Assembly: GCA_903847975.1 (NCBI GenBank)
Contig: CAINFC010000242.1
Span: 1-64,000, forward strand
DNA length: 64,000 nucleotides
Direction of reading: 5' to 3'
Origin: an uncultured Acidobacteriota bacterium
GTDB lineage: Bacteria; Acidobacteriota; UBA6911; CAINFC01
Notes under the pieces: generated by a model
Database searches by the model: none
What the model was told of the DNA's origin: nothing
The model's input: the letters and a program-made list of their open reading frames with translations, nothing else
Translations under genes and position numbers: made by a program
Shown here: positions 1 to 64,000 of the stretch, piece after piece
Numbering within the stretch: the stretch's first letter is position 1
How the letters are laid out: every line of letters begins with the position of its first letter

Positions 1-345
1 CAAACATCTACCGTTGCTCGATTGAGCGCAACCCTTTCAGGGTTGTCGCCTGCGGGTGTCCCTACCCGGGGTAGGCGCGAAGCGCGCCAACCCCGGGCTG
101 TGTTACGAAGCCCTTACAGGGCTTTCCCCATCGCAAATCCACAGCTGTGGAGCTTTTTTTACCGGGACACCAAGGCGGATGGCTTCGAAAAAACGGTTTT
201 CCTCCGGTTCTGCCGTCCCGATAGGAACTTGCCCTGCGCTGAAGCCAACCCGGCGCTGAATTGCCTGGACACAATCCTGTCGTCCCTTACGGGACTCCTG
301 TTCCGGCAGAACGACCACCTATGGGTTCAAGCAGGGCCTCGAAAA
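1..345. repeat. Cluster of short imperfect palindromes (REP-like)
   Basis: No credible gene is seen here. The stretch is a run of short inverted repeats: CAACCCT-TTC-AGGGTTG at 29-45, CTACCCGGGGTAG at 62-74, GGCGCG-AAG-CGCGCC at 74-88, AGCCCT-TAC-AGGGCT at 109-123, TCCACAGCTGTGGA at 138-151 and GTCCC-TTAC-GGGAC at 282-295. Three share the plan of a G/C stem around a TTC or TTAC loop. All frames open across it, but none has a convincing start or recognisable protein. The pattern suggests a REP-type or other non-autonomous repeat cluster downstream of the patatin gene. The outer edges are not defined, and the element may extend past the window start. From 346 to the end of the lipase gene at 416 I see nothing else. 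Confidence 0.55.
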
Positions 346-415
346 GCATTGACGGAGGACGGCAGAAAAAGATTCCATCCCGTGGCTTTGCCCGGGCTGG
401 GGATATTTGAGGCTT

Positions 416-1303
416 TCAGTCTCCTTTTTGGCTTTTTACCCCTTCGTCAGAAGTTGGTCCATCCAGCAGGCTTCGTATTCTGGGGAGCATTCTCTCGGCT
501 TCCTTCATTCCACCTTCGATGGCTACTGCAGGGCGACTGAACCCGGCAAAGAAATCCATGCCGGCAGGAAGGCGGGGACGCATCAGCAAATCGGGAGGCG
601 ACGCCTGCAGTCGAAGTCTCGTCGCTGCAGAAATCATCATCATCTGGATGTGCCACAGCTCTTTCAGCGGCCGGGGCCCCTTGGGGGGAAAAAGCGGGTG
701 AGCCACATTGGGCCGGCCCGGGCTGTTCTGGCTGAATTCCGGAAGCACGTCCACCGCCAGCACCAGATTCGCTCCCATCTGGCGAACCACATCGGCAGGA
801 ACATTATTCAGCACCCCGCCGTCCACCAGCCGCAATCCGAAGCGCTTGAGCGGGGCAAACACGCCGGGAAAGGAAATGGTGGCGCGGATAGCGTCGACCA
901 CCAGCCCCTCCTTCAGGATCACTTCGCAGCCGCTGTTCAGGTCGGCAGCCGTAACCGCCAGCTGCCTCGGGAGCGTCTCGAACCGCAGTCCTTTTCCCAG
1001 TAACGTTTCCAGAGCCCGATAGATGCGGCTGCCCTTGAGCATGGCTCCCTGGATCAGGCCCGGGTCCATCAGCTTGACCATCTCCAGCGGCCGGCTCCAA
1101 CGGTGCGCCACTCTCTCCATTTCCCCGGGGGATATCCCCGCGGCATAAGCCGCCCCGACCAGGCCGCCCATGCTGGTACCGGCAATGATATCCGCGTGGA
1201 TTCCCTCCCTTTCCAGGACCTTGAGTATGCCGATGTGCGCCAGACCCCGGGCTCCTCCCCCCCCCAGGGCCAGTCCGATTTTCCTTCCGGATTGGCTTTC
1301 CAT
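416..1303 (-). CDS. Patatin-like phospholipase family protein
   Basis: This is a 295-residue soluble patatin-fold acyl hydrolase, of the kind that cleaves acyl chains from phospholipids or other lipids with a Ser-Asp dyad. The oxyanion glycine-rich loop (GGGGARG, about residues 14-20), the nucleophile elbow GTSMGG (Ser44) and the DGG motif (Asp161) are all intact. An upstream in-frame ATG would add 18 residues, but GAGGAGGGG stands about 8 bases before the ATG at 1303, which decides the start. No signal peptide is visible, so it is probably cytoplasmic, like RssA/YjjU-type bacterial patatins. The gene stands alone: repeats lie downstream and a divergent membrane-protein gene upstream. The substrate cannot be told from sequence. 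Confidence 0.88.
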   Translation of the reverse strand: MESQSGRKIGLALGGGGARGLAHIGILKVLEREGIHADIIAGTSMGGLVGAAYAAGISPGEMERVAHRWSRPLEMVKLMDPGLIQGAMLKGSRIYRALETLLGKGLRFETLPRQLAVTAADLNSGCEVILKEGLVVDAIRATISFPGVFAPLKRFGLRLVDGGVLNNVPADVVRQMGANLVLAVDVLPEFSQNSPGRPNVAHPLFPPKGPRPLKELWHIQMMMISAATRLRLQASPPDLLMRPRLPAGMDFFAGFSRPAVAIEGGMKEAERMLPRIRSLLDGPTSDEGVKSQKGD

Positions 1304-1463
1304 GGCTGCATCCCCTCCTCTGGGATTCAAGCGTCCCTTTTTCCCAGGGGATCGCACTTCCCGCGGAAATCATAATTGTATGCCATTTTGCATCTCACCG
1401 GAAGAATGGGGAATAATGTATACCAACAGAAAAGCTCGTAGTCGCGTTGCGGAGGAAAATCCC

Positions 1464-2207
1464 ATGAGTATCCTGATCGGCATTTTTCGATGCATACTCC
1501 CCTATCGGTACTGGTCGGAACCGCCCCGGGGTGCGATCGCTTCCGCGATTCTAACCATTTTGCTCTCTTTTCCCATCGGCTTTCTTGGCTTCCTTTCCTA
1601 CGCCGGGAAAGCGGCGGATACCTCTGCCTCCCAGATCCTGGAACTGGCAAACCGTCCGCGGGATAAAACCACCGGGGTTATTCTGGATAAACCGATACGG
1701 ATTGTCAACAGCAACATCGTCACCCCTTTGCTCTTTTTCCTTACCACTGCCGAAGGACTCTTTGTCAGCTATCTTTACTGCTCCGGAACCTTTCGTCTGC
1801 TCACCGTTGCAGGCGGCGACCCCTACGGGGATCCCATCCTTACTCTCCTGGACCGGATGGCCCGCTCCTCCTGGTCGCGGATCCGGTTGGGGTCCAGAGC
1901 GTACCAGCGGGAAAAGGCCGAAGGTCCGCCGGTCCCGGACCGTATTGTGGAGGGGCATCGATTCGACGGGAAAGGAGCCGATTACGTTCTGATTTCCAGC
2001 CGCGTCAAGGAGGGCTGGACCGCAGGGACGGTGCTGCGTGTGGATGCCTACCGATTGCGCCTCGGCGATCCGTACGAGGTATCCATCGAGGGGCGGCTGC
2101 GAACCTGTTATCCGCTGTCCCTGGCATGCGACGGCCGGATTGACCGCCGCTTTCTTTTCTACCGCTGGCCGTCCGATGCCCCTCCCCTGCCGGACATGCC
2201 GGAATAG
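1464..2207 (+). CDS. Hypothetical membrane protein, two TM segments
   Basis: This is a 247-residue protein I do not recognise. A first hydrophobic segment lies at about residues 24-46 and a second at about 85-108. The remaining 140 residues are hydrophilic, rich in Arg, Gly and Asp, and would sit on one side of the membrane. The frame is open far upstream, but GGAGG at 1451-1455 is 8 bases before the ATG at 1464, and the upstream part is only the complement of the lipase gene, so 1464 is chosen. It is divergent from the patatin gene and stands alone. There are no catalytic motifs; it may be a small accessory membrane protein. The function is unknown. Confidence 0.6.
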   Translation: MSILIGIFRCILPYRYWSEPPRGAIASAILTILLSFPIGFLGFLSYAGKAADTSASQILELANRPRDKTTGVILDKPIRIVNSNIVTPLLFFLTTAEGLFVSYLYCSGTFRLLTVAGGDPYGDPILTLLDRMARSSWSRIRLGSRAYQREKAEGPPVPDRIVEGHRFDGKGADYVLISSRVKEGWTAGTVLRVDAYRLRLGDPYEVSIEGRLRTCYPLSLACDGRIDRRFLFYRWPSDAPPLPDMPE

Positions 2208-2550
2208 TTGTATCATTCCCTTTTCGAATCATCCGCGAGAGAAGGAACTGTATGCCGGGAATCTATTCGTACCACCGGGAGTCGAGCAAGAGCGCCTATG
2301 CCACGGGCATGTATGGGGCCACCCCTTCCCGGATTGATGAAGCCGGAACCTGCTCGCTGTCCCGACGCAATCATCCCAGGACCGGCGACCCGATGTTGTG
2401 CCTGGATGACCTTTGCTTCGTCACCTACCACCAGAGACCGCCCTGGCCCTGAGCTGCGGATACCCGGCGTAAAAAATTTTTTTCTTAGTCCTGTTTTTCT
2501 GAACGCTTTTTCACCCCGACGTCATCCAAGAGTATGTGAAAGGAATGACA
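2208..2550. other. Intergenic stretch with one doubtful small frame
   Basis: Most of this 340-base gap shows nothing recognisable. A 66-codon frame on the plus strand (2252-2452) begins with an ATG preceded by AAGGA at suitable distance. Its predicted peptide is rich in Arg, Pro, Ser and Cys with no hydrophobic core or known motif, so I do not call it a gene. The region just before 2551 should hold the promoter of the VWFA gene, but no clear -35/-10 pair was found. Confidence 0.3.
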
Positions 2551-4404
2551 ATGCCATATAGGATGCCCGCCGTCTGGAAATGGACGCTTCCGGCCATGGC
2601 CATGACGATGGGGTTGAATGTGCTTTCGGCGCTGGCGGCTCATGATCCCGGCGATGCGAATGCCCGTTCTTTCGCAGCACCATGGACGATTCCTTCCGGG
2701 CAGAAATTCATCATGCGCCTGGAAACGGCCATCCACACCAATTACAACAAAAAAGGCGACCCGGTCCTGTTCGAAACCGCCGGGGATATCGTGGCGGAAG
2801 AAAACGTGGTCATCCCCCAGAAGAGCAAGATACGGGGGGTCCTTACCCGATCCAAGCGGGCCGGCCGCCTGGCCGGGAAGGCGGAAGTGGAGATCAAGCT
2901 GCAGGCCGTAGAGATTCTTTCCGGGCCTCTTCAGCCGATCCAGGCGACCATCATCCGGGTCGGCCTGGATCCGATCAAGCCCGACGGCGGCGATCCGACC
3001 ATCAAAGGAGACTCCGGCTCGGGAGGGAGTGCCGGCACGGTAGCCAAATCCGGCGCGGAAGGGGCGGTCATCGGCGTTCTTATGGGCGGCCCGAAGGGAG
3101 CGGCCTACGGAGGTGCCGTCGGAGCGGGAATCGCCCTGGGCGGCATGCTCCTCAAACGGGGGCCGGATCTGGACCTCCCCGCCGATACCATGTTTGAAGC
3201 CAGGTTCGACAATTCGTTTACGCTTCCCCCGGAGCTGGCGCAGCAGGTGGAAAAAGCCACTTCGCAAAGCGATGAAACCGGGCGTGCGGAAACAGAGCCG
3301 ACAATCCGGGAGAATGAAAAGCCCTCTTTTCAGCGGGAGAAGCCGGTGCTTCACACCCGGAACAAAACCAGGGAGACACCCTCGCCCGCCCCTGCAGACG
3401 GAGACGAGTCACTGGGTGGCCGCCGCTCCGACCCGACGGAAAAGATCGATTCCCTTCCTCGTCCTGTTCCCGCACCCGAGATACCGAAGCCGGAACCGAA
3501 AGACGAACCGGTCGCCTTGGAACCGGCCTCGACCGGCTCGGAGAATTTCAAACTGCGGGTCAGCGTCCGCATGGTCCAGGTGGATACCGTGGTGCGGGAT
3601 CGTGCCGGCAGAATGATCGACAACCTGAAACTGGAGGATTTCCGGGTTTTTGAAGACGGCCAGGAACAGACTCTGGGTAGCTATTCCCGTGATGAAATGC
3701 CTCTGGCCCTGGCTCTGGTGGTCGACGCCAGCGGCAGTGTGGCTCCTTACATCTATGAGCTGCGCCGGATTGCCCAGCGCACTCTGGCGCAACTGAAGGG
3801 ACAGGACCAGGTCGCGCTTTTTTCCTTTGCCTCCGATGCCGAAAGGATAGTGGATCTGACATCCGACCGCCGGGCCATTGCCGACGGCCTGAACCGGATT
3901 CATCCGGGAGGCGGCACCAACATTGTCGATGCCCTTTACCAGGCGGTCAACTACCTGGCCAACGCCGCTCCCGATTCCCGTCGGGCGGTGATTCTGATCT
4001 CCGACAACCAGTCGACCGTACCTTCCAGCGCCGGCGAAGGAGAAACCATCCGCAAAGCCCTGAACTCCGAGACGGTTATTTACAGTATCAAGACCGCCGG
4101 GGATTCCGGGCCGGTTGCCCTGCGGGTTCCCAGCATCCGCTTCGGCGGCGGATCGGTTTCTAAAATGTGCCGGGAAACCGGCGGAGAAATCATCGATGCC
4201 GCACGGGCCGGCCTGATGAATGCGGCATTGGAGCAGGTTCTGACCCGGCTGCGCCTTCGCTATTCGGTTGGTTATTACTCTTCCAGCACGGAGCGCGGAG
4301 GCGCGTTCCATTCCATCGAGGTGCGCCTCCAGGACCGCTTCGGCAAACCGGGCGCTGACTACGTCATTCACGCGCGTCGCGGTTACTACTCCACCGGGTC
4401 CTGA
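2551..4404 (+). CDS. VWFA-domain secreted protein (acidobacterial type)
   Basis: This protein of about 617 residues has an N-terminal hydrophobic export segment and three recognisable parts. The first is a beta-rich region starting around the IPSGQKF motif, followed by a Gly/Ala-rich glycine-zipper-like segment (about residues 165-210). The second is a Pro/Glu-rich linker (about 235-330). The third is a von Willebrand factor A domain with the metal-binding DASGS motif at Asp392. The Val-Gln-Val-Asp-rich lead-in and the VFEDGQEQ strand before the VWFA part resemble the VWFA-related domain common in Acidobacteriota (TIGR03436-like). GTG 2536 and ATG 2545 also lie in frame; 2551 is preferred because AAAGGA precedes it by about 7 bases. 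It probably acts in the periplasm or at the cell surface in metal-dependent binding. Confidence 0.8.
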   Translation: MPYRMPAVWKWTLPAMAMTMGLNVLSALAAHDPGDANARSFAAPWTIPSGQKFIMRLETAIHTNYNKKGDPVLFETAGDIVAEENVVIPQKSKIRGVLTRSKRAGRLAGKAEVEIKLQAVEILSGPLQPIQATIIRVGLDPIKPDGGDPTIKGDSGSGGSAGTVAKSGAEGAVIGVLMGGPKGAAYGGAVGAGIALGGMLLKRGPDLDLPADTMFEARFDNSFTLPPELAQQVEKATSQSDETGRAETEPTIRENEKPSFQREKPVLHTRNKTRETPSPAPADGDESLGGRRSDPTEKIDSLPRPVPAPEIPKPEPKDEPVALEPASTGSENFKLRVSVRMVQVDTVVRDRAGRMIDNLKLEDFRVFEDGQEQTLGSYSRDEMPLALALVVDASGSVAPYIYELRRIAQRTLAQLKGQDQVALFSFASDAERIVDLTSDRRAIADGLNRIHPGGGTNIVDALYQAVNYLANAAPDSRRAVILISDNQSTVPSSAGEGETIRKALNSETVIYSIKTAGDSGPVALRVPSIRFGGGSVSKMCRETGGEIIDAARAGLMNAALEQVLTRLRLRYSVGYYSSSTERGGAFHSIEVRLQDRFGKPGADYVIHARRGYYSTGS

Positions 4405-4522
4405 CCGGCAGAAAAAAACGGCTGGAACTTCGGCGGTATTTTCTCCCCGACCGGATTTGATTTATACTTTTGGGCCAGGGGCACGGATCAAAGTTCTTTC
4501 AATTAACCCAAAGGTATTCATC

Positions 4523-5932
4523 ATGACCCAAAGAAGAGAATTCATTAAGAAAACCGCCGCGGCCGCCGCCGGGCTTTCCGCCGCGGGCATCGGATTCAAC
4601 GCCCGGTCCTACGCCAATATCATGGGGGCGAATGACCGCATTTTCCTCGGAGTGATCGGCATCCGCAACCAGGGGACCGTACACATCAACAGCTGGTGCG
4701 GCTTAAAGGACAGCCATAATGTCGTCGTTAAAACCGTCTGCGACGCCGACGAAGGGCTGTTTGAGCCGGCGGTGCAGACGGTACTCAAGAAAACCGGTAG
4801 CAAGCCCCAGACGGAGTGGGACCTGCACAAGGTTCTGGAGGACAAGGAAATTACCGCCGTATCGGTGGTAACCCCAAACCACTGGCATGCGCTGGCCACC
4901 ATCTGGGCCTGCCAGGCAGGAAAACATGTCTATGTGGAAAAGCCGGCTTCCCACAATATATGGGAAGGTCGAAAAATGGTCGAGGCCTACCAGAAATACA
5001 ATGTCCTCGTGCAGGTGGGGCTGAACAACCGCTCTTCCCGAGCCGTGCGCGAAGCCATTCAGTTCCTGCACGACGGCGGCATCGGCGATATTTTCATGGC
5101 TCGCGCCCTTTGCTTCAAAGCACGCGACTCCTATGGCTGGTCGAAGGACAGCCTGCCGCCCGCTGGCTTACATTACGACCGCTGGCTGGGTCCGGCCCCC
5201 TATCGCCCTTACAACGAAAAGCGCGGCCACTACAACTGGCACTGGTACTGGGATACCGGCAACGGGGATACCGGTAACACCGGTCCCCACCAGCTTGACA
5301 TAGCCCGCTGGGGAATGAACAAGAACGAGCATCCGGTGAGCGTCTTTTCCATGGGAGGCCTCTATGGCTTCCATCCGGAAGAAAGCCCGAAGGAGTCCAA
5401 AGCCCCCGGCAAAATGGTCTATGGCGGTGTGGAAACCTATCATCATGACAAAACGTCACAGGAGACCCCAAACACCCAGACTGCGGTTTACAAATACGCG
5501 GATGGAACCATGCTGGAGTTCGAATGCCGCGGTCGCTACACCAACCATGAGGGGAGCAGGGGACAGGAAGTCGGCAACCTGTTTTTCGGCACGGAAGGCT
5601 GGCTGGAAATCAGCGGCAACTCATGGAAGGCTTTCCGCGGCCGGGAAAAAGAGGCTTTTGCGGGCTCCAAGGAATCAAATTCATCCTGGGGAGGAGACCA
5701 CTGGGCCAATTTTATCGAGGCCATCCGTTCCGGAAAAAAGGAAGACCTGCACAGCGACATTCTCGAAGGGCATTACTCCACCACGCTGCCGCACCTGGCC
5801 AACATCAGCTATCGGGTCGGCCGATTGGTGAAATTCATGGGCGAATATGAAAAATTTGCCGGCGACTCGGAAGCCGACACGCTTCTGTCGCGTGTTTACC
5901 GCAAACCCTACGTGGTCCCGGAAAATGTGTAA
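4523..5932 (+). CDS. Tat-exported Gfo/Idh/MocA family oxidoreductase
   Basis: This 469-residue protein begins with a twin-arginine signal (QRREFIKK followed by an Ala-rich stretch), so it should be exported folded with its cofactor. A Rossmann domain follows (GVIGIRNQGT near residue 40), then the EKPAS motif that carries the family's catalytic lysine, and a long C-terminal alpha/beta domain typical of bacterial inositol-dehydrogenase-like proteins. Members bind NAD(P) and act on sugars or cyclitols. Glycosidases of the same fold exist, so the substrate and even the reaction stay open. The upstream open frame (from 4268) overlaps the VWFA gene and is not coding; ATG 4523 directly precedes the Tat motif. 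A strong hairpin terminator follows at 5993-6024. It is one of four members of this superfamily in the window. Confidence 0.88.
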   Translation: MTQRREFIKKTAAAAAGLSAAGIGFNARSYANIMGANDRIFLGVIGIRNQGTVHINSWCGLKDSHNVVVKTVCDADEGLFEPAVQTVLKKTGSKPQTEWDLHKVLEDKEITAVSVVTPNHWHALATIWACQAGKHVYVEKPASHNIWEGRKMVEAYQKYNVLVQVGLNNRSSRAVREAIQFLHDGGIGDIFMARALCFKARDSYGWSKDSLPPAGLHYDRWLGPAPYRPYNEKRGHYNWHWYWDTGNGDTGNTGPHQLDIARWGMNKNEHPVSVFSMGGLYGFHPEESPKESKAPGKMVYGGVETYHHDKTSQETPNTQTAVYKYADGTMLEFECRGRYTNHEGSRGQEVGNLFFGTEGWLEISGNSWKAFRGREKEAFAGSKESNSSWGGDHWANFIEAIRSGKKEDLHSDILEGHYSTTLPHLANISYRVGRLVKFMGEYEKFAGDSEADTLLSRVYRKPYVVPENV

Positions 5933-5992
5933 GCGCAAGACGTCCGGCGATGGGACTTCCACCGAACCGTGACGTAGGAGCCACTCTTTCCG

Positions 5993-6024
5993 AAAGGCCG
6001 GATCCGTAGCGACTCCGGCCTTTT
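5993..6024. terminator. Rho-independent terminator
   Basis: A perfect 10-bp stem, AAAGGCCGGA (5993-6002) and TCCGGCCTTT (6014-6023), encloses an 11-base loop and runs into a T tract. It sits 60 bases after the oxidoreductase stop. The A-rich left arm means it could also serve the gene arriving from the right at 6177. Confidence 0.8.
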
Positions 6025-6086
6025 CGCTTTTCTTCCCGCCCTTCCTTTCTTCCTGTGAATCCTTTTTTTCACAGGAAAAAAGGAAG
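6025..6086. repeat. Short interspersed hairpin repeat, copy 1
   Basis: A pyrimidine-rich lead (TTCCCGCCCTTCCTTTC) is followed by a hairpin with arms TTCCTGTGAA (6050-6059) and TTCACAGGAA (6069-6078). Related sequence occurs at 13455-13533 and, inverted, at 56689-56745, always in intergenic DNA beyond gene ends. By-eye match; copy boundaries are approximate. Confidence 0.5.
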
Positions 6087-6176
6087 ACCCGCAAGAAAGT
6101 CCCGGAGGTTTTCCTTCCGCAGGACACGGCGATCCGTCGCCCCCGGGGGGGGGCTGCCGGTTCGCCGCCCTCTGTC

Positions 6177-7406
6177 CTAGGCCGGTTTCAGAACGTGGTC
6201 CTTTTCCGAGGAGGGCTGGAACACTACGCGCTTCTTCTTCAGATAGGACATCTTGCCCAGGTGGGAAGCAAGCGCGGAACGGTGACCGCTGACCACATCC
6301 GAGTTCGGCTGCTTGCGGGAGCGGAGGCAATCCAGGAAGTTGCGGACATGCAATTGTTCCAGCGAGAGCGGATTCCTGACCACCACCGGCGCCACCGTTG
6401 CCTCTTTACGCTGCGATCGGGCCTGCCAGGTGTAGCCGGTGCGGTCGATCTGCAGGCTGCCTTCGGTCCCCAGAAACTCGATGGCCGCTCCGCGCGCTCC
6501 CGGAACCAGCGTTGCTTCGAAAGTGGCAACCCACTTTCGAGGATACTGGAGCTGAAGAGTAATTGTATCGGGAGCGGTGCGGCCGTCCGGGTAGGCAAAC
6601 ACACCTCCGGCGGCATCGGCCGAAAGCGGCAGGTCCTCTCCCAGGTACCAGTGCACTACATCGATCCAGTGCGTGAACAGATCGGTGATCTGCCCGCCGC
6701 CGAAATCCAGGTAGGCGCGCCAGTTGTAGAACTGGTGCGCATCGAATGGCCGGAACGGCACCGGCCCCAGAAAGGCCTTCCAGTCCAGTCCTTTCGGCTG
6801 ATCCTTGAAACCGGGCTTACGCAGGTGGTAGGTGTTGCCGTGCCACCAGGTACGGACCAGGGAGACGGTTCCGATTTTCCGGCTGTCGATATATTCCCTT
6901 TTCGCCGCCGCATAATGCTCCCCGCTGCGCTGCTGCAGGCCGACCTGCATCACGCGGCCGTTGTTCTTCACGGCGCGAATGATTTCGTGCCCTTCCGATA
7001 TGGAAAAGGTCAGCGGCTTTTCCACATAGACATCTTTCCCGGCCGCGCAGCTGTCCACCGCCATCCGCTTGTGCCAGGGATCCGGGGTAGCAATGAGCAC
7101 GGCATCCAGATCCCTGGCCTCGAGCAGCGCCCGGTAGTCCGCGTAGGTTTTTGCCTTGCCCTCTGTTTTGGCCCGCGCGGCGAGAAGGTTGTCTTCATAA
7201 CAGTCGCAGAGAGCCGCCACCTCCGCGCCGGGCTCCTTCTGGAACCATCCCATGACATTGGTCCCCCGACTCCCGACCCCGATCACCCCCAGGCGGATGC
7301 GGTCATTGGCCCCGAGGGCCCGGCCTCCTGCCGCCATGGCGGCTCCCCATGCGCCTTTCGCGGCGCTGCTAACAAATTCCCTTCGTGACGTATCCGATTC
7401 GCTCAT
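6177..7406 (-). CDS. Tat-exported Gfo/Idh/MocA family oxidoreductase
   Basis: This 409-residue protein has a Tat signal (SRREFVSS) and then a Rossmann fold (GVIGVGSRG). It carries the EKPLTF motif with the family lysine and a C-terminal substrate domain with a tryptophan-rich YNWRAYLDFGGGQITDLF region typical of dehydrogenases in this superfamily. It probably acts in the periplasm on a sugar or inositol derivative with a bound nicotinamide cofactor. It lies 164 bases downstream of the URO-D/M81 pair on the same strand and has its own candidate promoter at 7434-7462. It is clearly a paralogue rather than a duplicate of the 4523-5932 protein, since length and motifs differ. Confidence 0.88.
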   Translation of the reverse strand: MSESDTSRREFVSSAAKGAWGAAMAAGGRALGANDRIRLGVIGVGSRGTNVMGWFQKEPGAEVAALCDCYEDNLLAARAKTEGKAKTYADYRALLEARDLDAVLIATPDPWHKRMAVDSCAAGKDVYVEKPLTFSISEGHEIIRAVKNNGRVMQVGLQQRSGEHYAAAKREYIDSRKIGTVSLVRTWWHGNTYHLRKPGFKDQPKGLDWKAFLGPVPFRPFDAHQFYNWRAYLDFGGGQITDLFTHWIDVVHWYLGEDLPLSADAAGGVFAYPDGRTAPDTITLQLQYPRKWVATFEATLVPGARGAAIEFLGTEGSLQIDRTGYTWQARSQRKEATVAPVVVRNPLSLEQLHVRNFLDCLRSRKQPNSDVVSGHRSALASHLGKMSYLKKKRVVFQPSSEKDHVLKPA

Positions 7407-7433
7407 GCTTCCCTCTCTTTCCTGAAAAAAGGG

Positions 7434-7462
7434 ATTATAGGGTGAAACCGGGAAAACGGGAA
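7434..7462 (-). promoter_or_regulatory. Candidate promoter for the 6177-7406 gene
   Basis: Read on the minus strand, a perfect TATAAT (7434-7439) lies 27 bases before the start codon, with TTCCCG (7457-7462) as a weak -35 at 17-base spacing. Confidence 0.4.
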
Positions 7463-7570
7463 TGCCGGGAACCGGCCGGCCCGGCCCGAATCAGCTTCGG
7501 CGACGGCGACCTGCTGATCGCCCGGCAAAAGGCCCGGGTCTTTCTCCCTCAGCTGCGGCGCTGACGCGGC

Positions 7571-8710
7571 TCATGCGAGCGCGGCATCGACCATCGCCAG
7601 GATATTTTCGGGGGGCGTGTCCGCCATGATGGTGTGCACCGGGGCCAGCATATATCCGCCCCCCGGGCTCATGATCTCGAGAACCCGACGCACTTCCTTT
7701 CGAACTTCCTCCGGCGTGCCCCGGGGAAGGTAATACTGGGTGTCGACTGCGCCGCAAAAGGTAAGGTGCCGGCCATACCGGCTTTTCAATTCGGCGAGGT
7801 TGGCCATCTTTCCGGCAGAGGTCTGGATCGGATTGAGGATGTCAATCCCGATTTCGATAAAATCCGGAATCAGGTCGAACACGTCCCCGTCGCTGTGAAA
7901 GAAGATTTTGGCTTGGGTCCGCTCCTTGATGAAACGGATGAAATCGGCATGGACCGGCTTCAGAATGGCACGGTACATCGGCGGAGAAATCATCAGCCCG
8001 CTCTGCGAGCCCAGGTCGTCGCCGATCTTGATGATGTCCAGAATATCCCCGGCTTCCTCCAGAAAATGTCCCATCAGCCGCTTGCAGCAGGCCGCGATTT
8101 TCCCGAGCAGTGCCCGGGCGAAATCCGGATCCAGCGCCATATTCATTAAAAAGCGGTCCAGCCCCTGCAGGGCGTGGGCCCGCTCAAAGGGGAACAGCAG
8201 CCAGGGGGTTCCGATCACCGCGCAATCGGTCTCCTTCCGCAGGCGCTCGGCCTGCGCCCGCACCAGGGCCACCCGGGTGGGATCATCCATGTCGGGCCAG
8301 CTCCACGCCTCCAGCTGTTCGGCGGTGGCGATCTCCGCCATGGGATGAATCCCCGGGTACCACACCCCGGGCTCCACTTCCACGGATCCCGTCTGCCAGT
8401 CGTCCCGGAAAGGTGTATGCGGAGGGCGGCTGCGGTTTTGCCGGTAAACCCATTCCGGAAAACGGTCCAGCACACCCCGGGCATCCGAATGAAGCCGGAG
8501 GAGCGTTTCCTCATCCGGCAGCGCCGTCCCCAGTTCCGGCCAATCATATAAATAGGTATCCTCGGCCGCAATGCCCAGCGCCTTTTTCAGACGCCGGCAG
8601 GCAGGCATCTTCAGGCTGGTCGTATTGCTGGTACCAAGGATGATCGGCACCCGGTCCGGTTCTTCATGGTTCAGGGCCATCTGCACGCGCTCGCGCGGAG
8701 TTACTGTCAT
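7571..8710 (-). CDS. Uroporphyrinogen decarboxylase (URO-D)-fold protein
   Basis: This 379-residue cytoplasmic protein belongs to the URO-D superfamily, which holds haem-pathway HemE and the methyltransferases MtaA/CmuA. It has the N-terminal RVQMALNHEEPDRVP signature of the MtaA/CmuA-like branch, a central IKIGDDLGSQ segment and a C-terminal GGGYMLAPVH region. The long N-terminal extension and degenerate HemE motifs argue against a true haem enzyme; a corrinoid- or methyl-transfer role is more likely but unproven. ATG 8710 is chosen because GGGAGG precedes it by about 5 bases; the frame upstream of it is the shadow of the M81 gene. It is 35 bases downstream of that gene, so the two are probably cotranscribed. 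Confidence 0.8.
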   Translation of the reverse strand: MTVTPRERVQMALNHEEPDRVPIILGTSNTTSLKMPACRRLKKALGIAAEDTYLYDWPELGTALPDEETLLRLHSDARGVLDRFPEWVYRQNRSRPPHTPFRDDWQTGSVEVEPGVWYPGIHPMAEIATAEQLEAWSWPDMDDPTRVALVRAQAERLRKETDCAVIGTPWLLFPFERAHALQGLDRFLMNMALDPDFARALLGKIAACCKRLMGHFLEEAGDILDIIKIGDDLGSQSGLMISPPMYRAILKPVHADFIRFIKERTQAKIFFHSDGDVFDLIPDFIEIGIDILNPIQTSAGKMANLAELKSRYGRHLTFCGAVDTQYYLPRGTPEEVRKEVRRVLEIMSPGGGYMLAPVHTIMADTPPENILAMVDAALA

Positions 8711-8745
8711 ACCGCCTCCCGTTCCTATCCCTTCCAGTAAAAAAC

Positions 8746-10263
8746 CTAACCTTTGGATCGGGCGGAGGGGAACACCCTGGGCTGGAATTTCAAATCGGGA
8801 ACCCACGGGTAGGTCGGAACACGATACCGGCTGCCCAGGTGCGGTATATCCTGGTTCACGCTGCCTTCGGTCAGAGCCATCAGGTTGGGGTTGGCGATGG
8901 CCTCGATTTCCGGGACCAGATATCCCGCCTTTACCACAACCATCTTGAACTTTTTCGGGTCCAGTCCAAGAACCGTGAAGTCCTTGATTTCGTGGAACGG
9001 GCGGCGGCGCGCGGTCAGCACCACGGTGATGCCCCCGACATCGACCACCGCCTGCCGCTCGGGCAGGTTTTCGGTGGGGAGCAGGAAAAGCACCTTGGCT
9101 TGCACCTCGAGGGGCCGGCTTTTGGCCGGATCGAGAGAGGCTCCGACTTTCAGGGTTACCGCCTGGCCCGCACCGGTGCGGTAGCACTCTTCCGTGGCCG
9201 GACGGTCGGCGATTCCGGCCACCACCGCATGCCGGACTTTCCGCCGCACCAGTTCCCCCAGAGCATCGGCCCGGTCACCGGTTCCTCCGCCGGTCGGGTT
9301 GTCGCCGGAATCCGAAATGACCACCGGCGAGGAGGTCAGGCTTGCGGCTCGGGCAATGCAATCGGCCATGGTTCCGGTCCACACCCCGAACTGGAATTCC
9401 GTGCGGGCCTCCCAATACTGCCGGGCGAGCTCCGCCGCCAACGCCTGGATGGCCTGGGCATCGGTTCCGGTGACCACCGCGCTGGCTGTGGCCCGCGGCT
9501 CGTCCGCCCAGACATAGCCGACCAGCAGCGAGACATCCATCACGCCCTGCCGGCGGTTCATTTCCGGAAGCTGATTCCAGAGGCGCCTGGCAGGCTCGTA
9601 CAGAGTGCTGCTGCGCTCCCCGGGCATCAGCACCGGAACCGGGGCCCAGACCAGCTTCGGGCGGATCCCTTTTTCCAGGCATGGAATAAGCATGTCGCAA
9701 GCCCGCCGCGCGGTCTCTTCGCGGTCGATGTGCGGGGCGGTGCGGAATGCGGAGAGCATATCCAGATGGTCGATGACCTTCTGGCTGATGTTGCCATGCA
9801 AATCGTAGCTGGCGGCGATCAGGCAGTCGGGCCCGACCAGCCGGCGCACGGCCGAGATCCAGTCTCCTTCCGCATCCTGCATCCCCTGGACGAACATGGC
9901 CCCGTGCATGGCGAGGTAAAGGCCGTCAAGCGGCAACAGCTCGCGCACCCGTTCCAGAAATTCCGATTTCAATTCCTCGTAGGTCGCTTTCTCTACCGGG
10001 GCACCCGGAACCGCTGTGGCCAGCAGGGTAGGCAGGAAGGGATGCGGATAGCTCTTCAGAAGGCTGAAAAACCGGAAGTCCGCCAGAGCCGTGCCGCGCC
10101 GGACAGTAAAGTCCTCCATCCTCGAGAGGCCTCCCCCATAGGTGCTGCATTCGATCTGGATGCCTCCAAAAGCAATCCGCCTGGCCACAGATCCCCGGCC
10201 CTGTCCCGTGAACAGACCGACGGCAGACATGGTTCCCTTCGCCAACCAATCTCTTCGGTTCAT
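8746..10263 (-). CDS. Tat-exported M81 family peptidase (MlrC-like)
   Basis: This 505-residue protein resembles microcystinase-C-type metalloproteins of peptidase family M81. The N-terminus has a Tat-like start (NRRDWLAKG), so export is likely. Family motifs are present: AMHGAM, then DLHGN followed by a distal His (metal ligands Asp, His, His), and a SDSGDNPTGGGTGD glycine-rich segment in the second domain. The family's real substrates are mostly unknown; members break down linear peptides or act as amidohydrolases. It is the first gene of a probable operon with the URO-D-fold protein and is divergent from the ABC gene at 10402. Confidence in the family is high, in peptide cleavage low. Confidence 0.85.
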   Translation of the reverse strand: MNRRDWLAKGTMSAVGLFTGQGRGSVARRIAFGGIQIECSTYGGGLSRMEDFTVRRGTALADFRFFSLLKSYPHPFLPTLLATAVPGAPVEKATYEELKSEFLERVRELLPLDGLYLAMHGAMFVQGMQDAEGDWISAVRRLVGPDCLIAASYDLHGNISQKVIDHLDMLSAFRTAPHIDREETARRACDMLIPCLEKGIRPKLVWAPVPVLMPGERSSTLYEPARRLWNQLPEMNRRQGVMDVSLLVGYVWADEPRATASAVVTGTDAQAIQALAAELARQYWEARTEFQFGVWTGTMADCIARAASLTSSPVVISDSGDNPTGGGTGDRADALGELVRRKVRHAVVAGIADRPATEECYRTGAGQAVTLKVGASLDPAKSRPLEVQAKVLFLLPTENLPERQAVVDVGGITVVLTARRRPFHEIKDFTVLGLDPKKFKMVVVKAGYLVPEIEAIANPNLMALTEGSVNQDIPHLGSRYRVPTYPWVPDLKFQPRVFPSARSKG

Positions 10264-10279
10264 TTACACACCTTGCTTA

Positions 10280-10308
10280 TTGACATTCCGAAATCGACCC
10301 TCTAGAAT
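10280..10308 (+). promoter_or_regulatory. Near-consensus sigma-70 promoter of the ABC gene
   Basis: TTGACA (10280-10285) and TAGAAT (10303-10308) are separated by exactly 17 bases. Transcription would start near 10315, leaving a leader of about 87 bases before the ATG at 10402. Confidence 0.75.
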
Positions 10309-10401
10309 CACCGCAGGATGGAAGAGTATAGAACGAAACCTCTTTTTTTATCCATGGGAACCCATGGCAGACGGAATTCTCTCTGAAGAAGTGGAACAGG
10401 A

Positions 10402-13400
10402 ATGATTGCCGAGCCTGTGCTCAACGGTTTGCTTCACCTATTCGCCCTGACGTCTTCGCAGCTTCCGGAGACCGCAAGGCCGGCTGCCCGGCAAAAAACG
10501 CAGGACTACCTGAACCAGCATCTCGGGCTGGCCGATGCCCAGGTTTACATCGGGCTTTTCGAGGATCTCCTTTCCCTGCACGAAGGAGAAGAGGACGAAG
10601 CACGTTGTCAGACGGCAGCGGAACTGGCGGAGTCGCTGAAAGCCATGCTGCTCGGCATGGAGCGCTTCGCGTCGCTCCTTCACCTTCTGGAACTGACCGC
10701 TCTGGCCCCGCAACGCCCCGGGCCGCGCCGCCTTGCCCTTATCCTCGGACAGGAGCTGGGCATCGAGGAAAGTACCGTCGGCCGTATTATGGATTTCATC
10801 AGCGACCCGGGAGCCGCGGCAGGCCAGGATCCGGACTGCCGACGGATCGAGCCCGGGGATGCCATCGGATTCCGCGGCACGCTTTCCGTCCTCCGGCTGA
10901 AACGGGAAAACCTGCTGATTTTTTCCTCGATCGGAGAGGAACCCGTCTGGATGGAAGGGCGCCCCCTGGGTGAGGGGTGCTGCCGGCTTCTGCTACCGGG
11001 GCAGCTGCTCCGGGACAGCCAGGGAAATGAGCGGTACCATGCCGGAATACTGGCTGCCTTTCAGGACGGTCCGGCAGGGAGCGCCTCCCTCGACTTCCGC
11101 GGAAACCGCTTGCAGTACCGGTTTCCGGGCAGCGATAGCGGACTTCACGATTTTTCATTTTCGGAGCACAACGGCCGCCTGGTCGGTATCATGGGGGGCA
11201 GCGGTTCGGGAAAATCCACGCTGCTCGGCATCCTCAACGGAACCCTGCAGCCCGCCAGCGGCGAGGTACTGCTCAACGGATGCAACATTCACAGCGAGCC
11301 GGAGGCGGTAGAGGGAGTGATCGGCTTCGTTCCCCAGGACGATTTGCTCTTCGAGGATCTGACCGTCTACGAGAACCTGCGCACCGCCGCCCGGCTTTGC
11401 ATGGCTCATCGCAGCAAGGAGGAGATCGACCGGAGTGTCCGGGCCCTCCTGGCCGAACTGGGGCAGGCGGATACCGCCGACCTCAAGGTCGGATCCCCGC
11501 TGCAGAAGACCATCAGCGGAGGCCAGCGCAAGCGCCTTAACATTGCCCTGGAGCTGATTCGCGAGCCTACGGTTTTATTCGTCGACGAGCCCACCTCGGG
11601 CCTTTCCTCGGCCGACTCGGAAATCGTCATGAGCCTGCTGAAGGAGCAATCGGCGCGGAACCGGCTTGTTTTTGTGGTCATCCACCAGCCCTCCTCCAAA
11701 ATCTTCCGGATGTTCGATGCCCTGTGGATCCTGGATCAGGGCGGCCGGCCGATCTTCAGCGGCACCCCGCTGGAGGCGGTCACCTATTTCCGCCGCCACG
11801 GCTGCCTTCCGGAAGCCTGGGAGGCCATCTGCCCCGGCTGCGGCGGCGTCAACCCCGAGCAGATCTTCGAAATCATCGAAGCCCGAACGGTCGACCAGGC
11901 CGGGCAAACCACCCGCCAGCGTCGCGTTACCCCGGAAAAGTGGCATTCCCTCTTTCAGGAAAACCTGGCCGCCGCCCGGGCAACCTCCGTACGCACCGTA
12001 GACTTGGATTCCCTGCCGCCTCCGCCGCGCAGCCTGAACCGGCCCAGCCTTTTCGGCCAGCTGCGGATTTTTTTCGAACGCGACCTGCGGGCCCGGCTTG
12101 CCAACCGGCCCTACCTGCTCATCAACTTGCTGGAGCCAATCCTCCTGGGGCTGCTGACCGGCCTGGTCAGCCGGGGTGCGTTCGGCGGCACCTATTCCTT
12201 TCATGACAACAACAACCTGCACACCTTCTTCTTTATGAGCGTCATCGTGGCGGTTTTCCTGGGCCTGAGTGTCAGCGCCGAAGAGATCTGCCGCGATGGA
12301 AGAATCCTGCAGCGGGAGCGCTTTCTGCATCTGAGCTGGGGCAGCTACATCCATTCCAAATCGCTTTACCTGGCGCTGGTGACCGGCATTCAGATGCTGC
12401 TGTTCGTGGCGGTAGCCAACCCCCTGGTCGAAGTCCCCGGCATGATGGCCTCCTGCTGGGCGGTGCTGTTCCTGTGCGCCTTTTGCTCCGCCATTCTGGG
12501 CCTCAACATTTCCGCCTCCTTCCGCTCGGCGGTGACCATATATATTCTGATCCCGATGATGATCATTCCCCAGATGCTGCTCTCCGGGGTGGTCATCCCT
12601 TACAACGACCTGATCGCACCGGACTCCGTGCGCCGCGAGGTGCCCCTGTACGCCAACATCCTGCCGCCGCGTTGGGGATATGAAGCCCTGGTGGTCGAGC
12701 AGTACCTGCATAACCGCTACCTGAATCCTATTGCCGAAGCGGACGGTCGTGTGCGCATGGCGGAATTCGACCTCGACCACTACCTGCCGGAACTGCTTTC
12801 GATCCTGCAAGGCCTTCCGCTGCTTCGCCGGCAGAGCCGGGATGCGGAAACCGGCGCGGCCTGGGTTTTACTGACGAGTGAACTGGCCCGGCTTTCCCGG
12901 CGGACGGGAATTCCCCTTCCGGCTTTTGCGGCCGCCGGGCAGCCGCCTCCCGGGCCGGAAGCCGAGGCCCAGGCAGCCGCTTATCTTGCCGCTTGCCGGC
13001 AGAATATTTTCGAGCTCCGTCGCCAGGCGGCCGCGGAAAGAAAGGAGATTCTGGACCGGCGGAAGAAAGAACTCGGCGCCGATGGACTGGACCAGCTCGT
13101 CCGAATGGATACCAACCGTTCCATCGAGCAGCAGGCCCTGAATCTTCAGGAACTGGAGCCGATCGGGCGAGCCCCCGACGGTCTTTTTCAGAGGACGCTG
13201 CCGGTCTACCGGCAACCCGAATCCGGCTGGGGAATGGCCCACTTCCTGTCCGGGAAAAAGCGCCTTGGCGAGATCTCCTGGCCCACCTTCCGGTTTAACC
13301 TGGCGGCCATTGCTGCGCTCACGGTTCTGCTCTACCTTCTTTTGTGGGCTCGCGTCCTGCCCTCGCTCATCGGCGATGCGACCAACGGTCGCTTCCGGAA

Positions 13401-13410
13401 CCGTACATAA
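10402..13410 (+). CDS. ABCG-type ATP-binding/permease fusion transporter
   Basis: This single chain of 1002 residues holds several domains. The N-terminal helical part (about 1-130) and a beta-rich segment (about 150-245) are followed by an ABC ATPase with Walker A GGSGSGKST (about 270), signature ISGGQRKR and Walker B VLFVDEPTSG. A CPGCGG element precedes the NPEQIFEIIEA linker. A C-terminal ABC-2 permease region has several hydrophobic helices (about 560-770) and a final one near 975-995. The order ATPase-then-permease and the SGGQRKRLNIALELI signature match the ABCG/eye-pigment-type half transporters, and the architecture is best known to me from Bacteroidota. Substrate unknown; lipid or cell-surface export is plausible. 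AGGA lies just before the ATG. It has its own strong promoter. Confidence 0.85.
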   Translation: MIAEPVLNGLLHLFALTSSQLPETARPAARQKTQDYLNQHLGLADAQVYIGLFEDLLSLHEGEEDEARCQTAAELAESLKAMLLGMERFASLLHLLELTALAPQRPGPRRLALILGQELGIEESTVGRIMDFISDPGAAAGQDPDCRRIEPGDAIGFRGTLSVLRLKRENLLIFSSIGEEPVWMEGRPLGEGCCRLLLPGQLLRDSQGNERYHAGILAAFQDGPAGSASLDFRGNRLQYRFPGSDSGLHDFSFSEHNGRLVGIMGGSGSGKSTLLGILNGTLQPASGEVLLNGCNIHSEPEAVEGVIGFVPQDDLLFEDLTVYENLRTAARLCMAHRSKEEIDRSVRALLAELGQADTADLKVGSPLQKTISGGQRKRLNIALELIREPTVLFVDEPTSGLSSADSEIVMSLLKEQSARNRLVFVVIHQPSSKIFRMFDALWILDQGGRPIFSGTPLEAVTYFRRHGCLPEAWEAICPGCGGVNPEQIFEIIEARTVDQAGQTTRQRRVTPEKWHSLFQENLAAARATSVRTVDLDSLPPPPRSLNRPSLFGQLRIFFERDLRARLANRPYLLINLLEPILLGLLTGLVSRGAFGGTYSFHDNNNLHTFFFMSVIVAVFLGLSVSAEEICRDGRILQRERFLHLSWGSYIHSKSLYLALVTGIQMLLFVAVANPLVEVPGMMASCWAVLFLCAFCSAILGLNISASFRSAVTIYILIPMMIIPQMLLSGVVIPYNDLIAPDSVRREVPLYANILPPRWGYEALVVEQYLHNRYLNPIAEADGRVRMAEFDLDHYLPELLSILQGLPLLRRQSRDAETGAAWVLLTSELARLSRRTGIPLPAFAAAGQPPPGPEAEAQAAAYLAACRQNIFELRRQAAAERKEILDRRKKELGADGLDQLVRMDTNRSIEQQALNLQELEPIGRAPDGLFQRTLPVYRQPESGWGMAHFLSGKKRLGEISWPTFRFNLAAIAALTVLLYLLLWARVLPSLIGDATNGRFRNRT

Positions 13411-13454
13411 GGCAAACCGTCAAAAAGCCGCCCTCTCATTTCAGAAAGCCATGC

Positions 13455-13533
13455 CGCTCTTCTTCCCGCTCTTCCTTTCTTCCTGTAAGCCAAATCATTT
13501 CACAAGAAGAAGGTAAAATCAGGAAGGAAGAAA
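13455..13533. repeat. Short interspersed hairpin repeat, copy 2
   Basis: It has the same pyrimidine-rich lead as copy 1 (CTTCCCGCTCTTCCTTTC), then TTCCTGTAAG and a partly complementary TTTCACAAGAAGAAGG, and ends in a purine-rich AGGAAGGAAGAAAG. The hairpin is less perfect than in copy 1. It lies between the convergent ABC and oxidoreductase genes. Confidence 0.45.
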
Positions 13534-13627
13534 GAAGCAATCATCTAATTTCGGATGGGGAGAGGGACTTTTTTCCGGGCCATCCCACAAAGGCAGCCCG
13601 GCAAAAGGCGCCGGGAAGCGGCGGCGG

Positions 13628-14704
13628 TCAAAGCCGGATGCGCTTCCCGGTAGCGGCAGACTTTCGAGCCGCATCCAGGATTTCCGTGACCACCAGGTTA
13701 TTCTCCAGGGAAGACAAGCCGCAAGGTTTTAGTTTCCCGCGGATCACAGCGGCAAAATAAGAAAGAAAGTCGTCTTCCGGCGGGGGAATCGGATCGGCCG
13801 CCTTCAGTTCCTCCTGCCCTCCGGGAAGGCGCACTTTGACCTGCTCGTTCCGGACGGTGTGCACGTACCCTGTCTGCCCGTATACTTCCATATCCTTGCG
13901 ATCGAAAGGCCAGTTCCAGGAAGCCTGGATGATCCCCTGGGCGCGCGGATACTCCACCAGGATGGTGGCTTCATCCTCCACGCGGGTGTAAATCTCCGGC
14001 TTGATCCGCTGCGCAAGGGCAGTGACGGAAAGCGGCCGGCGCCCGTCCATGAGCCAGGTCATCAGGTTGGCCCCGTAGCAGCCGAAATCGAAAAGCGCGC
14101 CGGCCCCGTTTTTCACCGGGTCGTTGAGCCATCCGAAAAATTCCGGCTGTGTGCCGATCTCCTTCGGCCCGCGGTGCCCGTCGTGCACCACCATCTTGCG
14201 GATTTCCCCGATGGCCTTCTGCTCGCAGGCAATCTTCCAGGCGGCCCGGTTGCTGCGGTACCAGGTGGTTTCATAGTTGACCAGCACCGGGATCCCCGCC
14301 CGGGAAGATGCCTGGTGCATTTCCCGGGCGTGCTCCACGCTGACCGCCAGCGGCTTTTCCATCATCACCGGGAGCTTCCGGGCAGCCGCGGCCTGGACCA
14401 GGGCCAGGTGGTCGAAGGTGTTGGTAAACAGGACCACCCCCTGCGGCCCGGTCCGGTCCATCATTTCGGTATGCGAGGCAAACAGCCGGTTCGCTTCCAG
14501 GTGGAACTGCCCGGCATACCGCTGACGCACCGCGGAATCCGGTTCGGAGATCCCGACGATGCGGACCTGGGGGTGGCTCAGGTACCGGCGGAAAAAGCCG
14601 GCGGCATGTCCGTGCATCAGTCCGGCCATGCCGATACGCACCGGTTCCCCGGCCCAGGCCGCTGCCAGGCCAGCCGGTGTCAGGATAAAGCTTCGTCGGT
14701 TCAT
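13628..14704 (-). CDS. Tat-exported Gfo/Idh/MocA family oxidoreductase
   Basis: This 358-residue protein starts with NRRSFILTPAG, a short Tat-like signal, and goes directly into a Rossmann domain (RIGMAGLMHGHAAG). The nucleotide-binding loop is unusual: the normal GxGxxG is replaced by a His-containing GLMHGH, which may alter cofactor binding. The EKPLAV motif with the catalytic lysine is kept. The C-terminal domain has a DFGCYGANL motif. It lies 27 bases downstream of the GH109-like gene on the same strand, so the two are probably cotranscribed. A related NAD-dependent sugar enzyme is likely; the substrate is unknown. Confidence 0.85.
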   Translation of the reverse strand: MNRRSFILTPAGLAAAWAGEPVRIGMAGLMHGHAAGFFRRYLSHPQVRIVGISEPDSAVRQRYAGQFHLEANRLFASHTEMMDRTGPQGVVLFTNTFDHLALVQAAAARKLPVMMEKPLAVSVEHAREMHQASSRAGIPVLVNYETTWYRSNRAAWKIACEQKAIGEIRKMVVHDGHRGPKEIGTQPEFFGWLNDPVKNGAGALFDFGCYGANLMTWLMDGRRPLSVTALAQRIKPEIYTRVEDEATILVEYPRAQGIIQASWNWPFDRKDMEVYGQTGYVHTVRNEQVKVRLPGGQEELKAADPIPPPEDDFLSYFAAVIRGKLKPCGLSSLENNLVVTEILDAARKSAATGKRIRL

Positions 14705-14731
14705 ATGCTTCCTGCTTTCCGGCTCCGCCCC

Positions 14732-16108
14732 TTAGGTGACGATTCCCAGCGGCTTGACGTTTTTCCACATTCCCCCGGTAAAATCGGGGATGTCCATCGA
14801 GGTGCTGCGCCTGGCAATCGACTGCTCGCTCAGGGGGCCGACCGCCGACCAGGCGGCCGCATCGTACACATCCTGGTCCAGCGGCTCACCGTTCCTCAGG
14901 CAGTAAACCATGCGCCACAGCATCAGCCAATCCATGCCCCCATGGCCTCCGCCGCTCTGGGCCAGCTCGCCCATTTTTTTCCAGAGCGGATGCTCGTACT
15001 TTTCCTGGAAGGGTTTGAGCTGCTCTCCGCTCACCCAGGCATGCGTATTCGGGGTCAACTCCTCCACCGCCAGGCGCGGAGGATACCCGGCAAAGGTTCC
15101 CTTGGTTCCCTGTATCAGGTTGAGCCGCGAATAGGGTCGCGGCGAAGTTTCATCCCACTGCACCATCAGGGACCGCCCTTTGGCCGTTTTGATCAGGGTG
15201 GTGACCATGTCCCCGCAATTCCAGACGCTGATCTTGTTCCACTTGTGGTCCGGGGGATACTTCTTTTTGGCGTACAGCGGCCGTCCCAGGGCCGGCGAAG
15301 CCACCGCAGAAAGGTAGTCGAACCGGTCGCCGCGATTGATTCCCAGGTACTGGGCCACCGGGCCCAGGCCGTGGGTCGGATAGAGATTTCCGTTCCGCCT
15401 GGCATAGTGCAGGGTGCGCCAGGATCCGGTACCATGCTCCACTTCCTGCATCTGCGACCGGAGGTCGTGAATATACGATCCTTCGGCATGCAGCAGATCC
15501 CCGAAAACTCCCTGCCGGCACATGTTCAGGCACATCAGCTCTTCCTGCCCGTAGCAGCAGTTTTCCATCATCATGCAATATTTCCGGGTCTTCTCCGATA
15601 CCTTGACCAGCTTCCAGCATTCCTCCACGCTGAGTGCCGCAGGAACTTCGGTGAAGGCGTGCTTGCCGGATTCCATGGCATCCACGCACATGGTCGCATG
15701 CCATTCCCACGGCGTGGCGATGATCACGATGTCGATATCCTTGCGCTCCAGCATGCGCTTGTAATCCGTGTCCCCGTTTCCGAAGGCAGCCGGCTCCTTC
15801 CGCCCGCTCTTGACCACATTGGCCACGGATCTTTGCAGAGAAGGCGGATGGTTGTCGCAGATAGCCACGATTTCCACTCCCTGCAGGGTCATCATCTGGC
15901 GCACGTGGCCGCTGCCCCGGGCTCCGACGCCGATAAAAGCCGCTCGGACCACCGGCAGGGCGGAAGCCCGGAAGCCGGCCATGCTTCCCTCCTGAGGGCC
16001 TGCCGCCGCCCTGGCGTCACGGGAGGAGACGGCAGCCGCGGCCAGCCCCGCGCCGGCCTGGCCCACGGCCTGAAAAAAGTCGCGTCTGTTCTTGTTCGAT
16101 TCGTTCAT
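14732..16108 (-). CDS. GH109-like Tat-exported glycosidase/oxidoreductase
   Basis: This 458-residue Gfo/Idh/MocA-fold protein has a Tat signal (NRRDFFQAVG). It carries the Rossmann motif GVGARGSGH and, in the C-terminal domain, the sequence YPTHGLGPVAQYL next to GTGSWRTLHY, which I know from glycoside hydrolase family 109. Those enzymes remove alpha-N-acetylgalactosamine by an NAD-dependent redox mechanism. The EVPAALSVEE segment replaces the EKP lysine motif of dehydrogenases, which fits GH109. AGGAGA about 8 bases before ATG 16108 sets the start; the upstream frame extension overlaps the divergent promoter region. Its partner is the gene at 13628. Together with the nearby GH38 and the sialidase, it suggests use of complex, GalNAc-containing glycans. 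Confidence 0.82.
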   Translation of the reverse strand: MNESNKNRRDFFQAVGQAGAGLAAAAVSSRDARAAAGPQEGSMAGFRASALPVVRAAFIGVGARGSGHVRQMMTLQGVEIVAICDNHPPSLQRSVANVVKSGRKEPAAFGNGDTDYKRMLERKDIDIVIIATPWEWHATMCVDAMESGKHAFTEVPAALSVEECWKLVKVSEKTRKYCMMMENCCYGQEELMCLNMCRQGVFGDLLHAEGSYIHDLRSQMQEVEHGTGSWRTLHYARRNGNLYPTHGLGPVAQYLGINRGDRFDYLSAVASPALGRPLYAKKKYPPDHKWNKISVWNCGDMVTTLIKTAKGRSLMVQWDETSPRPYSRLNLIQGTKGTFAGYPPRLAVEELTPNTHAWVSGEQLKPFQEKYEHPLWKKMGELAQSGGGHGGMDWLMLWRMVYCLRNGEPLDQDVYDAAAWSAVGPLSEQSIARRSTSMDIPDFTGGMWKNVKPLGIVT

Positions 16109-16210
16109 AAAAGAAATCTCCTGATTGATTTTTCCGGGAATAAACCGAATGATGATTACACTTTTCCCGTTTCTTTTCCAGACGCGAGGCGGATTCAATC
16201 CCTCCCATGT

Positions 16211-16239
16211 TTGACTTGGCTTCCCGGGTATGATATTTG
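16211..16239 (+). promoter_or_regulatory. Candidate promoter for the 16266-20333 operon
   Basis: TTGACT (16211-16216) lies 17 bases before a poor -10, TATTTG (16234-16239); a better -10 word, TATGAT, sits too close. The -35 is good and the -10 weak, so the call is tentative. Confidence 0.35.
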
Positions 16240-16265
16240 TAATTTTCTTTGGGAGGAATTGGGTT

Positions 16266-16979
16266 ATGCATCGTAAATTTCGTATCGCTGTTCTGGTTTT
16301 CACCTTTTTACCGGCTTTCCTGATCGCCGAGGAGCTGCCGAAAGACGCGGAAAGCAACGTCCCGGAATTGACCGCCTTTCACGAAGTAATCTATCCGATC
16401 TGGCACACGGCCTTCCCCGCCAAGGATGCCGCGGCATTGCGCTCTTACCTGAAAGAGGTCAATGCCGGCTTCGCCCGGATCGAAAAAGCCAGGCTGCCCG
16501 GCATCCTGCATGAAAAGCAGACGGCCTGGGACAAAGGGCTGGCGGAGCTGAAGGGCGCCGTGGCCGGCTACAACCAGGCGGCCGGCGCGAAGGACGATGC
16601 CGCCCTGCTGAAAGCCGCCGAGGACCTTCATTCGCGTTACGAGCAGATGGTCCGCATCATCCGGCCGGTGCTGAAAGAGATGGACGCCTTTCACCGGGTC
16701 CTTTACGTGGTTTTCCACACCTATCTGCCCGGGAAAAGCTGGGATAAAATCGCTGCGGCCTCCACCGACCTGCAGACCAAGGCGGAAGCCATCGCCAAGG
16801 CGAAGCTCCCGCAGCGCCTGGAGGCGCGCACCCCTGCCTTCCAAAAGGCTGCCGAATCCCTGCTGGCCGAGTGCAGAAAGCTGCCGGAAGCAACCCGGGG
16901 AAACGATCCGGTGGCCAGCGAAAAGGGGGTGAATGCCGTGCACACCGCCTACCAGGCCCTGGAAAAGGTTTTTGAATAG
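16266..16979 (+). CDS. Secreted protein with duplicated His-containing helical repeat
   Basis: This 237-residue protein has a clear Sec signal peptide ending near Ala21. The mature part is Lys/Ala/Glu-rich and should be largely helical. It contains two halves with the same motif, F-H-x-V-x-Y-x-x-x-H-T-x-x-P-x-K: FHEVIYPIWHT with His39 and His47, and FHRVLYVVFHT with His143 and His151, 104 residues apart. A shorter echo, VNAVHTAYQALEKVF, ends the protein. The paired histidines could bind metal or haem, but there is no CxxCH. GGGAGG about 9 bases before ATG 16266 sets the start. It precedes the alpha-mannosidase by 24 bases. I do not recognise the family. Confidence 0.7.
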   Translation: MHRKFRIAVLVFTFLPAFLIAEELPKDAESNVPELTAFHEVIYPIWHTAFPAKDAAALRSYLKEVNAGFARIEKARLPGILHEKQTAWDKGLAELKGAVAGYNQAAGAKDDAALLKAAEDLHSRYEQMVRIIRPVLKEMDAFHRVLYVVFHTYLPGKSWDKIAAASTDLQTKAEAIAKAKLPQRLEARTPAFQKAAESLLAECRKLPEATRGNDPVASEKGVNAVHTAYQALEKVFE

Positions 16980-17003
16980 CATTCCCCAATCCGGAGGACC
17001 GTC

Positions 17004-19913
17004 ATGAAAAGGAGCTTCTGCGCCGTTGTTCTGCTGTCGATGCTATGGATGCCGTTCGGGCCCGCCCTGTATGCCCAGGAAACGACGAGCATCACCGTTA
17101 CCTACAAGAATCTGCCGGTCCGCTACACCGCCGGCGGGCGAACGCTGCAGCAGGTACTGGCCATCTACACCGCGGAAAAAGAGGGGACCGCCGTATTTTC
17201 CGTCGACGGGAAAGAGGTGCGGAGCGCCAACTTTAAAAAAGGAAAGAACCAGTTCGTGCTGGAAGTGGGTGCGGTCGAAGAGCCAAAAACGATCCGTATT
17301 TCCGCCCGCCTCGATCCCCCTTCGGCGGTGCTGGAATCCTCTTTGACACTGACGCCTCCACGGCGGTGGCAGGTCTATTTCGTGCAGCATTCCCACACGG
17401 ACATCGGCTACACCCGCCCGCAGTCGGAAATCCTGGCGGAGCACATGCGCTATATCGACTACGCCCTGGACTACTGCGACCAGACGGACAGCCTTCCGGA
17501 TGACGCGCGCTTCCGCTGGACCTGCGAGTCGGCCTGGGTTACGCGGGAGTACCTGCGCTCCCGGCCCGCCTCCCAGGTCGAACGGTTGAAAAAGAGAATC
17601 CGCGAGGGTCGGGTGGAAGTGACCGGCATGTATTGCAACATGGCGGAAACGGCCGACGAGAACCTGATGGTCGACTTCCTGCAGCCTCTCCGGGAATTTG
17701 AGCGCCAGGAAATACCGGTGCAGACCGCCATGCAGAACGATGTCAACGGAATCGCCTGGTGCCTGCCCGACTATTTCAAGGGAACCGGAGTCAAGTACCT
17801 GGACATGGGTATCAACGAAACGCGCTCGATTCTGCCCTTCGACCAGCCGACCTGCTTCTGGTGGGAATCCCCATCCGGAGCGCGCCTGCTGGCTTTTCGG
17901 GCCGACCACTACCATACCGGCAATTTTTACGGGCTGGTTTCGGAACCGTTCAAGCCGGAGGCCATGCTGGAGCACCTGGCCGACCTGGAGTCCGGGAAAT
18001 ACCCGTTCGATCGGATCGCCATCCAGTACTCCGGCTACTGGACCGACAATGCCCCGCCCTCCACCGCGGCTTGCCAGGTGGTCAGGGAGTGGAATGCGCG
18101 CTATGAATTCCCCAAGCTGCGGCTGGCGGTGGCCCGCGAGTTTTTCGAATATGTAGAGCAGAACCACGGCTCGCGGTTGCCGGTTCATCGCCAGGCATGG
18201 CTTGACTGGTGGACGGACGGCGCCGGATCCACTTCGCGGGAAACCGCGGAAATCCGGAAAACCCAGAACCTGATCCAGGTGGATGAAGGTCTTTTCGCCA
18301 TGATCTCCGCGCTGGGCGGGGAACTTGGGCCAGCCCTGGAAAACCGCCTGGACCACATCAACGAGAATGCCATTTTCTTCGACGAACACACTTTCGGCGC
18401 CGACGAAAGCATCAGCCGGCCGTTCTCGGAAAACACCACACGGCAGTGGCTGCAAAAGGGCGCCTATGCCTGGGAAGCCCTGAAAAAAGTGACCCTGCTT
18501 CATGAGGAGGCGCTGGCCCGTTTCCAGGACTTCCTGCCCAAGGCCACCCATCCACTGATTTACGTGATCAATTCCATGGGCTGGAAGCGGTCGGGACATA
18601 TCGAGCTCTTCATAGACAACCAGGTAATGCCGGTGGAGAAGAAGTGCCGGATCCTCGATATGGCCGGCGGGAAGGAGGTTCCGGCCCAGCTGATTGGCAA
18701 GCGCAGGGAAGGAGCCTACTGGGTGCTGGAGGTCGAAGATATTCCCGCACTGGGCTTCAAGGCTTTGAAAATCGAGGTGCTCGGCGATGCTCCGTCGGAA
18801 GCAGACCGCGCCGCACCGGACGAGGCGCTGATCCTCGAGAACCGCTATTATCGCCTGAGCATGGACAAGGTAACCGGCGCCGTCAGCAGCCTTCGGGACA
18901 AGGAGCTGAACCTGGAGCTGGCCGACTCCTCCAACCCCTGGAAGATCGGACAGCTGGTCCATGAGACGCTCCCCAAGCGCGACCAGATGAAGCCGTCCCA
19001 CACCACGGTTTCCAACGTGAAAGTTGAACAAGGAACCCGGGGGCCGGTCTGGGACAGCCTTCGCGTTTCCGCCGACCTGGCCGGATTCGAAGGGACATCG
19101 GGCAAAGATCCTGCCGGTATCGAGCTGGAAATCCGCCTCTTCCGGCAGGCCAAGAAGGTTGAGTTCCATTACTCGGCCCGCAAGCAGATACGGGTCGACC
19201 CGGAAGCCACCTATGTCGCTTTTCCTTTTTCCCTGCCGGAAGGCCAGATTGTTTTTGAAACCATCGGGGGAATACTGGCTCAGGGCCAGCAGCTTCCCGG
19301 GTCTTCTTCCGACTGGAACGTAGCGCAGAGCTTCGTGGCCGTCCGGGGAAGGAATGCTCAGATCATTCTGACCAGCAATGAAATCCCGCTGTGGCATTTC
19401 AGCGATTTCAATATGGGCAAGTTCGAACGTCATCCCCGGCCCGGAAAGCCCTGGCTGTTCTCCTGGGTGATGAACAATTACTGGTTCACCAATTTCCGTG
19501 CCTTCCAGGAAGGCGGGTTCCGCTGGAGCTATCAGCTGACATCCTCCGCCGACACCACCAACGGCACCGCAACCCGCTGGGCCTGGAATGAGCGGAATCC
19601 CTTCCCCACGCGGACCTTCCCGGCCGGCAGGTCGGAAGCCCCGGCCCCCGTCCTGGAAACGCTTCAGATCCAGTTGCCGCCGAACATCCTGCTGGCCAAC
19701 AGCCGCCCGGCTTTTCCGAAGAAATCGGCCGTATTGCTACGCTTCCGGGAACTGGAGGGGAAGCCGGGGGAAATCAGAGTCGGCTCGCGCATCCCGGGAA
19801 AACCTGTCCGGAGCGTCTCCGAAACAAATTCCCTGGGCAAGCTGTTGGCTTCATCCGGAACGTCGATCGCCATGAAGCCGTTCGAGGTTAAATTTATTGA
19901 AGTGCAGTTCTGA
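17004..19913 (+). CDS. Glycoside hydrolase family 38 alpha-mannosidase
   Basis: This 969-residue enzyme has an N-terminal signal peptide (about residues 1-25) and an extra beta-rich domain. The GH38 catalytic domain begins at QHSHTDIGYT, whose His and Asp bind zinc. The nucleophile lies in QNDVNG (Asp246). An HTFGADES motif and a long C-terminal beta-sandwich part complete the family pattern. It should remove alpha-linked mannose from glycans in the periplasm or outside. GGAGG precedes the ATG by about 7 bases. It is flanked closely by the His-repeat protein (24 bases upstream) and the Dabb protein (12 bases downstream), forming one operon. Confidence 0.92.
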   Translation: MKRSFCAVVLLSMLWMPFGPALYAQETTSITVTYKNLPVRYTAGGRTLQQVLAIYTAEKEGTAVFSVDGKEVRSANFKKGKNQFVLEVGAVEEPKTIRISARLDPPSAVLESSLTLTPPRRWQVYFVQHSHTDIGYTRPQSEILAEHMRYIDYALDYCDQTDSLPDDARFRWTCESAWVTREYLRSRPASQVERLKKRIREGRVEVTGMYCNMAETADENLMVDFLQPLREFERQEIPVQTAMQNDVNGIAWCLPDYFKGTGVKYLDMGINETRSILPFDQPTCFWWESPSGARLLAFRADHYHTGNFYGLVSEPFKPEAMLEHLADLESGKYPFDRIAIQYSGYWTDNAPPSTAACQVVREWNARYEFPKLRLAVAREFFEYVEQNHGSRLPVHRQAWLDWWTDGAGSTSRETAEIRKTQNLIQVDEGLFAMISALGGELGPALENRLDHINENAIFFDEHTFGADESISRPFSENTTRQWLQKGAYAWEALKKVTLLHEEALARFQDFLPKATHPLIYVINSMGWKRSGHIELFIDNQVMPVEKKCRILDMAGGKEVPAQLIGKRREGAYWVLEVEDIPALGFKALKIEVLGDAPSEADRAAPDEALILENRYYRLSMDKVTGAVSSLRDKELNLELADSSNPWKIGQLVHETLPKRDQMKPSHTTVSNVKVEQGTRGPVWDSLRVSADLAGFEGTSGKDPAGIELEIRLFRQAKKVEFHYSARKQIRVDPEATYVAFPFSLPEGQIVFETIGGILAQGQQLPGSSSDWNVAQSFVAVRGRNAQIILTSNEIPLWHFSDFNMGKFERHPRPGKPWLFSWVMNNYWFTNFRAFQEGGFRWSYQLTSSADTTNGTATRWAWNERNPFPTRTFPAGRSEAPAPVLETLQIQLPPNILLANSRPAFPKKSAVLLRFRELEGKPGEIRVGSRIPGKPVRSVSETNSLGKLLASSGTSIAMKPFEVKFIEVQF

Positions 19914-19925
19914 GGACCTCACCCC

Positions 19926-20333
19926 GTGAACAGCCGTCGTCATTTTATTCGTAACGCGGCATGCGGGCTGGCCGTCCTGCCCCAGCGGCCCGCCACCGCC
20001 TCTGTTGTGCAAAAAGGACCGAGGATGAAAAATCTTTTCGTGCACCATGTCTTTTTCTGGCTGAAGGAACCGAACAGCCCGGCCGCCCGTGAGGAATTGG
20101 AAAAAGGGCTGCAGGACCTGATCCGTATCCCCTTGATCCAATCGAGCCACATCGGCAGACCGGTGGAATCGAGCCGGGAGGTCGTGGATGATTCCTTCAG
20201 CTATTCCTATCTTGCCTTCTTCCGGAGCCGCCAGGACCAGGACGCCTACCAGGCTCATCCCGACCATTTGAAATTCGTCGAAAAATGCCAGCACCTCTGG
20301 GCCAGGGTCCTGGTCTATGACGCCATGGATTAA
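19926..20333 (+). CDS. Dabb (stress-responsive A/B barrel) domain protein with Tat-like leader
   Basis: This 135-residue protein carries a single ferredoxin-like alpha+beta barrel. The core HHVFFWLKE, then the AYQAHPDHLKFV helix, matches the Dabb family of dimeric barrels. The frame begins with GTG after a GAGGACC element and encodes SRRHFIRNAACG, which looks like a Tat leader. If the ATG at 20025 (preceded by AGG) were used instead, the protein would be a cytoplasmic, 102-residue Dabb protein. The operon context of exported enzymes favours the long form. The function of these barrels is variable, from small-ligand binding to hydrolysis, and cannot be set here. Confidence 0.75.
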   Translation: MNSRRHFIRNAACGLAVLPQRPATASVVQKGPRMKNLFVHHVFFWLKEPNSPAAREELEKGLQDLIRIPLIQSSHIGRPVESSREVVDDSFSYSYLAFFRSRQDQDAYQAHPDHLKFVEKCQHLWARVLVYDAMD

Positions 20334-20360
20334 GGGATTCTTTCCCTTGACGCAATCCTT

Positions 20361-22403
20361 TCATGGTTGCGGTATCGGCTCGGTCTTCAGCGGATCCACG
20401 CGATAGACGGTGGGAGCGATCCATGCCGGATGGGCGCCATCGGATCCGGAAATCCGGAAGGACAGTGTGACTACCTTTCCCACGTAGGCACGGAGGTCGA
20501 TATCCTGGTAACGCCAGCCCCGGTCGCCGGCAGGGTATTCTGCCGGAAGAACGCCCTGAAACAGAGATATTTTATTTTTCTCCTCCGTAATCAGTTCCAG
20601 TTCGAAACGGTTCTCCCCTGACGGTCGGCTGCCGGATGTCAGCCCGTATCCCAGGTAAAGGCGATCCCATCGGACCTTACCGGTCAGGGAAACCTGGCAG
20701 GGCTTTCGGCAGCGGAGCAACTCGACGGACCTTCCGCCTGCAGCCGCTTCCATCCGCTCCATTCCCGATTCCGAGCGTTCCGCGGGAAAAAGCAGCGGCA
20801 GCAGGGGGACAATTGTCTCCTGGTCGGCCAGGTATCCCAGCCATCGCAGGCGGCTCAGGTGGACCGATTCCGGGAGCTGCCCCCATATCGTTCTCCCGGA
20901 AACGGACCGAAGATCCAGGAGTCCCAGAGCCTGGACCTGAACCGGGTCGAAGGGCAGTTTGGCATTCAGCCGGGCAATTTCCGGAGCTTTTTGCCAATGG
21001 CTGTAAATGGCTTCCGTCAGTTTGTTCTTTTCATAAGACGGGCTGCTACCGATTAATCCGCGCGTATCCCATACGGTCAGGAAGAAAACGGTTAAGGTCA
21101 GAAGAGCGCCGGATCCCGTCCGCCGGAAGGTCGGACCGGAGATCAGCCACGAGCACACTATTCCGACCGGAATCCAGATCAGCCCCAGAACCGGCAGGTA
21201 AAACCGGACTGCAGGAAAAAAATAAAATCCGTACAGAAAAGCCACCGCCAGGATCATATATGAATACGCCAGCCATATCCACAGAAACGCATGGGATCCG
21301 GCCCTTCTATGGCGTATGACGTACAGACCGGATCCCAGGAAAAGGATGAAGGCAGCCGACGGCCAGAATAAGCCCAGGCCGTTTTCCGGCAGCCCGGGTA
21401 TTCCCAGAAGAAGCCGGCAAGCCAGCTCGAGATGACCGACAAGCTCACCGTCCACCCTGTAATTGAATAACGGAACCCCCCGAAAAGCATAATTCCATTG
21501 AAAAGTCCGGGAAAGGCTCCGATAAAATTCAGGCGCCCAGTACTCGTAATTGGACCAGCGGGTCAAAGGGTAGCCACTCCGGTAGAGGACAAAAAGAACG
21601 GGCAGAGCGGCTGCTGCCGCCCCGCCGGCCAGTCGCGCCATCCTGGCCGTCCGATCTCCCCCATTCCTGGAAAGCATAAAATTGCCTGCTTCGAGAATCA
21701 GGACCAGGGGTATAAGAATCAGTCCGTTGGCTTGACGGATCGCCAGGGAAATTCCCAGGAAAATGCCGGCCGACACCTGAATCCATGCCTGGTGGCCACG
21801 GTTTGCCTGGCTCCGGAGCAGTCCCAGCCACAGAAAAAGCAGGCAAAGATTGCTGCACAGGGCACCCATTTCATCGCTGAGCAGGTGGCGATCCAGGCTG
21901 AGGGAGGCGGGAGTAACGGCCCAACCCAGGCCACAGATCCAACCGGCACCGAAAGCCATGCGCCGGGAAGCTCTCCGTCCGCGCGGACCCAGCCCCGCAC
22001 CGCGGCAGGAGAGTGCGGCACAATAAGCCAGAAAGGCGATGACCACGGCGTTCATGGCCCCTGCCAGGGCGTTGACTCGCCAAAGGTGCTGTCCTTCTAA
22101 ACCCAGCATCACGAAAAAAGACAGGAAAATCGAGAAGCCGGGGGAGTAGCGGGGCTGCAGCCGGTAAGGCCCCACCTGCAGAAAGTACTTTCCGGTCTGG
22201 GCGATGGATTGGGCCCCCGCTGCATATTCCTGGCTGTCCGGGACGATGAAAAACGCATGGCCCCCGTCCGGATTAACCACGCTCCAGCGGATCAGCATGG
22301 CCAGAGGAAAAATCAGCAGGAAAAGCAGCAGCCAGTCCGGAAGGATATTCCGCTCAAATCCGGCAAAGCAGTCCTCCGAGGTCTTCTCCGGAAGGGGATT
22401 CAT
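20361..22403 (-). CDS. Multispanning glycosyltransferase-like membrane protein
   Basis: This 680-residue integral membrane protein has about ten hydrophobic helices between residues 22 and 440. An early periplasmic loop with a PDSQEY acidic motif resembles the lipid-linked-sugar glycosyltransferases of the PMT/ArnT (GT39/GT83) type. The last 120 residues form a soluble beta-rich domain (RWDRLYLGYGL to WIAPTVYRV) that looks like a carbohydrate-binding jelly roll. The gene starts 6 bases after the radical SAM gene and must be cotranscribed with it. Transfer of a sugar to a lipid or protein outside the inner membrane is likely by analogy; donor and acceptor are unknown. Confidence 0.7.
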   Translation of the reverse strand: MNPLPEKTSEDCFAGFERNILPDWLLLFLLIFPLAMLIRWSVVNPDGGHAFFIVPDSQEYAAGAQSIAQTGKYFLQVGPYRLQPRYSPGFSIFLSFFVMLGLEGQHLWRVNALAGAMNAVVIAFLAYCAALSCRGAGLGPRGRRASRRMAFGAGWICGLGWAVTPASLSLDRHLLSDEMGALCSNLCLLFLWLGLLRSQANRGHQAWIQVSAGIFLGISLAIRQANGLILIPLVLILEAGNFMLSRNGGDRTARMARLAGGAAAAALPVLFVLYRSGYPLTRWSNYEYWAPEFYRSLSRTFQWNYAFRGVPLFNYRVDGELVGHLELACRLLLGIPGLPENGLGLFWPSAAFILFLGSGLYVIRHRRAGSHAFLWIWLAYSYMILAVAFLYGFYFFPAVRFYLPVLGLIWIPVGIVCSWLISGPTFRRTGSGALLTLTVFFLTVWDTRGLIGSSPSYEKNKLTEAIYSHWQKAPEIARLNAKLPFDPVQVQALGLLDLRSVSGRTIWGQLPESVHLSRLRWLGYLADQETIVPLLPLLFPAERSESGMERMEAAAGGRSVELLRCRKPCQVSLTGKVRWDRLYLGYGLTSGSRPSGENRFELELITEEKNKISLFQGVLPAEYPAGDRGWRYQDIDLRAYVGKVVTLSFRISGSDGAHPAWIAPTVYRVDPLKTEPIPQP

Positions 22404-22409
22404 GGGCGA

Positions 22410-23660
22410 TCACTTTCCACCCGGTTTCCGGAAAAGAATTTCCTTGACGCTGCGCTTCCAGTTTTTAATCACGCTGTAGTTCAGGTTGCTCTTCAGGCAG
22501 TCGCGACAGATATCCAGGACCTGGCCTTTTCGAACGGCCCTGCGCATCTCCCTGTACCGCCGGCCGTTCCAGATCTCGGCAAACCTCGCCTGCTCCAGGT
22601 TGCCAAGACAATACTCGTTGAAGCAGCAGGTCCGAACCTCCCCTTTCCAGGTGACGTAGATGACCGACCAGGGTTGGGTGCAGTACAGGCGCCTGGCGGC
22701 CGTTTCCGGAAGAATCGGTTCCGCCGGCCTGTCCGGCAAAGCGGCAGGAACGTCGGCTTCCACCGGGCCGGAAGGGACCGGTACGCCCTGCGGCGGATCC
22801 GCATCACAGGATTCTGCCTGTCGGGAAGGATCGGCCGGCACCGGATCCGGGCCGAATTCGGCACGCAAATCCAAAGCGGCAAAAGGCGAGGCCAGATAAA
22901 GGTTATGCTTTTGGGCCACGGCGAGAAAGGAGTCCCAGGTTGCCTGGCCCCGCGAATAGGGAATCTGATTCAGATTTTGCTCGTTGAAAATCGTCTCCTG
23001 GGGACTTCCGGTGTGTCCCAGCATCTTCTGGACAATCAGCCCCTGGCATTGCAGCTCCGCCGCCATCTCCGCCCACTGCGGCAGTTCGGAGAAATTATCG
23101 CGCATGGCCACCAGCTCCAACTCGATGACCGGGACGCTGCTTTTCCTTGCTGCCCTGCATTCCGACAACCGGCGTATGTTCCGCACCACGTTTTCGAACC
23201 GGGCGTTCCGGCGGAATTTCTCATAGGTTTCCCGGGTGGCCGCGTCCACGGAAAATACAATTTTATCCAGACCGGCATCCACGATTCCTTCCGCATGGGC
23301 CGGGCTCAGCAGCGTCCCGTTGGAGGTGATCGAAACCTGACTTCCCCGCTCCTTCAGGTAGCGGATCATGGAAACCAGGTCCCGGTTCATGAAGGGTTCC
23401 CCCACCCCGGTCGGGATAACATATTCCGCGAACGGGAAAATCTTATTCAGCTTTTTCACCATTTCCAGTGACAGATCTCCGGAATGGCCCGGCTGGCCGT
23501 ATCGGGGATCGTGGGTCCGCCCGCACATGGTGCAGGCCAGGTTGCATCGGTTGGTCACCTCCAGGAAAACATAGATCGGGTGGTTCCAGGCGTAACTGGA
23601 AGGCAGAGAAATCGAAAGATTACTCAACAATATTTGCCGGATCAGGTGCGACTTTTTCAT
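22410..23660 (-). CDS. Radical SAM/SPASM domain protein
   Basis: This 416-residue enzyme has the radical SAM cluster motif CNLACTMC (Cys39, Cys43, Cys46) inside an EVTNRCN strand. A PTGVGEPFMN glycine motif and an SITSNGTLL strand of the TIM barrel follow. The C-terminal part carries a Cys cluster (CTQPW, RTCCFNEYCLGN, CRDCLKSN) typical of a SPASM domain with auxiliary iron-sulfur clusters. A Pro-rich, low-complexity insert lies at about residues 265-325, just before the SPASM part. SPASM enzymes modify peptides, sugars or act as dehydrogenases. The 6-base gap to the membrane glycosyltransferase gene ties its role to cell-surface or lipid-linked sugar work. The target is unknown. Confidence 0.85.
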   Translation of the reverse strand: MKKSHLIRQILLSNLSISLPSSYAWNHPIYVFLEVTNRCNLACTMCGRTHDPRYGQPGHSGDLSLEMVKKLNKIFPFAEYVIPTGVGEPFMNRDLVSMIRYLKERGSQVSITSNGTLLSPAHAEGIVDAGLDKIVFSVDAATRETYEKFRRNARFENVVRNIRRLSECRAARKSSVPVIELELVAMRDNFSELPQWAEMAAELQCQGLIVQKMLGHTGSPQETIFNEQNLNQIPYSRGQATWDSFLAVAQKHNLYLASPFAALDLRAEFGPDPVPADPSRQAESCDADPPQGVPVPSGPVEADVPAALPDRPAEPILPETAARRLYCTQPWSVIYVTWKGEVRTCCFNEYCLGNLEQARFAEIWNGRRYREMRRAVRKGQVLDICRDCLKSNLNYSVIKNWKRSVKEILFRKPGGK

Positions 23661-23738
23661 ATGGATAGGATTATACTATCGGGGTGAATGTGAAACAACC
23701 GCTCGCGCACAGCGCGGAACAAGGAATGGAACAATCCC

Positions 23739-24680
23739 ATGAATACCCGCAGATCTTTTCTGAAATCGACCTCCTGGTCCATGGCCGTGCTGGCAGGGGC
23801 CGCAGCCGATCCCCTGGCACAGGCTCCGGCGCAGCCCGGCAGGACCTCACCCGTCAACGTCCCGGATTCTGAAATCCGGATCCCGCGAATCCAATTTGGC
23901 AAAACGGAAATCAGCCGTCTGGTGGTCGGCTGCAACCCGCTCTACGGCTATGCCCACTTCAACCAGATTCTGGGCAGCACGATGAGGGAGTGGTATACCC
24001 CGGAAAAAGTGGTGGAAGTGCTGCAGCGCAGTGCACAGCTGGGAATCAATGCCTTCAACTACTTTCATGCCAGCCGGGCGCCGTCCGATTATGAGCGGTT
24101 CCAGGCTGCCGGCGGGAAAATGAACCTGATCGCCCAGGGGAATGTGGATCCCGAGATCCTGGTCAAAACCCTTCATCCCATCGCCATTTACTGCCACGGA
24201 GAGCAGGTGGACAACGCCTACCGCACCGGCAGGCTTGACACCATCAAGGAATACTGTAAAAAAACACGCCAGCAGGGCGTCATGGTCGGCGTCGGCAGCC
24301 ATATTCCCGAGGTTCTGATCCGGGTGGAAGAGGAAGGATGGGACGTGGACTTCTATGCCGGCTGCGTTTACAACCGCAGGCGTACGCCGGAGGAGCTGCG
24401 CCGTCTGCTGGGCGGCGAGCTTCCGGAAATGCCCGGCGAGGTTTATCTTCAGGACGATCCGCCGCGCATGTACCAATTCATGCGCCGGACCCCCAAGCCC
24501 TGCTTCGCCTTCAAGATTCTGGCCGCCGGCCGGGTCGGCAGCCCGGAACAGGCATTCCGCCTCGCCTTCCAGAACATCAAGCCGATCGATGGGGTTTTCG
24601 TGGGTATGTTTCCGCGATTCAAGGATGAAATCAAGGAAAACGCCTTCTGGACTATGACCTACGGCAAGCCGGCCGCATAA
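23739..24680 (+). CDS. Tat-exported aldo/keto-reductase-like protein
   Basis: This 313-residue protein begins with TRRSFLKS, a textbook Tat motif, followed by an Ala-rich core. The mature part resembles the TIM barrel of aldo/keto reductases at its start (QFGKTEISRLVVGCNPL). The usual catalytic Asp-Tyr-Lys-His tetrad is not obvious, so it may be a non-enzymatic or altered member. It is the first gene of an operon with the double hydrolase (16 bases later) and the giant propeller protein. A periplasmic role in sugar handling fits the neighbourhood but is inferred. Confidence 0.7.
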   Translation: MNTRRSFLKSTSWSMAVLAGAAADPLAQAPAQPGRTSPVNVPDSEIRIPRIQFGKTEISRLVVGCNPLYGYAHFNQILGSTMREWYTPEKVVEVLQRSAQLGINAFNYFHASRAPSDYERFQAAGGKMNLIAQGNVDPEILVKTLHPIAIYCHGEQVDNAYRTGRLDTIKEYCKKTRQQGVMVGVGSHIPEVLIRVEEEGWDVDFYAGCVYNRRRTPEELRRLLGGELPEMPGEVYLQDDPPRMYQFMRRTPKPCFAFKILAAGRVGSPEQAFRLAFQNIKPIDGVFVGMFPRFKDEIKENAFWTMTYGKPAA

Positions 24681-24696
24681 TGGAACAGGATGATTC

Positions 24697-26727
24697 ATGC
24701 CCGGTAAACTCCTTCTCTCTTTTCTGGCACTGTGGGCAGTCCTGTTTCCGTCGACGGCCCGGACCCAGGTCCCGCCCGCAGAAATGTTCCTCGTCCGCCG
24801 CTCCCCTGTCGCGCCGGGCCCGCAGATCACTCCCTACCTGCAATACCAGCTGGATCAGGCCTGGCAGCAGGACGAGCCACGGCGCCGGGAGTTTGCATCG
24901 GTCACCACCGAAGAGGAAATGCGCAAGGTACAGGAGCGCCTGCGGGACCGCCTGCGAGCCATGATCGGCGGGCTGCCGACCGAAAAAACCGATCTGCATG
25001 CGCAGATTACCGGCACGATCCGCAGGCCGGGATACCGCATTGAAAAAGTCATTTTCGAAAGCCTGCCCGGCTTTCATGTCACCGCCTTGCTTTACCTGCC
25101 GGAGAGTGCTTCCGGCCGGCTGCCGGCCATCCTGGTGCCCTGCGGGCACTCCCAGAACGGCAAGATCCACTACCAGTACATCTGCTCCCGGCTGGCCCGG
25201 CTGGGCTACGCCGCCCTGACCTGGGACCCGGTCGGCCAGGGCGAAAGAAGCCAGTTCTGGGATGCGGCCCGCCGGCGAAGCCGCTATAACCTGGGTTGCG
25301 GAGAGCATGCGGTTCTGGGAAACATTGCTTATCTGGCCGACGCCAGCCTGGCACGCTGGGAAATCTGGGACGGCATTCGCGCCTTCGACTACCTCTTGAC
25401 CCGTCCGGAAGTGGACGGCAGCCGGATCAGCGTTACCGGGACCAGCGGAGGCGGAACCCAGACGGCTTACCTCGGAGCCCTGGAGCCGCGCCTGCGCGTG
25501 GTGGCGCCCTCCTGCTATATCACCAGCCTGCCTATGCGTATGGCCAACCGCATCTTCAAGGATCCGAGCAGCGATCCGGAGCAGGACCTTTTCGGGATGG
25601 TCTCCGAGCGGCTGGACCATGCCGGCCTGCTCCTTCTGGCGTATCCCCGCCCGGTCTTTGTGGCCGCCGCGGTGGAGGATTTCTTTCCGGTGGAGGGAAC
25701 CCGAAGCGCGCTGCGCGAGGTTTCCTCGCTGTACCGCCGATTGGGCCATCCGGACCGGGTGGGCCGTGCCGAAGGCTACCACGGCCACCAGTATTCGCCG
25801 GCAAACCTTCTGGCTGCCATCCAATTTATCAGCCGCTTTTCGGATATGCCCGCCGTGGAAATCCTACCCCCGGAAGACAAGCTGCCCGACCAGGAACTGC
25901 TCTGCACCCGAAGCGGCCAGGTCCGGGTGGATTTCCCGGAAGGCAAACCTCTCATCGACCTCATTGCGGAATATTTTGCCGCACAGAAGGGCCGTGCGCC
26001 CGTCCCGGTGCGCGACCTTTACCGGGGCCGCGGCTATCCGGGATTGGACCGGATGGATGTCGTTCCCATGCATGGCTCCCCTTCGCGCGATAACATCTCG
26101 TGGCAGTTCATGGGAGAAGATACCTGGGAAGGACTGCGGCTGCAGCGCTTCCTGCTTCACCACAGCGGCAACCTTTCCCTACCCCTTCTGCTGATCCGCG
26201 AAGCAGACCGCGAAAGTGCAGAAGCGCGGCTTTGGTTTAGCGACCGCGGCAAGGCGGGGCCGGAGGACTGGAATGCAATCCGGACCATCGTCACAGGGGG
26301 AGTGCAGCTGCTGACTTTCGATTTTCGCGGCCAGGGAGAGGATCGCATGCAACACAGGACCGCAGCCTCCGATGAGTGGCCTGCCCCGGAAGGATACGAT
26401 CCGGCCTTTTACAATCCCGTTTCGGGGGTGATGGCCAACTACGTTTATAACAGCCTGCTAAGCGGCAGACCCTACTTTCTGCAGATGATCGAGGATGTGG
26501 AGGTCGTCGTTCGGTTTGCCCGGGAAAAGCTGAAGATCCGCCAATTGCAGATTGACGGGACGGGAGCCGCCCGCCTGATGGCGGAGTCTGCCGCCGGATC
26601 GATTCCCGGCCTGCAGCTCTACGCCCGGCCGGAAGCTCGAAGCATGCGTTGGTCGGCCGTTGTCGAGCAGAAAATGGAAATCTGGCCCATCCAGTATTTG
26701 CTGCCGGGCGGCGCCTACATTCGATAA
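24697..26727 (+). CDS. Secreted double alpha/beta hydrolase (acetyl-xylan-esterase-like)
   Basis: This 676-residue protein has a Sec signal peptide. The first half (about 90-400) is an alpha/beta hydrolase: LPAILVPCGHSQ, then the nucleophile elbow GTSGGG, and a likely catalytic His in the YHGHQYSP motif. This pattern is seen in bacterial acetyl-xylan esterase and peptidase-like families. The second half (about 440-676) repeats the general fold but has DGTGAARL where the nucleophile elbow should be, so it is probably inactive and structural or binding. The stop codon overlaps the start of the next gene (TAATG), so the two are translationally coupled. It is likely a periplasmic or extracellular esterase for decorated polysaccharides. 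Confidence 0.78.
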   Translation: MPGKLLLSFLALWAVLFPSTARTQVPPAEMFLVRRSPVAPGPQITPYLQYQLDQAWQQDEPRRREFASVTTEEEMRKVQERLRDRLRAMIGGLPTEKTDLHAQITGTIRRPGYRIEKVIFESLPGFHVTALLYLPESASGRLPAILVPCGHSQNGKIHYQYICSRLARLGYAALTWDPVGQGERSQFWDAARRRSRYNLGCGEHAVLGNIAYLADASLARWEIWDGIRAFDYLLTRPEVDGSRISVTGTSGGGTQTAYLGALEPRLRVVAPSCYITSLPMRMANRIFKDPSSDPEQDLFGMVSERLDHAGLLLLAYPRPVFVAAAVEDFFPVEGTRSALREVSSLYRRLGHPDRVGRAEGYHGHQYSPANLLAAIQFISRFSDMPAVEILPPEDKLPDQELLCTRSGQVRVDFPEGKPLIDLIAEYFAAQKGRAPVPVRDLYRGRGYPGLDRMDVVPMHGSPSRDNISWQFMGEDTWEGLRLQRFLLHHSGNLSLPLLLIREADRESAEARLWFSDRGKAGPEDWNAIRTIVTGGVQLLTFDFRGQGEDRMQHRTAASDEWPAPEGYDPAFYNPVSGVMANYVYNSLLSGRPYFLQMIEDVEVVVRFAREKLKIRQLQIDGTGAARLMAESAAGSIPGLQLYARPEARSMRWSAVVEQKMEIWPIQYLLPGGAYIR

Positions 26728-29700
26728 TGAAGAAGTTCGGCCTGATTGCGGTCATCGGACCACCGCTCCTCCTGCTGCTGGCTATCGGCGCGCTTAATTC
26801 AAGATCCCTCGACTTCTCCGGAATTCTGAGCGACCTGAAGACCGCGCGCCACCGCGGGATCGGCTTCCTGCAGGTACGAAGCCTCCACGCCCAGAGGGGA
26901 CTTACCACGTATGAAATCGACACCATGCCGCAGAACAAGCTGGAGCGGGCCCTCCGGCGGGCAGCCAGCCCCATGCCGGACCATCCCGGAGAAGCGGTTG
27001 CCTTCCGCCGCCTGCAGATGCAGGATGAAAACGGCTTCATTCCCGCCGACGGGCTCTACCGAGCCCAGCAGCAGAGGCGGCGGATGCTGCTGGCCGCTTT
27101 GCCGGACGGAAGGAGCAAAAGCCAGAGCCTGGCCCCGGAAGAGGCACTTGCCTCCTGGACCTGGCTCGGGCCCGGAAATATCGGAGGACGGGTGCGGGCT
27201 ATCGTCATACACCCGGTCACCACCGGCACCATGTGGGCCGGAAGCGTCTCCGGGGGGCTGTGGAAGACCACCAATGGTGGTACCAGCTGGTCGGTGGTGG
27301 ATGATTTCATGGCCAACCTGGCTATTTCGACCCTGGTTATGGACCCGACCAATTCCAACACCCTGTATGCCGGTACGGGGGAAGGCTTTTATAACAGCGA
27401 CGGAATCCGTGGAGCAGGAGTCTTCAAGAGCACGGATGGCGGTACCACCTGGGCGCAGCTTCCCGAAACAGCCGGCAGCGACTGGTATTATGTCAACCGC
27501 CTGGCAATTCCCTGGAACAGCACCGCCATCCTGGCCGCAACCCGCAGCGGTATTTTCCGGTCCACGGATGGCGGCACGTCCTGGAGCATGACCAGCGGTG
27601 CCACCAATATCACGGACATCGACTATAATCCGACGGACAGCAATAAAGCCGTGGCCGGCGGCTTTAACGGACAGGCCCTCTACTCGACGAACGGCGGCCA
27701 GGCATGGAATACAGTCGCTGCAGCAAACCGCTGGGCCACGGACGCACCTCTGGGGCGGGTGGAGCTGGCCTATGCACCCTCCAACGCTACCATCGTCTAT
27801 GCTTCGGTCAACCAGAATAACGGCGAAGTCTGGAAAAGCACCAACGGCGGCCAGAGCTTTACCCAGCTCAATACCGGCAACAGCTACCTCGGCAGCCAGG
27901 GCTGGTACAATAATGTGATCTGGGTGAGCCCGGTTAACTCCAGCTTCCTGATTATCGGCGGGATCGATATCTGGCGCAGCACCGACGGCGGATCCAGCCT
28001 GACCAAAATCAGCCAGTGGTACAGCGCCCCCCTTTCCGCCCATGCCGACAACCACGCCATCGTTCCTCTCCCCGGTTTCAACGGGACGACCAGCAAAACG
28101 GTATTCATCGGCAACGACGGAGGCATTTACAAAGCCGCCGACATCACCACGGTGGCAGCGACCAGCGGCTGGACGGAGCTGAACAACCAGCTGGGCATCA
28201 CCCAGTTTTATGGAGCCGCCGGAAACGCGACCACCGGGGTGATCATCGGCGGCACGCAGGATAACGGCACCCTGCTTTATACCCCCGCGAGCGGCAGTGA
28301 GGGATGGACGACACCGTTCGGCGGCGACGGAGGTTTTTCCGCCGCCGACCCGACCAACTCCAACTATTTCTACGGCGAATACACCTACCTGAACCTGCAC
28401 CGCAGCAGCAACGCCGGCACCAGCTCGGATTATATTTCCGGCTACTACTGGAACGGATCCTCCTGGGCCTGGAAAGCCGCTCCCTACGTGATCGGCGATG
28501 CACAAACCAGTTCGGCCAACTTCATCGCACCTTTTATCCTCGATCCCAACAATCCGCAGCGCATCCTGGCCGGAGGGCTTTCGCTCTGGCGCTCCAGCGA
28601 TGCCCGCACCGCGAATACCAATACCACCGGTCCCGCCTGGTCGGCCATCAAATCCTCCACCGGGACGAATATCAGCGCTATCGCCATCGCGCCGGGAAAT
28701 TCGGATCAGGTGTGGGTTGGGCACAATAACGGCAGCGTGTTCAAGACCACCAACGGGACCACAGCATCCCCGTCCTGGACGCAGGTCGACAACAACCCGA
28801 CCAGCCTGCCCGACCGCTACGTGGGCCGCATTGCCGTAGTTCCCGGCAACACCAACAAGGTTTATGTGACCTTCGGCGGCTTTAACTCCAACAACGTCTG
28901 GGTCACAACTAATGGGGGCAGCAATTGGGCGGCCGCATACGGATCCGGGGCCACCGCCCTACCCGCCGCACCGGTTCGCAGCCTGGCGATTCACCCCCAG
29001 AATACAAATTATCTTTATGCCGGCACGGAAGTCGGCGTTTTCAACAGCACCGACGGAGGGGCTACCTGGACGGTTCCCCACATGGGTCCCTCCAATGTGT
29101 CCGTGGACGAGCTTTTCTGGATGAACCGGCAGTTGGTGGCAGCCACCCACGGGCGCGGCCTTTTCAGCGCGGGGATGGACCTGTCCCCGGGGAACTTTTC
29201 CAAATCGGGTCCGGCCGCCGGCGCCACGGGTATATCCGCCAGCCCGACGCTAAGCTGGGGCGCCAGCAGCGGAGCCACCTCCTACGACTACTGTTACGAT
29301 ACAACCAATGACAATGCATGCAGCGCCTGGATCAGTACCCCTTCCACAAGCCCGTCTTTGAGCGGGTTGTCAGCCAATACCACCTATTACTGGCAGGCGC
29401 GGGCCAATAATGCAGGCGTCACGGTCTATGCGGACGGTAGCGCAACCTCCTTCCGCTCTTTTACCACCGGAAGCGCGCCGGGCGCTTTTTTCAAATCCAA
29501 CCCGACAGCGGGAGCAACCGGTATGTCCCCCAATCCGTCCCTGAGCTGGACGGCAGGCAGCGGAGCCGGCTCTTACGAATATTGTTACGACACCACCAAC
29601 GACAATGCCTGCAGCTCCTGGACCAGCAGCGGCTCACAGACCAGCGTGGTCTTAAGCGGAATGGCCCCCGGCACCACTTATTACTGGCAGGTGCGGGCCA

Positions 29701-30710
29701 TCAACAGCCTAGGCTTTAGCGCGACTTATGCAGATGGCACGGCAGCCGCCTTTCGTTCGTTCACCACCGGCGTTCTGCCCGGATCCTTCGGGAAGTCCAG
29801 TCCGGCGGCGAACGCCGCAAATCAGGCCGCCAGCCTCAGCCTGACCTGGTCCCCCAGCGCCCACACCTCCATTTACGAATACTGCTACGACACCTCCAAC
29901 GACAACGCCTGCGCCACCTGGATCAGCGGTGGGACATCCACTGCCGCCGCCCTGGGCAGCTTGATCTCCGGCAGCACCTATTACTGGCAGGTGCGGGCGG
30001 TCAACAGTCTGGGCGGATGGACCGCCTACGCCGACGGCTCGGCGGATGCCTTCCGCTCCTTCACCACCGGGATCCCCCCCGGGTCTTTCCAGAAATCCAG
30101 CCCGGCCGCTTCCGCCACGGGCATGCCCAGCAACCCGAGCCTTGGCTGGAGCGACAGCACCGGAGCCTCCGGCTTCGAGTATTGCATCGACACCACCAAC
30201 GACAGCAGCTGCAGTCCCTGGATCAGCACCGGCACGGCCACCCATGCCGAACTGTCCCTGCTCACCCCCTCGACCGCCTATTACTGGCAAGTCAGAGCCG
30301 TCAGCACTCTGGGATTCGGGCCCACCTACGCGGACGGAGCGGCCGCTTCTTACGGGTCCTTTACCACCGGCGGCGCGCCGGGCGATTTCGGCAAGAGCAG
30401 CCCGGTGCATGCCGCCCTGGCAACCGACACCGGCCTGATTCTCCGCTGGGGCAGCAGCACGGAAGCAGCGTCCTATGAATTCTGTTTTGACACCACCGAT
30501 GACGGCGCCTGCAGCAACTGGACGGACAACGGCTCCTCCACGAGCGCAACCCTGACCGGGCTCACTATCGGAGTGCCCTATTTCTGGCAGGTCCGGGCGC
30601 GGAACAGCCTGGGATTCGGCTCGACGTTCGCGGACGCTAGCGCAACGGCCTACTGGTCCTTCACCGTGGCCCGCCGGCTCTTTCTGCCATCGGTTCTGTC
30701 AAACCGCTAG
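26727..30710 (+). CDS. Giant secreted propeller protein with five FN3-like Cys-pair repeats
   Basis: This 1327-residue exported protein has an N-terminal hydrophobic segment at about 5-22. Residues about 140-800 are beta-propeller blades of the VPS10/sortilin or BNR type; the blade motif STDGGTSW or near variants (TTNGGTSW, STDGGATW) recurs many times. From 29190 to about 30670 come five FN3-like modules of 97, 100, 100, 100 and about 96 residues. Each contains a Y-C-Y-D-T-T-N-D-N-A-C-type pair of cysteines and a YYWQVRA strand. The C-terminus ends in FLPSVLSNR. The start at 26727 shares one base with the previous stop. It could bind polysaccharide or surfaces, or be a GH74-like hydrolase; no catalytic pair was identified. 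Confidence 0.75.
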   Translation: MKKFGLIAVIGPPLLLLLAIGALNSRSLDFSGILSDLKTARHRGIGFLQVRSLHAQRGLTTYEIDTMPQNKLERALRRAASPMPDHPGEAVAFRRLQMQDENGFIPADGLYRAQQQRRRMLLAALPDGRSKSQSLAPEEALASWTWLGPGNIGGRVRAIVIHPVTTGTMWAGSVSGGLWKTTNGGTSWSVVDDFMANLAISTLVMDPTNSNTLYAGTGEGFYNSDGIRGAGVFKSTDGGTTWAQLPETAGSDWYYVNRLAIPWNSTAILAATRSGIFRSTDGGTSWSMTSGATNITDIDYNPTDSNKAVAGGFNGQALYSTNGGQAWNTVAAANRWATDAPLGRVELAYAPSNATIVYASVNQNNGEVWKSTNGGQSFTQLNTGNSYLGSQGWYNNVIWVSPVNSSFLIIGGIDIWRSTDGGSSLTKISQWYSAPLSAHADNHAIVPLPGFNGTTSKTVFIGNDGGIYKAADITTVAATSGWTELNNQLGITQFYGAAGNATTGVIIGGTQDNGTLLYTPASGSEGWTTPFGGDGGFSAADPTNSNYFYGEYTYLNLHRSSNAGTSSDYISGYYWNGSSWAWKAAPYVIGDAQTSSANFIAPFILDPNNPQRILAGGLSLWRSSDARTANTNTTGPAWSAIKSSTGTNISAIAIAPGNSDQVWVGHNNGSVFKTTNGTTASPSWTQVDNNPTSLPDRYVGRIAVVPGNTNKVYVTFGGFNSNNVWVTTNGGSNWAAAYGSGATALPAAPVRSLAIHPQNTNYLYAGTEVGVFNSTDGGATWTVPHMGPSNVSVDELFWMNRQLVAATHGRGLFSAGMDLSPGNFSKSGPAAGATGISASPTLSWGASSGATSYDYCYDTTNDNACSAWISTPSTSPSLSGLSANTTYYWQARANNAGVTVYADGSATSFRSFTTGSAPGAFFKSNPTAGATGMSPNPSLSWTAGSGAGSYEYCYDTTNDNACSSWTSSGSQTSVVLSGMAPGTTYYWQVRAINSLGFSATYADGTAAAFRSFTTGVLPGSFGKSSPAANAANQAASLSLTWSPSAHTSIYEYCYDTSNDNACATWISGGTSTAAALGSLISGSTYYWQVRAVNSLGGWTAYADGSADAFRSFTTGIPPGSFQKSSPAASATGMPSNPSLGWSDSTGASGFEYCIDTTNDSSCSPWISTGTATHAELSLLTPSTAYYWQVRAVSTLGFGPTYADGAAASYGSFTTGGAPGDFGKSSPVHAALATDTGLILRWGSSTEAASYEFCFDTTDDGACSNWTDNGSSTSATLTGLTIGVPYFWQVRARNSLGFGSTFADASATAYWSFTVARRLFLPSVLSNR
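29190..30668 (+). repeat. Five tandem 300-bp FN3-like module repeats
   Basis: Modules start at 29190, 29481, 29781, 30081 and 30381. The last three intervals are exactly 300 bases. Each opens with G-x-F-x-K-S and ends in a SFTTG-type strand. Wording drifts at the DNA level while the protein motifs stay, so the repeats are old and under selection. Confidence 0.85.
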
Positions 30711-30724
30711 ACATGCCTGGCCCG

Positions 30725-31405
30725 TCAGCAATCCGAATCCCCGGACGCGAAGCGGCGGGCCAAAGGAAAGATTCCGGCAATCGCCTCGGCACAAGCCCGG
30801 GCAACAGCCATGTGCTCCTTTTGCGTGCCGTGGCCGGTTCGTATTTCGATGAAATGAATCCAGGAGCGCAAAGTGCCGTGCATATAGAGGCGTGACACGG
30901 TGAGACCCTCCGGCAGCACGGCCCGAGCCTGCTCCCTGGCGATACCCTGGTCGATGGCCCAGCGATAAGCGGCTTTGGCCTGCTCCAGGACCTGGCGCTG
31001 CCGCGCGGCCCATTCGGTCTGGAGAACGACGTCCTGCACTTCGATGCTGTTCTGGCGGTTTCCGGGATCCTGCAAACGGGCTTCGCGAATCACGAAGTCC
31101 AGCTCGCGCGTAGGATCGGCGTAGCGCTGGCTGAATTCCTGAAAGGAAAAAGAGCGGTGACGCAGGATCTGTCGGGCGATGTCGCGGGTGGTCTCGATTT
31201 CCAGGCAGGCGCTGGCCATTTCCAGGGGGCTCCAGTGGGCGTGCCGAATCAGGTACCGGATCAGCTGCTCCGAGGTCTCGGTGTTATATTGGTTCGCCGG
31301 GTTGGAAACCCGCGCGCAAAAGGCAACAAGCTCCTGCGCATCGCTGATCCCAGCCTCCTGCATTTCCATGGACGGCCGGCTGAACGAAACGAGGCGGACT
31401 TTCAT
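30725..31405 (-). CDS. thyX: FAD-dependent thymidylate synthase
   Basis: This 226-residue enzyme makes dTMP from dUMP with methylenetetrahydrofolate and FAD. The ThyX signature RHRSFSFQEFSQRY is complete, including the RHRxxSxxxxSxR pattern. The GLTVSRLYMHGTLRSWIHFIEIRTG segment forms the rest of the active site. The length is normal for the family. The frame is open further upstream, but ATG 31405 gives the usual ThyX N-terminus and is preceded by AAAGGG; an alternative ATG 51 bases upstream would add 17 residues. It is convergent with the giant propeller gene (14-base gap). It suggests that the organism relies on ThyX rather than ThyA, though the rest of the genome is not seen. Confidence 0.93.
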   Translation of the reverse strand: MKVRLVSFSRPSMEMQEAGISDAQELVAFCARVSNPANQYNTETSEQLIRYLIRHAHWSPLEMASACLEIETTRDIARQILRHRSFSFQEFSQRYADPTRELDFVIREARLQDPGNRQNSIEVQDVVLQTEWAARQRQVLEQAKAAYRWAIDQGIAREQARAVLPEGLTVSRLYMHGTLRSWIHFIEIRTGHGTQKEHMAVARACAEAIAGIFPLARRFASGDSDC

Positions 31406-31666
31406 TTCTGTGATTCCCTTTCCGGAGAAATCCCCGGAGCCCGGAACCGCATTCATACCGGACGCCTCCGGAGGGCGGCTCGGAGGATTTTCCCCAGACA
31501 ATAGTATCACGCAGGCCGATTCCGAAACCCCGGAGCCAAGCTGTATTCCGGAATTGCGAGGCACTGACCCACGAACAAACTATTGTAAGGCCGCGAAAAC
31601 TTTTCCGGTGATTTTTCCGTATAAGCAACTTTACGCGAAATCAGTAAACCCCTTTCTGGAGGTGTT

Positions 31667-33193
31667 ATGGATGTTATGACCCGACGTTCTTTTGTGAAGT
31701 CCGCTTCGGCCGGCACTGCCGGAGGAGCATGGGTGCTGCCGGGAGCATGGCTGCAAAGCAGCCCCGCGGCCCCAAGCGGCTATTTTTCTTCCGAGTTTGG
31801 GATTTCCGACGAGCTCTGCAAAAAAGTGCTGGCCACTGCCCTGGCCAAAGGCGGAGATTTTGCGGACCTTTTTTTCGAACACACGATTCGCAATTATGTG
31901 ATCCTGGAAGACGGCAAGGTCAATCGGGCCTATGGGTCCGTGGCCCTTGGCGTGGGAATCCGAACGGTCAAAGGCGACCAGGTGGGCTACGGATTCACCC
32001 AGGAACTCCATGAAAAATCGATGTTGACCGCCGCCGCCACCGCCGCCACCATTGCCGGTGGATCGACGCAAGGACCGGTGGCGGCATGGCATAGCGGAAA
32101 GGCGCAGAATTACTACCCGCTCTCCCGTCTTTATACCCAGGTGCCGCTGACTGAAAAACTGCCCCTGGTCCAATCCGCCAATGACAAGTGCTTCCGCCTT
32201 TCCCCTCAGATCGTCAAAGTAAACGCAGTATTGTCGGACGAACAAAAACGAATCCTGATTGTCACCAGCGACGGCGCCCGGGTGGAAGATCTGCAGCCGA
32301 ACAGCTACCTTTCCGTCTCGGTAACCGCCGAAAAGAGCGGCAGGCGTGAGCGTGCCGGGTGGAATCAGGGCGGCCGCAAGGACTTCTCCTTCTACACCCC
32401 TGCCCTGGTGGATGAGCTTTGCCAGGAAGCCGTGCAGCGGGTGCTGGTGCTTTTCGAGGCCCAGAAGCCGCCGGCAGGAGAAATGCCGGTGGTGCTCGGA
32501 CCGGGCGTAACGGGAATCCTTCTGCATGAGGCGATCGGTCACGGCATGGAAGCGGATTTCAACCGCAAAAAAATTTCCACCTATGCCACCATGATCGGTA
32601 AGAAAGTCGCGGAGCCGTTTGTCTCCATTATTGACGACGGCACGCAGGAGGGCATGGTAGGCTCGCTCAACGTGGACGACGAGGGCACCGCCACGCAGAA
32701 GACCGTTCTGGTCGACAAGGGCATTCTGTCCAGCTACATGCACGACAAGATTTCCGCCCGGTTCTATCGGGTGAAGCCCACCGGCAACGGCCGGCGCGAA
32801 AGCTATGAGCACTATGTGCAGCCGCGCATGCGCAACACCTACATGCCGGCCGGCCCGGCCACTCCGGAAGAGGTCATCCGCAGCGTATCCAAAGGGATAT
32901 ACGTCAAGGATGTCAGCAACGGACAGGTCAAGATAGGGGAAGGCGACTTCGCCTTCTATGTTTCCCAGGGTCAGATGATCGAAAACGGCAAGCTCACGGC
33001 TCCGATCAAAGACGTCAATATCATGGGCAACGGCCCCAAAATGCTGGCCAACGTCACCATGGTTGCCAACGATCTGCAATTTTATCGCGGGGGAGCAGGC
33101 ATGTGCGGCAAGGGAGGGCAGGGAGTGTCTGTGGGATTTGGACAGCCGACCATTCTGGTGAAATCCATGACGGTAGGCGGCTTGAACGGATAA
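31667..33193 (+). CDS. tldD: TldD-like metalloprotease subunit with Tat signal
   Basis: This 508-residue member of the TldD/PmbA (U62) family has the zinc-binding motif HEAIGHGMEADF, with HExxxH intact. The C-terminal glycine-rich GGAGMCGKGGQG segment is typical. Its N-terminus, TRRSFVKSASAGTAGG, is a clear Tat leader, which standard cytoplasmic TldD lacks. TldD forms a heterodimeric protease with TldE/PmbA and degrades unfolded or modified peptides. The partner gene begins 11 bases later. TCTGGAGGTG precedes the ATG. It should act in the periplasm if the leader works. Confidence 0.88.
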   Translation: MDVMTRRSFVKSASAGTAGGAWVLPGAWLQSSPAAPSGYFSSEFGISDELCKKVLATALAKGGDFADLFFEHTIRNYVILEDGKVNRAYGSVALGVGIRTVKGDQVGYGFTQELHEKSMLTAAATAATIAGGSTQGPVAAWHSGKAQNYYPLSRLYTQVPLTEKLPLVQSANDKCFRLSPQIVKVNAVLSDEQKRILIVTSDGARVEDLQPNSYLSVSVTAEKSGRRERAGWNQGGRKDFSFYTPALVDELCQEAVQRVLVLFEAQKPPAGEMPVVLGPGVTGILLHEAIGHGMEADFNRKKISTYATMIGKKVAEPFVSIIDDGTQEGMVGSLNVDDEGTATQKTVLVDKGILSSYMHDKISARFYRVKPTGNGRRESYEHYVQPRMRNTYMPAGPATPEEVIRSVSKGIYVKDVSNGQVKIGEGDFAFYVSQGQMIENGKLTAPIKDVNIMGNGPKMLANVTMVANDLQFYRGGAGMCGKGGQGVSVGFGQPTILVKSMTVGGLNG

Positions 33194-33204
33194 GGAGACG
33201 AATC

Positions 33205-34527
33205 ATGAATAAGGAATTGCACGATCTGGCCTCCTGGGCCATGGAAACCGCCAAAAAGGCGGGGGCGGCGGCAAGCCGGGTGAGCATCAACCGCGATCGC
33301 TCCGTGGAAATCAGCTACCGCGAGCGCAAGCCGGAGAACATCAAGGAAGCCTCCAAGCGAGGCCTGAGCATCGATTTGTACGTGAACGGCCGCTATTCCA
33401 GCCAGTCCACTTCGGATTTGCGCCGGGAGTCGCTGCAGAAATTTATTGCCGATGCCGTGGCCGTTACCAAACTGCTGGCCGAGGATCCTCAGCGGACTTT
33501 GCCGGATCCCCGGTTGTATGAGGGCCGCAGCCAGACGGACCTGGGAGTCAACGACTCCTCGTACCAGGGCTATACACCCGAGGACCGGCACCGTACGGCA
33601 CGAAGCGTGGAGGACGCCTGCCTCCAAACCGGCGGCGATAAGGTTATTTCCGTGACCTCCTCGGTGCAGGACGGATTCAGTGAATCGGTGATGCTCTCCA
33701 GCAACGGCTTTGACGGCTACCAGTCCGGCACCTATTACTCAGTCGGGGCCAGCATGACTGCCCAGGATGCCGGCGACCGACGTCCCAACGGCTATCATTT
33801 CGTGACAACCGTCAAAAGGCAGGACCTGCCCGCCGCAGGCGCCATCGGAGCGGAAGCCGCCCGCCAAACACTGGATCTGATGGGGGCCAGGAAGATCAAG
33901 ACCGAGACTCTTCCGGTGATCATCCGCAACCAGGACGTACCGCGGTGGATGTTCGGCCTGGTGTCCGCCATGTACGGATCCAATGTCCAGCAGAAGCGTT
34001 CTTTCCTGGCGGATAAAAAGGGGAGCAAAATCGCCAGCGAGAAGCTCACCCTGGTGGACGATCCGCTTTTCCAAGGGGGACTCGGCTCGCAGCTTTACGA
34101 CAACGACGGCCTGGCATCGCGAAAGCGGACGATGATTGAAAAGGGAGTGCTCCGGGATTTTTATGTGGACTGGTATTACAGCCGCAAGCTGGGCTGGGAA
34201 CCCACGACGGGATCTCCGTCCAACCTGCTTATTCCCGCCGGCAGCCGCTCCCTGGCGGCCATCATGAAAGATCTGGGCCGCGGCATTCTGATCACCGGCT
34301 TTATCGGCGGTAATTCGAACAGCACTACCGGCGACGCCTCCATCGGTATTCTCGGCAAGCTCTTTGAAAAAGGGGTTCCGGTTCAATCCATTGCGGAAAT
34401 GAACATCGCCGACAATCACCTGAAATTCTGGCAGAAGCTGGTGGAAGTCGCCGATGACCCCTATCCTTACTCCTCCTGGAGGACCCCCAGCCTGGTGTTC
34501 CAGGATGTGGTGGTTTCCGGCGTGTAA
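33205..34527 (+). CDS. pmbA: TldE/PmbA-like protease partner
   Basis: This 440-residue protein is of the TldE/PmbA type, the non-metal half of the TldD/E protease. The start (MNKELHDLASWAMETAKKAGA) and the GFIGGNSNSTTGDASIG segment near the C-terminus match the family, and the HExxxH of TldD is absent as expected. There is no signal peptide, although its partner has one; it may be carried out with TldD or act in the cytoplasm. AAGGAG lies about 8 bases before ATG 33205; the frame upstream of that overlaps tldD and is rejected. A perfect terminator follows at 34561. Confidence 0.88.
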   Translation: MNKELHDLASWAMETAKKAGAAASRVSINRDRSVEISYRERKPENIKEASKRGLSIDLYVNGRYSSQSTSDLRRESLQKFIADAVAVTKLLAEDPQRTLPDPRLYEGRSQTDLGVNDSSYQGYTPEDRHRTARSVEDACLQTGGDKVISVTSSVQDGFSESVMLSSNGFDGYQSGTYYSVGASMTAQDAGDRRPNGYHFVTTVKRQDLPAAGAIGAEAARQTLDLMGARKIKTETLPVIIRNQDVPRWMFGLVSAMYGSNVQQKRSFLADKKGSKIASEKLTLVDDPLFQGGLGSQLYDNDGLASRKRTMIEKGVLRDFYVDWYYSRKLGWEPTTGSPSNLLIPAGSRSLAAIMKDLGRGILITGFIGGNSNSTTGDASIGILGKLFEKGVPVQSIAEMNIADNHLKFWQKLVEVADDPYPYSSWRTPSLVFQDVVVSGV

Positions 34528-34560
34528 CCCCCAACCCTTCCTTCATCTCCGCAGGAATCA

Positions 34561-34594
34561 CGCCGGTCCTCCTCAAGGACCGGCGTTCCTTTTT
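34561..34594 (+). terminator. Rho-independent terminator after tldD-pmbA
   Basis: A perfect 10-bp stem, CGCCGGTCCT and AGGACCGGCG, surrounds a 5-base loop and is followed by TTCCTTTTT. Confidence 0.88.
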
Positions 34595-34668
34595 CACTTC
34601 CCGCTTCGGGGTTCCAGCGCAGGCCGGAACCGTTTGACAGCCTTTGGGGAGACGGATACAATCCTGCC

Positions 34669-35718
34669 ATGGATATCCTCATTGTGGATGACACGGTTGC
34701 CAACCTTACCTTGCTGATCCACCTGCTTAAGGAAAAGGGCCACCGGATCAGGCCGGTTACCAGCGGAGAAATGGCACTCAAACGGGTGGAAAAAGAACCC
34801 CCCGACCTGATTCTCCTGGATATCAACATGCCGGGGATGAACGGTTTCGAGGTTTGCCGCCGACTGAAGGAAGACCCGCGATTCATTTCCATTCCGGTCA
34901 TTTTCATCAGCGCACTCTCCGAGACCATGGACAAAGCGGCTGCGTTCACCTGCGGCGGCGTGGATTACATTACCAAGCCGTTCCAGTTCGAGGAAGTGAT
35001 GGCCCGGGTGGAAACCCATTTGAAGCTCCGCCGCTATGAGGTTTCCATGGAATCCTTGGTAAAGGAGCAGGTAAAAGAAGCCGCCGGCCGGCAACTCGCC
35101 GCGGCCGCCTCCCTGACCAGGCTGGCCGAAAAGCGCGACGGTTGGACTGCCGGTCATCTGGAGCGAGTGCCGATTTTCTGCCGCACGCTCGCCGAAAGAC
35201 TCCGCTCCGACGAGTCGCCCTACCGCAGCGAGATTACCCGGGAGTTCGTCGAGGATCTGGTCCGGGCCTGTGTTCTGCACGATATCGGCAAGATAGCCGT
35301 TCCCGAAGAGCTTCTTCGGAAACCAGGTTGCCTCACCCCGGAGGAATTCGAAACCGTGAAGCGCCATGCCATTGCCGGCGCCCAGGCACTCGAGGAATCG
35401 ATACCGCCCGGCGGGAAAAATACCCTGCTCCGCACAGCGGTTGCCATAGCACGACACCATCATGAGCGATGGGATGGCTGCGGCTACCCGGACGGTTTAG
35501 CCGGGACCTTTACCCCGCTGGCGGCGCGCATCCTGGCCGTTGCCGATGTATGGGATGTCCTGAACTCCGACCGGGCTTACCGGAAGGCCTTCCCTTTTGA
35601 GGAATGCTGCCGGATCCTGGACCAGAGCAGCGGCAGCCATTTCGACCCGGCCATTATCCGTGCTTTTCGGGAATCCCGAGAGGAGTTCCGGTCCATCCGG
35701 AACCGGGTGACCGAATAG
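34669..35718 (+). CDS. Response regulator with HD-GYP output domain
   Basis: This 349-residue protein has an N-terminal receiver (Asp7/Asp8, phosphate acceptor Asp51, Lys103) joined by a short helical linker to an HD-GYP domain. The metal-binding HD is at His204-Asp205 (HDIGK), followed by HHHERWDGCGYP, which contains the full HHExxxGxGYP pattern. Such proteins hydrolyse cyclic di-GMP (or related dinucleotides) in response to phosphorylation. The ATG is at 34669 with no strong ribosome site. The hybrid kinase 111 bases downstream is the natural candidate to feed phosphate, but that is inferred from position. Confidence 0.9.
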   Translation: MDILIVDDTVANLTLLIHLLKEKGHRIRPVTSGEMALKRVEKEPPDLILLDINMPGMNGFEVCRRLKEDPRFISIPVIFISALSETMDKAAAFTCGGVDYITKPFQFEEVMARVETHLKLRRYEVSMESLVKEQVKEAAGRQLAAAASLTRLAEKRDGWTAGHLERVPIFCRTLAERLRSDESPYRSEITREFVEDLVRACVLHDIGKIAVPEELLRKPGCLTPEEFETVKRHAIAGAQALEESIPPGGKNTLLRTAVAIARHHHERWDGCGYPDGLAGTFTPLAARILAVADVWDVLNSDRAYRKAFPFEECCRILDQSSGSHFDPAIIRAFRESREEFRSIRNRVTE

Positions 35719-35829
35719 GAATGGAGCCATCGAGGGCCGACATGATACCGATAAGGGCTCGCCAAAGGGCACCTTTCCTTTACGCGCCTCCCCTGTGCTG
35801 CTCTTTTATTTTCCGACGCGGTTCCCAAC

Positions 35830-38709
35830 ATGGCATCCGCCCTTAGGTCCGAGACCGCCGAAGCGGTATTGAATGAATGGCGCACCCGTATCCTGAACGG
35901 GTTTCTGATCCTCACCGTGATCGCGGAGTTGATCGGGCTGAGCGCCAGCATCCTGGAGGCCGTCCACAATCCGCAGCAGTGGATCTCCGTATTTCTGTAT
36001 GGCATCCTGGCCATTCCGCCGATCCTTTTGGCCATTTTTCGCCGCATCGACTACCAAATCCGCGCCTGGGGCATTCTTGCGGTCGCCTACACGGTCAGCC
36101 TGATTGTTCTGGCAACCCTCGGCCTGAGCGGAAGCGGACGCCTCTATCTGCTGAGCCTGCCGGTGGCCGCCACCATTCTGCTGGGCATCCGGTCGGGAAT
36201 TCTGGTGGCGGTGGTCAGTGTAATCACCCTGTTCCTTTTCTCTTTTCTGGCCGGATCTACGACCCTCCTTCTTCCGTGGATCCGGGAGCGCAACTCGCTG
36301 TCCATGGCGGACTGGCTGGCCGAAAGCAGCGACACCCTGATGCTGCTGCTGGTCAACATGTCGCTGCTGGTCCTTTTCTACCGGTTTCAGGAAAAGCTGA
36401 TCTCCCGGGAACGTCGCTCCCAGACCATCATCGAAGAGCAGAATGCCACGCTGGAGGAGCGCATCGAAGAGCGCACCGCCGAACTTCGCCGCAGCGAGGA
36501 GCAGTACCGCCTGCTGGCCGAAAACAGCGGCGACGTCATCTTCACTATGGCCCCCGATCTGCGCTTCACCTATGTCAGCCCCTCCATCCTGAAGATGATC
36601 GGAACTCCCGCCGATCAGGTGATGAAAATGAATTTCCAGGAACTCGGCACGCCCGAATCCCTGGAAAGGGTGATGGCCGAGTACCGAAGGATCCTCCCTC
36701 TGGTCCAGGCAGGCCAAAGCCCGACCTCCCTGATGGAAGTCGAACATTTCCGCGCGGACGGCACGACGGTATGGTCGGAGGTATCGGTGCGCACCATGCG
36801 CGACAGCCAGGGAAACCACGCTGGATATGTCGGTGTTTCCCGCGATATTGATTCGAGGAAGCGAAGCGAGCGCGCCCTGCGGGAATCCGAGCGCCGCCTG
36901 GCGGATATCATCGATTTTCTGCCGATCGCCACTTTGGTGATCGACAACGCAGGCCGGGTCGCTGCATGGAACCGGGCTCTCGAGGAGATGACCGGGTTCA
37001 GGAGCGAGGACATGCTCGGCAAGGGAAATTATGAATATGCCGTTCCCTTTTACGGAGAGAGGCGTCCCATCCTGATCGATATGGTGGACGCTCCCGACCG
37101 CCATCCGGGGACCGGATACCGGAATGTCCGGCTCCAGGGAGGCATCCTGACCGCCGAGTCGCAGGCCACTCTCGCGGGGAAGGATGTGGTGCTGATGGGA
37201 TTTGCCGGACGGCTGCTCGGCGCCGACGGCGAGGTATGCGGCGCGATCGAATCGATTCGCGACGTGACCGACCTTCGCCGCGCAGAGGCAAAACTGAAAG
37301 AAGCGCGGGATGCCGCGGAAGCCGCCAACCGTTCCAAAAGCATTTTCCTGGCCAACATGTCCCACGAGATCCGCACGCCGATGAACGCCATCCTGGGCTT
37401 CGTGCAGCTGATGAACCACGATTCCCAGCTGACGGAGGAGCAGAGGGAGCACCTGGAAATCATCCATCGCAGCGGCGCCCATCTGCTGGCCCTGATTAAC
37501 GACATCCTGGAACTGTCGAAAATCGAAGCTGGCCGCTCCGAATTCCTGCCCGGCCGCTTCGACCTGCACAAGCTGCTGGACGACATGGCGGTTATGTTCC
37601 GGGTCCGCACCCAGGATAAGAAGCTCTGGCTGCGGTTCGAAAGGGAGGATGAGGTGCCGCGGTGGGTGTCTACCGACGAAGGCAAGCTCCGCCAGGTGCT
37701 GATCAACCTGATTGGCAATGCGGTCAAGTTCACCGCCAGCGGAGGAGTCTGCGTGCGCGCCGGAACCGGCCAGGAAAACGGGCAGCCCATCCTCTGTTTC
37801 GAAGTCGAAGACACCGGACCGGGCATCTCCCCCGAAGAGGCCCCCCATCTATTCAAAGCCTTCGAACAGGCCAGCGCCGGCCTGCGGATCGGAGGAACCG
37901 GCCTGGGGCTGGCCCTCTGCCGTGGTTTCGTGGAAATCATGGGCGGTATCCTTTCGGTATCCAGCGAAGTGGACCGGGGGAGCACCTTTCGCTTCTCGAT
38001 TCCCATCCGCGCTGCGGAAGGATCTGTGGCGGAGGCCCCGGAGGAACGGAAAAGAATCCTGCGCCTGGAACTCACGATGGGGGAAGTTCGCGTACTGGTG
38101 GTGGACGACAGGGAAACCAACCGGCAGTTTCTCTCCCGGATGCTTTCCATGGCCGGCTTCTCCATTCGCGAAGCGGCCAACGGATTGGAGGCCATCGAGC
38201 AGTTCCGCACATGGCACCCCAGGATCATCCTGATGGACATGTCTATGCCGGTCATGAGCGGATATGAGGCTCTGCAGGCGATCAAAAAGACTCCGGAAGG
38301 CAGGCAGACGGTGGTCATCGCCGTCACCGCCAGCGCCTTTCACGACGACCGGCAGAAAATTCTGGAAGCCGGGGCGGACGGATACCTGTCCAAACCTTTC
38401 CTGGAGGAAGACCTCCTCGAAACGATCGGACGCCTGGCCCGGCTCGATTATCTTTACGATGGGGAAGAGCCGGATGGCGTCCAAACAGCGGCCGAACCCG
38501 CACCCATTTCCGCGGCAGACCTGGCTTCCCTGCCCTCAGAACTCAGGAGCGCCTGCATGGAAGCCGCAGAGAATGCCGATTTCTTTTTACTGGAGGAGCA
38601 GATTCGGAAGATTTCCGATTTCAGCCCGACCGTGGCGGAGCGCCTTGCCGACCTTGCCGGCCGTTACCACTACGAAGGAATTCTCGCGCTCCTGTCCCCG
38701 CGGAATTGA
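35830..38709 (+). CDS. Membrane hybrid sensor histidine kinase
   Basis: This 959-residue kinase has several hydrophobic helices between about residues 18 and 190, a coiled-coil with ERIEERTAELRRSEEQY, and two PAS domains (about 215-345 and 350-490). HisKA follows with NMSHEIRTPMN (His512). A HATPase domain (LINLIGNAVKF, DTGPGISPEE, GGTGLGLAL) comes next, then a receiver domain with Asp803 (LMDMSMP) and a C-terminal tail of about 90 residues that resembles an Hpt-like helix bundle without an obvious His. The stimulus is unknown. It sits just downstream of the REC-HD-GYP gene on the same strand, so a c-di-GMP link is plausible. Confidence 0.9.
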   Translation: MASALRSETAEAVLNEWRTRILNGFLILTVIAELIGLSASILEAVHNPQQWISVFLYGILAIPPILLAIFRRIDYQIRAWGILAVAYTVSLIVLATLGLSGSGRLYLLSLPVAATILLGIRSGILVAVVSVITLFLFSFLAGSTTLLLPWIRERNSLSMADWLAESSDTLMLLLVNMSLLVLFYRFQEKLISRERRSQTIIEEQNATLEERIEERTAELRRSEEQYRLLAENSGDVIFTMAPDLRFTYVSPSILKMIGTPADQVMKMNFQELGTPESLERVMAEYRRILPLVQAGQSPTSLMEVEHFRADGTTVWSEVSVRTMRDSQGNHAGYVGVSRDIDSRKRSERALRESERRLADIIDFLPIATLVIDNAGRVAAWNRALEEMTGFRSEDMLGKGNYEYAVPFYGERRPILIDMVDAPDRHPGTGYRNVRLQGGILTAESQATLAGKDVVLMGFAGRLLGADGEVCGAIESIRDVTDLRRAEAKLKEARDAAEAANRSKSIFLANMSHEIRTPMNAILGFVQLMNHDSQLTEEQREHLEIIHRSGAHLLALINDILELSKIEAGRSEFLPGRFDLHKLLDDMAVMFRVRTQDKKLWLRFEREDEVPRWVSTDEGKLRQVLINLIGNAVKFTASGGVCVRAGTGQENGQPILCFEVEDTGPGISPEEAPHLFKAFEQASAGLRIGGTGLGLALCRGFVEIMGGILSVSSEVDRGSTFRFSIPIRAAEGSVAEAPEERKRILRLELTMGEVRVLVVDDRETNRQFLSRMLSMAGFSIREAANGLEAIEQFRTWHPRIILMDMSMPVMSGYEALQAIKKTPEGRQTVVIAVTASAFHDDRQKILEAGADGYLSKPFLEEDLLETIGRLARLDYLYDGEEPDGVQTAAEPAPISAADLASLPSELRSACMEAAENADFFLLEEQIRKISDFSPTVAERLADLAGRYHYEGILALLSPRN

Positions 38710-38905
38710 CTTGCCCGGCCGACCGGTGCAATTTCAGGTAAATCGGAAACGCGGCGCAAACGCTGCCTGTTCGCAGACAGGGGTGACCAGATCGAGAATG
38801 GTGCTTCCCGCCGACCTGGAGCGCCTGCTGAATCCGGTCAAAACCGATATGCGGCGCTTCCTTGCCGAAAATCCGTAATGAGGGCCGGCGTCAGACTTAC
38901 CGACT

Positions 38906-40348
38906 TCATTTCCCGGAGCCGGCGATGGCGTAAAGTGCGGATGGAGTAGCGATATAAAGAGCGCCGTTGGCGGCCACGGGAGTGCTGTAAACCGCGGCTC
39001 CCATGGAATTTTCGGCGATCTTTTTCAATTCCTTTCCGGCTTCCAGAACGATCACGTCCCCGTCTTCATCCCCAAGGTATACCTTGCTGTCGGCCGCCAG
39101 CGGAGAACCCCAGACGGCACCCAGCATGTCGTAGCTCCAGTGCGGCTTACCGGTTTTGCGGTCCAGGCAGTAGAAAAATCCACTGAAATCGGAGATAAAG
39201 ACCAGCCCGTCGAGCACCGCTGCCGTGGAAAGGGAGCGGCGTATTTCATCGAAGCGCCAGACGCGGCCCGCTTCGGTGATATCTCCCCGCCCGGATCCGT
39301 CGATGCAGTACATGTGGCCGATTCCCTCCCCGTTTTCCGGGTCCTGCCCGATGGCCAGGAAGACCTGGCCGTCCTGAATCACGGGAGTGGCAATTCCGTC
39401 GTTGCGGGTTCGCGGCCAGACGGCATCTTTGGGATTCAGGTCGAAAGACCAAAGTTTTTCCCCGGTCAGGGCGTCGAATCCGTAGAGCCATCCGTCGCCT
39501 CCGGGGAAAAAGGCCTGCCACCGGCCGCCCGCCTGCCCGATGGAAGGTGAGGACCACTGTCCGTGAAGGATGCGGTTTCCCGGAGAACTGTCTTTCCAGG
39601 CCACCTTCCCGGTTTTTCTGTGGACCGCCAGGAAACTGGGGGCCTGGGGAGACGGGATGTTTCTGTGGCTTTCGTCGTGTCCGTTGGAGGTAATCAGAAA
39701 GACCAGATCGCCCCAGACCGCCGGCGAAGAGTTGGCCATATTATGCGGGAAAACGCCCAGCTCCTTCATCATGTCCAGATTCCAGACGATATCTCCGTCG
39801 ATCGGCCCGTGATATCTCTCGCCTTGAAAAGGGCCGTCGTTCCTCCCGTCGAGAAATCCTTCCGTATCCAGGCAAAGCAGCTCGCCCCGGTTGGTCACGT
39901 AATAAAGAAATTTCCCGTCCACCGCCGGAGAGGAGCACACTCCCTGCTCCGGCCAATCGTTGCCCTTTCCCGATTCCAGCTTGTCGGAAACCATCTGCCA
40001 GAGGAATTGGCCGTCCGACTCGCGGAAGCACATCAGAATCCCCTTGTCGCCGCGTATGTCGGGATTTCGCGGATTCCCGTTATTGGTACCCACAAATACC
40101 TTCCCGCCCGAGATGACCGGATTCCCGTAAGAGGTGGTCCCGAGCTTCGATTGCCATCGGATATTCCGTCCTGTTTTCCGGTCCCAGGAGGAGGGCAGTC
40201 CAGAAGCCTTGGAAACCATGTTCCGGGAAACCGTACCGCCCCACATAGGCCAGTCCTGGGCTTCCAGGGACCAAGCGGCCGACAGCAACAGCAGCAGGCG
40301 GAGCATCACCGGGTCGATTCGGCCACGGGAAAAGAGTTTCGAGAGCAT
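38906..40348 (-). CDS. Secreted PQQ-type beta-propeller protein
   Basis: This 480-residue protein has a signal-like hydrophobic stretch at about 15-30, then repeated blades with the pattern G-x-L-x-C-x-D-x-x-T-G-K of PQQ-binding-like propellers (for example LLCLDTEGFLDG, FYCLDRKTGKPHWSYD, LYGFDALTGEKLWSFD). No cofactor-binding cysteine ring or dehydrogenase domain is visible, so PQQ binding is not implied; such propellers often act as scaffolds or outer-membrane assembly-like proteins. The start codon could also be the ATG that puts residue 15 first. It is 45 bases downstream of a second propeller gene, so they form one operon. Confidence 0.8.
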   Translation of the reverse strand: MLSKLFSRGRIDPVMLRLLLLLSAAWSLEAQDWPMWGGTVSRNMVSKASGLPSSWDRKTGRNIRWQSKLGTTSYGNPVISGGKVFVGTNNGNPRNPDIRGDKGILMCFRESDGQFLWQMVSDKLESGKGNDWPEQGVCSSPAVDGKFLYYVTNRGELLCLDTEGFLDGRNDGPFQGERYHGPIDGDIVWNLDMMKELGVFPHNMANSSPAVWGDLVFLITSNGHDESHRNIPSPQAPSFLAVHRKTGKVAWKDSSPGNRILHGQWSSPSIGQAGGRWQAFFPGGDGWLYGFDALTGEKLWSFDLNPKDAVWPRTRNDGIATPVIQDGQVFLAIGQDPENGEGIGHMYCIDGSGRGDITEAGRVWRFDEIRRSLSTAAVLDGLVFISDFSGFFYCLDRKTGKPHWSYDMLGAVWGSPLAADSKVYLGDEDGDVIVLEAGKELKKIAENSMGAAVYSTPVAANGALYIATPSALYAIAGSGK

Positions 40349-40393
40349 GCGAATTACCGCCGAAAAGATGAATGGTTGAAAAATGAACCGAGG

Positions 40394-41824
40394 CTAATTC
40401 TTTTTCTCCGCCGGCGCGGCGAAGCAATACAGGGTCCGGTAGGTGCGCACAAAAAGCCGGCCGTCGGCGATGGCCGGGGTTCCCTTGCACCCGTCCCCCA
40501 TATCGTTGACCTGCAGGATCTGCCATTCGGCCCCGGCCTGCAGGACCGCGACTTTCCCCTCCTCGCTGGCCGTGTAAATTTTTCCGTCCGCCGCCAGCGG
40601 CGATGCATAATACTCGCCCGGAGCACCCTGCAAACGGGCCTGCTTGCGAATCTCCCCGGTGCGCATATCGAAGGAGGTGAAAATGCCCCCCTCCTTCAGG
40701 GTGTACAGCACATCCCGATAGACCAGGGGCGAAGGGACATTGGGCAGCGTGCGCGCATTCTTCCACAGGAGATGCGACTCGGTCAGATCCCCCTTGCCTC
40801 CCAGGCGGTAGGCCCGCAGTCCGTTTTCCCCGAGCCGGCGCTCCTGGAACTGCTGCCAGTCGTGTTCCTCGAGGAAGCCGGAATTGTCGAGATCCAGATA
40901 TTCGTCGAAACGGTCCCGGGCCCGGGGATCGCTCAATTCCTCCTTGGAAAGCCTGCCGTCGCCGTTGCGGTCCATCTGACGGATGGCCTCCGCAAACGGC
41001 GGGACCGTTTCCTGGCTGCCGGGATCCGATTCCCCGGAGTAGGTGACAAAGAAAATTTCATTGCCGTAAATCACCGGGGTCGGTTTGATCTGCCAAGGCA
41101 GCCTGCGGATCCACCAAAGCTCCTCTCCGGTCCGGAGATCATAGCCGGACAGGCGGAAGGAGCCGGCCACCAGTACCTGCCTCACCCCCGCCGGATCCTG
41201 GTAGAGCACGGGTGTGGAATAGCCCCGCTGGGCATGCGGGCGCTCCTTGCGCCACAAAAGGCGACCGGTGCTTTTGTCGACCGCCAGCAGAAAGGATCCG
41301 GTGTCCTGGTCGACGTTCATCAGCAGTTTTTCATCTGCCAGAATGGGCGAGGCGCCGTGCCCGAACGGATTGTTGAAAGGACCGAGAGGTATGCGCCACA
41401 ATTCCTGGCCTGCGGCGCTGTAGGCCAGAAGCCCGAAATCCTGGAAGAAGACCCAGACGCTTTTTCCGTCGCTGACCGGACTGGCGGAGGCCGGTCCGTT
41501 CGACGGCCGCTCGATAACCTGTTTGCGCGGGCGGGGCGCCTCGTTTTTCCAGAGGATCTTTCCCGTGGCCTGGTCCAGGGCGAGTGTGATCAGCGAGTCC
41601 CCCTCAAAGCCGGTCAGATAAATCCGGCCGCCGGCCACCACAGGCGACGAGTTGCCCATCGGCACCGCTGTTTTCCAGACCACATTTTCAGAAGGGCCGA
41701 AAGCGGTGGGCAGTCCGGTGTCCTGCGCAACACCGCTGCTATTGGGACCGCGGAATTGCGGCCAGTCGGCCGCAGCCGGCCGGGCGGAGCAGAAGAGCAG
41801 AAAAATCGCAAAAATCATAGCCAT
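40394..41824 (-). CDS. Secreted PQQ-type propeller with EF-hand insert
   Basis: This 476-residue protein has a signal peptide (MAMIFAIFLLFCSARPAAA) and begins with DWPQFRGPNSSG, the usual start of these propellers in Planctomycetes and Acidobacteria. Blades recur (LALDQATGKILWKNE, LAVDKSTGRLLWRKE, GYDLRTGEELWWIRR). Around residues 285-330 an inserted pair of EF-hand-like loops, DRNGDGRLSKEE and DLDNSGFLEEHD, should bind calcium. It is the first gene of the pair with 38906-40348. Role: periplasmic binding or scaffold protein; the substrate is unknown. Confidence 0.82.
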   Translation of the reverse strand: MAMIFAIFLLFCSARPAAADWPQFRGPNSSGVAQDTGLPTAFGPSENVVWKTAVPMGNSSPVVAGGRIYLTGFEGDSLITLALDQATGKILWKNEAPRPRKQVIERPSNGPASASPVSDGKSVWVFFQDFGLLAYSAAGQELWRIPLGPFNNPFGHGASPILADEKLLMNVDQDTGSFLLAVDKSTGRLLWRKERPHAQRGYSTPVLYQDPAGVRQVLVAGSFRLSGYDLRTGEELWWIRRLPWQIKPTPVIYGNEIFFVTYSGESDPGSQETVPPFAEAIRQMDRNGDGRLSKEELSDPRARDRFDEYLDLDNSGFLEEHDWQQFQERRLGENGLRAYRLGGKGDLTESHLLWKNARTLPNVPSPLVYRDVLYTLKEGGIFTSFDMRTGEIRKQARLQGAPGEYYASPLAADGKIYTASEEGKVAVLQAGAEWQILQVNDMGDGCKGTPAIADGRLFVRTYRTLYCFAAPAEKKN

Positions 41825-41907
41825 ACGGTTTATCTCCCTTTAGGGGTGCCTTTTAGCACCGTAATTATAGATTAACCCATCCGCGTCAAAACTATCCAAA
41901 ACATTAC

Positions 41908-41942
41908 TTGACTCCCATGTTAGGCTATGCTAACTTTGTTAG
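41908..41942. promoter_or_regulatory. DtxR-type operator and promoter region in front of the regulator
   Basis: TTGACT stands at 41908-41913, followed by TTAG-N6-CTAA (41920-41933), and a second, overlapping perfect palindrome, CTAAC-TTT-GTTAG (41930-41942). TTAG/CTAA half-sites are the core of known DtxR/IdeR boxes. They lie within 30 bases of the ATG at 41947, so they overlap the promoter and suggest autoregulation. Confidence 0.5.
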
Positions 41943-41946
41943 ATAT

Positions 41947-42738
41947 ATGGCAATCAATAGACATAGTTCTGCAAAAGCGGAACAGCTGAGTGCAAGTCTG
42001 GAAGATTATCTGGAAACGATTCTTCAACTGGTCCAGGAAAATAAGGTCGCCCGGGCGAAGGATATCTCCACGCAGATGCAAGTCAGAAAATCATCCGTTA
42101 CCAGCGCTCTGAAGACTCTATCGGAGAAAGGATTCATTCATTATACGCCTTATGGCTTCATCACCCTGACCGAATCGGGAAAAGCGATTGCCGAGGATGT
42201 ATATCGAAGGCATTCGACTCTAAAGGATTTTTTCATCAAGGTCTTGGCCATCGACGCCGAATTGGCCGACACCGGTGCCTGTCAAATGGAACATGCAATT
42301 CCACCCGCGATCCTGGATCGGTTCGTACAGTTTATTGAATTTGTGGACCTCTGCCCCCGAGGAAATATCCGATGGGTACAGGACTTTGGTTATTATTGCC
42401 GGCATGGACATCCGCAGCAGAATTGTATGCGCTGCGTTCAGATGACCGTTGATGAACTTGCCCAGGATCAAAGCAATTTCAACAACGGAGAAAAAGTGCT
42501 TTCCTTGACGGCCCTGAAGCCTGGACAAAAAGCCCAAGTCCGTTCTATCAGGGGCGAAAAAAAATTGGCCGAAAGGCTTATTAAAATGGAGGTAATGCCC
42601 GGAGCATTTATTACTCTCATCCATGTGGCCTCAAATGCAGACAGAATCGAAATTGCTGTTCGCGAAAGCCGTTTCATACTGACGAAGCAGGAAGCGGATC
42701 AGGTTCAGATCGTTTCCATCAGCAACCCCGGCGAATGA
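41947..42738 (+). CDS. DtxR-family iron-type metalloregulator
   Basis: This repressor of about 263 residues has an N-terminal winged helix (EDYLETILQLVQEN, then VRKSSVTSALKTL as recognition helix) and a metal-binding and dimer domain. A C-terminal FeoA-like SH3 domain starts near residue 180. The primary-site motif CQMEH (Cys112, Glu115, His116) equals the Cys102/Glu105/His106 set of DtxR, which suits Fe(II); manganese-type MntR has Glu at the Cys position. Three more cysteines (Cys151, Cys160, Cys163) in a C-x8-C-x-x-C cluster follow, which is unusual. The open frame begins with TTG at 41908, but ATG 41947 is preferred since the upstream part is operator DNA. The next gene is a haem-porin. 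Base composition is lower in GC than around it. Confidence 0.85.
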   Translation: MAINRHSSAKAEQLSASLEDYLETILQLVQENKVARAKDISTQMQVRKSSVTSALKTLSEKGFIHYTPYGFITLTESGKAIAEDVYRRHSTLKDFFIKVLAIDAELADTGACQMEHAIPPAILDRFVQFIEFVDLCPRGNIRWVQDFGYYCRHGHPQQNCMRCVQMTVDELAQDQSNFNNGEKVLSLTALKPGQKAQVRSIRGEKKLAERLIKMEVMPGAFITLIHVASNADRIEIAVRESRFILTKQEADQVQIVSISNPGE

Positions 42739-42765
42739 TATCCGGCAATCACCCCAGGTAACTCG

Positions 42766-42788
42766 GCGGCATCAGGTCGCTTTTTTTT
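42766..42788 (+). terminator. Weak candidate terminator after the regulator gene
   Basis: A 5-bp stem, GCGGC and GTCGC (one G-T pair), has a 5-base loop and is followed by eight T. The stem is short, so read-through is likely. Confidence 0.35.
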
Positions 42789-42800
42789 GGGCTCCAATAG

Positions 42801-42814
42801 TTAGATTGGTCTTA
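42801..42814 (+). promoter_or_regulatory. Candidate DtxR-type operator before the haem-porin gene
   Basis: TTAG-ATTGGT-CTTA differs by one base from the TTAG-N6-CTAA box in front of the regulator. It stands 72 bases before the porin start, in an AT-rich leader with several possible -10 words (TATATT near 42852). Confidence 0.4.
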
Positions 42815-42885
42815 CATAGTACATTGAGGCATATATTGTTCATATTAACTAATGCTTCCATGATTGAGAAAATGAAGGAGAAAAA

Positions 42886-44103
42886 ATGAAAAAAATACTA
42901 AATTTAAGCCGATTTAATGGAAAAAAGACCTGGGCCGGCTCGATCCTCGTGTTAGCCGTTCTCAGCATGTTAACTCTGTCGATCACTCCGGCTTATGCTA
43001 TCAAGGCCTGGGCGGCAAAACATAACATGACATGTAATGCCTGCCATGTGGGACCAGGGAGCGGGCCGTTGACACTGACCGGGCAGAATTTCCAGCGAAA
43101 CGGCTTCCGCATGACCGGCGAGGACAAGAGCACAAGCGACTGGGCCAAGCTGTTCAGTTTCAACGTCAAGCTCCGGGCCCACGATTCGAATGCCGCCGGA
43201 AGGAATGCCACCTTTGAGGCACATGCGGTGGAGCTTTTCAGCGGCGGAAATTTGTCGAAACATTTTTCCTATTTCACCGAATTGTATCTGTATGAAAACA
43301 CGGGAAGGACGACTTCTGCGGTCAACAGCGACCTGGGACGCGGCAAGCTGGCAGATGCGTACCTGATGTACAACTCCCATCCATCCAGGGAGATTTACAC
43401 CACAGTCCGCTTTGGACAGATCACGCCGGGGCTGCCCGACTCAGGCCCTCGTTTTTCCGAAACCCGCCCGTACATCATCAACAACTCAGCAGTATCGCCC
43501 AACACTTTCCGTCCCTTCCAGCGAAACTTCGGAGTGTCCATTGCCCAGCACTTAAAGTCTTTTCATGCCGAGTTTTCATTGGTTAACGGGACGGGATCTT
43601 CGCCGACCAACTCAATCGATACGAACGAGACCAAGGATTTTTATTTGGTACTCGACCAGGACCTCGGTCAAAGTACCAATATAGGTGCATTCGGGTACAA
43701 AGGTCGCGGAGTAATTATTCCGTCTTCCGGGTTCGCCTGGGAGAACCGGTTCCATCGCTATGGGGCCTTCGCGCAGATCTCAATGGGGCAACTCAGTTTC
43801 CTGGGGATGGTTAGCGGCGGTCGAGAACAACTAACCCCACAGGGCAGAAAAGCGAAAAATCTAGGTTTGTTGGGGGAGGCAGCCTTCATGGTCACGGATA
43901 AGCTGTCGCTGTTCGGACGATATGACTTTTTCGACCCGAATCAAGAGATGGCCAACGACCATTGGAGCGGCCCCATGGTCGGAGCGGGGTATGCATTTGC
44001 CGACAGCGGCCGGGTTACTTTTGAATACCACAAGCAGGGAAAATTTGTATCGACGGGAAACATGCCCTGGGAATACCGGGTGGAGGTTGCTTTTATGTTT
44101 TGA
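42886..44103 (+). CDS. Outer-membrane porin with one N-terminal c-type haem (Cyc2-like)
   Basis: This 405-residue protein has a Sec signal ending near AYA38. Right after it, CNACH (Cys50, Cys53, His54) forms a c-type haem site, followed by a short loop with GPLTLTGQNFQRNGFRM. The remaining 320 residues show alternating hydrophobic strands with many aromatic and Gly residues and end in VEVAFMF, a C-terminal Phe as used by outer-membrane barrels. The order of signal, single haem and barrel of about 400 residues matches fused cytochrome-porins such as Cyc2, which pass electrons from Fe(II) through the outer membrane. Homology to true Cyc2 cannot be shown here. GAAGGAG precedes the ATG. It follows an iron-type regulator by 147 bases, and both are AT-rich. 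Confidence 0.72.
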   Translation: MKKILNLSRFNGKKTWAGSILVLAVLSMLTLSITPAYAIKAWAAKHNMTCNACHVGPGSGPLTLTGQNFQRNGFRMTGEDKSTSDWAKLFSFNVKLRAHDSNAAGRNATFEAHAVELFSGGNLSKHFSYFTELYLYENTGRTTSAVNSDLGRGKLADAYLMYNSHPSREIYTTVRFGQITPGLPDSGPRFSETRPYIINNSAVSPNTFRPFQRNFGVSIAQHLKSFHAEFSLVNGTGSSPTNSIDTNETKDFYLVLDQDLGQSTNIGAFGYKGRGVIIPSSGFAWENRFHRYGAFAQISMGQLSFLGMVSGGREQLTPQGRKAKNLGLLGEAAFMVTDKLSLFGRYDFFDPNQEMANDHWSGPMVGAGYAFADSGRVTFEYHKQGKFVSTGNMPWEYRVEVAFMF

Positions 44104-44115
44104 ACGAGAGATTTC

Positions 44116-44814
44116 TCACTGGTTGTCCTCTCCTTTGTCCGGCTCCTTCAGCGGTATCAACAGCTCCGGGGAGTCGTTCCCGGGGCGGTTCACCAGGGTG
44201 CGTACGGGGTAGCATTTCATCCGCTCGGACGGAAACGGAACCAGTAGCCCCTGCAGCTCATCCGGGCAGCTTTCGGGTGACAGCCAGGCACGGAAAGATT
44301 CCGGCGCCAGGATCACCGGCATGCGGTGGTGAATCGGCTCCATCCGCTCGTTGGGGGATGTAGTGAGAATGGCGCAGGTTTCGATGTCGCTGCCATCGGG
44401 CGAATGCCACTGCTCCCAGAGCCCGGCAAAGGAGAGGGGCCGGCCATCGTCGGAAGTGATGAACCACGGCTGCTTGCTCTTCCCTTCCTTTTTCTGCCAC
44501 TCGTAAAAACCGCTGGCGGGAATAAGGCAGCGCCGGCGGCGGAACGCGGAGCGAAACGAAGGCTTTTCCGCAGCGGTTTCCGAACGCGCGTTGATCAGGC
44601 TGCCGCCGACGGATGGATCCTTGCTCCAGGAAGGGATCAGACCCCAGTGAACCCAGGCCGCCTGACGGGAACCGTCCGGAAGTTCCCGGACAATCAGCAC
44701 CGGCTGGGAAGGGGCGATGTTGTACCGGGGCGGAACCGAACCCGGTTCCACTTGGACGCGGTATAGCTGCGACAGCAGCTCTGCGGACAGAAAGCAGGTA
44801 AATCGACCGCACAT
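44116..44814 (-). CDS. yedK: SRAP domain abasic-site DNA shield protein
   Basis: This 232-residue protein is of the HMCES/YedK family. After removal of Met1, Cys2 (MCGRFT) becomes the residue that forms a thiazolidine link to abasic sites in single-stranded DNA, protecting them during replication. Other family marks are PRYNIAPSQ, NARSET, the GFYEW active-site strand and HHRMP. The frame is open upstream, but only ATG 44814 exposes the essential Cys2, so the start is secure. It is 12 bases from the convergent haem-porin gene. A promoter was not identified. Confidence 0.92.
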   Translation of the reverse strand: MCGRFTCFLSAELLSQLYRVQVEPGSVPPRYNIAPSQPVLIVRELPDGSRQAAWVHWGLIPSWSKDPSVGGSLINARSETAAEKPSFRSAFRRRRCLIPASGFYEWQKKEGKSKQPWFITSDDGRPLSFAGLWEQWHSPDGSDIETCAILTTSPNERMEPIHHRMPVILAPESFRAWLSPESCPDELQGLLVPFPSERMKCYPVRTLVNRPGNDSPELLIPLKEPDKGEDNQ

Positions 44815-44878
44815 TCGGCCCTCCGCTCTTAGTTTCCGGCCCGATGGACCCGAGGGAGAATGACGCACATCGCGAAGC

Positions 44879-45913
44879 TCATTTCTTCCCGCGACCCGCT
44901 TTGGTTTCGCGAAGCAGGAGGTGCTCGCCGGTGCGTATATCCAGCTTCCAGGGGACCGGCTCCGGCAGCCACATCCTTCCGCCGCCGATTTCCAGGGGCA
45001 TCCATAGGTATCGGGAGTCCCACTGCGTTTCCGGCTTCCAAACGTCCCCCATGAAAATGACCGTGGTGCTCCTGCTTCCAACGATCTTCAGCAGCATGCT
45101 GGATTGGGATCCGTAGGTGTTGGTTGACGGCGGAGCGATGTCCCGGAATTCGCTCCATGGCCCTTCCAGTCTTGTGGCCGTGGCATATTTGTTGGGATTG
45201 GGCTTCCAGCCGGTCAGCGCCGACCCCAGGACATAATAGAGGCCGTCGTAATGAACCAGCGCCCCTCCTTCGATCGGAGCCTTGATCAGGCACACGTCTT
45301 TCTCGACACTCAGATAGTCCGCGGAAAGCCGCGCGATATGAAATCCGTTGGGGCGGTCCTCGAAAATAAGGTAGGCGCTTCCGTCGTCGTCGATGAACTG
45401 GCCGATATCCCTGCTTTCCATGCCGAGAGGACGGAAGGAGCGGACGTAGCGGAACGGCCCCTCCGCCTTGTCGCTCAGGGCCACGCCGACCCGGGCGAAG
45501 CGGTACCCGCCCTCGCCCGGCCCTCTGGGTCCGTCCAGGTGCATGTACATGACAAACTTTCGGGTGCCGGCGTTGTAAAAAACCTTAGGGCGTTCCAGCA
45601 CCCAGGTATCCCCGATTCCTTCCGGATCGGACAGCTTGAGGGCGTCGCCCCGGAAGGTCCAGTTTACCAGGTCCTTCGAAGCGTAGCAGCTCACGTACCG
45701 GTATTCCGGATCGAGCCCCTGCCTTCTCTGCTCACCATACCAATAAAAAGTCGAGCCGATCTTCAGGATCCCTCCGCCGTGGGCCTGAATATGGTTGCCG
45801 GACTTGTCGAGCCAGACTTCTTTCGGCCGGAACACGTTCCGCTGGGCAAAGGAGGAGACGGATAGAAGAATCACGATTGCCGGTAAAAATATCTTTTGGG
45901 GTGTTTGTCGCAT
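44879..45913 (-). CDS. Secreted GH43-like glycosidase
   Basis: This protein of about 344 residues has a signal peptide (FLPAIVILLSVSSFA) and a five-bladed propeller pattern. Its opening, QAHGGGILKIGSTFYWYGE, is typical of a subgroup of glycoside hydrolase family 43. Likely acids include the Asp/Glu residues in DIGQFIDDDGSAYL and APIEGGALVHYDG. Members cleave arabinose, xylose or galactose residues. ATG 45913 is used; a longer form to 45976 would put 21 polar residues before the signal. It stands 64 bases upstream of the SRAP gene on the same strand. The exact substrate is not predictable. Confidence 0.8.
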   Translation of the reverse strand: MRQTPQKIFLPAIVILLSVSSFAQRNVFRPKEVWLDKSGNHIQAHGGGILKIGSTFYWYGEQRRQGLDPEYRYVSCYASKDLVNWTFRGDALKLSDPEGIGDTWVLERPKVFYNAGTRKFVMYMHLDGPRGPGEGGYRFARVGVALSDKAEGPFRYVRSFRPLGMESRDIGQFIDDDGSAYLIFEDRPNGFHIARLSADYLSVEKDVCLIKAPIEGGALVHYDGLYYVLGSALTGWKPNPNKYATATRLEGPWSEFRDIAPPSTNTYGSQSSMLLKIVGSRSTTVIFMGDVWKPETQWDSRYLWMPLEIGGGRMWLPEPVPWKLDIRTGEHLLLRETKAGRGKK

Positions 45914-46123
45914 AGCCGTTCCCGAGGATGAACGCTTACATGGTAAAACGAAAAGTCCGTTTCGACAAGTGGCCACCCCGCCATGCGCCGCCCTGCGCCC
46001 GGCAACATCCAGGTCGATAAGGATTCATCGATCACCGACCTCCCCGTGAGGAATGATCCTCCTTCTCCGCAATTTCCGCTTTTTTAACATGCCGATCGAA
46101 AAAGACGAGATAAAAGGGGAATG

Positions 46124-46152
46124 TTGACTGCAACGGAAAGACCGACTAAAAT
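46124..46152 (+). promoter_or_regulatory. Strong sigma-70 promoter of the SPAGR-repeat gene
   Basis: TTGACT (46124-46129), a 17-base spacer and TAAAAT (46147-46152). Transcription would start near 46159, giving a leader of about 27 bases that carries AGGAGGA in front of ATG 46186. Confidence 0.75.
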
Positions 46153-46185
46153 GGCATGAAAGACTACTACACAGGAGGACCCGTA

Positions 46186-46974
46186 ATGTATTCCAGGTTT
46201 ACCGGACAGCCCAAGGTCATTCATCCGGACTCGCCTGCCGGCAGAACTTTCCGCTGGGATCCGACGGAAATACCCCACCCGGCTTCGCCTGCCGGTCGCT
46301 GCTTCGACTGGTCGATTCTGGCCGCTCCTCATCCCGGCTCTCCGGCAGGAAGGAATTTTGACTGGCACTGGTCTGCGGTTTGGCCGCCTGCCTGCCCGGG
46401 CGATTCGTCCCCGCTCGGTTCGTTCGGGCCGATAGGCGACCACCGCCCGAGGACCAACTGGACTGCCTACATTCAAAGCCTGGACTTGGGAGTTCCCGCC
46501 AACTGCGGAGCCCTCTGGTCCAAGCTTTTTGACGGACCCCTTCCTCCCAATGCGCAGCCGAGCTCCCTTTCCGACGGGGATGTCGCTACGGCACTTGCCG
46601 CCCAACACGGACGCTTCACGCTGGAGTCAAAACTGGCGGCTACGGATTTCTGGAAGCGCTACCGGGCCGAGTTTCCAGCCGTAAACGGCAAACCTGTATG
46701 GAATGCGCGCACCCAGGGAATCTGGAAGATGCTTTCCGAAAAGTTCGCCTCCGGGCTCAGGGGACATGTTGTCGCCTATGTGGATTCCATTGAGGTGATT
46801 AACGCCTTCAACCGCGGAGAGCCTCCCATCCTGTCCAATGAACTGCGGGCGATTCGGGCACGTATGTCACAGAACCGCAATATCACCCGCGTCACCTTTC
46901 AGGATATCTGGACCCAAACGCGCACGCAGGAGCTTTCCTTGCCCGTCCTGGATGAGACCATCCGGTTTCATTGA
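46186..46974 (+). CDS. Unrecognised protein with three exact 18-residue SPAGR repeats
   Basis: This 262-residue protein has no family I know. Residues 13-66 are three tandem repeats of exactly 18 residues with the pattern H-P-x-S-P-A-G-R-x-F-x-W. The spacers between them differ, and codons drift while the motif is kept. A Pro/Cys-rich stretch (about 66-90) follows, then a globular, probably mixed alpha/beta domain (about 95-262) containing GKPVWNARTQGIW and RNITRVTFQDIW. There is no signal peptide or membrane helix. AGGAGGA 7 bases before ATG 46186 sets the start; the ATG at 46156 lies upstream of or within the transcription start and is rejected. The gene has its own strong promoter and ends 31 bases before the 3' end of tRNA-Gly, a position often used by integrating DNA. 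A secreted effector or phage-type role is possible but unsupported. Confidence 0.7.
   Translation: MYSRFTGQPKVIHPDSPAGRTFRWDPTEIPHPASPAGRCFDWSILAAPHPGSPAGRNFDWHWSAVWPPACPGDSSPLGSFGPIGDHRPRTNWTAYIQSLDLGVPANCGALWSKLFDGPLPPNAQPSSLSDGDVATALAAQHGRFTLESKLAATDFWKRYRAEFPAVNGKPVWNARTQGIWKMLSEKFASGLRGHVVAYVDSIEVINAFNRGEPPILSNELRAIRARMSQNRNITRVTFQDIWTQTRTQELSLPVLDETIRFH
46222..46383 (+). repeat. Three tandem 54-bp coding repeats (SPAGR motif)
   Basis: Units at 46222-46275, 46276-46329 and 46330-46383 encode H-P-x-S-P-A-G-R-x-F-x-W plus six variable residues. The third unit uses different codons for SPAG, showing that the protein motif and not the DNA is conserved. Confidence 0.9.
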
Positions 46975-47005
46975 GGTCCTCGCATCGGTGGAAGGAAAGT
47001 AGAAA

Positions 47006-47081
47006 TGGAGCGGGCAACGGGCCTCGAACCCGCGACCCCAAGCTTGGGAAGCTTGTACTCTACCAGCTGAGCTATGCCCGC
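47006..47081 (-). tRNA. tRNA-Gly(CCC), CCA encoded
   Basis: The 76-base minus-strand sequence folds as a full cloverleaf. The acceptor stem GCGGGCA pairs with TGCCCGC; the anticodon stem CAAGC/GCTTG encloses the loop TTCCCAA, so the anticodon is CCC (glycine, GGG codons). The T arm has GGTTCGA. The 3' CCA is encoded at 47006-47008. It lies between the SPAGR-repeat gene and nadB. Confidence 0.93.
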
Positions 47082-47204
47082 TCTACGATCTACAATATAG
47101 AATTGTTTGTGATCCTTGTCAACCGTCTTTTGGAAGAATCCCACCCCGGGCCTCTCTTCGCCCTGGCGGGACTTTCCCTTCCGCGCGGGAGCGGACTTCG
47201 GCAT

Positions 47205-48767
47205 TCAGTCGATCCGGTAGTGGCAGCCGTGGCTCTGCCTGGCTTCCATGGCAGCCAGGAGAACCACCAGGGCGGTCTGGATCCCGTTTCGCAAACCGAC
47301 GAGGGAATCGCTGATTTCCGATCGGACGTAAAAACGCCCTATTTCCAGGTGCAGCTCGCGCAGGATTTCATGCGCCCTCTCCAGGCGCTTCTTGCTGCGC
47401 ACCAGTCCCACGTAGTTCCACATGGTGTGGCGAATGGTCAACCAGTCCTGAGCGATCCAGGCCGGATCCACCGGCTCCTTTTCGTAGTTCCAGGGGGAAA
47501 TTTCCGGCATGTAATACGCCGCTCCACGGAGGATGGATTCCGCGGCATCCTCTCCTGCCCGGACGCCCCAAACCAGACACTCCAGAAGCGAGGTGCTGGC
47601 CAGCCGGTTGGCCCCGTGGACGCCGGTGCAGGAAACCTCACCCGCGGCCCGCAGCCGCTCCATGCTGGTCCGGCCCCAAAGGTCCACGGCCACGCCGCCG
47701 CAGCTGTAGTGTGCGGCCGGGACGACCGGGATGGGCTGCCGGGTAATATCGATTCCCGCGGCCAGGCACTGATCGTGGATTCTGGGAAATCGACCCCGGA
47801 CCCACTCCGCCGGACGATGGGAAATATCCAGGTAGGCGCACGGCGCGCCGCTTTCCAGCATCATGTGGTGAATCCCGCGGGCCACGATATCCCTCGGAGC
47901 CAGGGATCCCGCCCGGTGGAAGCGGGTCATGAAATCCGCTCCGTGGGAATCCAAAAGCCTGGCCCCCTCTCCCCGCATGGATTCGCTAATCAGGAAGCGA
48001 TCCCCCTCGTGGTACAGAGTGGTGGGATGAAACTGCACGAACTGCAGATTGATGCACCGGGCTCCGGCCCGATACGCCATGGCGATCCCATCGCCGCGCG
48101 CCGAGATCGGGTTGCTGGTATGCAGATAGATCCTTCCCAGTCCTCCGGTGGCCAGAATGGTTTCCCTGGCCATCACCGTCTTCACTTCGCCGCTTTTCTG
48201 ATCCAGGATATAGGCACCGACGCAGGTCGGACGGCTGTAAATGTCAACCGGATTCTGCGAGTGGTGCGAGAGAGAGAGCAGGTCCACCGCGGTGTGGCCG
48301 GTCAGCACGGAGATGTTCGGCTCCCGGCGCAGGGCCGCGGCGATCGCCGTTTCGATGGAACGGCCGGTGGCGTCCTTGGCGTGGATGATGCGGGCAACGG
48401 AATGAGCCGCTTCCGAAGTCAGGTCGAGCGCGCCGGAAAGTTCCGGCCTTCGGTCGAAATCGACGCCAATATCCTCGATCAGCACCTCCTGGACCAGGCG
48501 CGGCCCCTCCTGCGCCAATACGGCAACCGCGGCCGGGTCGCACATCCCGGAACCGGCTGCCAGGATATCCCGTCCCAGCTGCTCCGGGGAATCCTCTTTG
48601 CCGCGGAAAATGATCCCGCCCTGGGCGTACATGGTGTTGCTTTCCTCCAGCACCTCTTCCTTGCTCAGGACGGTCACCGAGACCCCGCGGCGAGCCGCAC
48701 GGATCGCTGCAGCACACCCCGCCAGACCGCTGCCGATCACCAGGACATCCGTAAAAATAGCGGACAT
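47205..48767 (-). CDS. nadB: L-aspartate oxidase
   Basis: This 520-residue flavoenzyme oxidises L-aspartate to iminoaspartate, the first step of NAD synthesis. The N-terminal FAD motif VLVIGSGLAGCAAA, the SNTMYAQGGI segment, and the substrate-binding and catalytic region HPTTLYHEG and RGEGARLLDS match the family. ATG 48767 gives the usual NadB start; the frame upstream is not needed. It follows nadC by 43 bases on the same strand, so the two form an operon (nadA is not in the window). The C-terminal helical domain is present and of normal length. Confidence 0.95.
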   Translation of the reverse strand: MSAIFTDVLVIGSGLAGCAAAIRAARRGVSVTVLSKEEVLEESNTMYAQGGIIFRGKEDSPEQLGRDILAAGSGMCDPAAVAVLAQEGPRLVQEVLIEDIGVDFDRRPELSGALDLTSEAAHSVARIIHAKDATGRSIETAIAAALRREPNISVLTGHTAVDLLSLSHHSQNPVDIYSRPTCVGAYILDQKSGEVKTVMARETILATGGLGRIYLHTSNPISARGDGIAMAYRAGARCINLQFVQFHPTTLYHEGDRFLISESMRGEGARLLDSHGADFMTRFHRAGSLAPRDIVARGIHHMMLESGAPCAYLDISHRPAEWVRGRFPRIHDQCLAAGIDITRQPIPVVPAAHYSCGGVAVDLWGRTSMERLRAAGEVSCTGVHGANRLASTSLLECLVWGVRAGEDAAESILRGAAYYMPEISPWNYEKEPVDPAWIAQDWLTIRHTMWNYVGLVRSKKRLERAHEILRELHLEIGRFYVRSEISDSLVGLRNGIQTALVVLLAAMEARQSHGCHYRID

Positions 48768-48810
48768 AATGTATTTTGCCTTTCTTTGCCAGCAGTAATG
48801 GAGAGAGACC

Positions 48811-49764
48811 TCAGAGTTCAAAATCCAGGGATATATCGACTGCCCGGGCGCTGTGCGTGAGAGCCCCGACCGATATCCCATCCACTCCGGTCCGGGCATA
48901 CTCTGCCATCTGCTCCAAGCGGATTCCTCCGGAGGCTTCCAGCCAGCACCCGGAATGGACCGGATGGCGGCGCACCATCCCGACTGCGGCGGAAATCATC
49001 TCCGGAGACATGTTGTCCAGCAGGACTGCCTCCACACCCTCGTCCAAAGCCACCGCCAGCTGCTCCAGGGAATCCACTTCGACCTCCACCGGCAGCTTCC
49101 CTGCCTGCCGAGCCTGCCGCAAGGCGTTGCGGATTCCGCCGCAGGCCGCCAGGTGGTTATCTTTGATCAGCACCGCGTCGAAAAGACCGACACGATGATT
49201 GCGCCCCCCGCCGCAAACCACCGCATACTTTTCCAGGTGGCGCAAGCCGGGAGTGGTTTTCCGGGTGTCCAGCACAGCGACCGGCCCGCATTCCCGGGCG
49301 ATTTCCACAAAGCGGCGGGTCAGGGTGGCAATTCCGGAAAGACGCTGCAGCAGGTTCAGCGCCACCCTCTCCGCCGACAAAAGGGACCGGGCCCTGCCGG
49401 CAACCCGGGCCAGCGAATCTCCCTTGGAGGCATCGCCCCCCTCCGCCGTGAGCACTTCCATGCGGACCGCAGGATCCAGCTGCCGGAAGACCATCTCGAC
49501 GACCGGCAAGCCGCAAACTACCAGGTCTTCCCGGGCCACAAAGTGCCCGGCTGCCGGGAGCGGTTCGGGGACTACAATGTTGGTAGTTACATCCCCCGGG
49601 CCGATATCCTCTTCCAGGAAGCGCCGCACCAAGTCCCGGACGCAGTCCGCATCCATCCGCGGTTCTCCCGACGTCCGGGTCAGCGGCAGGGGACAGCGAA
49701 GCAGCGGAAACCGCTCCCTGACCTCTTCGCCCAACAAGATTTCTTCCGACAGATCCACGCCCAT
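48811..49764 (-). CDS. nadC: Nicotinate-nucleotide pyrophosphorylase (carboxylating)
   Basis: This 317-residue enzyme turns quinolinate and PRPP into nicotinate mononucleotide. Family motifs include DIGPGDVTT, LDTRKTTPGLR, KYAVVCGGGRNHR and the KDNHL active-site lysine, with EVEVDSLEQ and LLDNMSPEM later. It is about 30 residues longer than usual at the N-terminus. The start at 49764 is chosen because GGGAGG precedes it, but an internal Met about 36 residues in would give the standard length. It is upstream of nadB in the same operon. Confidence 0.94.
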   Translation of the reverse strand: MGVDLSEEILLGEEVRERFPLLRCPLPLTRTSGEPRMDADCVRDLVRRFLEEDIGPGDVTTNIVVPEPLPAAGHFVAREDLVVCGLPVVEMVFRQLDPAVRMEVLTAEGGDASKGDSLARVAGRARSLLSAERVALNLLQRLSGIATLTRRFVEIARECGPVAVLDTRKTTPGLRHLEKYAVVCGGGRNHRVGLFDAVLIKDNHLAACGGIRNALRQARQAGKLPVEVEVDSLEQLAVALDEGVEAVLLDNMSPEMISAAVGMVRRHPVHSGCWLEASGGIRLEQMAEYARTGVDGISVGALTHSARAVDISLDFEL

Positions 49765-49899
49765 GGGAAAGCCTCCCTCCGATATTTCAATCTGCAAACC
49801 GGTTCTATATTGTAACTTCTTCCATGATAAAATCCCGTGGAAATCCTCCATGACGGTCTTGGAGATTGCGTATTCAAAGGAAATATCCGGGAGAAATTT

Positions 49900-51051
49900 A
49901 TGGCATCCGAAGCCGGCACCCAGCCGCAGAGTCCCACCGCCTCCGCCTCCAGGCTCCAGTCGCTCGACGTCTTCCGGGGGATCACCATCGCCGCCATGAC
50001 GCTGGTCAATCACCCGGGGGATGGCAGGACAGTGTACGAACCCCTGAAGCACGCCACCTGGCACGGCTGGACACCCACCGATTTTGTATTTCCCTTTTTT
50101 CTCTTCATCGTCGGCGTGGCGATCACTCTGGCCCTTTCCAAAAGGATGGATGCGGGAACGCCGCGGCGATCCCTGATCGGACAGATTGTCCGGCGCAGCG
50201 CCATCATTTTCGGGCTTGGGCTGGTGCTCAACGGATTCCCCTACTATGACCTTTCCACCTTGCGCATCCCTGGTGTCCTTCAGCGGATTGCCGTCTGCTA
50301 CCTGGTCGCCTCGCTGCTTTACCTGTACACCGGAATTCGCGCGCAGCTGGCCATCCTGCTTTCCCTGCTTATAGGATACTGGGGACTTCTGACCCTGATT
50401 CCGGTGCCCGGGGCGGGTGCCGGGCTACTGACCCCGGAAGGGAACCTCTCCGGGTATATCGACCGGATTTTTCTGGAAGGCCATATGTACCGCATTACCA
50501 AAGTATTTGACCCCGAAGGCATCCTGAGCACCCTGCCCTCCATCGGTACCGTCCTGCTCGGCATCCTCACCGGACATTGGCTGAAAAAAGCCCCGAACGG
50601 CACCCGATGCACCCTGGGCCTGGCGGCTGCGGGCGCTCTGCTGACCTCCCTGGGGCTGGCATGGGATCCCCTTTTCCCCATCAATAAAATGATCTGGACC
50701 AGTTCCTATGCCCTGTTCACCGCCGGCCTGGCCCTGCTGCTTTTCGCGGCCTGCTACTGGCTGACGGATGTGCGCGGATACCGGTTCTGGAGCAAGCCAT
50801 TCCTGGTTTTCGGCATGAATGCCATAACGGTATACGTGCTGTCGGGCCTACTTTCCCGAGTGCTGACGCTCATCCGCTGGACCGATGCGGCCGGCGGCGC
50901 CCTGGACCTGAAGCGTTACCTGTATCAGCAGATTTTTCTTCCCCTGGCCGACCCGATCAACGCCTCGCTTCTCTGGGCGATCAGCTACGTGCTGCTCTGG
51001 CTGGGGATTATGTGGATTTTTTACCATCGCAGGATTTTCCTGCGCGTCTGA
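49900..51051 (+). CDS. DUF5009/HGSNAT-like membrane acyltransferase
   Basis: This 383-residue membrane protein has about ten hydrophobic helices. It opens with SRLQSLDVFRGITIAAMTLVNHPG, the mark of bacterial relatives of heparan-alpha-glucosaminide N-acetyltransferase, followed by WHGWTPTDFVFPFFLFIVGVA with the likely active-site His. Such proteins move acetyl groups across the membrane onto sugars. GGGAG precedes ATG 49900, and the region upstream overlaps the divergent nadC start. It is convergent with the deacetylase gene, with a 6-base gap. A role in modifying glycans at the envelope is likely; substrate unknown. Confidence 0.82.
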   Translation: MASEAGTQPQSPTASASRLQSLDVFRGITIAAMTLVNHPGDGRTVYEPLKHATWHGWTPTDFVFPFFLFIVGVAITLALSKRMDAGTPRRSLIGQIVRRSAIIFGLGLVLNGFPYYDLSTLRIPGVLQRIAVCYLVASLLYLYTGIRAQLAILLSLLIGYWGLLTLIPVPGAGAGLLTPEGNLSGYIDRIFLEGHMYRITKVFDPEGILSTLPSIGTVLLGILTGHWLKKAPNGTRCTLGLAAAGALLTSLGLAWDPLFPINKMIWTSSYALFTAGLALLLFAACYWLTDVRGYRFWSKPFLVFGMNAITVYVLSGLLSRVLTLIRWTDAAGGALDLKRYLYQQIFLPLADPINASLLWAISYVLLWLGIMWIFYHRRIFLRV

Positions 51052-51057
51052 GGCAAA

Positions 51058-52023
51058 CTAGGGGGAAGCCGGCCTGGCGGCGGCGGCCGCCGCGCCCGGC
51101 CCGAACCAGCAGTCCACCGAAAGGAACCGGTAGCCGCGCGCTGCAAGCTCGACCACCAGGCGGTCCAGGTAGAGATGAAATTTGTCCGGGCGCCCCGGCC
51201 CCGCTCCGATGTGGGTCAGCAGCAGAAAGCCGCGCAGACCTTGCGGCGATCTCCTCTCGTAATCCAGAATCTGCGCATAGATCTCCGCGCTCGAATAATA
51301 ACGGCCGCGGTCGGCTGGAGATTTATAATCGGTGTGGCTGATGGTCCCCGGGGTGTAGTTAATCACCCGGACCCCCAGCTCTTCGGCCCACTGGACTATG
51401 GTGCGGTTGTACCATTCAAAGGGAGGCATGAAAATCCTGCCGCGCGCCGGGCGTATGCCGAATGGTTCCATCTCGCGGTAGTTGGCCCAAAGGTCTTTTT
51501 GAAAGGTCTCCCGGTCTACGAGCACTTTCTGCCGGTCGCTCCAGTCATTGTAGAGAAGGTGCCGGTCGGAATGCGGCCCGAGGTAATGGCCGTCAGCCAC
51601 CAGTCCGCGGATGAGGGAGTGAAATTTCCGGTTGCGGTAAAAATCGCCCGTAAAGAAAAAGGAGGCGGGAATGCGGTGCCGACGGAGTGTCCGGCGGATG
51701 AACTCCCCCCCCTCGGCGAACTCATGACCGGTGAAAACCAGGCAGATTTCTTTTTCATCGGCCGGGCCGCGGATAAAGGCTCCCTCCTCCATCGCCCAGG
51801 AAAGGATTCCTGGAGCTGTTCCCGTCGGCGGTCCCTCCGGAGCCGCGGTCGCCCCGGACTCTTTCTGCTCTGCGGCGGCGAATAAGGGGACAAAGGGACA
51901 ACAGCCCCCTGCCGCGGTGAAAAAAAAGACGGCGGTTCCCAGGAGGTATCGGCAGCAAAATACCGGAGGCCGCCGGAAAGACCTGCGGGAGAATTGTGCC
52001 GGACGAAGACTTACGGGAGGCAT
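51058..52023 (-). CDS. Divergent polysaccharide deacetylase-like (NodB) secreted protein
   Basis: This 321-residue protein has a hydrophobic signal region (about 25-50) and a NodB-like barrel. The metal-binding pair HSDRH (in GPHSDRHLLYND) is present, along with the SFFFTG and FMPPFEWYN strands. The first family motif, normally TFDDG with the catalytic aspartates, is replaced by FTGHEFAEGG. The catalytic base is thus missing or replaced, so it may be inactive or use a different acid. A start further in would shorten the leader. It lies 20 bases downstream of yjbQ on the same strand. Confidence 0.72.
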   Translation of the reverse strand: MPPVSLRPAQFSRRSFRRPPVFCCRYLLGTAVFFFTAAGGCCPFVPLFAAAEQKESGATAAPEGPPTGTAPGILSWAMEEGAFIRGPADEKEICLVFTGHEFAEGGEFIRRTLRRHRIPASFFFTGDFYRNRKFHSLIRGLVADGHYLGPHSDRHLLYNDWSDRQKVLVDRETFQKDLWANYREMEPFGIRPARGRIFMPPFEWYNRTIVQWAEELGVRVINYTPGTISHTDYKSPADRGRYYSSAEIYAQILDYERRSPQGLRGFLLLTHIGAGPGRPDKFHLYLDRLVVELAARGYRFLSVDCWFGPGAAAAAARPASP

Positions 52024-52043
52024 GGCCAGGTGGGGCCGGCGCC

Positions 52044-52463
52044 TTAATCGCCGATGATTTTGACCAAAACCCTTTTTCTCCGGCGCCCGTCAAACTCGCC
52101 GTAGAAAATCTGTTCCCAGGGGCCAAAATCCAATCGCCCCTGGGTAATGGCCACCACAACCTCCCGGCCCATGACCTGTCGTTTCAGGTGGGCGTCTCCG
52201 TTGTCCTCGCCGGTGAGGTTGTGACGGTACTGGCCGGTGGGCTCATGCGGGGCCAGCTTTTCCAGCCAACGCTCGTAGTCGGCATGCAGGCCGGCCTCAT
52301 CGTCGTTGATGAACACCGAGGCCGTAATATGCATGGCGTTGACCAGGCAAAGACCCTCCCGAATTTCGCTTTCCCGCAGACACTGTTCGACCTGGGAAGT
52401 GATGTTTGCAAATCCACGGCGGGACGAAATCTGAAACCAGAGCTCTTTTCGGTAGCTTTTCAT
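52044..52463 (-). CDS. yjbQ: YjbQ-family protein (UPF0047)
   Basis: This 139-residue protein has the UPF0047 core: [18 protein letters not shown], with a metal-binding His, and the closing [23 protein letters not shown] strand. Family members show weak thiamine-phosphate synthase activity and are widely conserved; their real role is unclear. It sits between the cold-shock gene (78 bases upstream) and the deacetylase gene (20 bases downstream), all on the minus strand. Confidence 0.9.
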
Positions 52464-52541
52464 GTACAGGTTTTACCGGATAGACGGGAGGGAAAAGATA
52501 CGGGCGGGAAAGGGTGGCATAAACCCGCCCGGGAGGGAATA

Positions 52542-52748
52542 TTACAATTTGGTTACATTCTGGGCGTGAGGACCTTTATCCCCGTCCTGAACGGTGAACT
52601 CCACCAGGTCCCCCTGCTTCAATGACTTGAAACCCTCGCTCTGGATCTGTTTGAAGTGAACGAAAACATCGTTTCCGGTCTCCCTCTGAATAAATCCGTA
52701 GCCTTTGGAGTCACTAAACCATTTAACTTTCCCCTGTTCCCTGTTCAT
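52542..52748 (-). CDS. Cold-shock domain protein
   Basis: This 68-residue single-domain nucleic-acid-binding protein has both RNA-binding motifs, KGYGFIQ (RNP1) and VFVHF (RNP2), and the usual GKVKWF start. It should act as an RNA chaperone. AGGAAAGGA precedes ATG 52748; a longer open frame upstream is not supported. On the minus strand TAAAAT (52860-52865) is a possible -10, which would leave a leader of about 110 bases, as is common for csp genes, but no good -35 pairs with it. Confidence 0.95.
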
Positions 52749-52991
52749 GCCAAAAATCCTTTCCTTCTTGGCTTCCCATCCTTTCCGGTGCCCCAAAGAA
52801 ACGCTCTTTTACTTCCGGCAAAGGGCGCGGAAGCCGAACATCCAAACTAAAACGCGTTTATTTTAACATAGCTTTCTCAGGAATTCCTTGCTTTTCCCCG
52901 GTTCTGTACTCATAATTTAGCCAGCCCGGTCAAACGGCCGGGCCGGGGTAAAAAAGGGATTGGATCGACAACGGTTTTTTTCATACGGATT

Positions 52992-53735
52992 ATGGGCATA
53001 TTACAACTTCTTTTCGGCCAGTCGGACACTCCCTCTGTAAAACAGATTCAGAGGGCCACGAAAGCGATCATGCAGCCTCTCGGGGATCCGATCGGCCGCT
53101 ATAATGCCGCTTCCCGTCTGATTCAGTGGGGAACGGAAGAATCCCTTTACGCCGCCCTGCAGCGCTTTACCATCCAGCTCCCCTCCCTGACCATCGACCA
53201 GCAGGAAAAGGAGGAACTTTGTCAGCGGCTGATTCACTGCGGCGATCGTATCATCCACCCGATCCGCAGGTACATTCGCCAGCAGACGGAAATCCGCTGG
53301 CCCTGTGAAATCCTGCAATGCCTTCTGCCTGAAGAGGAGTATGCGCAGGAAATCCTCGAGGTGCTCAAGGAATTGCGTGGCCGCCACATTCGCGACGAAG
53401 AACAGAAGGCCCGGCTCATCCAGCATCTGCCCGGAAATCCCAGCCCCGCCAGCCGTGAGGTGGTTCTCTCCTTTCTGGACGAGGAAAACGATGATGTAGT
53501 CCTGACCGCCGTGGAATATCTCGCTTCGGCCGAGAGCGAGGAGCTGAAGGCCCGACTGATTCAGGTTCTCCTTCATTCGGATGACCGGCCCCGGGTCAAG
53601 GCCTGGGTTGCCAAGCTGTTTGCGGAAAAGAACTGGACGGTACGGCCCCACACCAGCGAGCTGGAAAGCAAAATGCCCGAAGGATTTTACCTAACCAGCA
53701 AAGGCTTCGTGCGGCGCCAGGAAGGCCCGGCCTGA
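52992..53735 (+). CDS. HEAT-repeat-like helical protein
   Basis: This 247-residue cytoplasmic protein is built mostly of amphipathic helices in pairs. The later half has HEAT-like units (REVVLSFLDEENDDVVLTAVEYLASAESEELKARLIQVL). No catalytic motif, signal or membrane helix is seen. It is divergent from the cold-shock gene and convergent with the HDOD-kinase gene. Such solenoids usually mediate protein contacts; the partner is unknown. Confidence 0.65.
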   Translation: MGILQLLFGQSDTPSVKQIQRATKAIMQPLGDPIGRYNAASRLIQWGTEESLYAALQRFTIQLPSLTIDQQEKEELCQRLIHCGDRIIHPIRRYIRQQTEIRWPCEILQCLLPEEEYAQEILEVLKELRGRHIRDEEQKARLIQHLPGNPSPASREVVLSFLDEENDDVVLTAVEYLASAESEELKARLIQVLLHSDDRPRVKAWVAKLFAEKNWTVRPHTSELESKMPEGFYLTSKGFVRRQEGPA

Positions 53736-53744
53736 ATAAACTCC

Positions 53745-53764
53745 CCGCTCCCGTAAAAGAGCGG
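53745..53764. terminator. Bidirectional hairpin between convergent genes
   Basis: CCGCTC (53745-53750) and GAGCGG (53759-53764) form a 6-bp stem with an A-rich loop between the stops at 53735 and 53774. No clear T tract follows on either strand, so termination strength is uncertain. Confidence 0.4.
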
Positions 53765-53773
53765 AGCGGTCCC

Positions 53774-56425
53774 TTAACGCTTTCGTATCTGCGTTCCCAC
53801 GGCCTCGAGCAGCTGGGTAATGTTGAAAGGCTTTTTGAAGCAGATCCGGGCACCGGCCTTGGTGGCCTCCTTGAACTCGTCCTCATGGGCTACCCCGCTG
53901 ATCACAATGACCGGCAATTCCGGCTTGGTCTCCTTGAGGGCCTCCAAAACCTCCAGGCCTGGCTTTTTGGGCATCTTCAGGTCGAGGATCAAAAGATCGA
54001 AGTGCTCCTGTTCCAGCTTTTCCAGCCCCTGAACCCCGTCGGAAGCGCTTTTAGCCTCATAGCCCCTTTTCACCAGAGCCTCCACCATCATGGCACTGAG
54101 ATCGTCCTCGTCGTCAATGACCAGAACGTAACCCTTGCTGTCCCTGGCAACGATCGGCTCGACGGTTTCCGCGGCGTGGACCAGCGCTCCGACGGAGGCG
54201 GCGTGTAATCCGGCCATGACGGGAAGATAAATGGAGAAGGTGGTTCCTTCTCCGATCTTGCTGGAAACCCGGATTTCTCCCCTGTGGCCCTGAATGATGG
54301 ACTGACAGATCGTCAGCCCCAACCCCGTTCCTTCCCCGTCCTTCTTCGTCGTATAGAAAGGATTGAAAATGGACGGCAGATCCTTTTCCGGGATTCCCTG
54401 GCCGGTGTCGCTGATTTCAATCCTGACCCGGTGCTTTTCTTCCTCGTGCTTCACAGAAAAGCGCAGATACCCCCCGCGGGGCATGGCGTGGATGGCGTTG
54501 ATGGATAGATTCAGAAAAACCTGCTCGAGCTGTTTGGAATCGGCGTACACCATGGGTGCTCCGGCCTGGAATTCCTCCCGCGCCAATATGCCGCAGGCTT
54601 TCATCCTCTGGGTAAGCAAAGAAAAAACCTGGCGCAGAATAGGCTCCACCTGGATCAGCTCGCACTTCGGCTCTGCCGGCTTGGCCAAACCCATCAGATC
54701 CCGAATGATCTTGGCAATGCGTCCGGTCTGATCCACGATAAGCTGCAGCGCCTTCCGGTCATGCTCGTTGGAGCAGTTGGCCAGCATGAGCTGGGCACGC
54801 CCGGAAATTATGGTCAGCGGATTGTTGATTTCGTGGGCGGCATCGGCAGCCAGGCGGCCAACCGAGGAGAGCCGTTCCATGTGATTGAGCCGCAGCTGTA
54901 CTTCGTCGATCTGGCGCATGGAGCGCACCAGCGCCGCGGCCTGGGACTGATATTTCTCCTGCAGCAGAACCCTTTGCAGCGCCAGCCCCGCGGCACGGCC
55001 GTACTGCCGCAGCAGATCGATCCCCTCGCGGCCGCTCCAGTTGGAATCGACCAGCTCCAGCAGGATTTGTCCCTGGTTGCATCCATTGGCGGAGAGCGGA
55101 AGCACCACCAGATGGCCGTCATGGAGAGCGGAGGAGATTTCCGCTGCCGCGGTCAGCTTTTCGCCCAGCTGCTCCACGGCTTTTTCCACCATGGAAATCT
55201 GCTCCCGGGAATTCCAAAGCATCGGATCGGAAGCGGTATCGGCGGGGAAAGGAAAAAGGATGCGCTCCCAGGCGCCGCCGTTGCTCAGTCGCAAATAGCC
55301 TTCCAGATTCCGCTCCTCCGCCCGGGGGATAAAACCGATCAGGCGCCGGTGAGGAATGGTTTTGCTGAGCAGCTCCAGGATCTTGACCAGTGCCTGGCCG
55401 GAATTGACCGGCAAAGGCAAAGCCTCGGCGATTCCGCGGATCGACTCCAGAATCTGGCACTGCTGCTGCAGCGAGCGGTTTTTGACCGCCATGGCGACGC
55501 TAAGTTCCGAAAGCTCTTCGTTGGCCCGGGCTACGGCCGAAAGATACATCTCCACCGTGCTGCCGCTGAAATCGAAGCACTGGGAAACTTCTTCCAGCCT
55601 TTTTAATACTTCTCCCGAAAAGGATTCCAGCTCCCGTGGCGTAAAACCGGTAATGTGCAGGATGTGATGCAGGTCCAGGTCCGGCAGCGGGCTCCCGCCG
55701 CTTCCAAAGCGGTTCATGGCGCAAACGCTGTTGGCGCACTTGACGATCAGCGGCAGCTGCTTTCCGTTGGATCGTTCGAACTGGCTCAAAGGCTGGTGAT
55801 GAAGCCAGGCGGCATGGGTAAGCGATTCGGGAAACCGCCAGTGGGTCATCAGGTGAAATGCCAGATCGGTATGTCCGATACCAAAACATTTTTCTTCCGC
55901 CTCCAGAAGCCGGATATGCTCTTTCCGCGCCAGTTCCAGTGTCTGGTCGTAAACGCTCGGGTTCCAATGATAAAAAATCATTTTCCCGACATCATGCATT
56001 AAACCGGCGGCAAAAGCTTCCTGAGGCTGGGGATACCCGAAGCGCCTGGAAAGCAGCTCGGCGGCGATGGCACAGGAGGCGTTATGGCTCCACAGATCCA
56101 CCAGGTTGAGATTCTTCCCGTTCTGCAGGTTCTGGAACAGCCTGAATATAAGAATGGAGAGGGAAATCGTTCTTACCAGGTTCAGGCCCAGAAGAGAGAC
56201 TGCCTGGTCGACGGTGGTGATCTTGGATGAAAAGCCGAACTGGGCCGAGTTGCTGACCAGGAGCACCCTCGAAGTTAAAGCCTGGTCCACTTCAATCAGG
56301 TTGATAATCTCTCGCAGATTTACATTTTCCTTGCCCGCCACCTCAATTAATTTGATAGCGACCGTAGGCAACGTCGGCATCTGCTTTAAAGATTCAGCAT
56401 AATGCTTCAATGCGCTGCTATGCAT
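53774..56425 (-). CDS. HDOD-GAF-histidine kinase-receiver fusion protein
   Basis: This 883-residue soluble signalling protein combines domains in an unusual order. An HDOD domain comes first (about 5-270; KQMPTLPTVAIKLI, and MHDVGKMIF with an HD pair), then a GAF-like domain (about 325-480). A histidine kinase core follows with AADAAHEINNPLTI (His531) and an ATP-binding domain (LNLSINAIHAMPRGG, DTGQGIPE, GTGLGLTI). It ends in a receiver with Asp815 (LILDLKMPKK). HDOD proteins integrate signals in motility, biofilm and c-di-GMP networks. No membrane segment is seen. The start at 56425 opens into an AT-rich intergenic region. It is divergent from the roadblock/GTPase genes. Confidence 0.88.
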   Translation of the reverse strand: MHSSALKHYAESLKQMPTLPTVAIKLIEVAGKENVNLREIINLIEVDQALTSRVLLVSNSAQFGFSSKITTVDQAVSLLGLNLVRTISLSILIFRLFQNLQNGKNLNLVDLWSHNASCAIAAELLSRRFGYPQPQEAFAAGLMHDVGKMIFYHWNPSVYDQTLELARKEHIRLLEAEEKCFGIGHTDLAFHLMTHWRFPESLTHAAWLHHQPLSQFERSNGKQLPLIVKCANSVCAMNRFGSGGSPLPDLDLHHILHITGFTPRELESFSGEVLKRLEEVSQCFDFSGSTVEMYLSAVARANEELSELSVAMAVKNRSLQQQCQILESIRGIAEALPLPVNSGQALVKILELLSKTIPHRRLIGFIPRAEERNLEGYLRLSNGGAWERILFPFPADTASDPMLWNSREQISMVEKAVEQLGEKLTAAAEISSALHDGHLVVLPLSANGCNQGQILLELVDSNWSGREGIDLLRQYGRAAGLALQRVLLQEKYQSQAAALVRSMRQIDEVQLRLNHMERLSSVGRLAADAAHEINNPLTIISGRAQLMLANCSNEHDRKALQLIVDQTGRIAKIIRDLMGLAKPAEPKCELIQVEPILRQVFSLLTQRMKACGILAREEFQAGAPMVYADSKQLEQVFLNLSINAIHAMPRGGYLRFSVKHEEEKHRVRIEISDTGQGIPEKDLPSIFNPFYTTKKDGEGTGLGLTICQSIIQGHRGEIRVSSKIGEGTTFSIYLPVMAGLHAASVGALVHAAETVEPIVARDSKGYVLVIDDEDDLSAMMVEALVKRGYEAKSASDGVQGLEKLEQEHFDLLILDLKMPKKPGLEVLEALKETKPELPVIVISGVAHEDEFKEATKAGARICFKKPFNITQLLEAVGTQIRKR

Positions 56426-56688
56426 AAAACAACCTCATCGCTGACAATTCTCCCAAGGATAACTTAATGTTTTACGTTAAGTGATGACAAATTATTTATC
56501 ATAAGTGAAATGTTTTCAAGTTTATTCAAGCGGTGCTCAGGTCGAAACCAAATCACTGTCGCAAAGACTGGTCCGTTCGAGACAGAATTCATGGATAGAA
56601 CTACCCGCTCAAAATGCCGGGTGATTCATAAAAATGAGCTCAACTTGAACGCTACCCATTCCGGATCTTACTTCCTGATCTTCCGGTC

Positions 56689-56745
56689 TTCCTGTGATAA
56701 GGATTGGGCATACACGGCAGGAAAGGAAGAGCGGAAAGAAAAGCG
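56689..56745. repeat. Short interspersed hairpin repeat, copy 3 (inverted)
   Basis: TTCCTGTG and CGGCAGGAAAGG form the hairpin arms. GGAAAGGAAGAGCGGAAAG is the reverse complement of the pyrimidine lead of copies 1 and 2. By-eye match. Confidence 0.45.
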
Positions 56746-56795
56746 ACGGAGCCTGCCGCCGGGAGAATATTCACTTTGAGTCGGGCATGTTAAGG

Positions 56796-56824
56796 TTAAC
56801 TCGAAAGTTCATTATGGCTATGGT
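56796..56824 (+). promoter_or_regulatory. Candidate promoter of the roadblock gene
   Basis: TTAACT (56796-56801) and TATGGT (56819-56824) are 17 bases apart; the leader to ATG 56857 is about 25 bases. Confidence 0.45.
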
Positions 56825-56856
56825 AGTATGTAGAACCAACTTTCGGTAATCGAGAT

Positions 56857-57357
56857 ATGCTCAATCAAACGGTTCTTAGTGAAGAGGATTATCGCCGGCT
56901 CGCCGACATCATTTCACGCCTTTATTCGGAGTCTTCCGCCAAAAGTGTTTTCCTTTTTGACCGCAGCGGGCGGCAAATCACCTCCGAAGGAGTAACCCGC
57001 GGGCTGGATGTCACCAGTTTTGCCTCGCTGACCGCCGGCAGCGTAGCGGCCACCGAGGAGCTGGCGCACCTGGTGGGTGAGGAGGCTTTTCCCGCACAGT
57101 TTCACGAAGGAGTGGAGAACAGCATTTATATTGCCACCATCGGCCGGAAAGCCATCCTGGTCATCCTCTTCAATGATCGCTCCTCGATCGGTCTGGTCCG
57201 GCTGCGCATGAAAAAGGCGATGATGGACCTTTCGCGGGCCTATAGCGAAATAAGCCTGAAAGAAAAAGAAGTCCGGGATACCCACGAAGACGGGCCTGGC
57301 GGCACCGTCCTGGAAAATCTCTCCGAAGAGGATATCGAGAAATTGTTTGCTTCCTAG
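56857..57357 (+). CDS. Roadblock/LC7 domain protein (MglB-like)
   Basis: This 166-residue protein has a roadblock fold: a first helix (DYRRLADIISRLYSES), a central sheet (KSVFLFDRSGRQI, NSIYIATIGRKAILVILF) and a closing helix, plus a charged C-terminal tail of about 40 residues. Roadblock proteins such as MglB act as GTPase-activating partners of MglA. The gene for a MglA-like GTPase begins 80 bases downstream, with its own promoter, on the same strand. The pair probably sets cell polarity or directed motility, by analogy to Myxococcus and Thermus. Confidence 0.82.
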   Translation: MLNQTVLSEEDYRRLADIISRLYSESSAKSVFLFDRSGRQITSEGVTRGLDVTSFASLTAGSVAATEELAHLVGEEAFPAQFHEGVENSIYIATIGRKAILVILFNDRSSIGLVRLRMKKAMMDLSRAYSEISLKEKEVRDTHEDGPGGTVLENLSEEDIEKLFAS

Positions 57358-57386
57358 TTGAAGATTTCCCCGCGGGTTGCTATGAT
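57358..57386 (+). promoter_or_regulatory. Promoter of the MglA-like GTPase gene
   Basis: TTGAAG (57358-57363) starts right at the end of the roadblock gene; TATGAT (57381-57386) follows after exactly 17 bases. The leader to the GTG at 57438 is about 45 bases. Confidence 0.6.
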
Positions 57387-57437
57387 CTTTTTAAAATACA
57401 CTTTTTCACCAACTGTTTTTTACGAATAGGGCGAACC

Positions 57438-58040
57438 GTGTCTTTCATCCATTACGTTCAAAAAGAAATCAATTGCAAGATTGTGTATTACGGACCTGGT
57501 CTGGGGGGGAAAACGACCAACCTGCAATACGTTTACAACACCACCCCCGGACACATGAAAGGCAGGATGATCTCCCTGGCCACGGAAACCGAGCGGACAC
57601 TGTTTTTTGATTTTATGCCTCTGGAAATGGGAGAGATCAAGGGATTCAAGGTGCGCCTTCATCTTTATACGGTGCCCGGCCAGGTTTTTTATAACGCCAG
57701 CCGCAAGCTGATCCTTCGGGGCGTAGACGGAGTCATTTTTGTTGCCGACAGCCAGGAGGAGCGCTTCGACGCCAACATTGAGGCGATCTACAACCTCAAG
57801 GAAAACCTGGCAGAGGAAAACTACGATATCATGGAACTTCCCTATGTACTTCAGCTGAACAAGAGGGACCTGCCCTCGGCCATGGAGCGCGATGTTCTGG
57901 CCAAGGAGTTGAACATCAAAGGGGAAAAGGTTTTTGACGCAATTGCCTGCCAGGGAGTAGGCGTCACGGAGACACTCAAAGAGGCCTCCAAGCAGGTGCT
58001 GATGTACCTGAGAAAAACGCAGCTGGAAAGAGGGGTGTAA
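57438..58040 (+). CDS. mglA: MglA-like small Ras-type GTPase
   Basis: This 200-residue protein is a small GTPase of the MglA group. The P-loop is GPGLGGKTTN (Gly19 to Thr27), the switch II motif is LYTVPGQVFYN, and the guanine-specific motif is LNKRDLP. The LATETERTLFFDF segment between them is typical of MglA. It starts with GTG; MSFIHY then matches the usual MglA beginning. It should cycle between GTP and GDP states under control of the roadblock partner upstream and mark a cell pole or motility complex. It is convergent with the small coiled-coil gene. Confidence 0.9.
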   Translation: MSFIHYVQKEINCKIVYYGPGLGGKTTNLQYVYNTTPGHMKGRMISLATETERTLFFDFMPLEMGEIKGFKVRLHLYTVPGQVFYNASRKLILRGVDGVIFVADSQEERFDANIEAIYNLKENLAEENYDIMELPYVLQLNKRDLPSAMERDVLAKELNIKGEKVFDAIACQGVGVTETLKEASKQVLMYLRKTQLERGV

Positions 58041-58073
58041 TCGTCCGGTCCGGACCCGGAAACCCGGGAACAC

Positions 58074-58670
58074 CTAACTTTTTAAATTCCTGCTCCTGGC
58101 GGCTCGAGCGACCATTTTCACTTTCTGGGTTTCCTGGTCGAGGAAAACGACCAGTTCCATATTCTCGTGCTTCTGCTTTTCCCGCAGCTGGTGCATTTTT
58201 TGAGAAATCATATCTTTGAACTGGTCAACATCCATTTTGAGCTTTTTTTCCCCGTTGCGCAGCCGCATCCCTTGCAATTCCTGATACAAAACAAGCACCT
58301 TCCCTTTTTCCGAGGAAGGATCCTGGATCACTTCCCGGAAATAATCGCGAGTCCCGGAGGGTTCGGCCTGTTCCGGCCTGGTCAGGGATACCAGTTCTTC
58401 TTCGCTGCGCAGGACGCCTTTTTCCTCCCGATCCTGCGTCTGCCGGCGCCAGAGATCTTTGTAAACGGAAAACTTGGCCACCAGCTGATTAAACCGGAAG
58501 CGCTGCGCAAAATTCATTCGCTCCTCCATCAACCGCTTCATAATCTGATCGGTCTGAAAGCGCAGGTTGTTCGGAGGAACCTTCTTGCCACCGGCCAAAA
58601 AGATGTCGTATTCGATGGTCAGTTTTCGTAAACCTTCATCGAACCGGTTCAACTGTTCATCGATTGTCAT
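58074..58670 (-). CDS. Small coiled-coil protein (possibly MXAN_5187-like)
   Basis: This 198-residue cytoplasmic protein is rich in Lys, Glu, Arg and Gln. The first half (LRKLTIEYDIFLAGGKKVPPNNLRF, then RFRFNQLVAKFSVYKDLWRR) resembles a domain I recall from myxobacterial proteins such as MXAN_5187; this is from memory and not checked. The second half is a long charged helix with a short beta strand (MELVVFLDQETQKVKM). It stands between the MglA-like gene (convergent) and selA (divergent), so a link to the GTPase is only positional. Confidence 0.55.
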   Translation of the reverse strand: MTIDEQLNRFDEGLRKLTIEYDIFLAGGKKVPPNNLRFQTDQIMKRLMEERMNFAQRFRFNQLVAKFSVYKDLWRRQTQDREEKGVLRSEEELVSLTRPEQAEPSGTRDYFREVIQDPSSEKGKVLVLYQELQGMRLRNGEKKLKMDVDQFKDMISQKMHQLREKQKHENMELVVFLDQETQKVKMVARAARSRNLKS

Positions 58671-58751
58671 GCCAAATGATAACGCGGAACGATTGGCACG
58701 GTCAATCCTTCCGAAAGCTCAGGAACTCTGCCCTGCAATTTGGCTGGAAAT

Positions 58752-60158
58752 ATGAAAATGGAAAACAGAAACCAATGGCTCCGAAGAATTCCGTCCGTGG
58801 GTGCCCTGCTGCTGGATCCCGTGCTGAAAGATCTGGTTGTCCAATATGGAAAACCCATTGTTCTGGCTCACTTATCCATGTTGCTTAATGAAATACGCAA
58901 AGGAATCCTCTCCTCCGTCAGTCCACCATTGAAATCACAGGAAGAAGCTATGGAAAAGATCCTTTCGGAATTGAACATTCGCCTGAAGCATTCGAGCCGG
59001 TTCCAATTGCAGCGGGTAATTAACGCCACCGGAGTCATTATTCACACCAACCTGGGACGTTCCCCCCTGTCTGCCGCAGCGGTATCCGCGGTGGAAGCGG
59101 TGATGCAGGGGTATTCCAACCTGGAATACAGCCTTGAAGAAGGGGCCCGAGGCCATCGGGATCAGAATCTGGCGCCTGAAATATGCCGCGTTCTGGGGTG
59201 CGAGGATGCCACCATAGTCAACAACGCCGCCGCCGGACTGTTCCTGACCCTGAACGAGCTGGCTTCGGGCAGAGAGACCGTCGTATCGAGAGGAGAGCTG
59301 GTGGAAATCGGGGGTTCCTTCCGGATTCCGGAAATTATGAAAGCCAGCGGAACCCTGCTGCGGGAAGTGGGAACCACCAACAAAACAAGGCTGGCGGACT
59401 ATGCCGCCGCCACTCACGGCAATACCGCACTTCTGCTGAAGGTCCACGCCAGCAACTTCCGCCTGCTCGGATTTACCGAGTCCGTTCCGATACGCGAGCT
59501 TGCCACGCTGGCCCGGGCGCACGACATTCCCCTGGTGGAAGACACGGGCAGCGGATTTCTGGCGCCCGGGGAAAGTGCCCCTGCCGGGGAAGAGCCTTGT
59601 CCCCGTGAAAGCTTATCGCAGGGGTGTGACCTGGTTATTTTTTCCGGAGACAAGCTCCTCGGCGGACCGCAGGCGGGAATTCTGGCCGGAAAAGCAAAAT
59701 GGATTCAAAGGCTGCGCCGCAATCCGCTCATGCGCATTCTGCGGCCCGATAAGATGACCCTGGCCGCCCTGGAAGCGACATTCCGGATATACGGCACAGA
59801 TCCTTTGGGAACAGGGATTCCTGTGTTGCAGATGATCCGTGCCGCTCCATCCGATCTGAAACGAAGGGCTCATAATCTGCGGAAGCGAATTCTGCGTAAA
59901 GGCCCGGAGGAGTGGACGGTGGAAGTGACCGCCATGGATTCCCTGATCGGCGGCGGCAGCTTCCCTGGTCAGAATCTGCCTTCCTGGGGACTGCGCTTCG
60001 GATCGGTTTCCTGTTCGGTTGCCACGCTGGAGGAGAAGCTGCGGCGCAACGATCCCCCGATTATTGCCCGCATCGAGGAAGGCCGGGTTCTGATGGACAT
60101 GCGTACCATCCGCGCCGAAGAGGAACGGGAAATCGTCTCCTTCTTTACCGGACGGTAG
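58752..60158 (+). CDS. selA: L-seryl-tRNA(Sec) selenium transferase
   Basis: This PLP enzyme of about 468 residues converts seryl-tRNA(Sec) to selenocysteinyl-tRNA(Sec) with selenophosphate. The PLP lysine lies in FSGDKLLGGPQAGI; RVINATGVIIHTNLGRSPL and EDTGSGFL are further family motifs. The N-terminal tRNA-binding helices are present. The start is ATG 58752 or the ATG six bases later; a TTG at 58740 is open but unlikely. It implies that the organism reads some UGA codons as selenocysteine. selB, selC and selD are not in the window. Confidence 0.93.
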   Translation: MKMENRNQWLRRIPSVGALLLDPVLKDLVVQYGKPIVLAHLSMLLNEIRKGILSSVSPPLKSQEEAMEKILSELNIRLKHSSRFQLQRVINATGVIIHTNLGRSPLSAAAVSAVEAVMQGYSNLEYSLEEGARGHRDQNLAPEICRVLGCEDATIVNNAAAGLFLTLNELASGRETVVSRGELVEIGGSFRIPEIMKASGTLLREVGTTNKTRLADYAAATHGNTALLLKVHASNFRLLGFTESVPIRELATLARAHDIPLVEDTGSGFLAPGESAPAGEEPCPRESLSQGCDLVIFSGDKLLGGPQAGILAGKAKWIQRLRRNPLMRILRPDKMTLAALEATFRIYGTDPLGTGIPVLQMIRAAPSDLKRRAHNLRKRILRKGPEEWTVEVTAMDSLIGGGSFPGQNLPSWGLRFGSVSCSVATLEEKLRRNDPPIIARIEEGRVLMDMRTIRAEEEREIVSFFTGR

Positions 60159-60169
60159 GTTCTGGCGGA

Positions 60170-61252
60170 TCAATCCGGCCAGAGGCCGCCTTGGATCTCT
60201 TTCCGGGGGAGGCGATCCGGATCCAGGACCACGTACCGTATTTTTTTCCGTTTCCAGGTGTAGGTAACGTGCACTTTGCCCCGAGAATCCTGGATCACCG
60301 CCGGATAGGAGTACTCTCCCGGTTCGGTTTCCAGGCGGACCGCCGCCTCCCAGCGCCGCCCGTCTGCAGATAAGGCGACATTCAATGGGCTCCTTCCGCG
60401 TGCCGTATGGTTGTAAACCAGCAGAAACCGGCCGTCTTTGAGAGTCACCGCATCGATGCCGCTATTCGGATTGGGCAGTTCCGTCGCCTGTGCCGGCCCC
60501 CAACGCAGAGCTCCCTCCGTGGAGCGGCATGCGACAATCCTGCCCTGCCGGCTGCGGAACAGCAGCTGAAGAGACTGGTCCGAATGAATCAGGACGGTGG
60601 GCTGAATGAGGCCGAACTCCCGGGGGTCGTTGACCGGAGCCGTCTTCTCCCAGCTTTTGCCGCGATCGCGGCTGATTTCCAGGTGGCCCTTCCAGCCTTC
60701 GTCTTCCGTGCTGGAAGGAGACACGATCCATCCGCCGGGGGTCATCACCGGCTTGTTTTTTATCGGCCCGAGGATTCCGTCCGGCAGCCGCTCGGCGGCC
60801 GACCAGCTCTTTGCGCCGTCTCCCGAACGACGAACCATTCCCCACCATTGACGCGGGTTCGGCCCCACCTTGTAAAACAGCAGCAGCGGACCGCCCGGAA
60901 CCTGGAACAGAACAGGGTTCCAGCAGGGATAACGCCGGTCGGAGCTCTCTATGCCATCCGCCACCTGCACCGGAGCGCTCCAGGCTCCCTTTTCCTGGCG
61001 CGTGTACCATATACCCACATCCGGGTTCCCTTCCCCTGTGCCGCCGAACCAGGCCGCGACCAGCCCGCTTTTGGATTCCTCGATCGTTGAAGCGTGGCAG
61101 GAAGCAAAGGGGGCTTCTTCATAGAGGAAGCCTTGCTCCAGCACGCCGGGGGGCAGAGCGACTTGCGGCTGCGCCACGACGCGGGCATGGAAGGAAAGGG
61201 CGAGAAAAAGCGGCAGAGCGCAGAAAAAAAGGAAGACGATTCTGTTTTTCAT
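60170..61252 (-). CDS. Exported sialidase-like (BNR-repeat) protein
   Basis: This 360-residue protein has a signal peptide ([17 protein letters not shown]) and a six-bladed propeller with BNR/Asp-box motifs such as [10 protein letters not shown] and SADGRRWEA. The segment [35 protein letters not shown], near residue 55, is typical of exo-alpha-sialidase-like proteins. Catalytic Tyr and Glu cannot be fixed by eye. Its ATG overlaps the trxB stop in the pattern ATGA, so it is translated together with trxB, an odd pairing. It fits the glycan-breakdown theme of the window. Confidence 0.8.
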
Positions 61253-62175
61253 GCGGAAAACTCCAGGTATTTTTCTGCATCCATGGCCGCCCGGCATCCG
61301 GATGCCGCAGCGGTAATGGCTTGCTTGTAACGCGTGTCGTGGACATCCCCCGCGGCAAAAACGCCGTCCACGCTGGTCCGGGAACCCTCCCGGACCACAA
61401 CGTATCCGTTCGGATCGAGCTCCAGCTGCCCCCGAACCAGGTCGGTATTGGGGACATGCCCGATGGCCACGAAAACGCCTTCCACTGCAAGATGGCGGGC
61501 GGCGGACGCCGCATCGGCCGGGTTCCGGAGCAGCAGACCGGTCACCTTCCCCTGGTCGGGGTCCAGAATGTCTTCGACGACGGCATTCAGAATAAAGCGG
61601 ATCTTTTCATTCGATTCCGCCCGGGCCTGCATGATTTTGGAAGCCCGGAATTTATCGCGGCGGTGGATCAGGTGAACCGTCTTGGCGAACCGGGTCAGGA
61701 AGAGCGCCTCCTCCAGTGCGGAATCACCCCCTCCGACAATGGCTACTTCCTGGCCCCGAAAAAAGAATCCGTCGCAGGTGGCGCAGGTGGAAACGCCGCG
61801 CCCGGTCAGCCGGCTCTCCGAGGCCAGACCCAGCTTTTTGCTGGAAGCCCCGGTGGCCAGGATCAGGGTGCGGCATTCCTCCACGCGGCCTTCGGAATGA
61901 ATTTGAAACGGGCGTCGGGAAAGGTCCACCTTCTGGACCATTCCACCGACTGCTTCGGTCCCGAACCGGATGGCCTGCTCCTTCATGCGGGCCATCAGAT
62001 CGCTTCCTTCGATCCCTTCGGGAAAACCGGGAAAATTTTCGACTGTGGTCGTGGTGATCAGCTGGCCGCCCGGCTGGTTCCCCTCAAACAGTACCGGCCG
62101 CAGGTTGGCCCGGCCGGCATAAACTGCCGCTGTCAGGCCTGCCGGACCGGATCCGATGATTGCAACGTCACGCAT
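61249..62175 (-). CDS. trxB: Thioredoxin reductase
   Basis: This 308-residue flavoprotein reduces thioredoxin with NADPH. The FAD motif [10 protein letters not shown], the redox pair CATCD (Cys131, Cys134), the NADPH motif [11 protein letters not shown] and the closing [10 protein letters not shown] motif are all present. GAGGAG lies about 5 bases before ATG 62175; a longer frame upstream is not needed. On the minus strand a perfect TATAAT (62224-62229) stands about 50 bases upstream as a likely -10. It ends within the start codon of the sialidase-like gene. Confidence 0.95.
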
Positions 62176-62223
62176 ATGCTCCTCAAAGGAAAATATTAAT
62201 TTTGAAATCTTCCTGATTTCTGT

Positions 62224-62229
62224 ATTATA
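62224..62229 (-). promoter_or_regulatory. Likely -10 element of the trxB operon
   Basis: TATAAT on the minus strand, 48 bases before ATG 62175; no strong -35 is found at 17 bases, only TCGGCG. Confidence 0.4.
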
Positions 62230-62350
62230 ACGTAGAGGAACAGAATCGCCGAAACGGGCTGGAAAAGCAGCGGTCCCGTATCGAATACGGGAGATTGGTA
62301 GCGAGCGGGAGGAGCCTCTCGGCGAAAAGCGGAAGGAATCCGCCTGAATC

Positions 62351-64000
62351 ATGAGCGCACCATCTTTATCCGGACCAGTCCTATCTTCCCGGGAAAAGGG
62401 CCGCGCGGCAGGCAAGGAGGAAAAATCCTCCTGGCTCATCCTGCTGCGAAGCTGGGTCGTATACCTTTCCCGGCCGGTCGATGTATTCCGGCGGTACGAA
62501 AGACAGCAGCTGCGGCCGGACTTTCAAGCCGGCCTGACGGTGGCGGTCCTGATGCTTCCGCAATCCCTGGCCTTTGCGCAGATCGCCAACCTGCCCCCGC
62601 AGTACGGACTGTTCACCGCGATTGTCGCCAGTTGTTTCGGAGCCCTGTGGGGTTCCAGCAGCCACCTGCAGACCGGTCCAACCAACACCAGTTCCCTTCT
62701 GATCCTCTCGGTCCTTCTTTCTGTGGGCCATCCGGGATCCCCGGAATACCTGGCGGCGGCCGGCATGCTGGCCTTTATGGCCGGCCTTTTTCGCCTGCTG
62801 ATGGGCCTGGCCCGGTTCGGCGTTCTGGTGAATTTTATCAGCGATTCGGTCATCATCGGCTTCACCACCGGAGCCGAATTCCTGATCATCGTCCACCAGC
62901 TGCGTCACCTGCTGCGGATCGACATGCCGGAGAACCTCGATTTCCTCGCTACCCTGTCCCTCTTCTGGAGCAGGCTTCCCCAAGTCCACCCGCCAACCCT
63001 GCTCTTTGGAGGATCGCTTTTCCTGCTGTTGTTTCTGGGGCAGCGGTTTCTGTCCCGGTTTCCCACATCCATTTTCCTGGTATCCGCTTCGGCAGCGGCG
63101 GCCTTCGCTCTGAACCTGCAGCAGGAGGGCATTCGCCTGGTGGGTCCGATCGCCTACGATCTTCCCCGACCGGTGGCCCTGCCTGTTTTCGACTTCACCC
63201 TCTGGAGCCACCTTTCCAGCGGAGCTTTCGCTCTGGCTTCCATCGGACTGGTGGAAGCCACCAGCATCGCCCGAAGCCTGGCGGCCAAAAGCGGCGAAAA
63301 ACTGGACAGCAACCAGGAGTTTGTCGGCCAGGGAATGGCCAATATGGCCTGCGGCTTCCTGTCGGGATATCCCTGCAGCGGCTCCTTTACCCGCTCCCTG
63401 CTCAATTTCAGCGCCGGAGCCCAAAGCCCGCTGAGCAACGTCTTCGCTTCCTTGATCCTGCTGCTTACCCTGCTGCTCTTTGCTCCCCTGGTGGGTTACA
63501 TCCCGATGTCCGCCCTGGCGGCGTTAGTCATTCTCAACGCCTGCCGGATGACCAACTGGCGGGAAATCCGCCGGATATGGCAGCTGCGGCAGAACGACCG
63601 GATCATCATGATGGTCACCCTGGGAGCCACCTTCACCCTGCCTTTGCATGTCGCCGTACTGATCGGGATTCTCCTGTCTCTGGCCGTTTACCTGAGACAG
63701 ACCAGCACGCCGCGCGTGCGCGAGGTGTTGCCGGACGAGAAATTCGAGGCTTTCGTACCCAGCCAGGAAAGGAAGGGCTGCCCGCAAATATCCATCGTGG
63801 AAATCCTGGGCGATTTTTACTTCGGCGCCGCCTCCTACGTGGAAGAGAAGGTTCGGATGCTGTTCCTGGGAAATCCGAGCCGGAGATACCTGCTGCTGCG
63901 CATGCAGACGGTCGAGCACCTGGACATCAGCGGCATTCACGCCCTGGAGAGCATCGCCCAGATGTGCCGGAACCGGCACGGAGAGCTTTTCCTGACGCGG
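62351..64000 (+). CDS. SulP-family anion transporter, C-terminus cut by window end
   Basis: The frame runs from ATG 62351 to the last base, 550 codons without a stop. After a 60-residue polar start, the SulP signature [19 protein letters not shown] appears, then many hydrophobic helices to about residue 450 (for example [17 protein letters not shown] and [15 protein letters not shown]). A STAS domain begins near [18 protein letters not shown] and includes [11 protein letters not shown]. The family moves sulfate, bicarbonate or other anions with protons or sodium. It is divergent from trxB. The stop lies beyond the window, so the exact length is unknown. Confidence 0.9.

What the first reader, a model, noticed from the sequence alone, without database searches (positions are those of the whole stretch)
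41908..42814. DtxR boxes in front of both the regulator and the haem-porin gene
TTAG-N6-CTAA (41920-41933), CTAAC-N3-GTTAG (41930-41942) and TTAG-N6-CTTA (42801-42814) share the half-sites of known DtxR/IdeR operators. The regulator has the iron-type site Cys112-x-x-Glu115-His116. Together they suggest a self-controlled iron switch for the haem-porin. The first box would cover the regulator's own promoter only 14-30 bases before its start codon.
Basis: partly seen in the sequence, partly recalled or inferred. Interest (0 to 1): 0.6.

Follow-up and report, generated by a model that had tools for sequence, protein, structure and literature searches.

The report
Metal-sensing switch beside haem-porin gene
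A bacterial metal-sensing repressor that usually sits in front of an iron-uptake pump here sits next to an outer-membrane haem-porin gene instead, and both genes carry what looks like its DNA docking site, suggesting that cell metal level may gate this electron channel.

Summary
The first box (41920-41933) is almost certainly real: TTAG-N6-CTAA stands exactly in front of 18 of 36 related DtxR-type regulator genes, usually on their promoter. A 22-bp matrix built from relatives only ranks this box 1st and the porin box (42801-42814) 2nd in the 64-kb window. An extended box with at most one mismatch occurs at 12 places in 8.13 Mb; two are these. The middle word, CTAAC-N3-GTTAG, is best read as the right half of box 1 plus the left half of a second slot 19 bp on, a spacing that recurs in relatives. 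The regulator (DtxR + FeoA) falls in a clade whose other five members all precede feoB; here a single-haem, 16-strand Cyc2-like cytochrome-porin stands there instead. The genome gave no Fur hit. The metal site is mixed: Cys112 as in DtxR, Asp20/Glu23 as in MntR, so iron specificity is not shown. The porin box is weaker: no homologue elsewhere has one, and its regulation is inferred. New variant of a known kind.

The parts
41908..41936 (+). Likely core promoter of the regulator: TTGACT (41908-41913), 17 nt, TAACTT (41931-41936)
   Evidence: Read and scored (3 of 6 in the second hexamer). Relatives' regulator genes carry TTGACA-N17 promoters at the same place. Inference.
41920..41933 (.). Operator box 1, TTAGGCTATGCTAA (extended GTTAGGCTATGCTAAC 41919-41934), in the spacer and first bases of the -10
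   Evidence: Rank 1 in window by relatives-only matrix, 25.96 bits; 1 of 4 exact places in the genome; exact word in front of 18 of 36 relatives.
41939..41952 (.). Degenerate second operator slot, TTAGATATATGGCA, 19 bp after box 1, only the left half intact; overlaps the start codon
   Evidence: Scores 2.6. 19 bp is the commonest spacing between best and neighbouring box in relatives.
41947..42738 (+). Regulator gene, 263 aa: DtxR DNA-binding + DtxR metal/dimerisation + FeoA domains; D20, E23, H89, C112, E115, H116; no ribosome-binding site seen, near-leaderless if the promoter is right
   Evidence: Pfam PF01325, PF02742, PF04023; alignment.
42765..42789 (+). Weak terminator-like hairpin with T run after the regulator
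   Evidence: six such sites found in the region against 8.6 in shuffles, so not significant by itself.
42801..42814 (.). Operator box 2, TTAGATTGGTCTTA, in front of the porin
   Evidence: Rank 2 in window, 17.19 bits; 1 of 12 places at most one mismatch from the extended box; rank 3 without flanks.
42886..44103 (+). Single-haem cytochrome-porin (405 aa): signal-peptide-like N-terminus, CNACH at 50-54, predicted 16-strand barrel, C-terminal Phe
   Evidence: Sequence; no Pfam or NCBIfam family; AlphaFold2 16 strands, mean pLDDT 64.5; best PDB folds are porins, with OprP and OprO at ranks 22 and 27.

Best explanation
A metal-dependent, self-repressing DtxR/MntR-type switch. Metal-loaded regulator dimers bind TTAG-N6-CTAA over the regulator's -35/-10 region and block its own transcription, and bind a weaker copy about 70-85 bp before the porin start, so that the cytochrome-porin is controlled by the same cytosolic Fe(II)/Mn(II) level. 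The regulator shares ancestry with regulators that stand in front of feoB; in this genome its neighbour is an outer-membrane cytochrome-porin. Shown by sequence: boxes, their conservation at relatives' regulator genes, their rarity, the domain make-up, the feoB-linked relatives. Inferred: binding, the metal, repression rather than activation at the porin, and electron transfer by the porin.
For: Exact box in 18 of 36 relatives' upstream regions; the best box falls in two promoter slots, starting 8-12 or 27-30 nt after the first base of the -35, about 19 bp apart (17 of 24 rows with a box of 14 bits or more, window included; read). Matrix from relatives ranks both boxes 1 and 2 in the window. 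Two of 12 near-consensus places in 8.13 Mb lie 0.9 kb apart around this gene. Regulator clade of 6 (support 94/95), other five feoB-linked; 21 of 36 relatives have feoB downstream. No Fur in the genome at 99% completeness, the control search finding Fur in 13 of 14 genomes. The published DtxR operator contains TTAG-N6-CTAA twice (PMC7762939, passages).
Against: The five nearest regulators have degenerate boxes: 0 of 5 exact, 3 of 5 with 7 of 8 positions. The own-genome paralogue next to feoB has no box (6 of 8). No porin homologue elsewhere has a box above 10.3 bits (33 loci) or, by eye, a DtxR gene beside it, so box 2 rests on this genome alone. Core-only scoring puts box 2 third. Two other genome places score higher than box 2 (C81 22.27, C92 21.47) with no metal gene next to them, so sites of that strength do occur elsewhere without evident meaning.
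Confidence: 0.65

Rival explanations
1. Only the regulator is self-controlled; the porin box is a chance AT-rich match and the porin is expressed otherwise or by read-through.
For: Box 2 has one mismatch, is third by core-only score, is unmatched in homologues, and local composition gives such a score 0.004 times per gap; the hairpin between the genes is weak.
Against: Second of 64 kb, 1 of 12 places in the genome and next to the regulator.
Confidence: 0.25
2. It is a manganese switch of the MntR/PgMntR type: Mn(II) is the co-repressor and Fe(II) weakens binding. (Compatible with the best explanation; it concerns the metal.)
For: D20 and E23 match MntR D8 and E11; the D/C/E/H set with FeoA is that of PgMntR, in which Mn(II) raised and Fe(II) lowered DNA binding (PMC4805248, abstract and two sections). 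NCBIfam best scores are MntR models, below cut-off; best PDB matches are MntR.
Against: Relatives sit by feoB, mostly an Fe(II) transporter; Cys112 is the DtxR residue. FeoB may carry Mn(II), as in P. gingivalis, so this is not decisive.
Confidence: 0.4
3. The regulator activates the porin when metal is plentiful (box 2 near -36), instead of repressing it.
For: If TATATT at 42832-42837 is the -10, box 2 is centred near -36 and no good -35 is seen (read), a place used by activators.
Against: The porin promoter is not known; box 1 geometry is plainly that of a repressor.
Confidence: 0.2
4. Box 1 serves the divergent beta-propeller gene (start 41824) as well as, or instead of, the regulator.
For: It lies in the shared 122-bp gap, 95 bp from that start.
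Against: In relatives the box goes with the regulator gene's own promoter, whatever lies upstream.
Confidence: 0.1

Closest known systems
DtxR/IdeR iron repressors and their 19-bp operator
   Same: DNA-binding and metal/dimerisation domains; Cys-x-x-Glu-His; the 19-bp DtxR consensus contains TTAG-N6-CTAA twice, 5 bp apart (consensus seen in PMC7762939).
   Different: Asp20 in place of Met10; one complete box, second slot 19 bp away instead of 5 bp; a FeoA domain at the C-terminus; host with an outer membrane.
PgMntR of Porphyromonas gingivalis (PMC4805248)
   Same: DtxR core, FeoA at the C-terminus, mixed D/C/E/H metal site, relatives beside FeoB.
   Different: PgMntR has two FeoA domains and controls a FeoB-type Mn transporter; here one FeoA and a cytochrome-porin.
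Cyc2 fused cytochrome-porin, outer-membrane iron oxidase (PMC8406198)
   Same: One CxxCH near the N-terminus, predicted 16-strand porin, about 400 aa; homologous to motif-bearing members (L039, E 2.4e-9).
   Different: The AxPxFAR[QK][TY] motif reads AIKAWAAKH; sister sequences have forms such as AIPAWSRQT.
Fur-controlled psp porins and genX cytochrome of Geobacter/Desulfuromonas (PMC545781, passages)
   Same: Porins and a cytochrome predicted under an iron regulator, some beside feoAB.
   Different: Fur and a different box; cytochrome and porin are separate genes there.

Membership tests
DtxR/MntR family regulator | DtxR N-terminal and metal/dimerisation domains over Pfam cut-offs | tested here: met
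   57.8 bits (cut-off 26) and 69.5 bits (cut-off 27).
DtxR/IdeR (iron-specific branch) | Primary site Met10, Cys102, Glu105, His106 | tested here: not met
   C112, E115, H116 present but Asp20 at the Met10 place (residue lists as quoted in PMC4805248; equivalence of D20 placed by me from the EDY motif). NCBIfam DtxR model 41.2 against cut-off 290.
MntR (manganese branch) | Asp8, Glu99, Glu102, His103 (B. subtilis) | tested here: not met
   Asp20, Glu115, His116 present, but Cys112 at the Glu99 place; NCBIfam MntR 85.9 against cut-off 153.
DtxR-type operator | TTAG-N6-CTAA dimer unit | tested here: met
   Box 1 exact, box 2 one mismatch.
DtxR-type operator | Two units overlapping with 5-bp offset (19-bp TTAGGTTAGCCTAACCTAA) | tested here: not met
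   No match within 3 mismatches in the window.
Cyc2 | AxPxFAR[QK][TY] before CxxCH | tested here: not met
   AIKAWAAKH before CNACH (motif from PMC8406198).
Cyc2 | One haem site fused to a 16-strand porin | tested here: met
   One CxxCH; 16 strands in a moderate-confidence model, pLDDT 64.5; porin folds in PDB.
Cyc2 | Oxidises Fe(II) | not testable with these tools
   Needs expression and assay.
Self-repressing metal switch | Metal-dependent binding to both boxes | not testable with these tools
   Needs gel shift or footprint.

The most novel reading that the evidence does not exclude
A ferrous-iron-uptake repressor has been rewired to gate an outer-membrane electron conduit: in a Fur-less bacterium the cytosolic Fe(II)/Mn(II) level decides whether a Cyc2-like cytochrome-porin is made, coupling metal homeostasis to extracellular electron transfer or Fe(II) oxidation, with feoB replaced by the conduit gene behind the regulator.
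Probability: 0.3. Interest if true: 0.65.

Novelty: new variant of a known kind. Interest (0 to 1): 0.45.

Why it matters
How bacteria decide when to build outer-membrane cytochrome-porins of the Cyc2 type is little known (my own view of the field). A linked regulator with a box before both genes gives a small system, ready for a gel shift, that would show whether a homeostatic metal sensor controls such a conduit. It also gives a usable operator matrix (TTAG-N6-CTAA, two slots 19 bp apart) for the DtxR-type regulators of this phylum.

Tried and rejected
Looked for the 19-bp DtxR operator with up to 3 mismatches: none in the window. Looked for boxes at the own genome's two feoB loci: none (best -2.18 and 5.29), so no wider feo regulon was found. 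The other near-consensus places in the genome (C36, C81, C92, C77, C6, C38, C46, C208, C226, C252) show no metal transporter beside them by eye; C81 precedes a gene with a TrbI-like match below cut-off. Box in front of porin homologues elsewhere: none above 10.3 bits in 33 loci (32 distinct; L046 and L047 dropped because the script did not find their haem motif). DtxR beside porin homologues: none seen by eye (flanks mostly about 1.5 kb, up to 4 kb; not every homologue was looked at: L071-L077 were not). Genomes with both proteins (G053, G063, G104, besides the own genome) have them on different contigs. RNA element: none but a tRNA-Gly. Solved Cyc2-like structure: none (best E 0.023). In one search, L027-L029 were dropped (no start motif found) and L003 was not entered. 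Papers: a search for Cyc2 with DtxR gave 3 papers; one (PMC7005843) was read in passages and names both only as search models and hits; the other two were seen in the listing only. Other searches that could have shown a DtxR-controlled cytochrome-porin; nothing such in the titles or abstract starts listed.

Full report
What is there. The window lies in an 8.13-Mb draft genome of 326 contigs, 99% complete. The phylum is probably Acidobacteriota: a genome listed as same phylum (G042) has a contig that matches JACPPM010000031.1, titled Acidobacteria bacterium. The regulator gene (41947-42738) encodes a DtxR N-terminal domain, a DtxR metal/dimerisation domain and a FeoA domain, all over the Pfam cut-offs. 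After a 147-bp gap of 39% G+C comes a 405-residue protein with a signal-peptide-like N-terminus, one CNACH and no Pfam or NCBIfam family. It is single-copy in the genome.

The words are exact. All three lie at the given coordinates. TTAG-N6-CTAA occurs once in the window, 0.19 expected.

Comparative test of box 1. Of 36 related regulator loci (own paralogue included, window excluded; three further fetched loci dropped because the script found no start motif), 18 have the exact word in the 230 nt before the conserved Glu-Asp-Tyr codon, each with shuffle p of at most 0.02. In many it sits on a TTGACA-N17 promoter as in the window. Measured from the first base of the -35, the best box starts 8-12 nt or 27-30 nt downstream in 17 of the 24 rows that have a box of 14 bits or more, window included (read). 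The two slots are about 19 bp apart, and 19 bp is also the commonest distance between the best box and its best neighbour (10 of 24 rows, window included; some of those neighbours score poorly). The window has a full box in the first slot and only a left half-site (41939) in the second. Result against: the five regulators nearest to the window's have no exact box; three of five match 7 of 8 positions.

Test of box 2. I built a 22-bp symmetrical matrix from 17 sites of relatives, none from the window. It ranks 41920 first (25.96 bits) and 42801 second (17.19 bits); the third is 7.45. Leaving out any training site leaves both ranks (17 of 17), and larger pseudocounts do too; with flanks ignored, 42801 is third behind 52704. 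No score of 17.19 arose in 3.84 Mb of window-like random sequence, but in random sequence of the local AT-rich composition it arises 0.004 times per 147 bp. In the genome, the exact word with permissive flanks is at 4 places and an AT-flanked form with up to one mismatch at 12 places, two of which are these. Two others score above box 2 (22.27 and 21.47) with nothing metal-related beside them. So box 2 is probably real, but rests on one genome: none of 33 homologous porin loci has a box above 10.3 bits, and none of those looked at showed a DtxR gene beside it by eye.

What the regulator is. A tree of 37 regulators puts the window's one in a clade of six (support 94/95) whose other five all have feoB downstream; over all relatives 21 of 36 have feoB downstream, 14 do not, 1 ends at a contig edge (feoB recognised by its GTP-binding motif). 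Fur was not found in this genome, while the same search found it in 13 of 14 control genomes. The genome has two feoB loci elsewhere, each with a more distant DtxR-type gene beside it, without this box. The metal ligands are D20, E23, H89, C112, E115, H116. That is Cys as in DtxR with Asp as in MntR, the set described for PgMntR, which binds both metals and in which Mn(II) strengthened and Fe(II) weakened DNA binding (PMC4805248, abstract and sections 19 and 25).

What the porin is. It is homologous to cytochrome-porins that carry the Cyc2 motif (for example L039, E 2.4e-9; motif line). A model from nine sequences has 16 strands after a helical N-terminus, mean pLDDT 64.5, and its PDB matches are porins, with OprP and OprO at ranks 22 and 27. 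The Cyc2 motif AxPxFAR[QK][TY] (PMC8406198, passages) is not met: AIKAWAAKH. Some homologues lie beside NapC/NrfD-type respiratory genes (L089). Electron transfer across the outer membrane is the likely role; substrate and direction are open.

How it most likely works. Metal-loaded dimers bind box 1 inside the core promoter and shut the regulator gene; the same dimers bind box 2 before the porin. The dimer unit is that of DtxR: the published 19-bp consensus TTAGGTTAGCCTAACCTAA (PMC7762939, passages) contains TTAG-N6-CTAA twice, offset by 5 bp; in this group a second unit is offset by 19 bp instead. If TAACTT is the -10, transcription starts about four bases before ATG 41947 with no ribosome-binding site seen, so the message may be leaderless (inference). 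Whether box 2 represses or activates cannot be told.

Known and new. Porins and a cytochrome under Fur, some next to feoAB, were predicted in Geobacter and Desulfuromonas (PMC545781, passages), so iron control of porins is not new. A FeoA-fused DtxR regulator linked by its own box to a Cyc2-like cytochrome-porin was not met, which cover an open-licence library only. I file it as a new variant of a known kind.

Noticed in passing
40394-41824 and 38906-40348 (-): Two adjacent PQQ/BamB-like beta-propeller genes, the first with an EF-hand stretch in the middle, divergent from the regulator across the gap that holds box 1.
   Followed up: partly
Regulator residues about 134-164 (42346-42438): Between the DtxR and FeoA domains lies CPRG...YCRHGHPQQNCMRC, a Cys/His-rich linker partly kept in the feoB-linked clade; it might bind a further metal or cluster.
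   Followed up: no
G000:C77:114828 and 115006 (L110, L119): Two one-mismatch boxes 178 bp apart (13.99 and 15.49 bits) in a gene that by eye resembles a DNA methylase (name recalled); probably an AT-rich island.
   Followed up: partly
L088, L089 (bacterium MAG; Candidatus Lindowbacteria): Cyc2-like porins with almost the same N-terminus in two records; in L089 the gene follows an NrfD protein and a NapC-type multihaem cytochrome, which suggests a respiratory conduit.
   Followed up: partly
47205-48899 and 48811-49764 (-), 47006-47081 (-): FAD-binding protein resembling L-aspartate oxidase next to quinolinate phosphoribosyltransferase (NAD synthesis), with a tRNA-Gly(CCC) beside them (the oxidase name is recalled).
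   Followed up: no
44116-44889 (-): SRAP (SOS response associated peptidase) gene directly after and convergent with the porin.
   Followed up: no

What the first reader, a model, noticed from the sequence alone, without database searches (positions are those of the whole stretch)
42886..44103. Cyc2-like single-haem porin in an AT-rich island
A signal peptide is followed at once by CNACH and then by a barrel-like sequence ending in Phe. The order and length (405 residues) match fused cytochrome-porins that carry electrons across the outer membrane in Fe(II) oxidisers. Finding one in a glycan-degrading acidobacterium-like genome, beside an iron-type regulator, suggests an electron-transfer or iron-linked trait not expected from the rest of the window. 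The pattern is read from sequence; the Cyc2 link is inference, because CxxCH-plus-barrel proteins also exist outside Cyc2.
Basis: partly seen in the sequence, partly recalled or inferred. Interest (0 to 1): 0.75.

Follow-up and report, generated by a model that had tools for sequence, protein, structure and literature searches.

The report
Unusual outer-membrane haem barrel protein
An acidobacterium carries a predicted outer-membrane barrel plugged by a single haem, built like the iron-oxidising protein Cyc2 but belonging to a separate, apparently undescribed branch that is repeatedly found beside metal-sensing regulators.

Summary
In detail: 42886-44103 (+) is a 405-residue ORF with a signal peptide, one CNACH haem site and a terminal Phe, on an AT-rich two-gene island. 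A 36-sequence AlphaFold2 model (pLDDT 78.7) gives exactly 16 strands; the best solved matches are the porins OprP and OprO, the templates reported for Cyc2. The cytochrome-porin architecture is therefore well supported. Membership of Cyc2 is not: the defining AXPXFAR[Q/K][T/Y] and PXL motifs are absent. In a tree the protein is a lone deep branch of a supported clade of 35 proteins that all lack the motif (Geothrix and relatives, Opitutaceae, Bdellovibrionota, Elusimicrobiota, Lindowbacteria). Most of this clade (30 of 34) has a His where Cyc2-motif proteins mostly have Tyr. In 20 of 34 loci it lies beside a same-strand CusRS/CopRS-like regulator or kinase (1 of 14 outside). The window copy is divergent: it lost that His and a near-invariant Arg, and sits beside a DtxR-FeoA regulator whose relatives adjoin feoAB. 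I read it as a metal-regulated outer-membrane electron-transfer porin; direction and substrate are unknown. Energy-yielding Fe(II) oxidation is possible but unsupported. New variant of a known kind.

The parts
41919..41934 (+). Candidate operator of the regulator: perfect inverted repeat GTTAG-N6-CTAAC just after a TTGAC box, upstream of the regulator's likely ATG
   Evidence: Sequence; the only exact match in the window; relatives upstream of feoAB show TTGACA followed at once by TTAGGC- or GTTAG-type half sites
41947..42738 (+). DtxR/MntR-type metalloregulator fused to a FeoA domain, with a Cys/His-rich linker; likely start 41947 (the longest ORF begins at TTG 41908)
   Evidence: Pfam PF01325, PF02742, PF04023 above cut-off; homologues at 43-45% identity sit directly upstream of feoA-feoB in other Acidobacteriota
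42765..42788 (+). Terminator-like stem and T run between regulator and porin gene (weak)
   Evidence: 3 such sites found against 3.0 expected in shuffles, so only its position speaks for it
42800..42815 (+). Second, one-mismatch copy of the regulator's inverted repeat (GTTAGATTGGTCTTAC) upstream of the porin gene; suggestive only
   Evidence: a 147-bp region of this composition holds such a match in 0.3% of simulations, but the pattern was chosen after the fact
42886..44103 (+). Single-haem cytochrome-porin (P0001), 405 aa
42886..42999 (+). Signal peptide (residues 1-38, ending AYA)
   Evidence: Sequence; helix 16-30 in the model; not run through a dedicated predictor
43033..43047 (+). CNACH haem-attachment site (residues 50-54)
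   Evidence: Sequence; Cys50, Cys53, His54 invariant in 36 aligned proteins
43153..44097 (+). 16-strand beta barrel (residues 90-404), terminal Phe follows
   Evidence: AlphaFold2 model with 36 sequences, pLDDT 78.7, pTM 0.77; matches OprP, OprO and other 16-strand porins

Best explanation
The gene encodes an outer-membrane cytochrome-porin of a clade separate from Cyc2. After export and haem attachment by the cytochrome c assembly machinery, the N-terminal segment (residues 39-89) holds one c-type haem at the periplasmic mouth of a 16-strand barrel, so that one electron can pass between a small solute in the pore (a metal ion, chelate or organic shuttle) and a periplasmic carrier. Expression is tied to metal status: in most relatives by an adjacent heavy-metal-type two-component system, in the window by an adjacent DtxR-FeoA regulator of the kind found at ferrous-iron uptake genes. 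In this organism I think an iron-linked role is most likely (redox handling of iron at the outer membrane in support of iron uptake or homeostasis), not energy-yielding Fe(II) oxidation. Supported by sequence and prediction: architecture, haem site, clade, neighbours. Inferred: outer-membrane location, haem position, electron direction, substrate, regulation by the neighbour.
For: Signal peptide, CNACH and full-length conservation. 16-strand model at pLDDT 78.7 whose best structural matches are OprP and OprO (Z 25.7, 25.5), the same porins reported as Cyc2 templates (PMC8406198). Supported separate clade of 35 proteins (98/97). Same-strand CusRS/CopRS-like regulator or kinase within 1.5 kb in 20 of 34 clade loci against 1 weak hit in 14 outside, placed upstream in some lineages and downstream in others, which points to a functional link; TIGR01387 and TIGR01386 above cut-off for two of three regulators and two of three kinases tested. 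Window neighbour is DtxR+FeoA, whose relatives lie directly upstream of feoA-feoB; the genome has a second such regulator at its own feoB (G000:C27). Both genes of the island share low GC. Cytochrome c assembly genes and three haem-copper oxidase genes present.
Against: The window copy lost the clade's usual His74 (Phe here), Arg44 (Ala) and Pro40 (Lys), so its haem may be ligated differently or the protein may have drifted in function. The DtxR pairing was seen only here; no clade relative has it, so it may be chance neighbourhood within an imported segment. A terminator-like site lies between the two genes. Regulator-porin links by adjacency are correlative.
Confidence: 0.5

Rival explanations
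1. A genuine, divergent Cyc2 (cluster-3 type) that oxidises dissolved Fe(II) in the pore and feeds electrons to a periplasmic cytochrome and an oxidase for energy.
For: Same fused architecture and barrel size (PMC8406198); iron-type regulator beside it; three haem-copper oxidase genes; the Cyc2 group already covers proteins sharing only 11.4% identity (PMC10654088).
Against: AXPXFAR[Q/K][T/Y] is AIKAWAAKH here (3 of 7 fixed positions) and PXL is absent; groups apart from the motif-bearing rows in the tree; no RuBisCO in a 99%-complete genome, no MtrB/PioB; clade members include Geothrix, described as an electrogen and tallied with no oxidative-EET genes in PMC12285243.
Confidence: 0.18
2. A copper/heavy-metal stress protein: the clade's barrels take part in metal or redox stress at the outer membrane under CusRS-like control, with the haem used to oxidise or sense the metal, and the window copy was recruited to an iron regulator.
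For: CusRS/CopRS-like two-component systems adjacent in 20 of 34 loci; RND efflux, TolC, a CopA-like ATPase or small His/Met-rich proteins in some neighbourhoods (L035-L039, read from sequence, not run against families).
Against: The same regulators also score well against families with other signals (for example HprR); no metal-efflux genes next to the window gene; efflux genes appear only in some, mostly more distant, relatives.
Confidence: 0.2
3. An outer-membrane conduit for anaerobic respiration: electrons leave the cell through the haem and pore to soluble Fe(III), humics or quinones.
For: Clade members in Geothrix, an electrogen (PMC12285243); cytochrome genes beside some members (L035, L047-L049, L056, L058).
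Against: A single haem cannot by itself span a membrane; no multihaem partner next to the window gene; no MtrB/PioB in the genome.
Confidence: 0.12

Closest known systems
Cyc2 / Cyt572 fused cytochrome-porins (PMC8406198, PMC7029218, PMC10654088)
   Same: Signal peptide, one CXXCH close to the mature N terminus, 16-strand porin related in fold to OprO/OprP, about 400 residues
   Different: Lacks the AXPXFAR[Q/K][T/Y] and PXL motifs; the clade mostly has W-Q-L after the haem and GHR where the motif-bearing proteins here mostly have GY; neighbours are metal-type regulators
OprP / OprO phosphate-type porins (PF07396; 2o4v, 4rjw)
   Same: Closest solved barrels (Z 25.7 and 25.5, 300-304 residues aligned)
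   Different: No haem in those porins (general knowledge); 12% identity; Pfam model E = 0.012, below cut-off
DtxR/MntR-FeoA regulators at feoAB in Acidobacteriota
   Same: The neighbour at 41947-42738 has the same domains and 43-45% identity
   Different: Here next to a cytochrome-porin instead of feoA-feoB
MtrAB/MtoAB/PioAB porin-cytochrome complexes
   Same: Barrel plus c-type haem at the outer membrane
   Different: Those are 26-strand barrels with a separate decahaem protein (PMC8406198); MtrB/PioB absent from this genome

Membership tests
Cyc2 (clusters 1-3) | Signal peptide and a single CXXCH near the N terminus, length at least 365 | tested here: met
   405 aa, CNACH at 50-54, one motif only
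Cyc2 (clusters 1-3) | Fused 16-strand porin with OprO/OprP-like fold | tested here: met
   16 strands, pLDDT 78.7; OprP/OprO best Z; prediction only
Cyc2 (clusters 1-3) | AXPXFAR[Q/K][T/Y] upstream of CXXCH, stated to be unique to Cyc2 (PMC8406198) | tested here: not met
   AIKAWAAKH: 3 of 7 fixed positions match
Cyc2 (clusters 1-3) | PXL four residues downstream of CXXCH | tested here: not met
   CNACH-VGPG-SGP; a shifted PLTL follows
Cyc2 (clusters 1-3) | Phylogenetic placement among characterised Cyc2 sequences | tested here: inconclusive
   Apart from 8 motif-bearing proteins of Acidobacteriota and other phyla, in a 98/97 clade; no biochemically tested Cyc2 sequence could be fetched, and long branches meet
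Cyc2 (clusters 1-3) | Reduced by Fe(II), suitable redox potential, outer membrane location | not testable with these tools
   Needs the purified protein
Porin_O_P (PF07396) | Score above Pfam gathering cut-off | tested here: not met
   15.3 bits against 20.9; 2 of 36 aligned proteins reach E 0.01
DtxR/MntR-FeoA regulator (neighbour gene) | Fe_dep_repress, Fe_dep_repr_C and FeoA domains above cut-off | tested here: met
   57.7, 69.3 and 55 bits against cut-offs 26, 27 and 23

The most novel reading that the evidence does not exclude
An undescribed class of outer-membrane single-haem porins, distinct from Cyc2 by haem surroundings (conserved GHR, likely a His second ligand in most members) and by recurrent pairing with metal-sensing regulators, serves metal-controlled electron exchange in bacteria not regarded as Fe(II) oxidisers; the window copy is a re-wired, iron-controlled member.
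Probability: 0.35. Interest if true: 0.7.

Novelty: new variant of a known kind. Interest (0 to 1): 0.5.

Why it matters
Cyc2 is used as the marker gene for Fe(II) oxidation in metagenomes. A group with the same architecture but different haem surroundings, different regulators and a home in cultured bacteria such as Geothrix would show that single-haem porins should not be read as iron oxidases by architecture alone, and it gives a cultured system in which another role for them can be tested.

Tried and rejected
Single-sequence searches of PDB, NCBIfam and PHROGs gave nothing. Plasmids held no relative and viral contigs none, so a mobile carrier for the island is not shown. A first AlphaFold2 run on six sequences was poor (pLDDT 42) and was replaced. 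The idea that this is a 'FeoE' porin was dropped: FeoE in the held papers is a Shewanella iron exporter. The DtxR pairing was looked for in clade relatives and not found. VIA-align lists no haem protein among its top 50, which says nothing about the small haem segment.

Full report
What is there. The ORF at 42886-44103 (+) is 405 codons long, starts with ATG behind a strong ribosome site, and encodes a signal peptide ending AYA, then IKAWAAKHNMTCNACH, then about 350 residues, mostly barrel-like, ending in Phe. It and its upstream neighbour form an AT-rich island: regulator 48% GC (GC3 52%), cytochrome-porin 52.5% (GC3 63%), flanking genes 59-63% GC with GC3 71-77%. The gene has a single copy in the 8.13-Mb genome. 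None of the same-class genomes sampled has a match at the 1e-15 level; the sporadic relatives lie in other classes of the phylum. The phylum is Acidobacteriota, since same-phylum genomes G234 and G166 correspond in contig length and position to the Geothrix limicola and G. fermentans records.

Architecture. With six sequences the fold prediction was poor. With 36 sequences it reached pLDDT 78.7 and pTM 0.77 and shows exactly 16 strands from residue 90 to 404, with a short N-terminal segment carrying the haem motif and two short helices. Foldseek finds 234 solved chains at E below 0.001, and nearly all rows shown are outer-membrane barrels. The second look ranks OprP (Z 25.7, 300 residues, 3.2 A) and OprO (Z 25.5) first, with other 16-strand porins close behind (rows within 1 Z unit are tied). 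OprO and OprP are the porins named as structural relatives of Cyc2 (PMC8406198).

Is it Cyc2? PMC8406198 states that AXPXFAR[Q/K][T/Y] upstream of the haem site is unique to Cyc2 and that a PXL follows it, and its 1,593-sequence set was screened on the motif. Here the stretch reads AIKAWAAKH (3 of 7 fixed positions), and PXL is missing at its place. Among 49 related proteins, eight carry the strict motif, including L009 from another acidobacterium (AVPSFARQT...CNVCHSNPPELTAFGRNFKLHGY). In an IQ-TREE tree the window protein is a lone deep branch in a clade of 35 proteins without the motif, support 98/97; the motif-bearing rows lie outside. Long branches are present, and no biochemically tested Cyc2 could be included, so 'separate from Cyc2 cluster 3' is likely but not proved. 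By the motif test I do not file it as Cyc2; it may still work like one.

The clade. Members occur in Geothrix and other Holophagaceae, Opitutaceae and other Verrucomicrobiota, Bdellovibrionota, Elusimicrobiota, Lindowbacteria and further acidobacteria, many from groundwater. In the 34 clade sequences aligned, Arg44 is present in 33, Pro40 in 25, and position 74 is His in 30 (motif GHR), where the motif-bearing proteins outside mostly have Tyr (GY). His74 is a candidate second haem ligand (inference). The window protein has Ala44, Lys40 and Phe74, so it is an outlier even in its own clade; Met48 or Met76 could serve instead (inference).

Neighbours. In 20 of 34 clade loci a response regulator and/or sensor kinase of one type lies within 1.5 kb on the same strand; outside the clade 1 of 14, with a weak score (flanks are shorter for some control loci, and the loci are not phylogenetically independent). 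In Geothrix and in acidobacterium L057 the pair lies upstream; in Opitutaceae, Bdellovibrionota and a second group within the same family as Geothrix (L024-L028) it lies downstream, so the association probably formed more than once. NCBIfam names two of three regulators and two of three kinases tested as heavy-metal type (TIGR01387, TIGR01386) above cut-off; the Holophagaceae pair falls just below. Some more distant members have RND efflux or copper ATPase-like genes nearby (read from sequence). The window has none of this. Its neighbour is a DtxR/MntR-type regulator with a FeoA domain. Homologues of that regulator at 43-45% identity in other Acidobacteriota lie directly upstream of feoA-feoB, and the window genome has a second such regulator at its own feoB (G000:C27). 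So the window regulator looks like a feo-type regulator next to a cytochrome-porin instead of the iron transporter.

Control elements. Upstream of the regulator's likely ATG (41947), TTGAC is followed by GTTAGGCTATGCTAAC, the only exact GTTAG-N6-CTAAC in the window. Most homologous promoters at feo loci show a similar plan (TTGACA, then TTAGGC- or GTTAG-type half sites), so autoregulation is credible. Upstream of the porin gene a one-mismatch copy occurs at 42800; simulated regions of the same composition contain one in 0.3% of cases, but the pattern was picked after seeing the first site, so this is a lead only. A terminator-like stem lies between the genes (no enrichment over shuffles).

Physiology. 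The genome has cytochrome c assembly genes and three haem-copper oxidase genes, no RuBisCO and no MtrB/PioB. These fit a heterotroph with oxygen respiration that can make the protein, and do not suggest an autotrophic iron oxidiser.

How it probably works. A haem plug at the periplasmic mouth of a narrow barrel can exchange one electron with a small solute in the pore. Which way and with what is open. Because of the feo-type regulator I favour an iron-linked role in uptake or homeostasis for the window copy (0.5), with energy-yielding Fe(II) oxidation (0.18), copper or heavy-metal stress (0.2) and respiratory electron export (0.12) as rivals.

Novelty. Fused single-haem porins are known; this branch, its His signature and its regulator pairing I did not find in the open-access library searched, which lacks most subscription journals. 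I rate it a new variant of a known kind.

Noticed in passing
41947-42738: The DtxR-FeoA regulator has a Cys/His-rich linker (CPRGNIRWVQDFGYYCRHGHPQQNCMRC); homologues upstream of feoAB in L065, L066 and L068 keep most of it, suggesting an extra metal or cluster site.
   Followed up: partly
L047 5563-5964, L048 4946-5470, L049 5534-5920: In Opitutaceae a small single-haem protein (KLAWNKKAKKYD...CTACHVPEKPKK) lies just upstream of the cytochrome-porin and could be its electron partner.
   Followed up: no
L045 5959-8865: A Bdellovibrio-type genome carries the cytochrome-porin as a tandem duplicate followed by a two-component system.
   Followed up: no
L056 1544-2257: In a Holophagaceae genome the next gene encodes a membrane protein with a single CASCH haem motif, a possible inner-membrane partner.
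   Followed up: no
38906-41824: Two adjacent PQQ/BamB-like beta-propeller proteins on the minus strand, one with an EF-hand inserted in the propeller.
   Followed up: no
56000-60158: Second AT-rich stretch (56-59 kb, about 48-52% GC) with an MglA-like small GTPase gene at 57438-58040 and a SelA-like gene at 58740-60158 (names read from sequence only), hinting at selenocysteine use.
   Followed up: no
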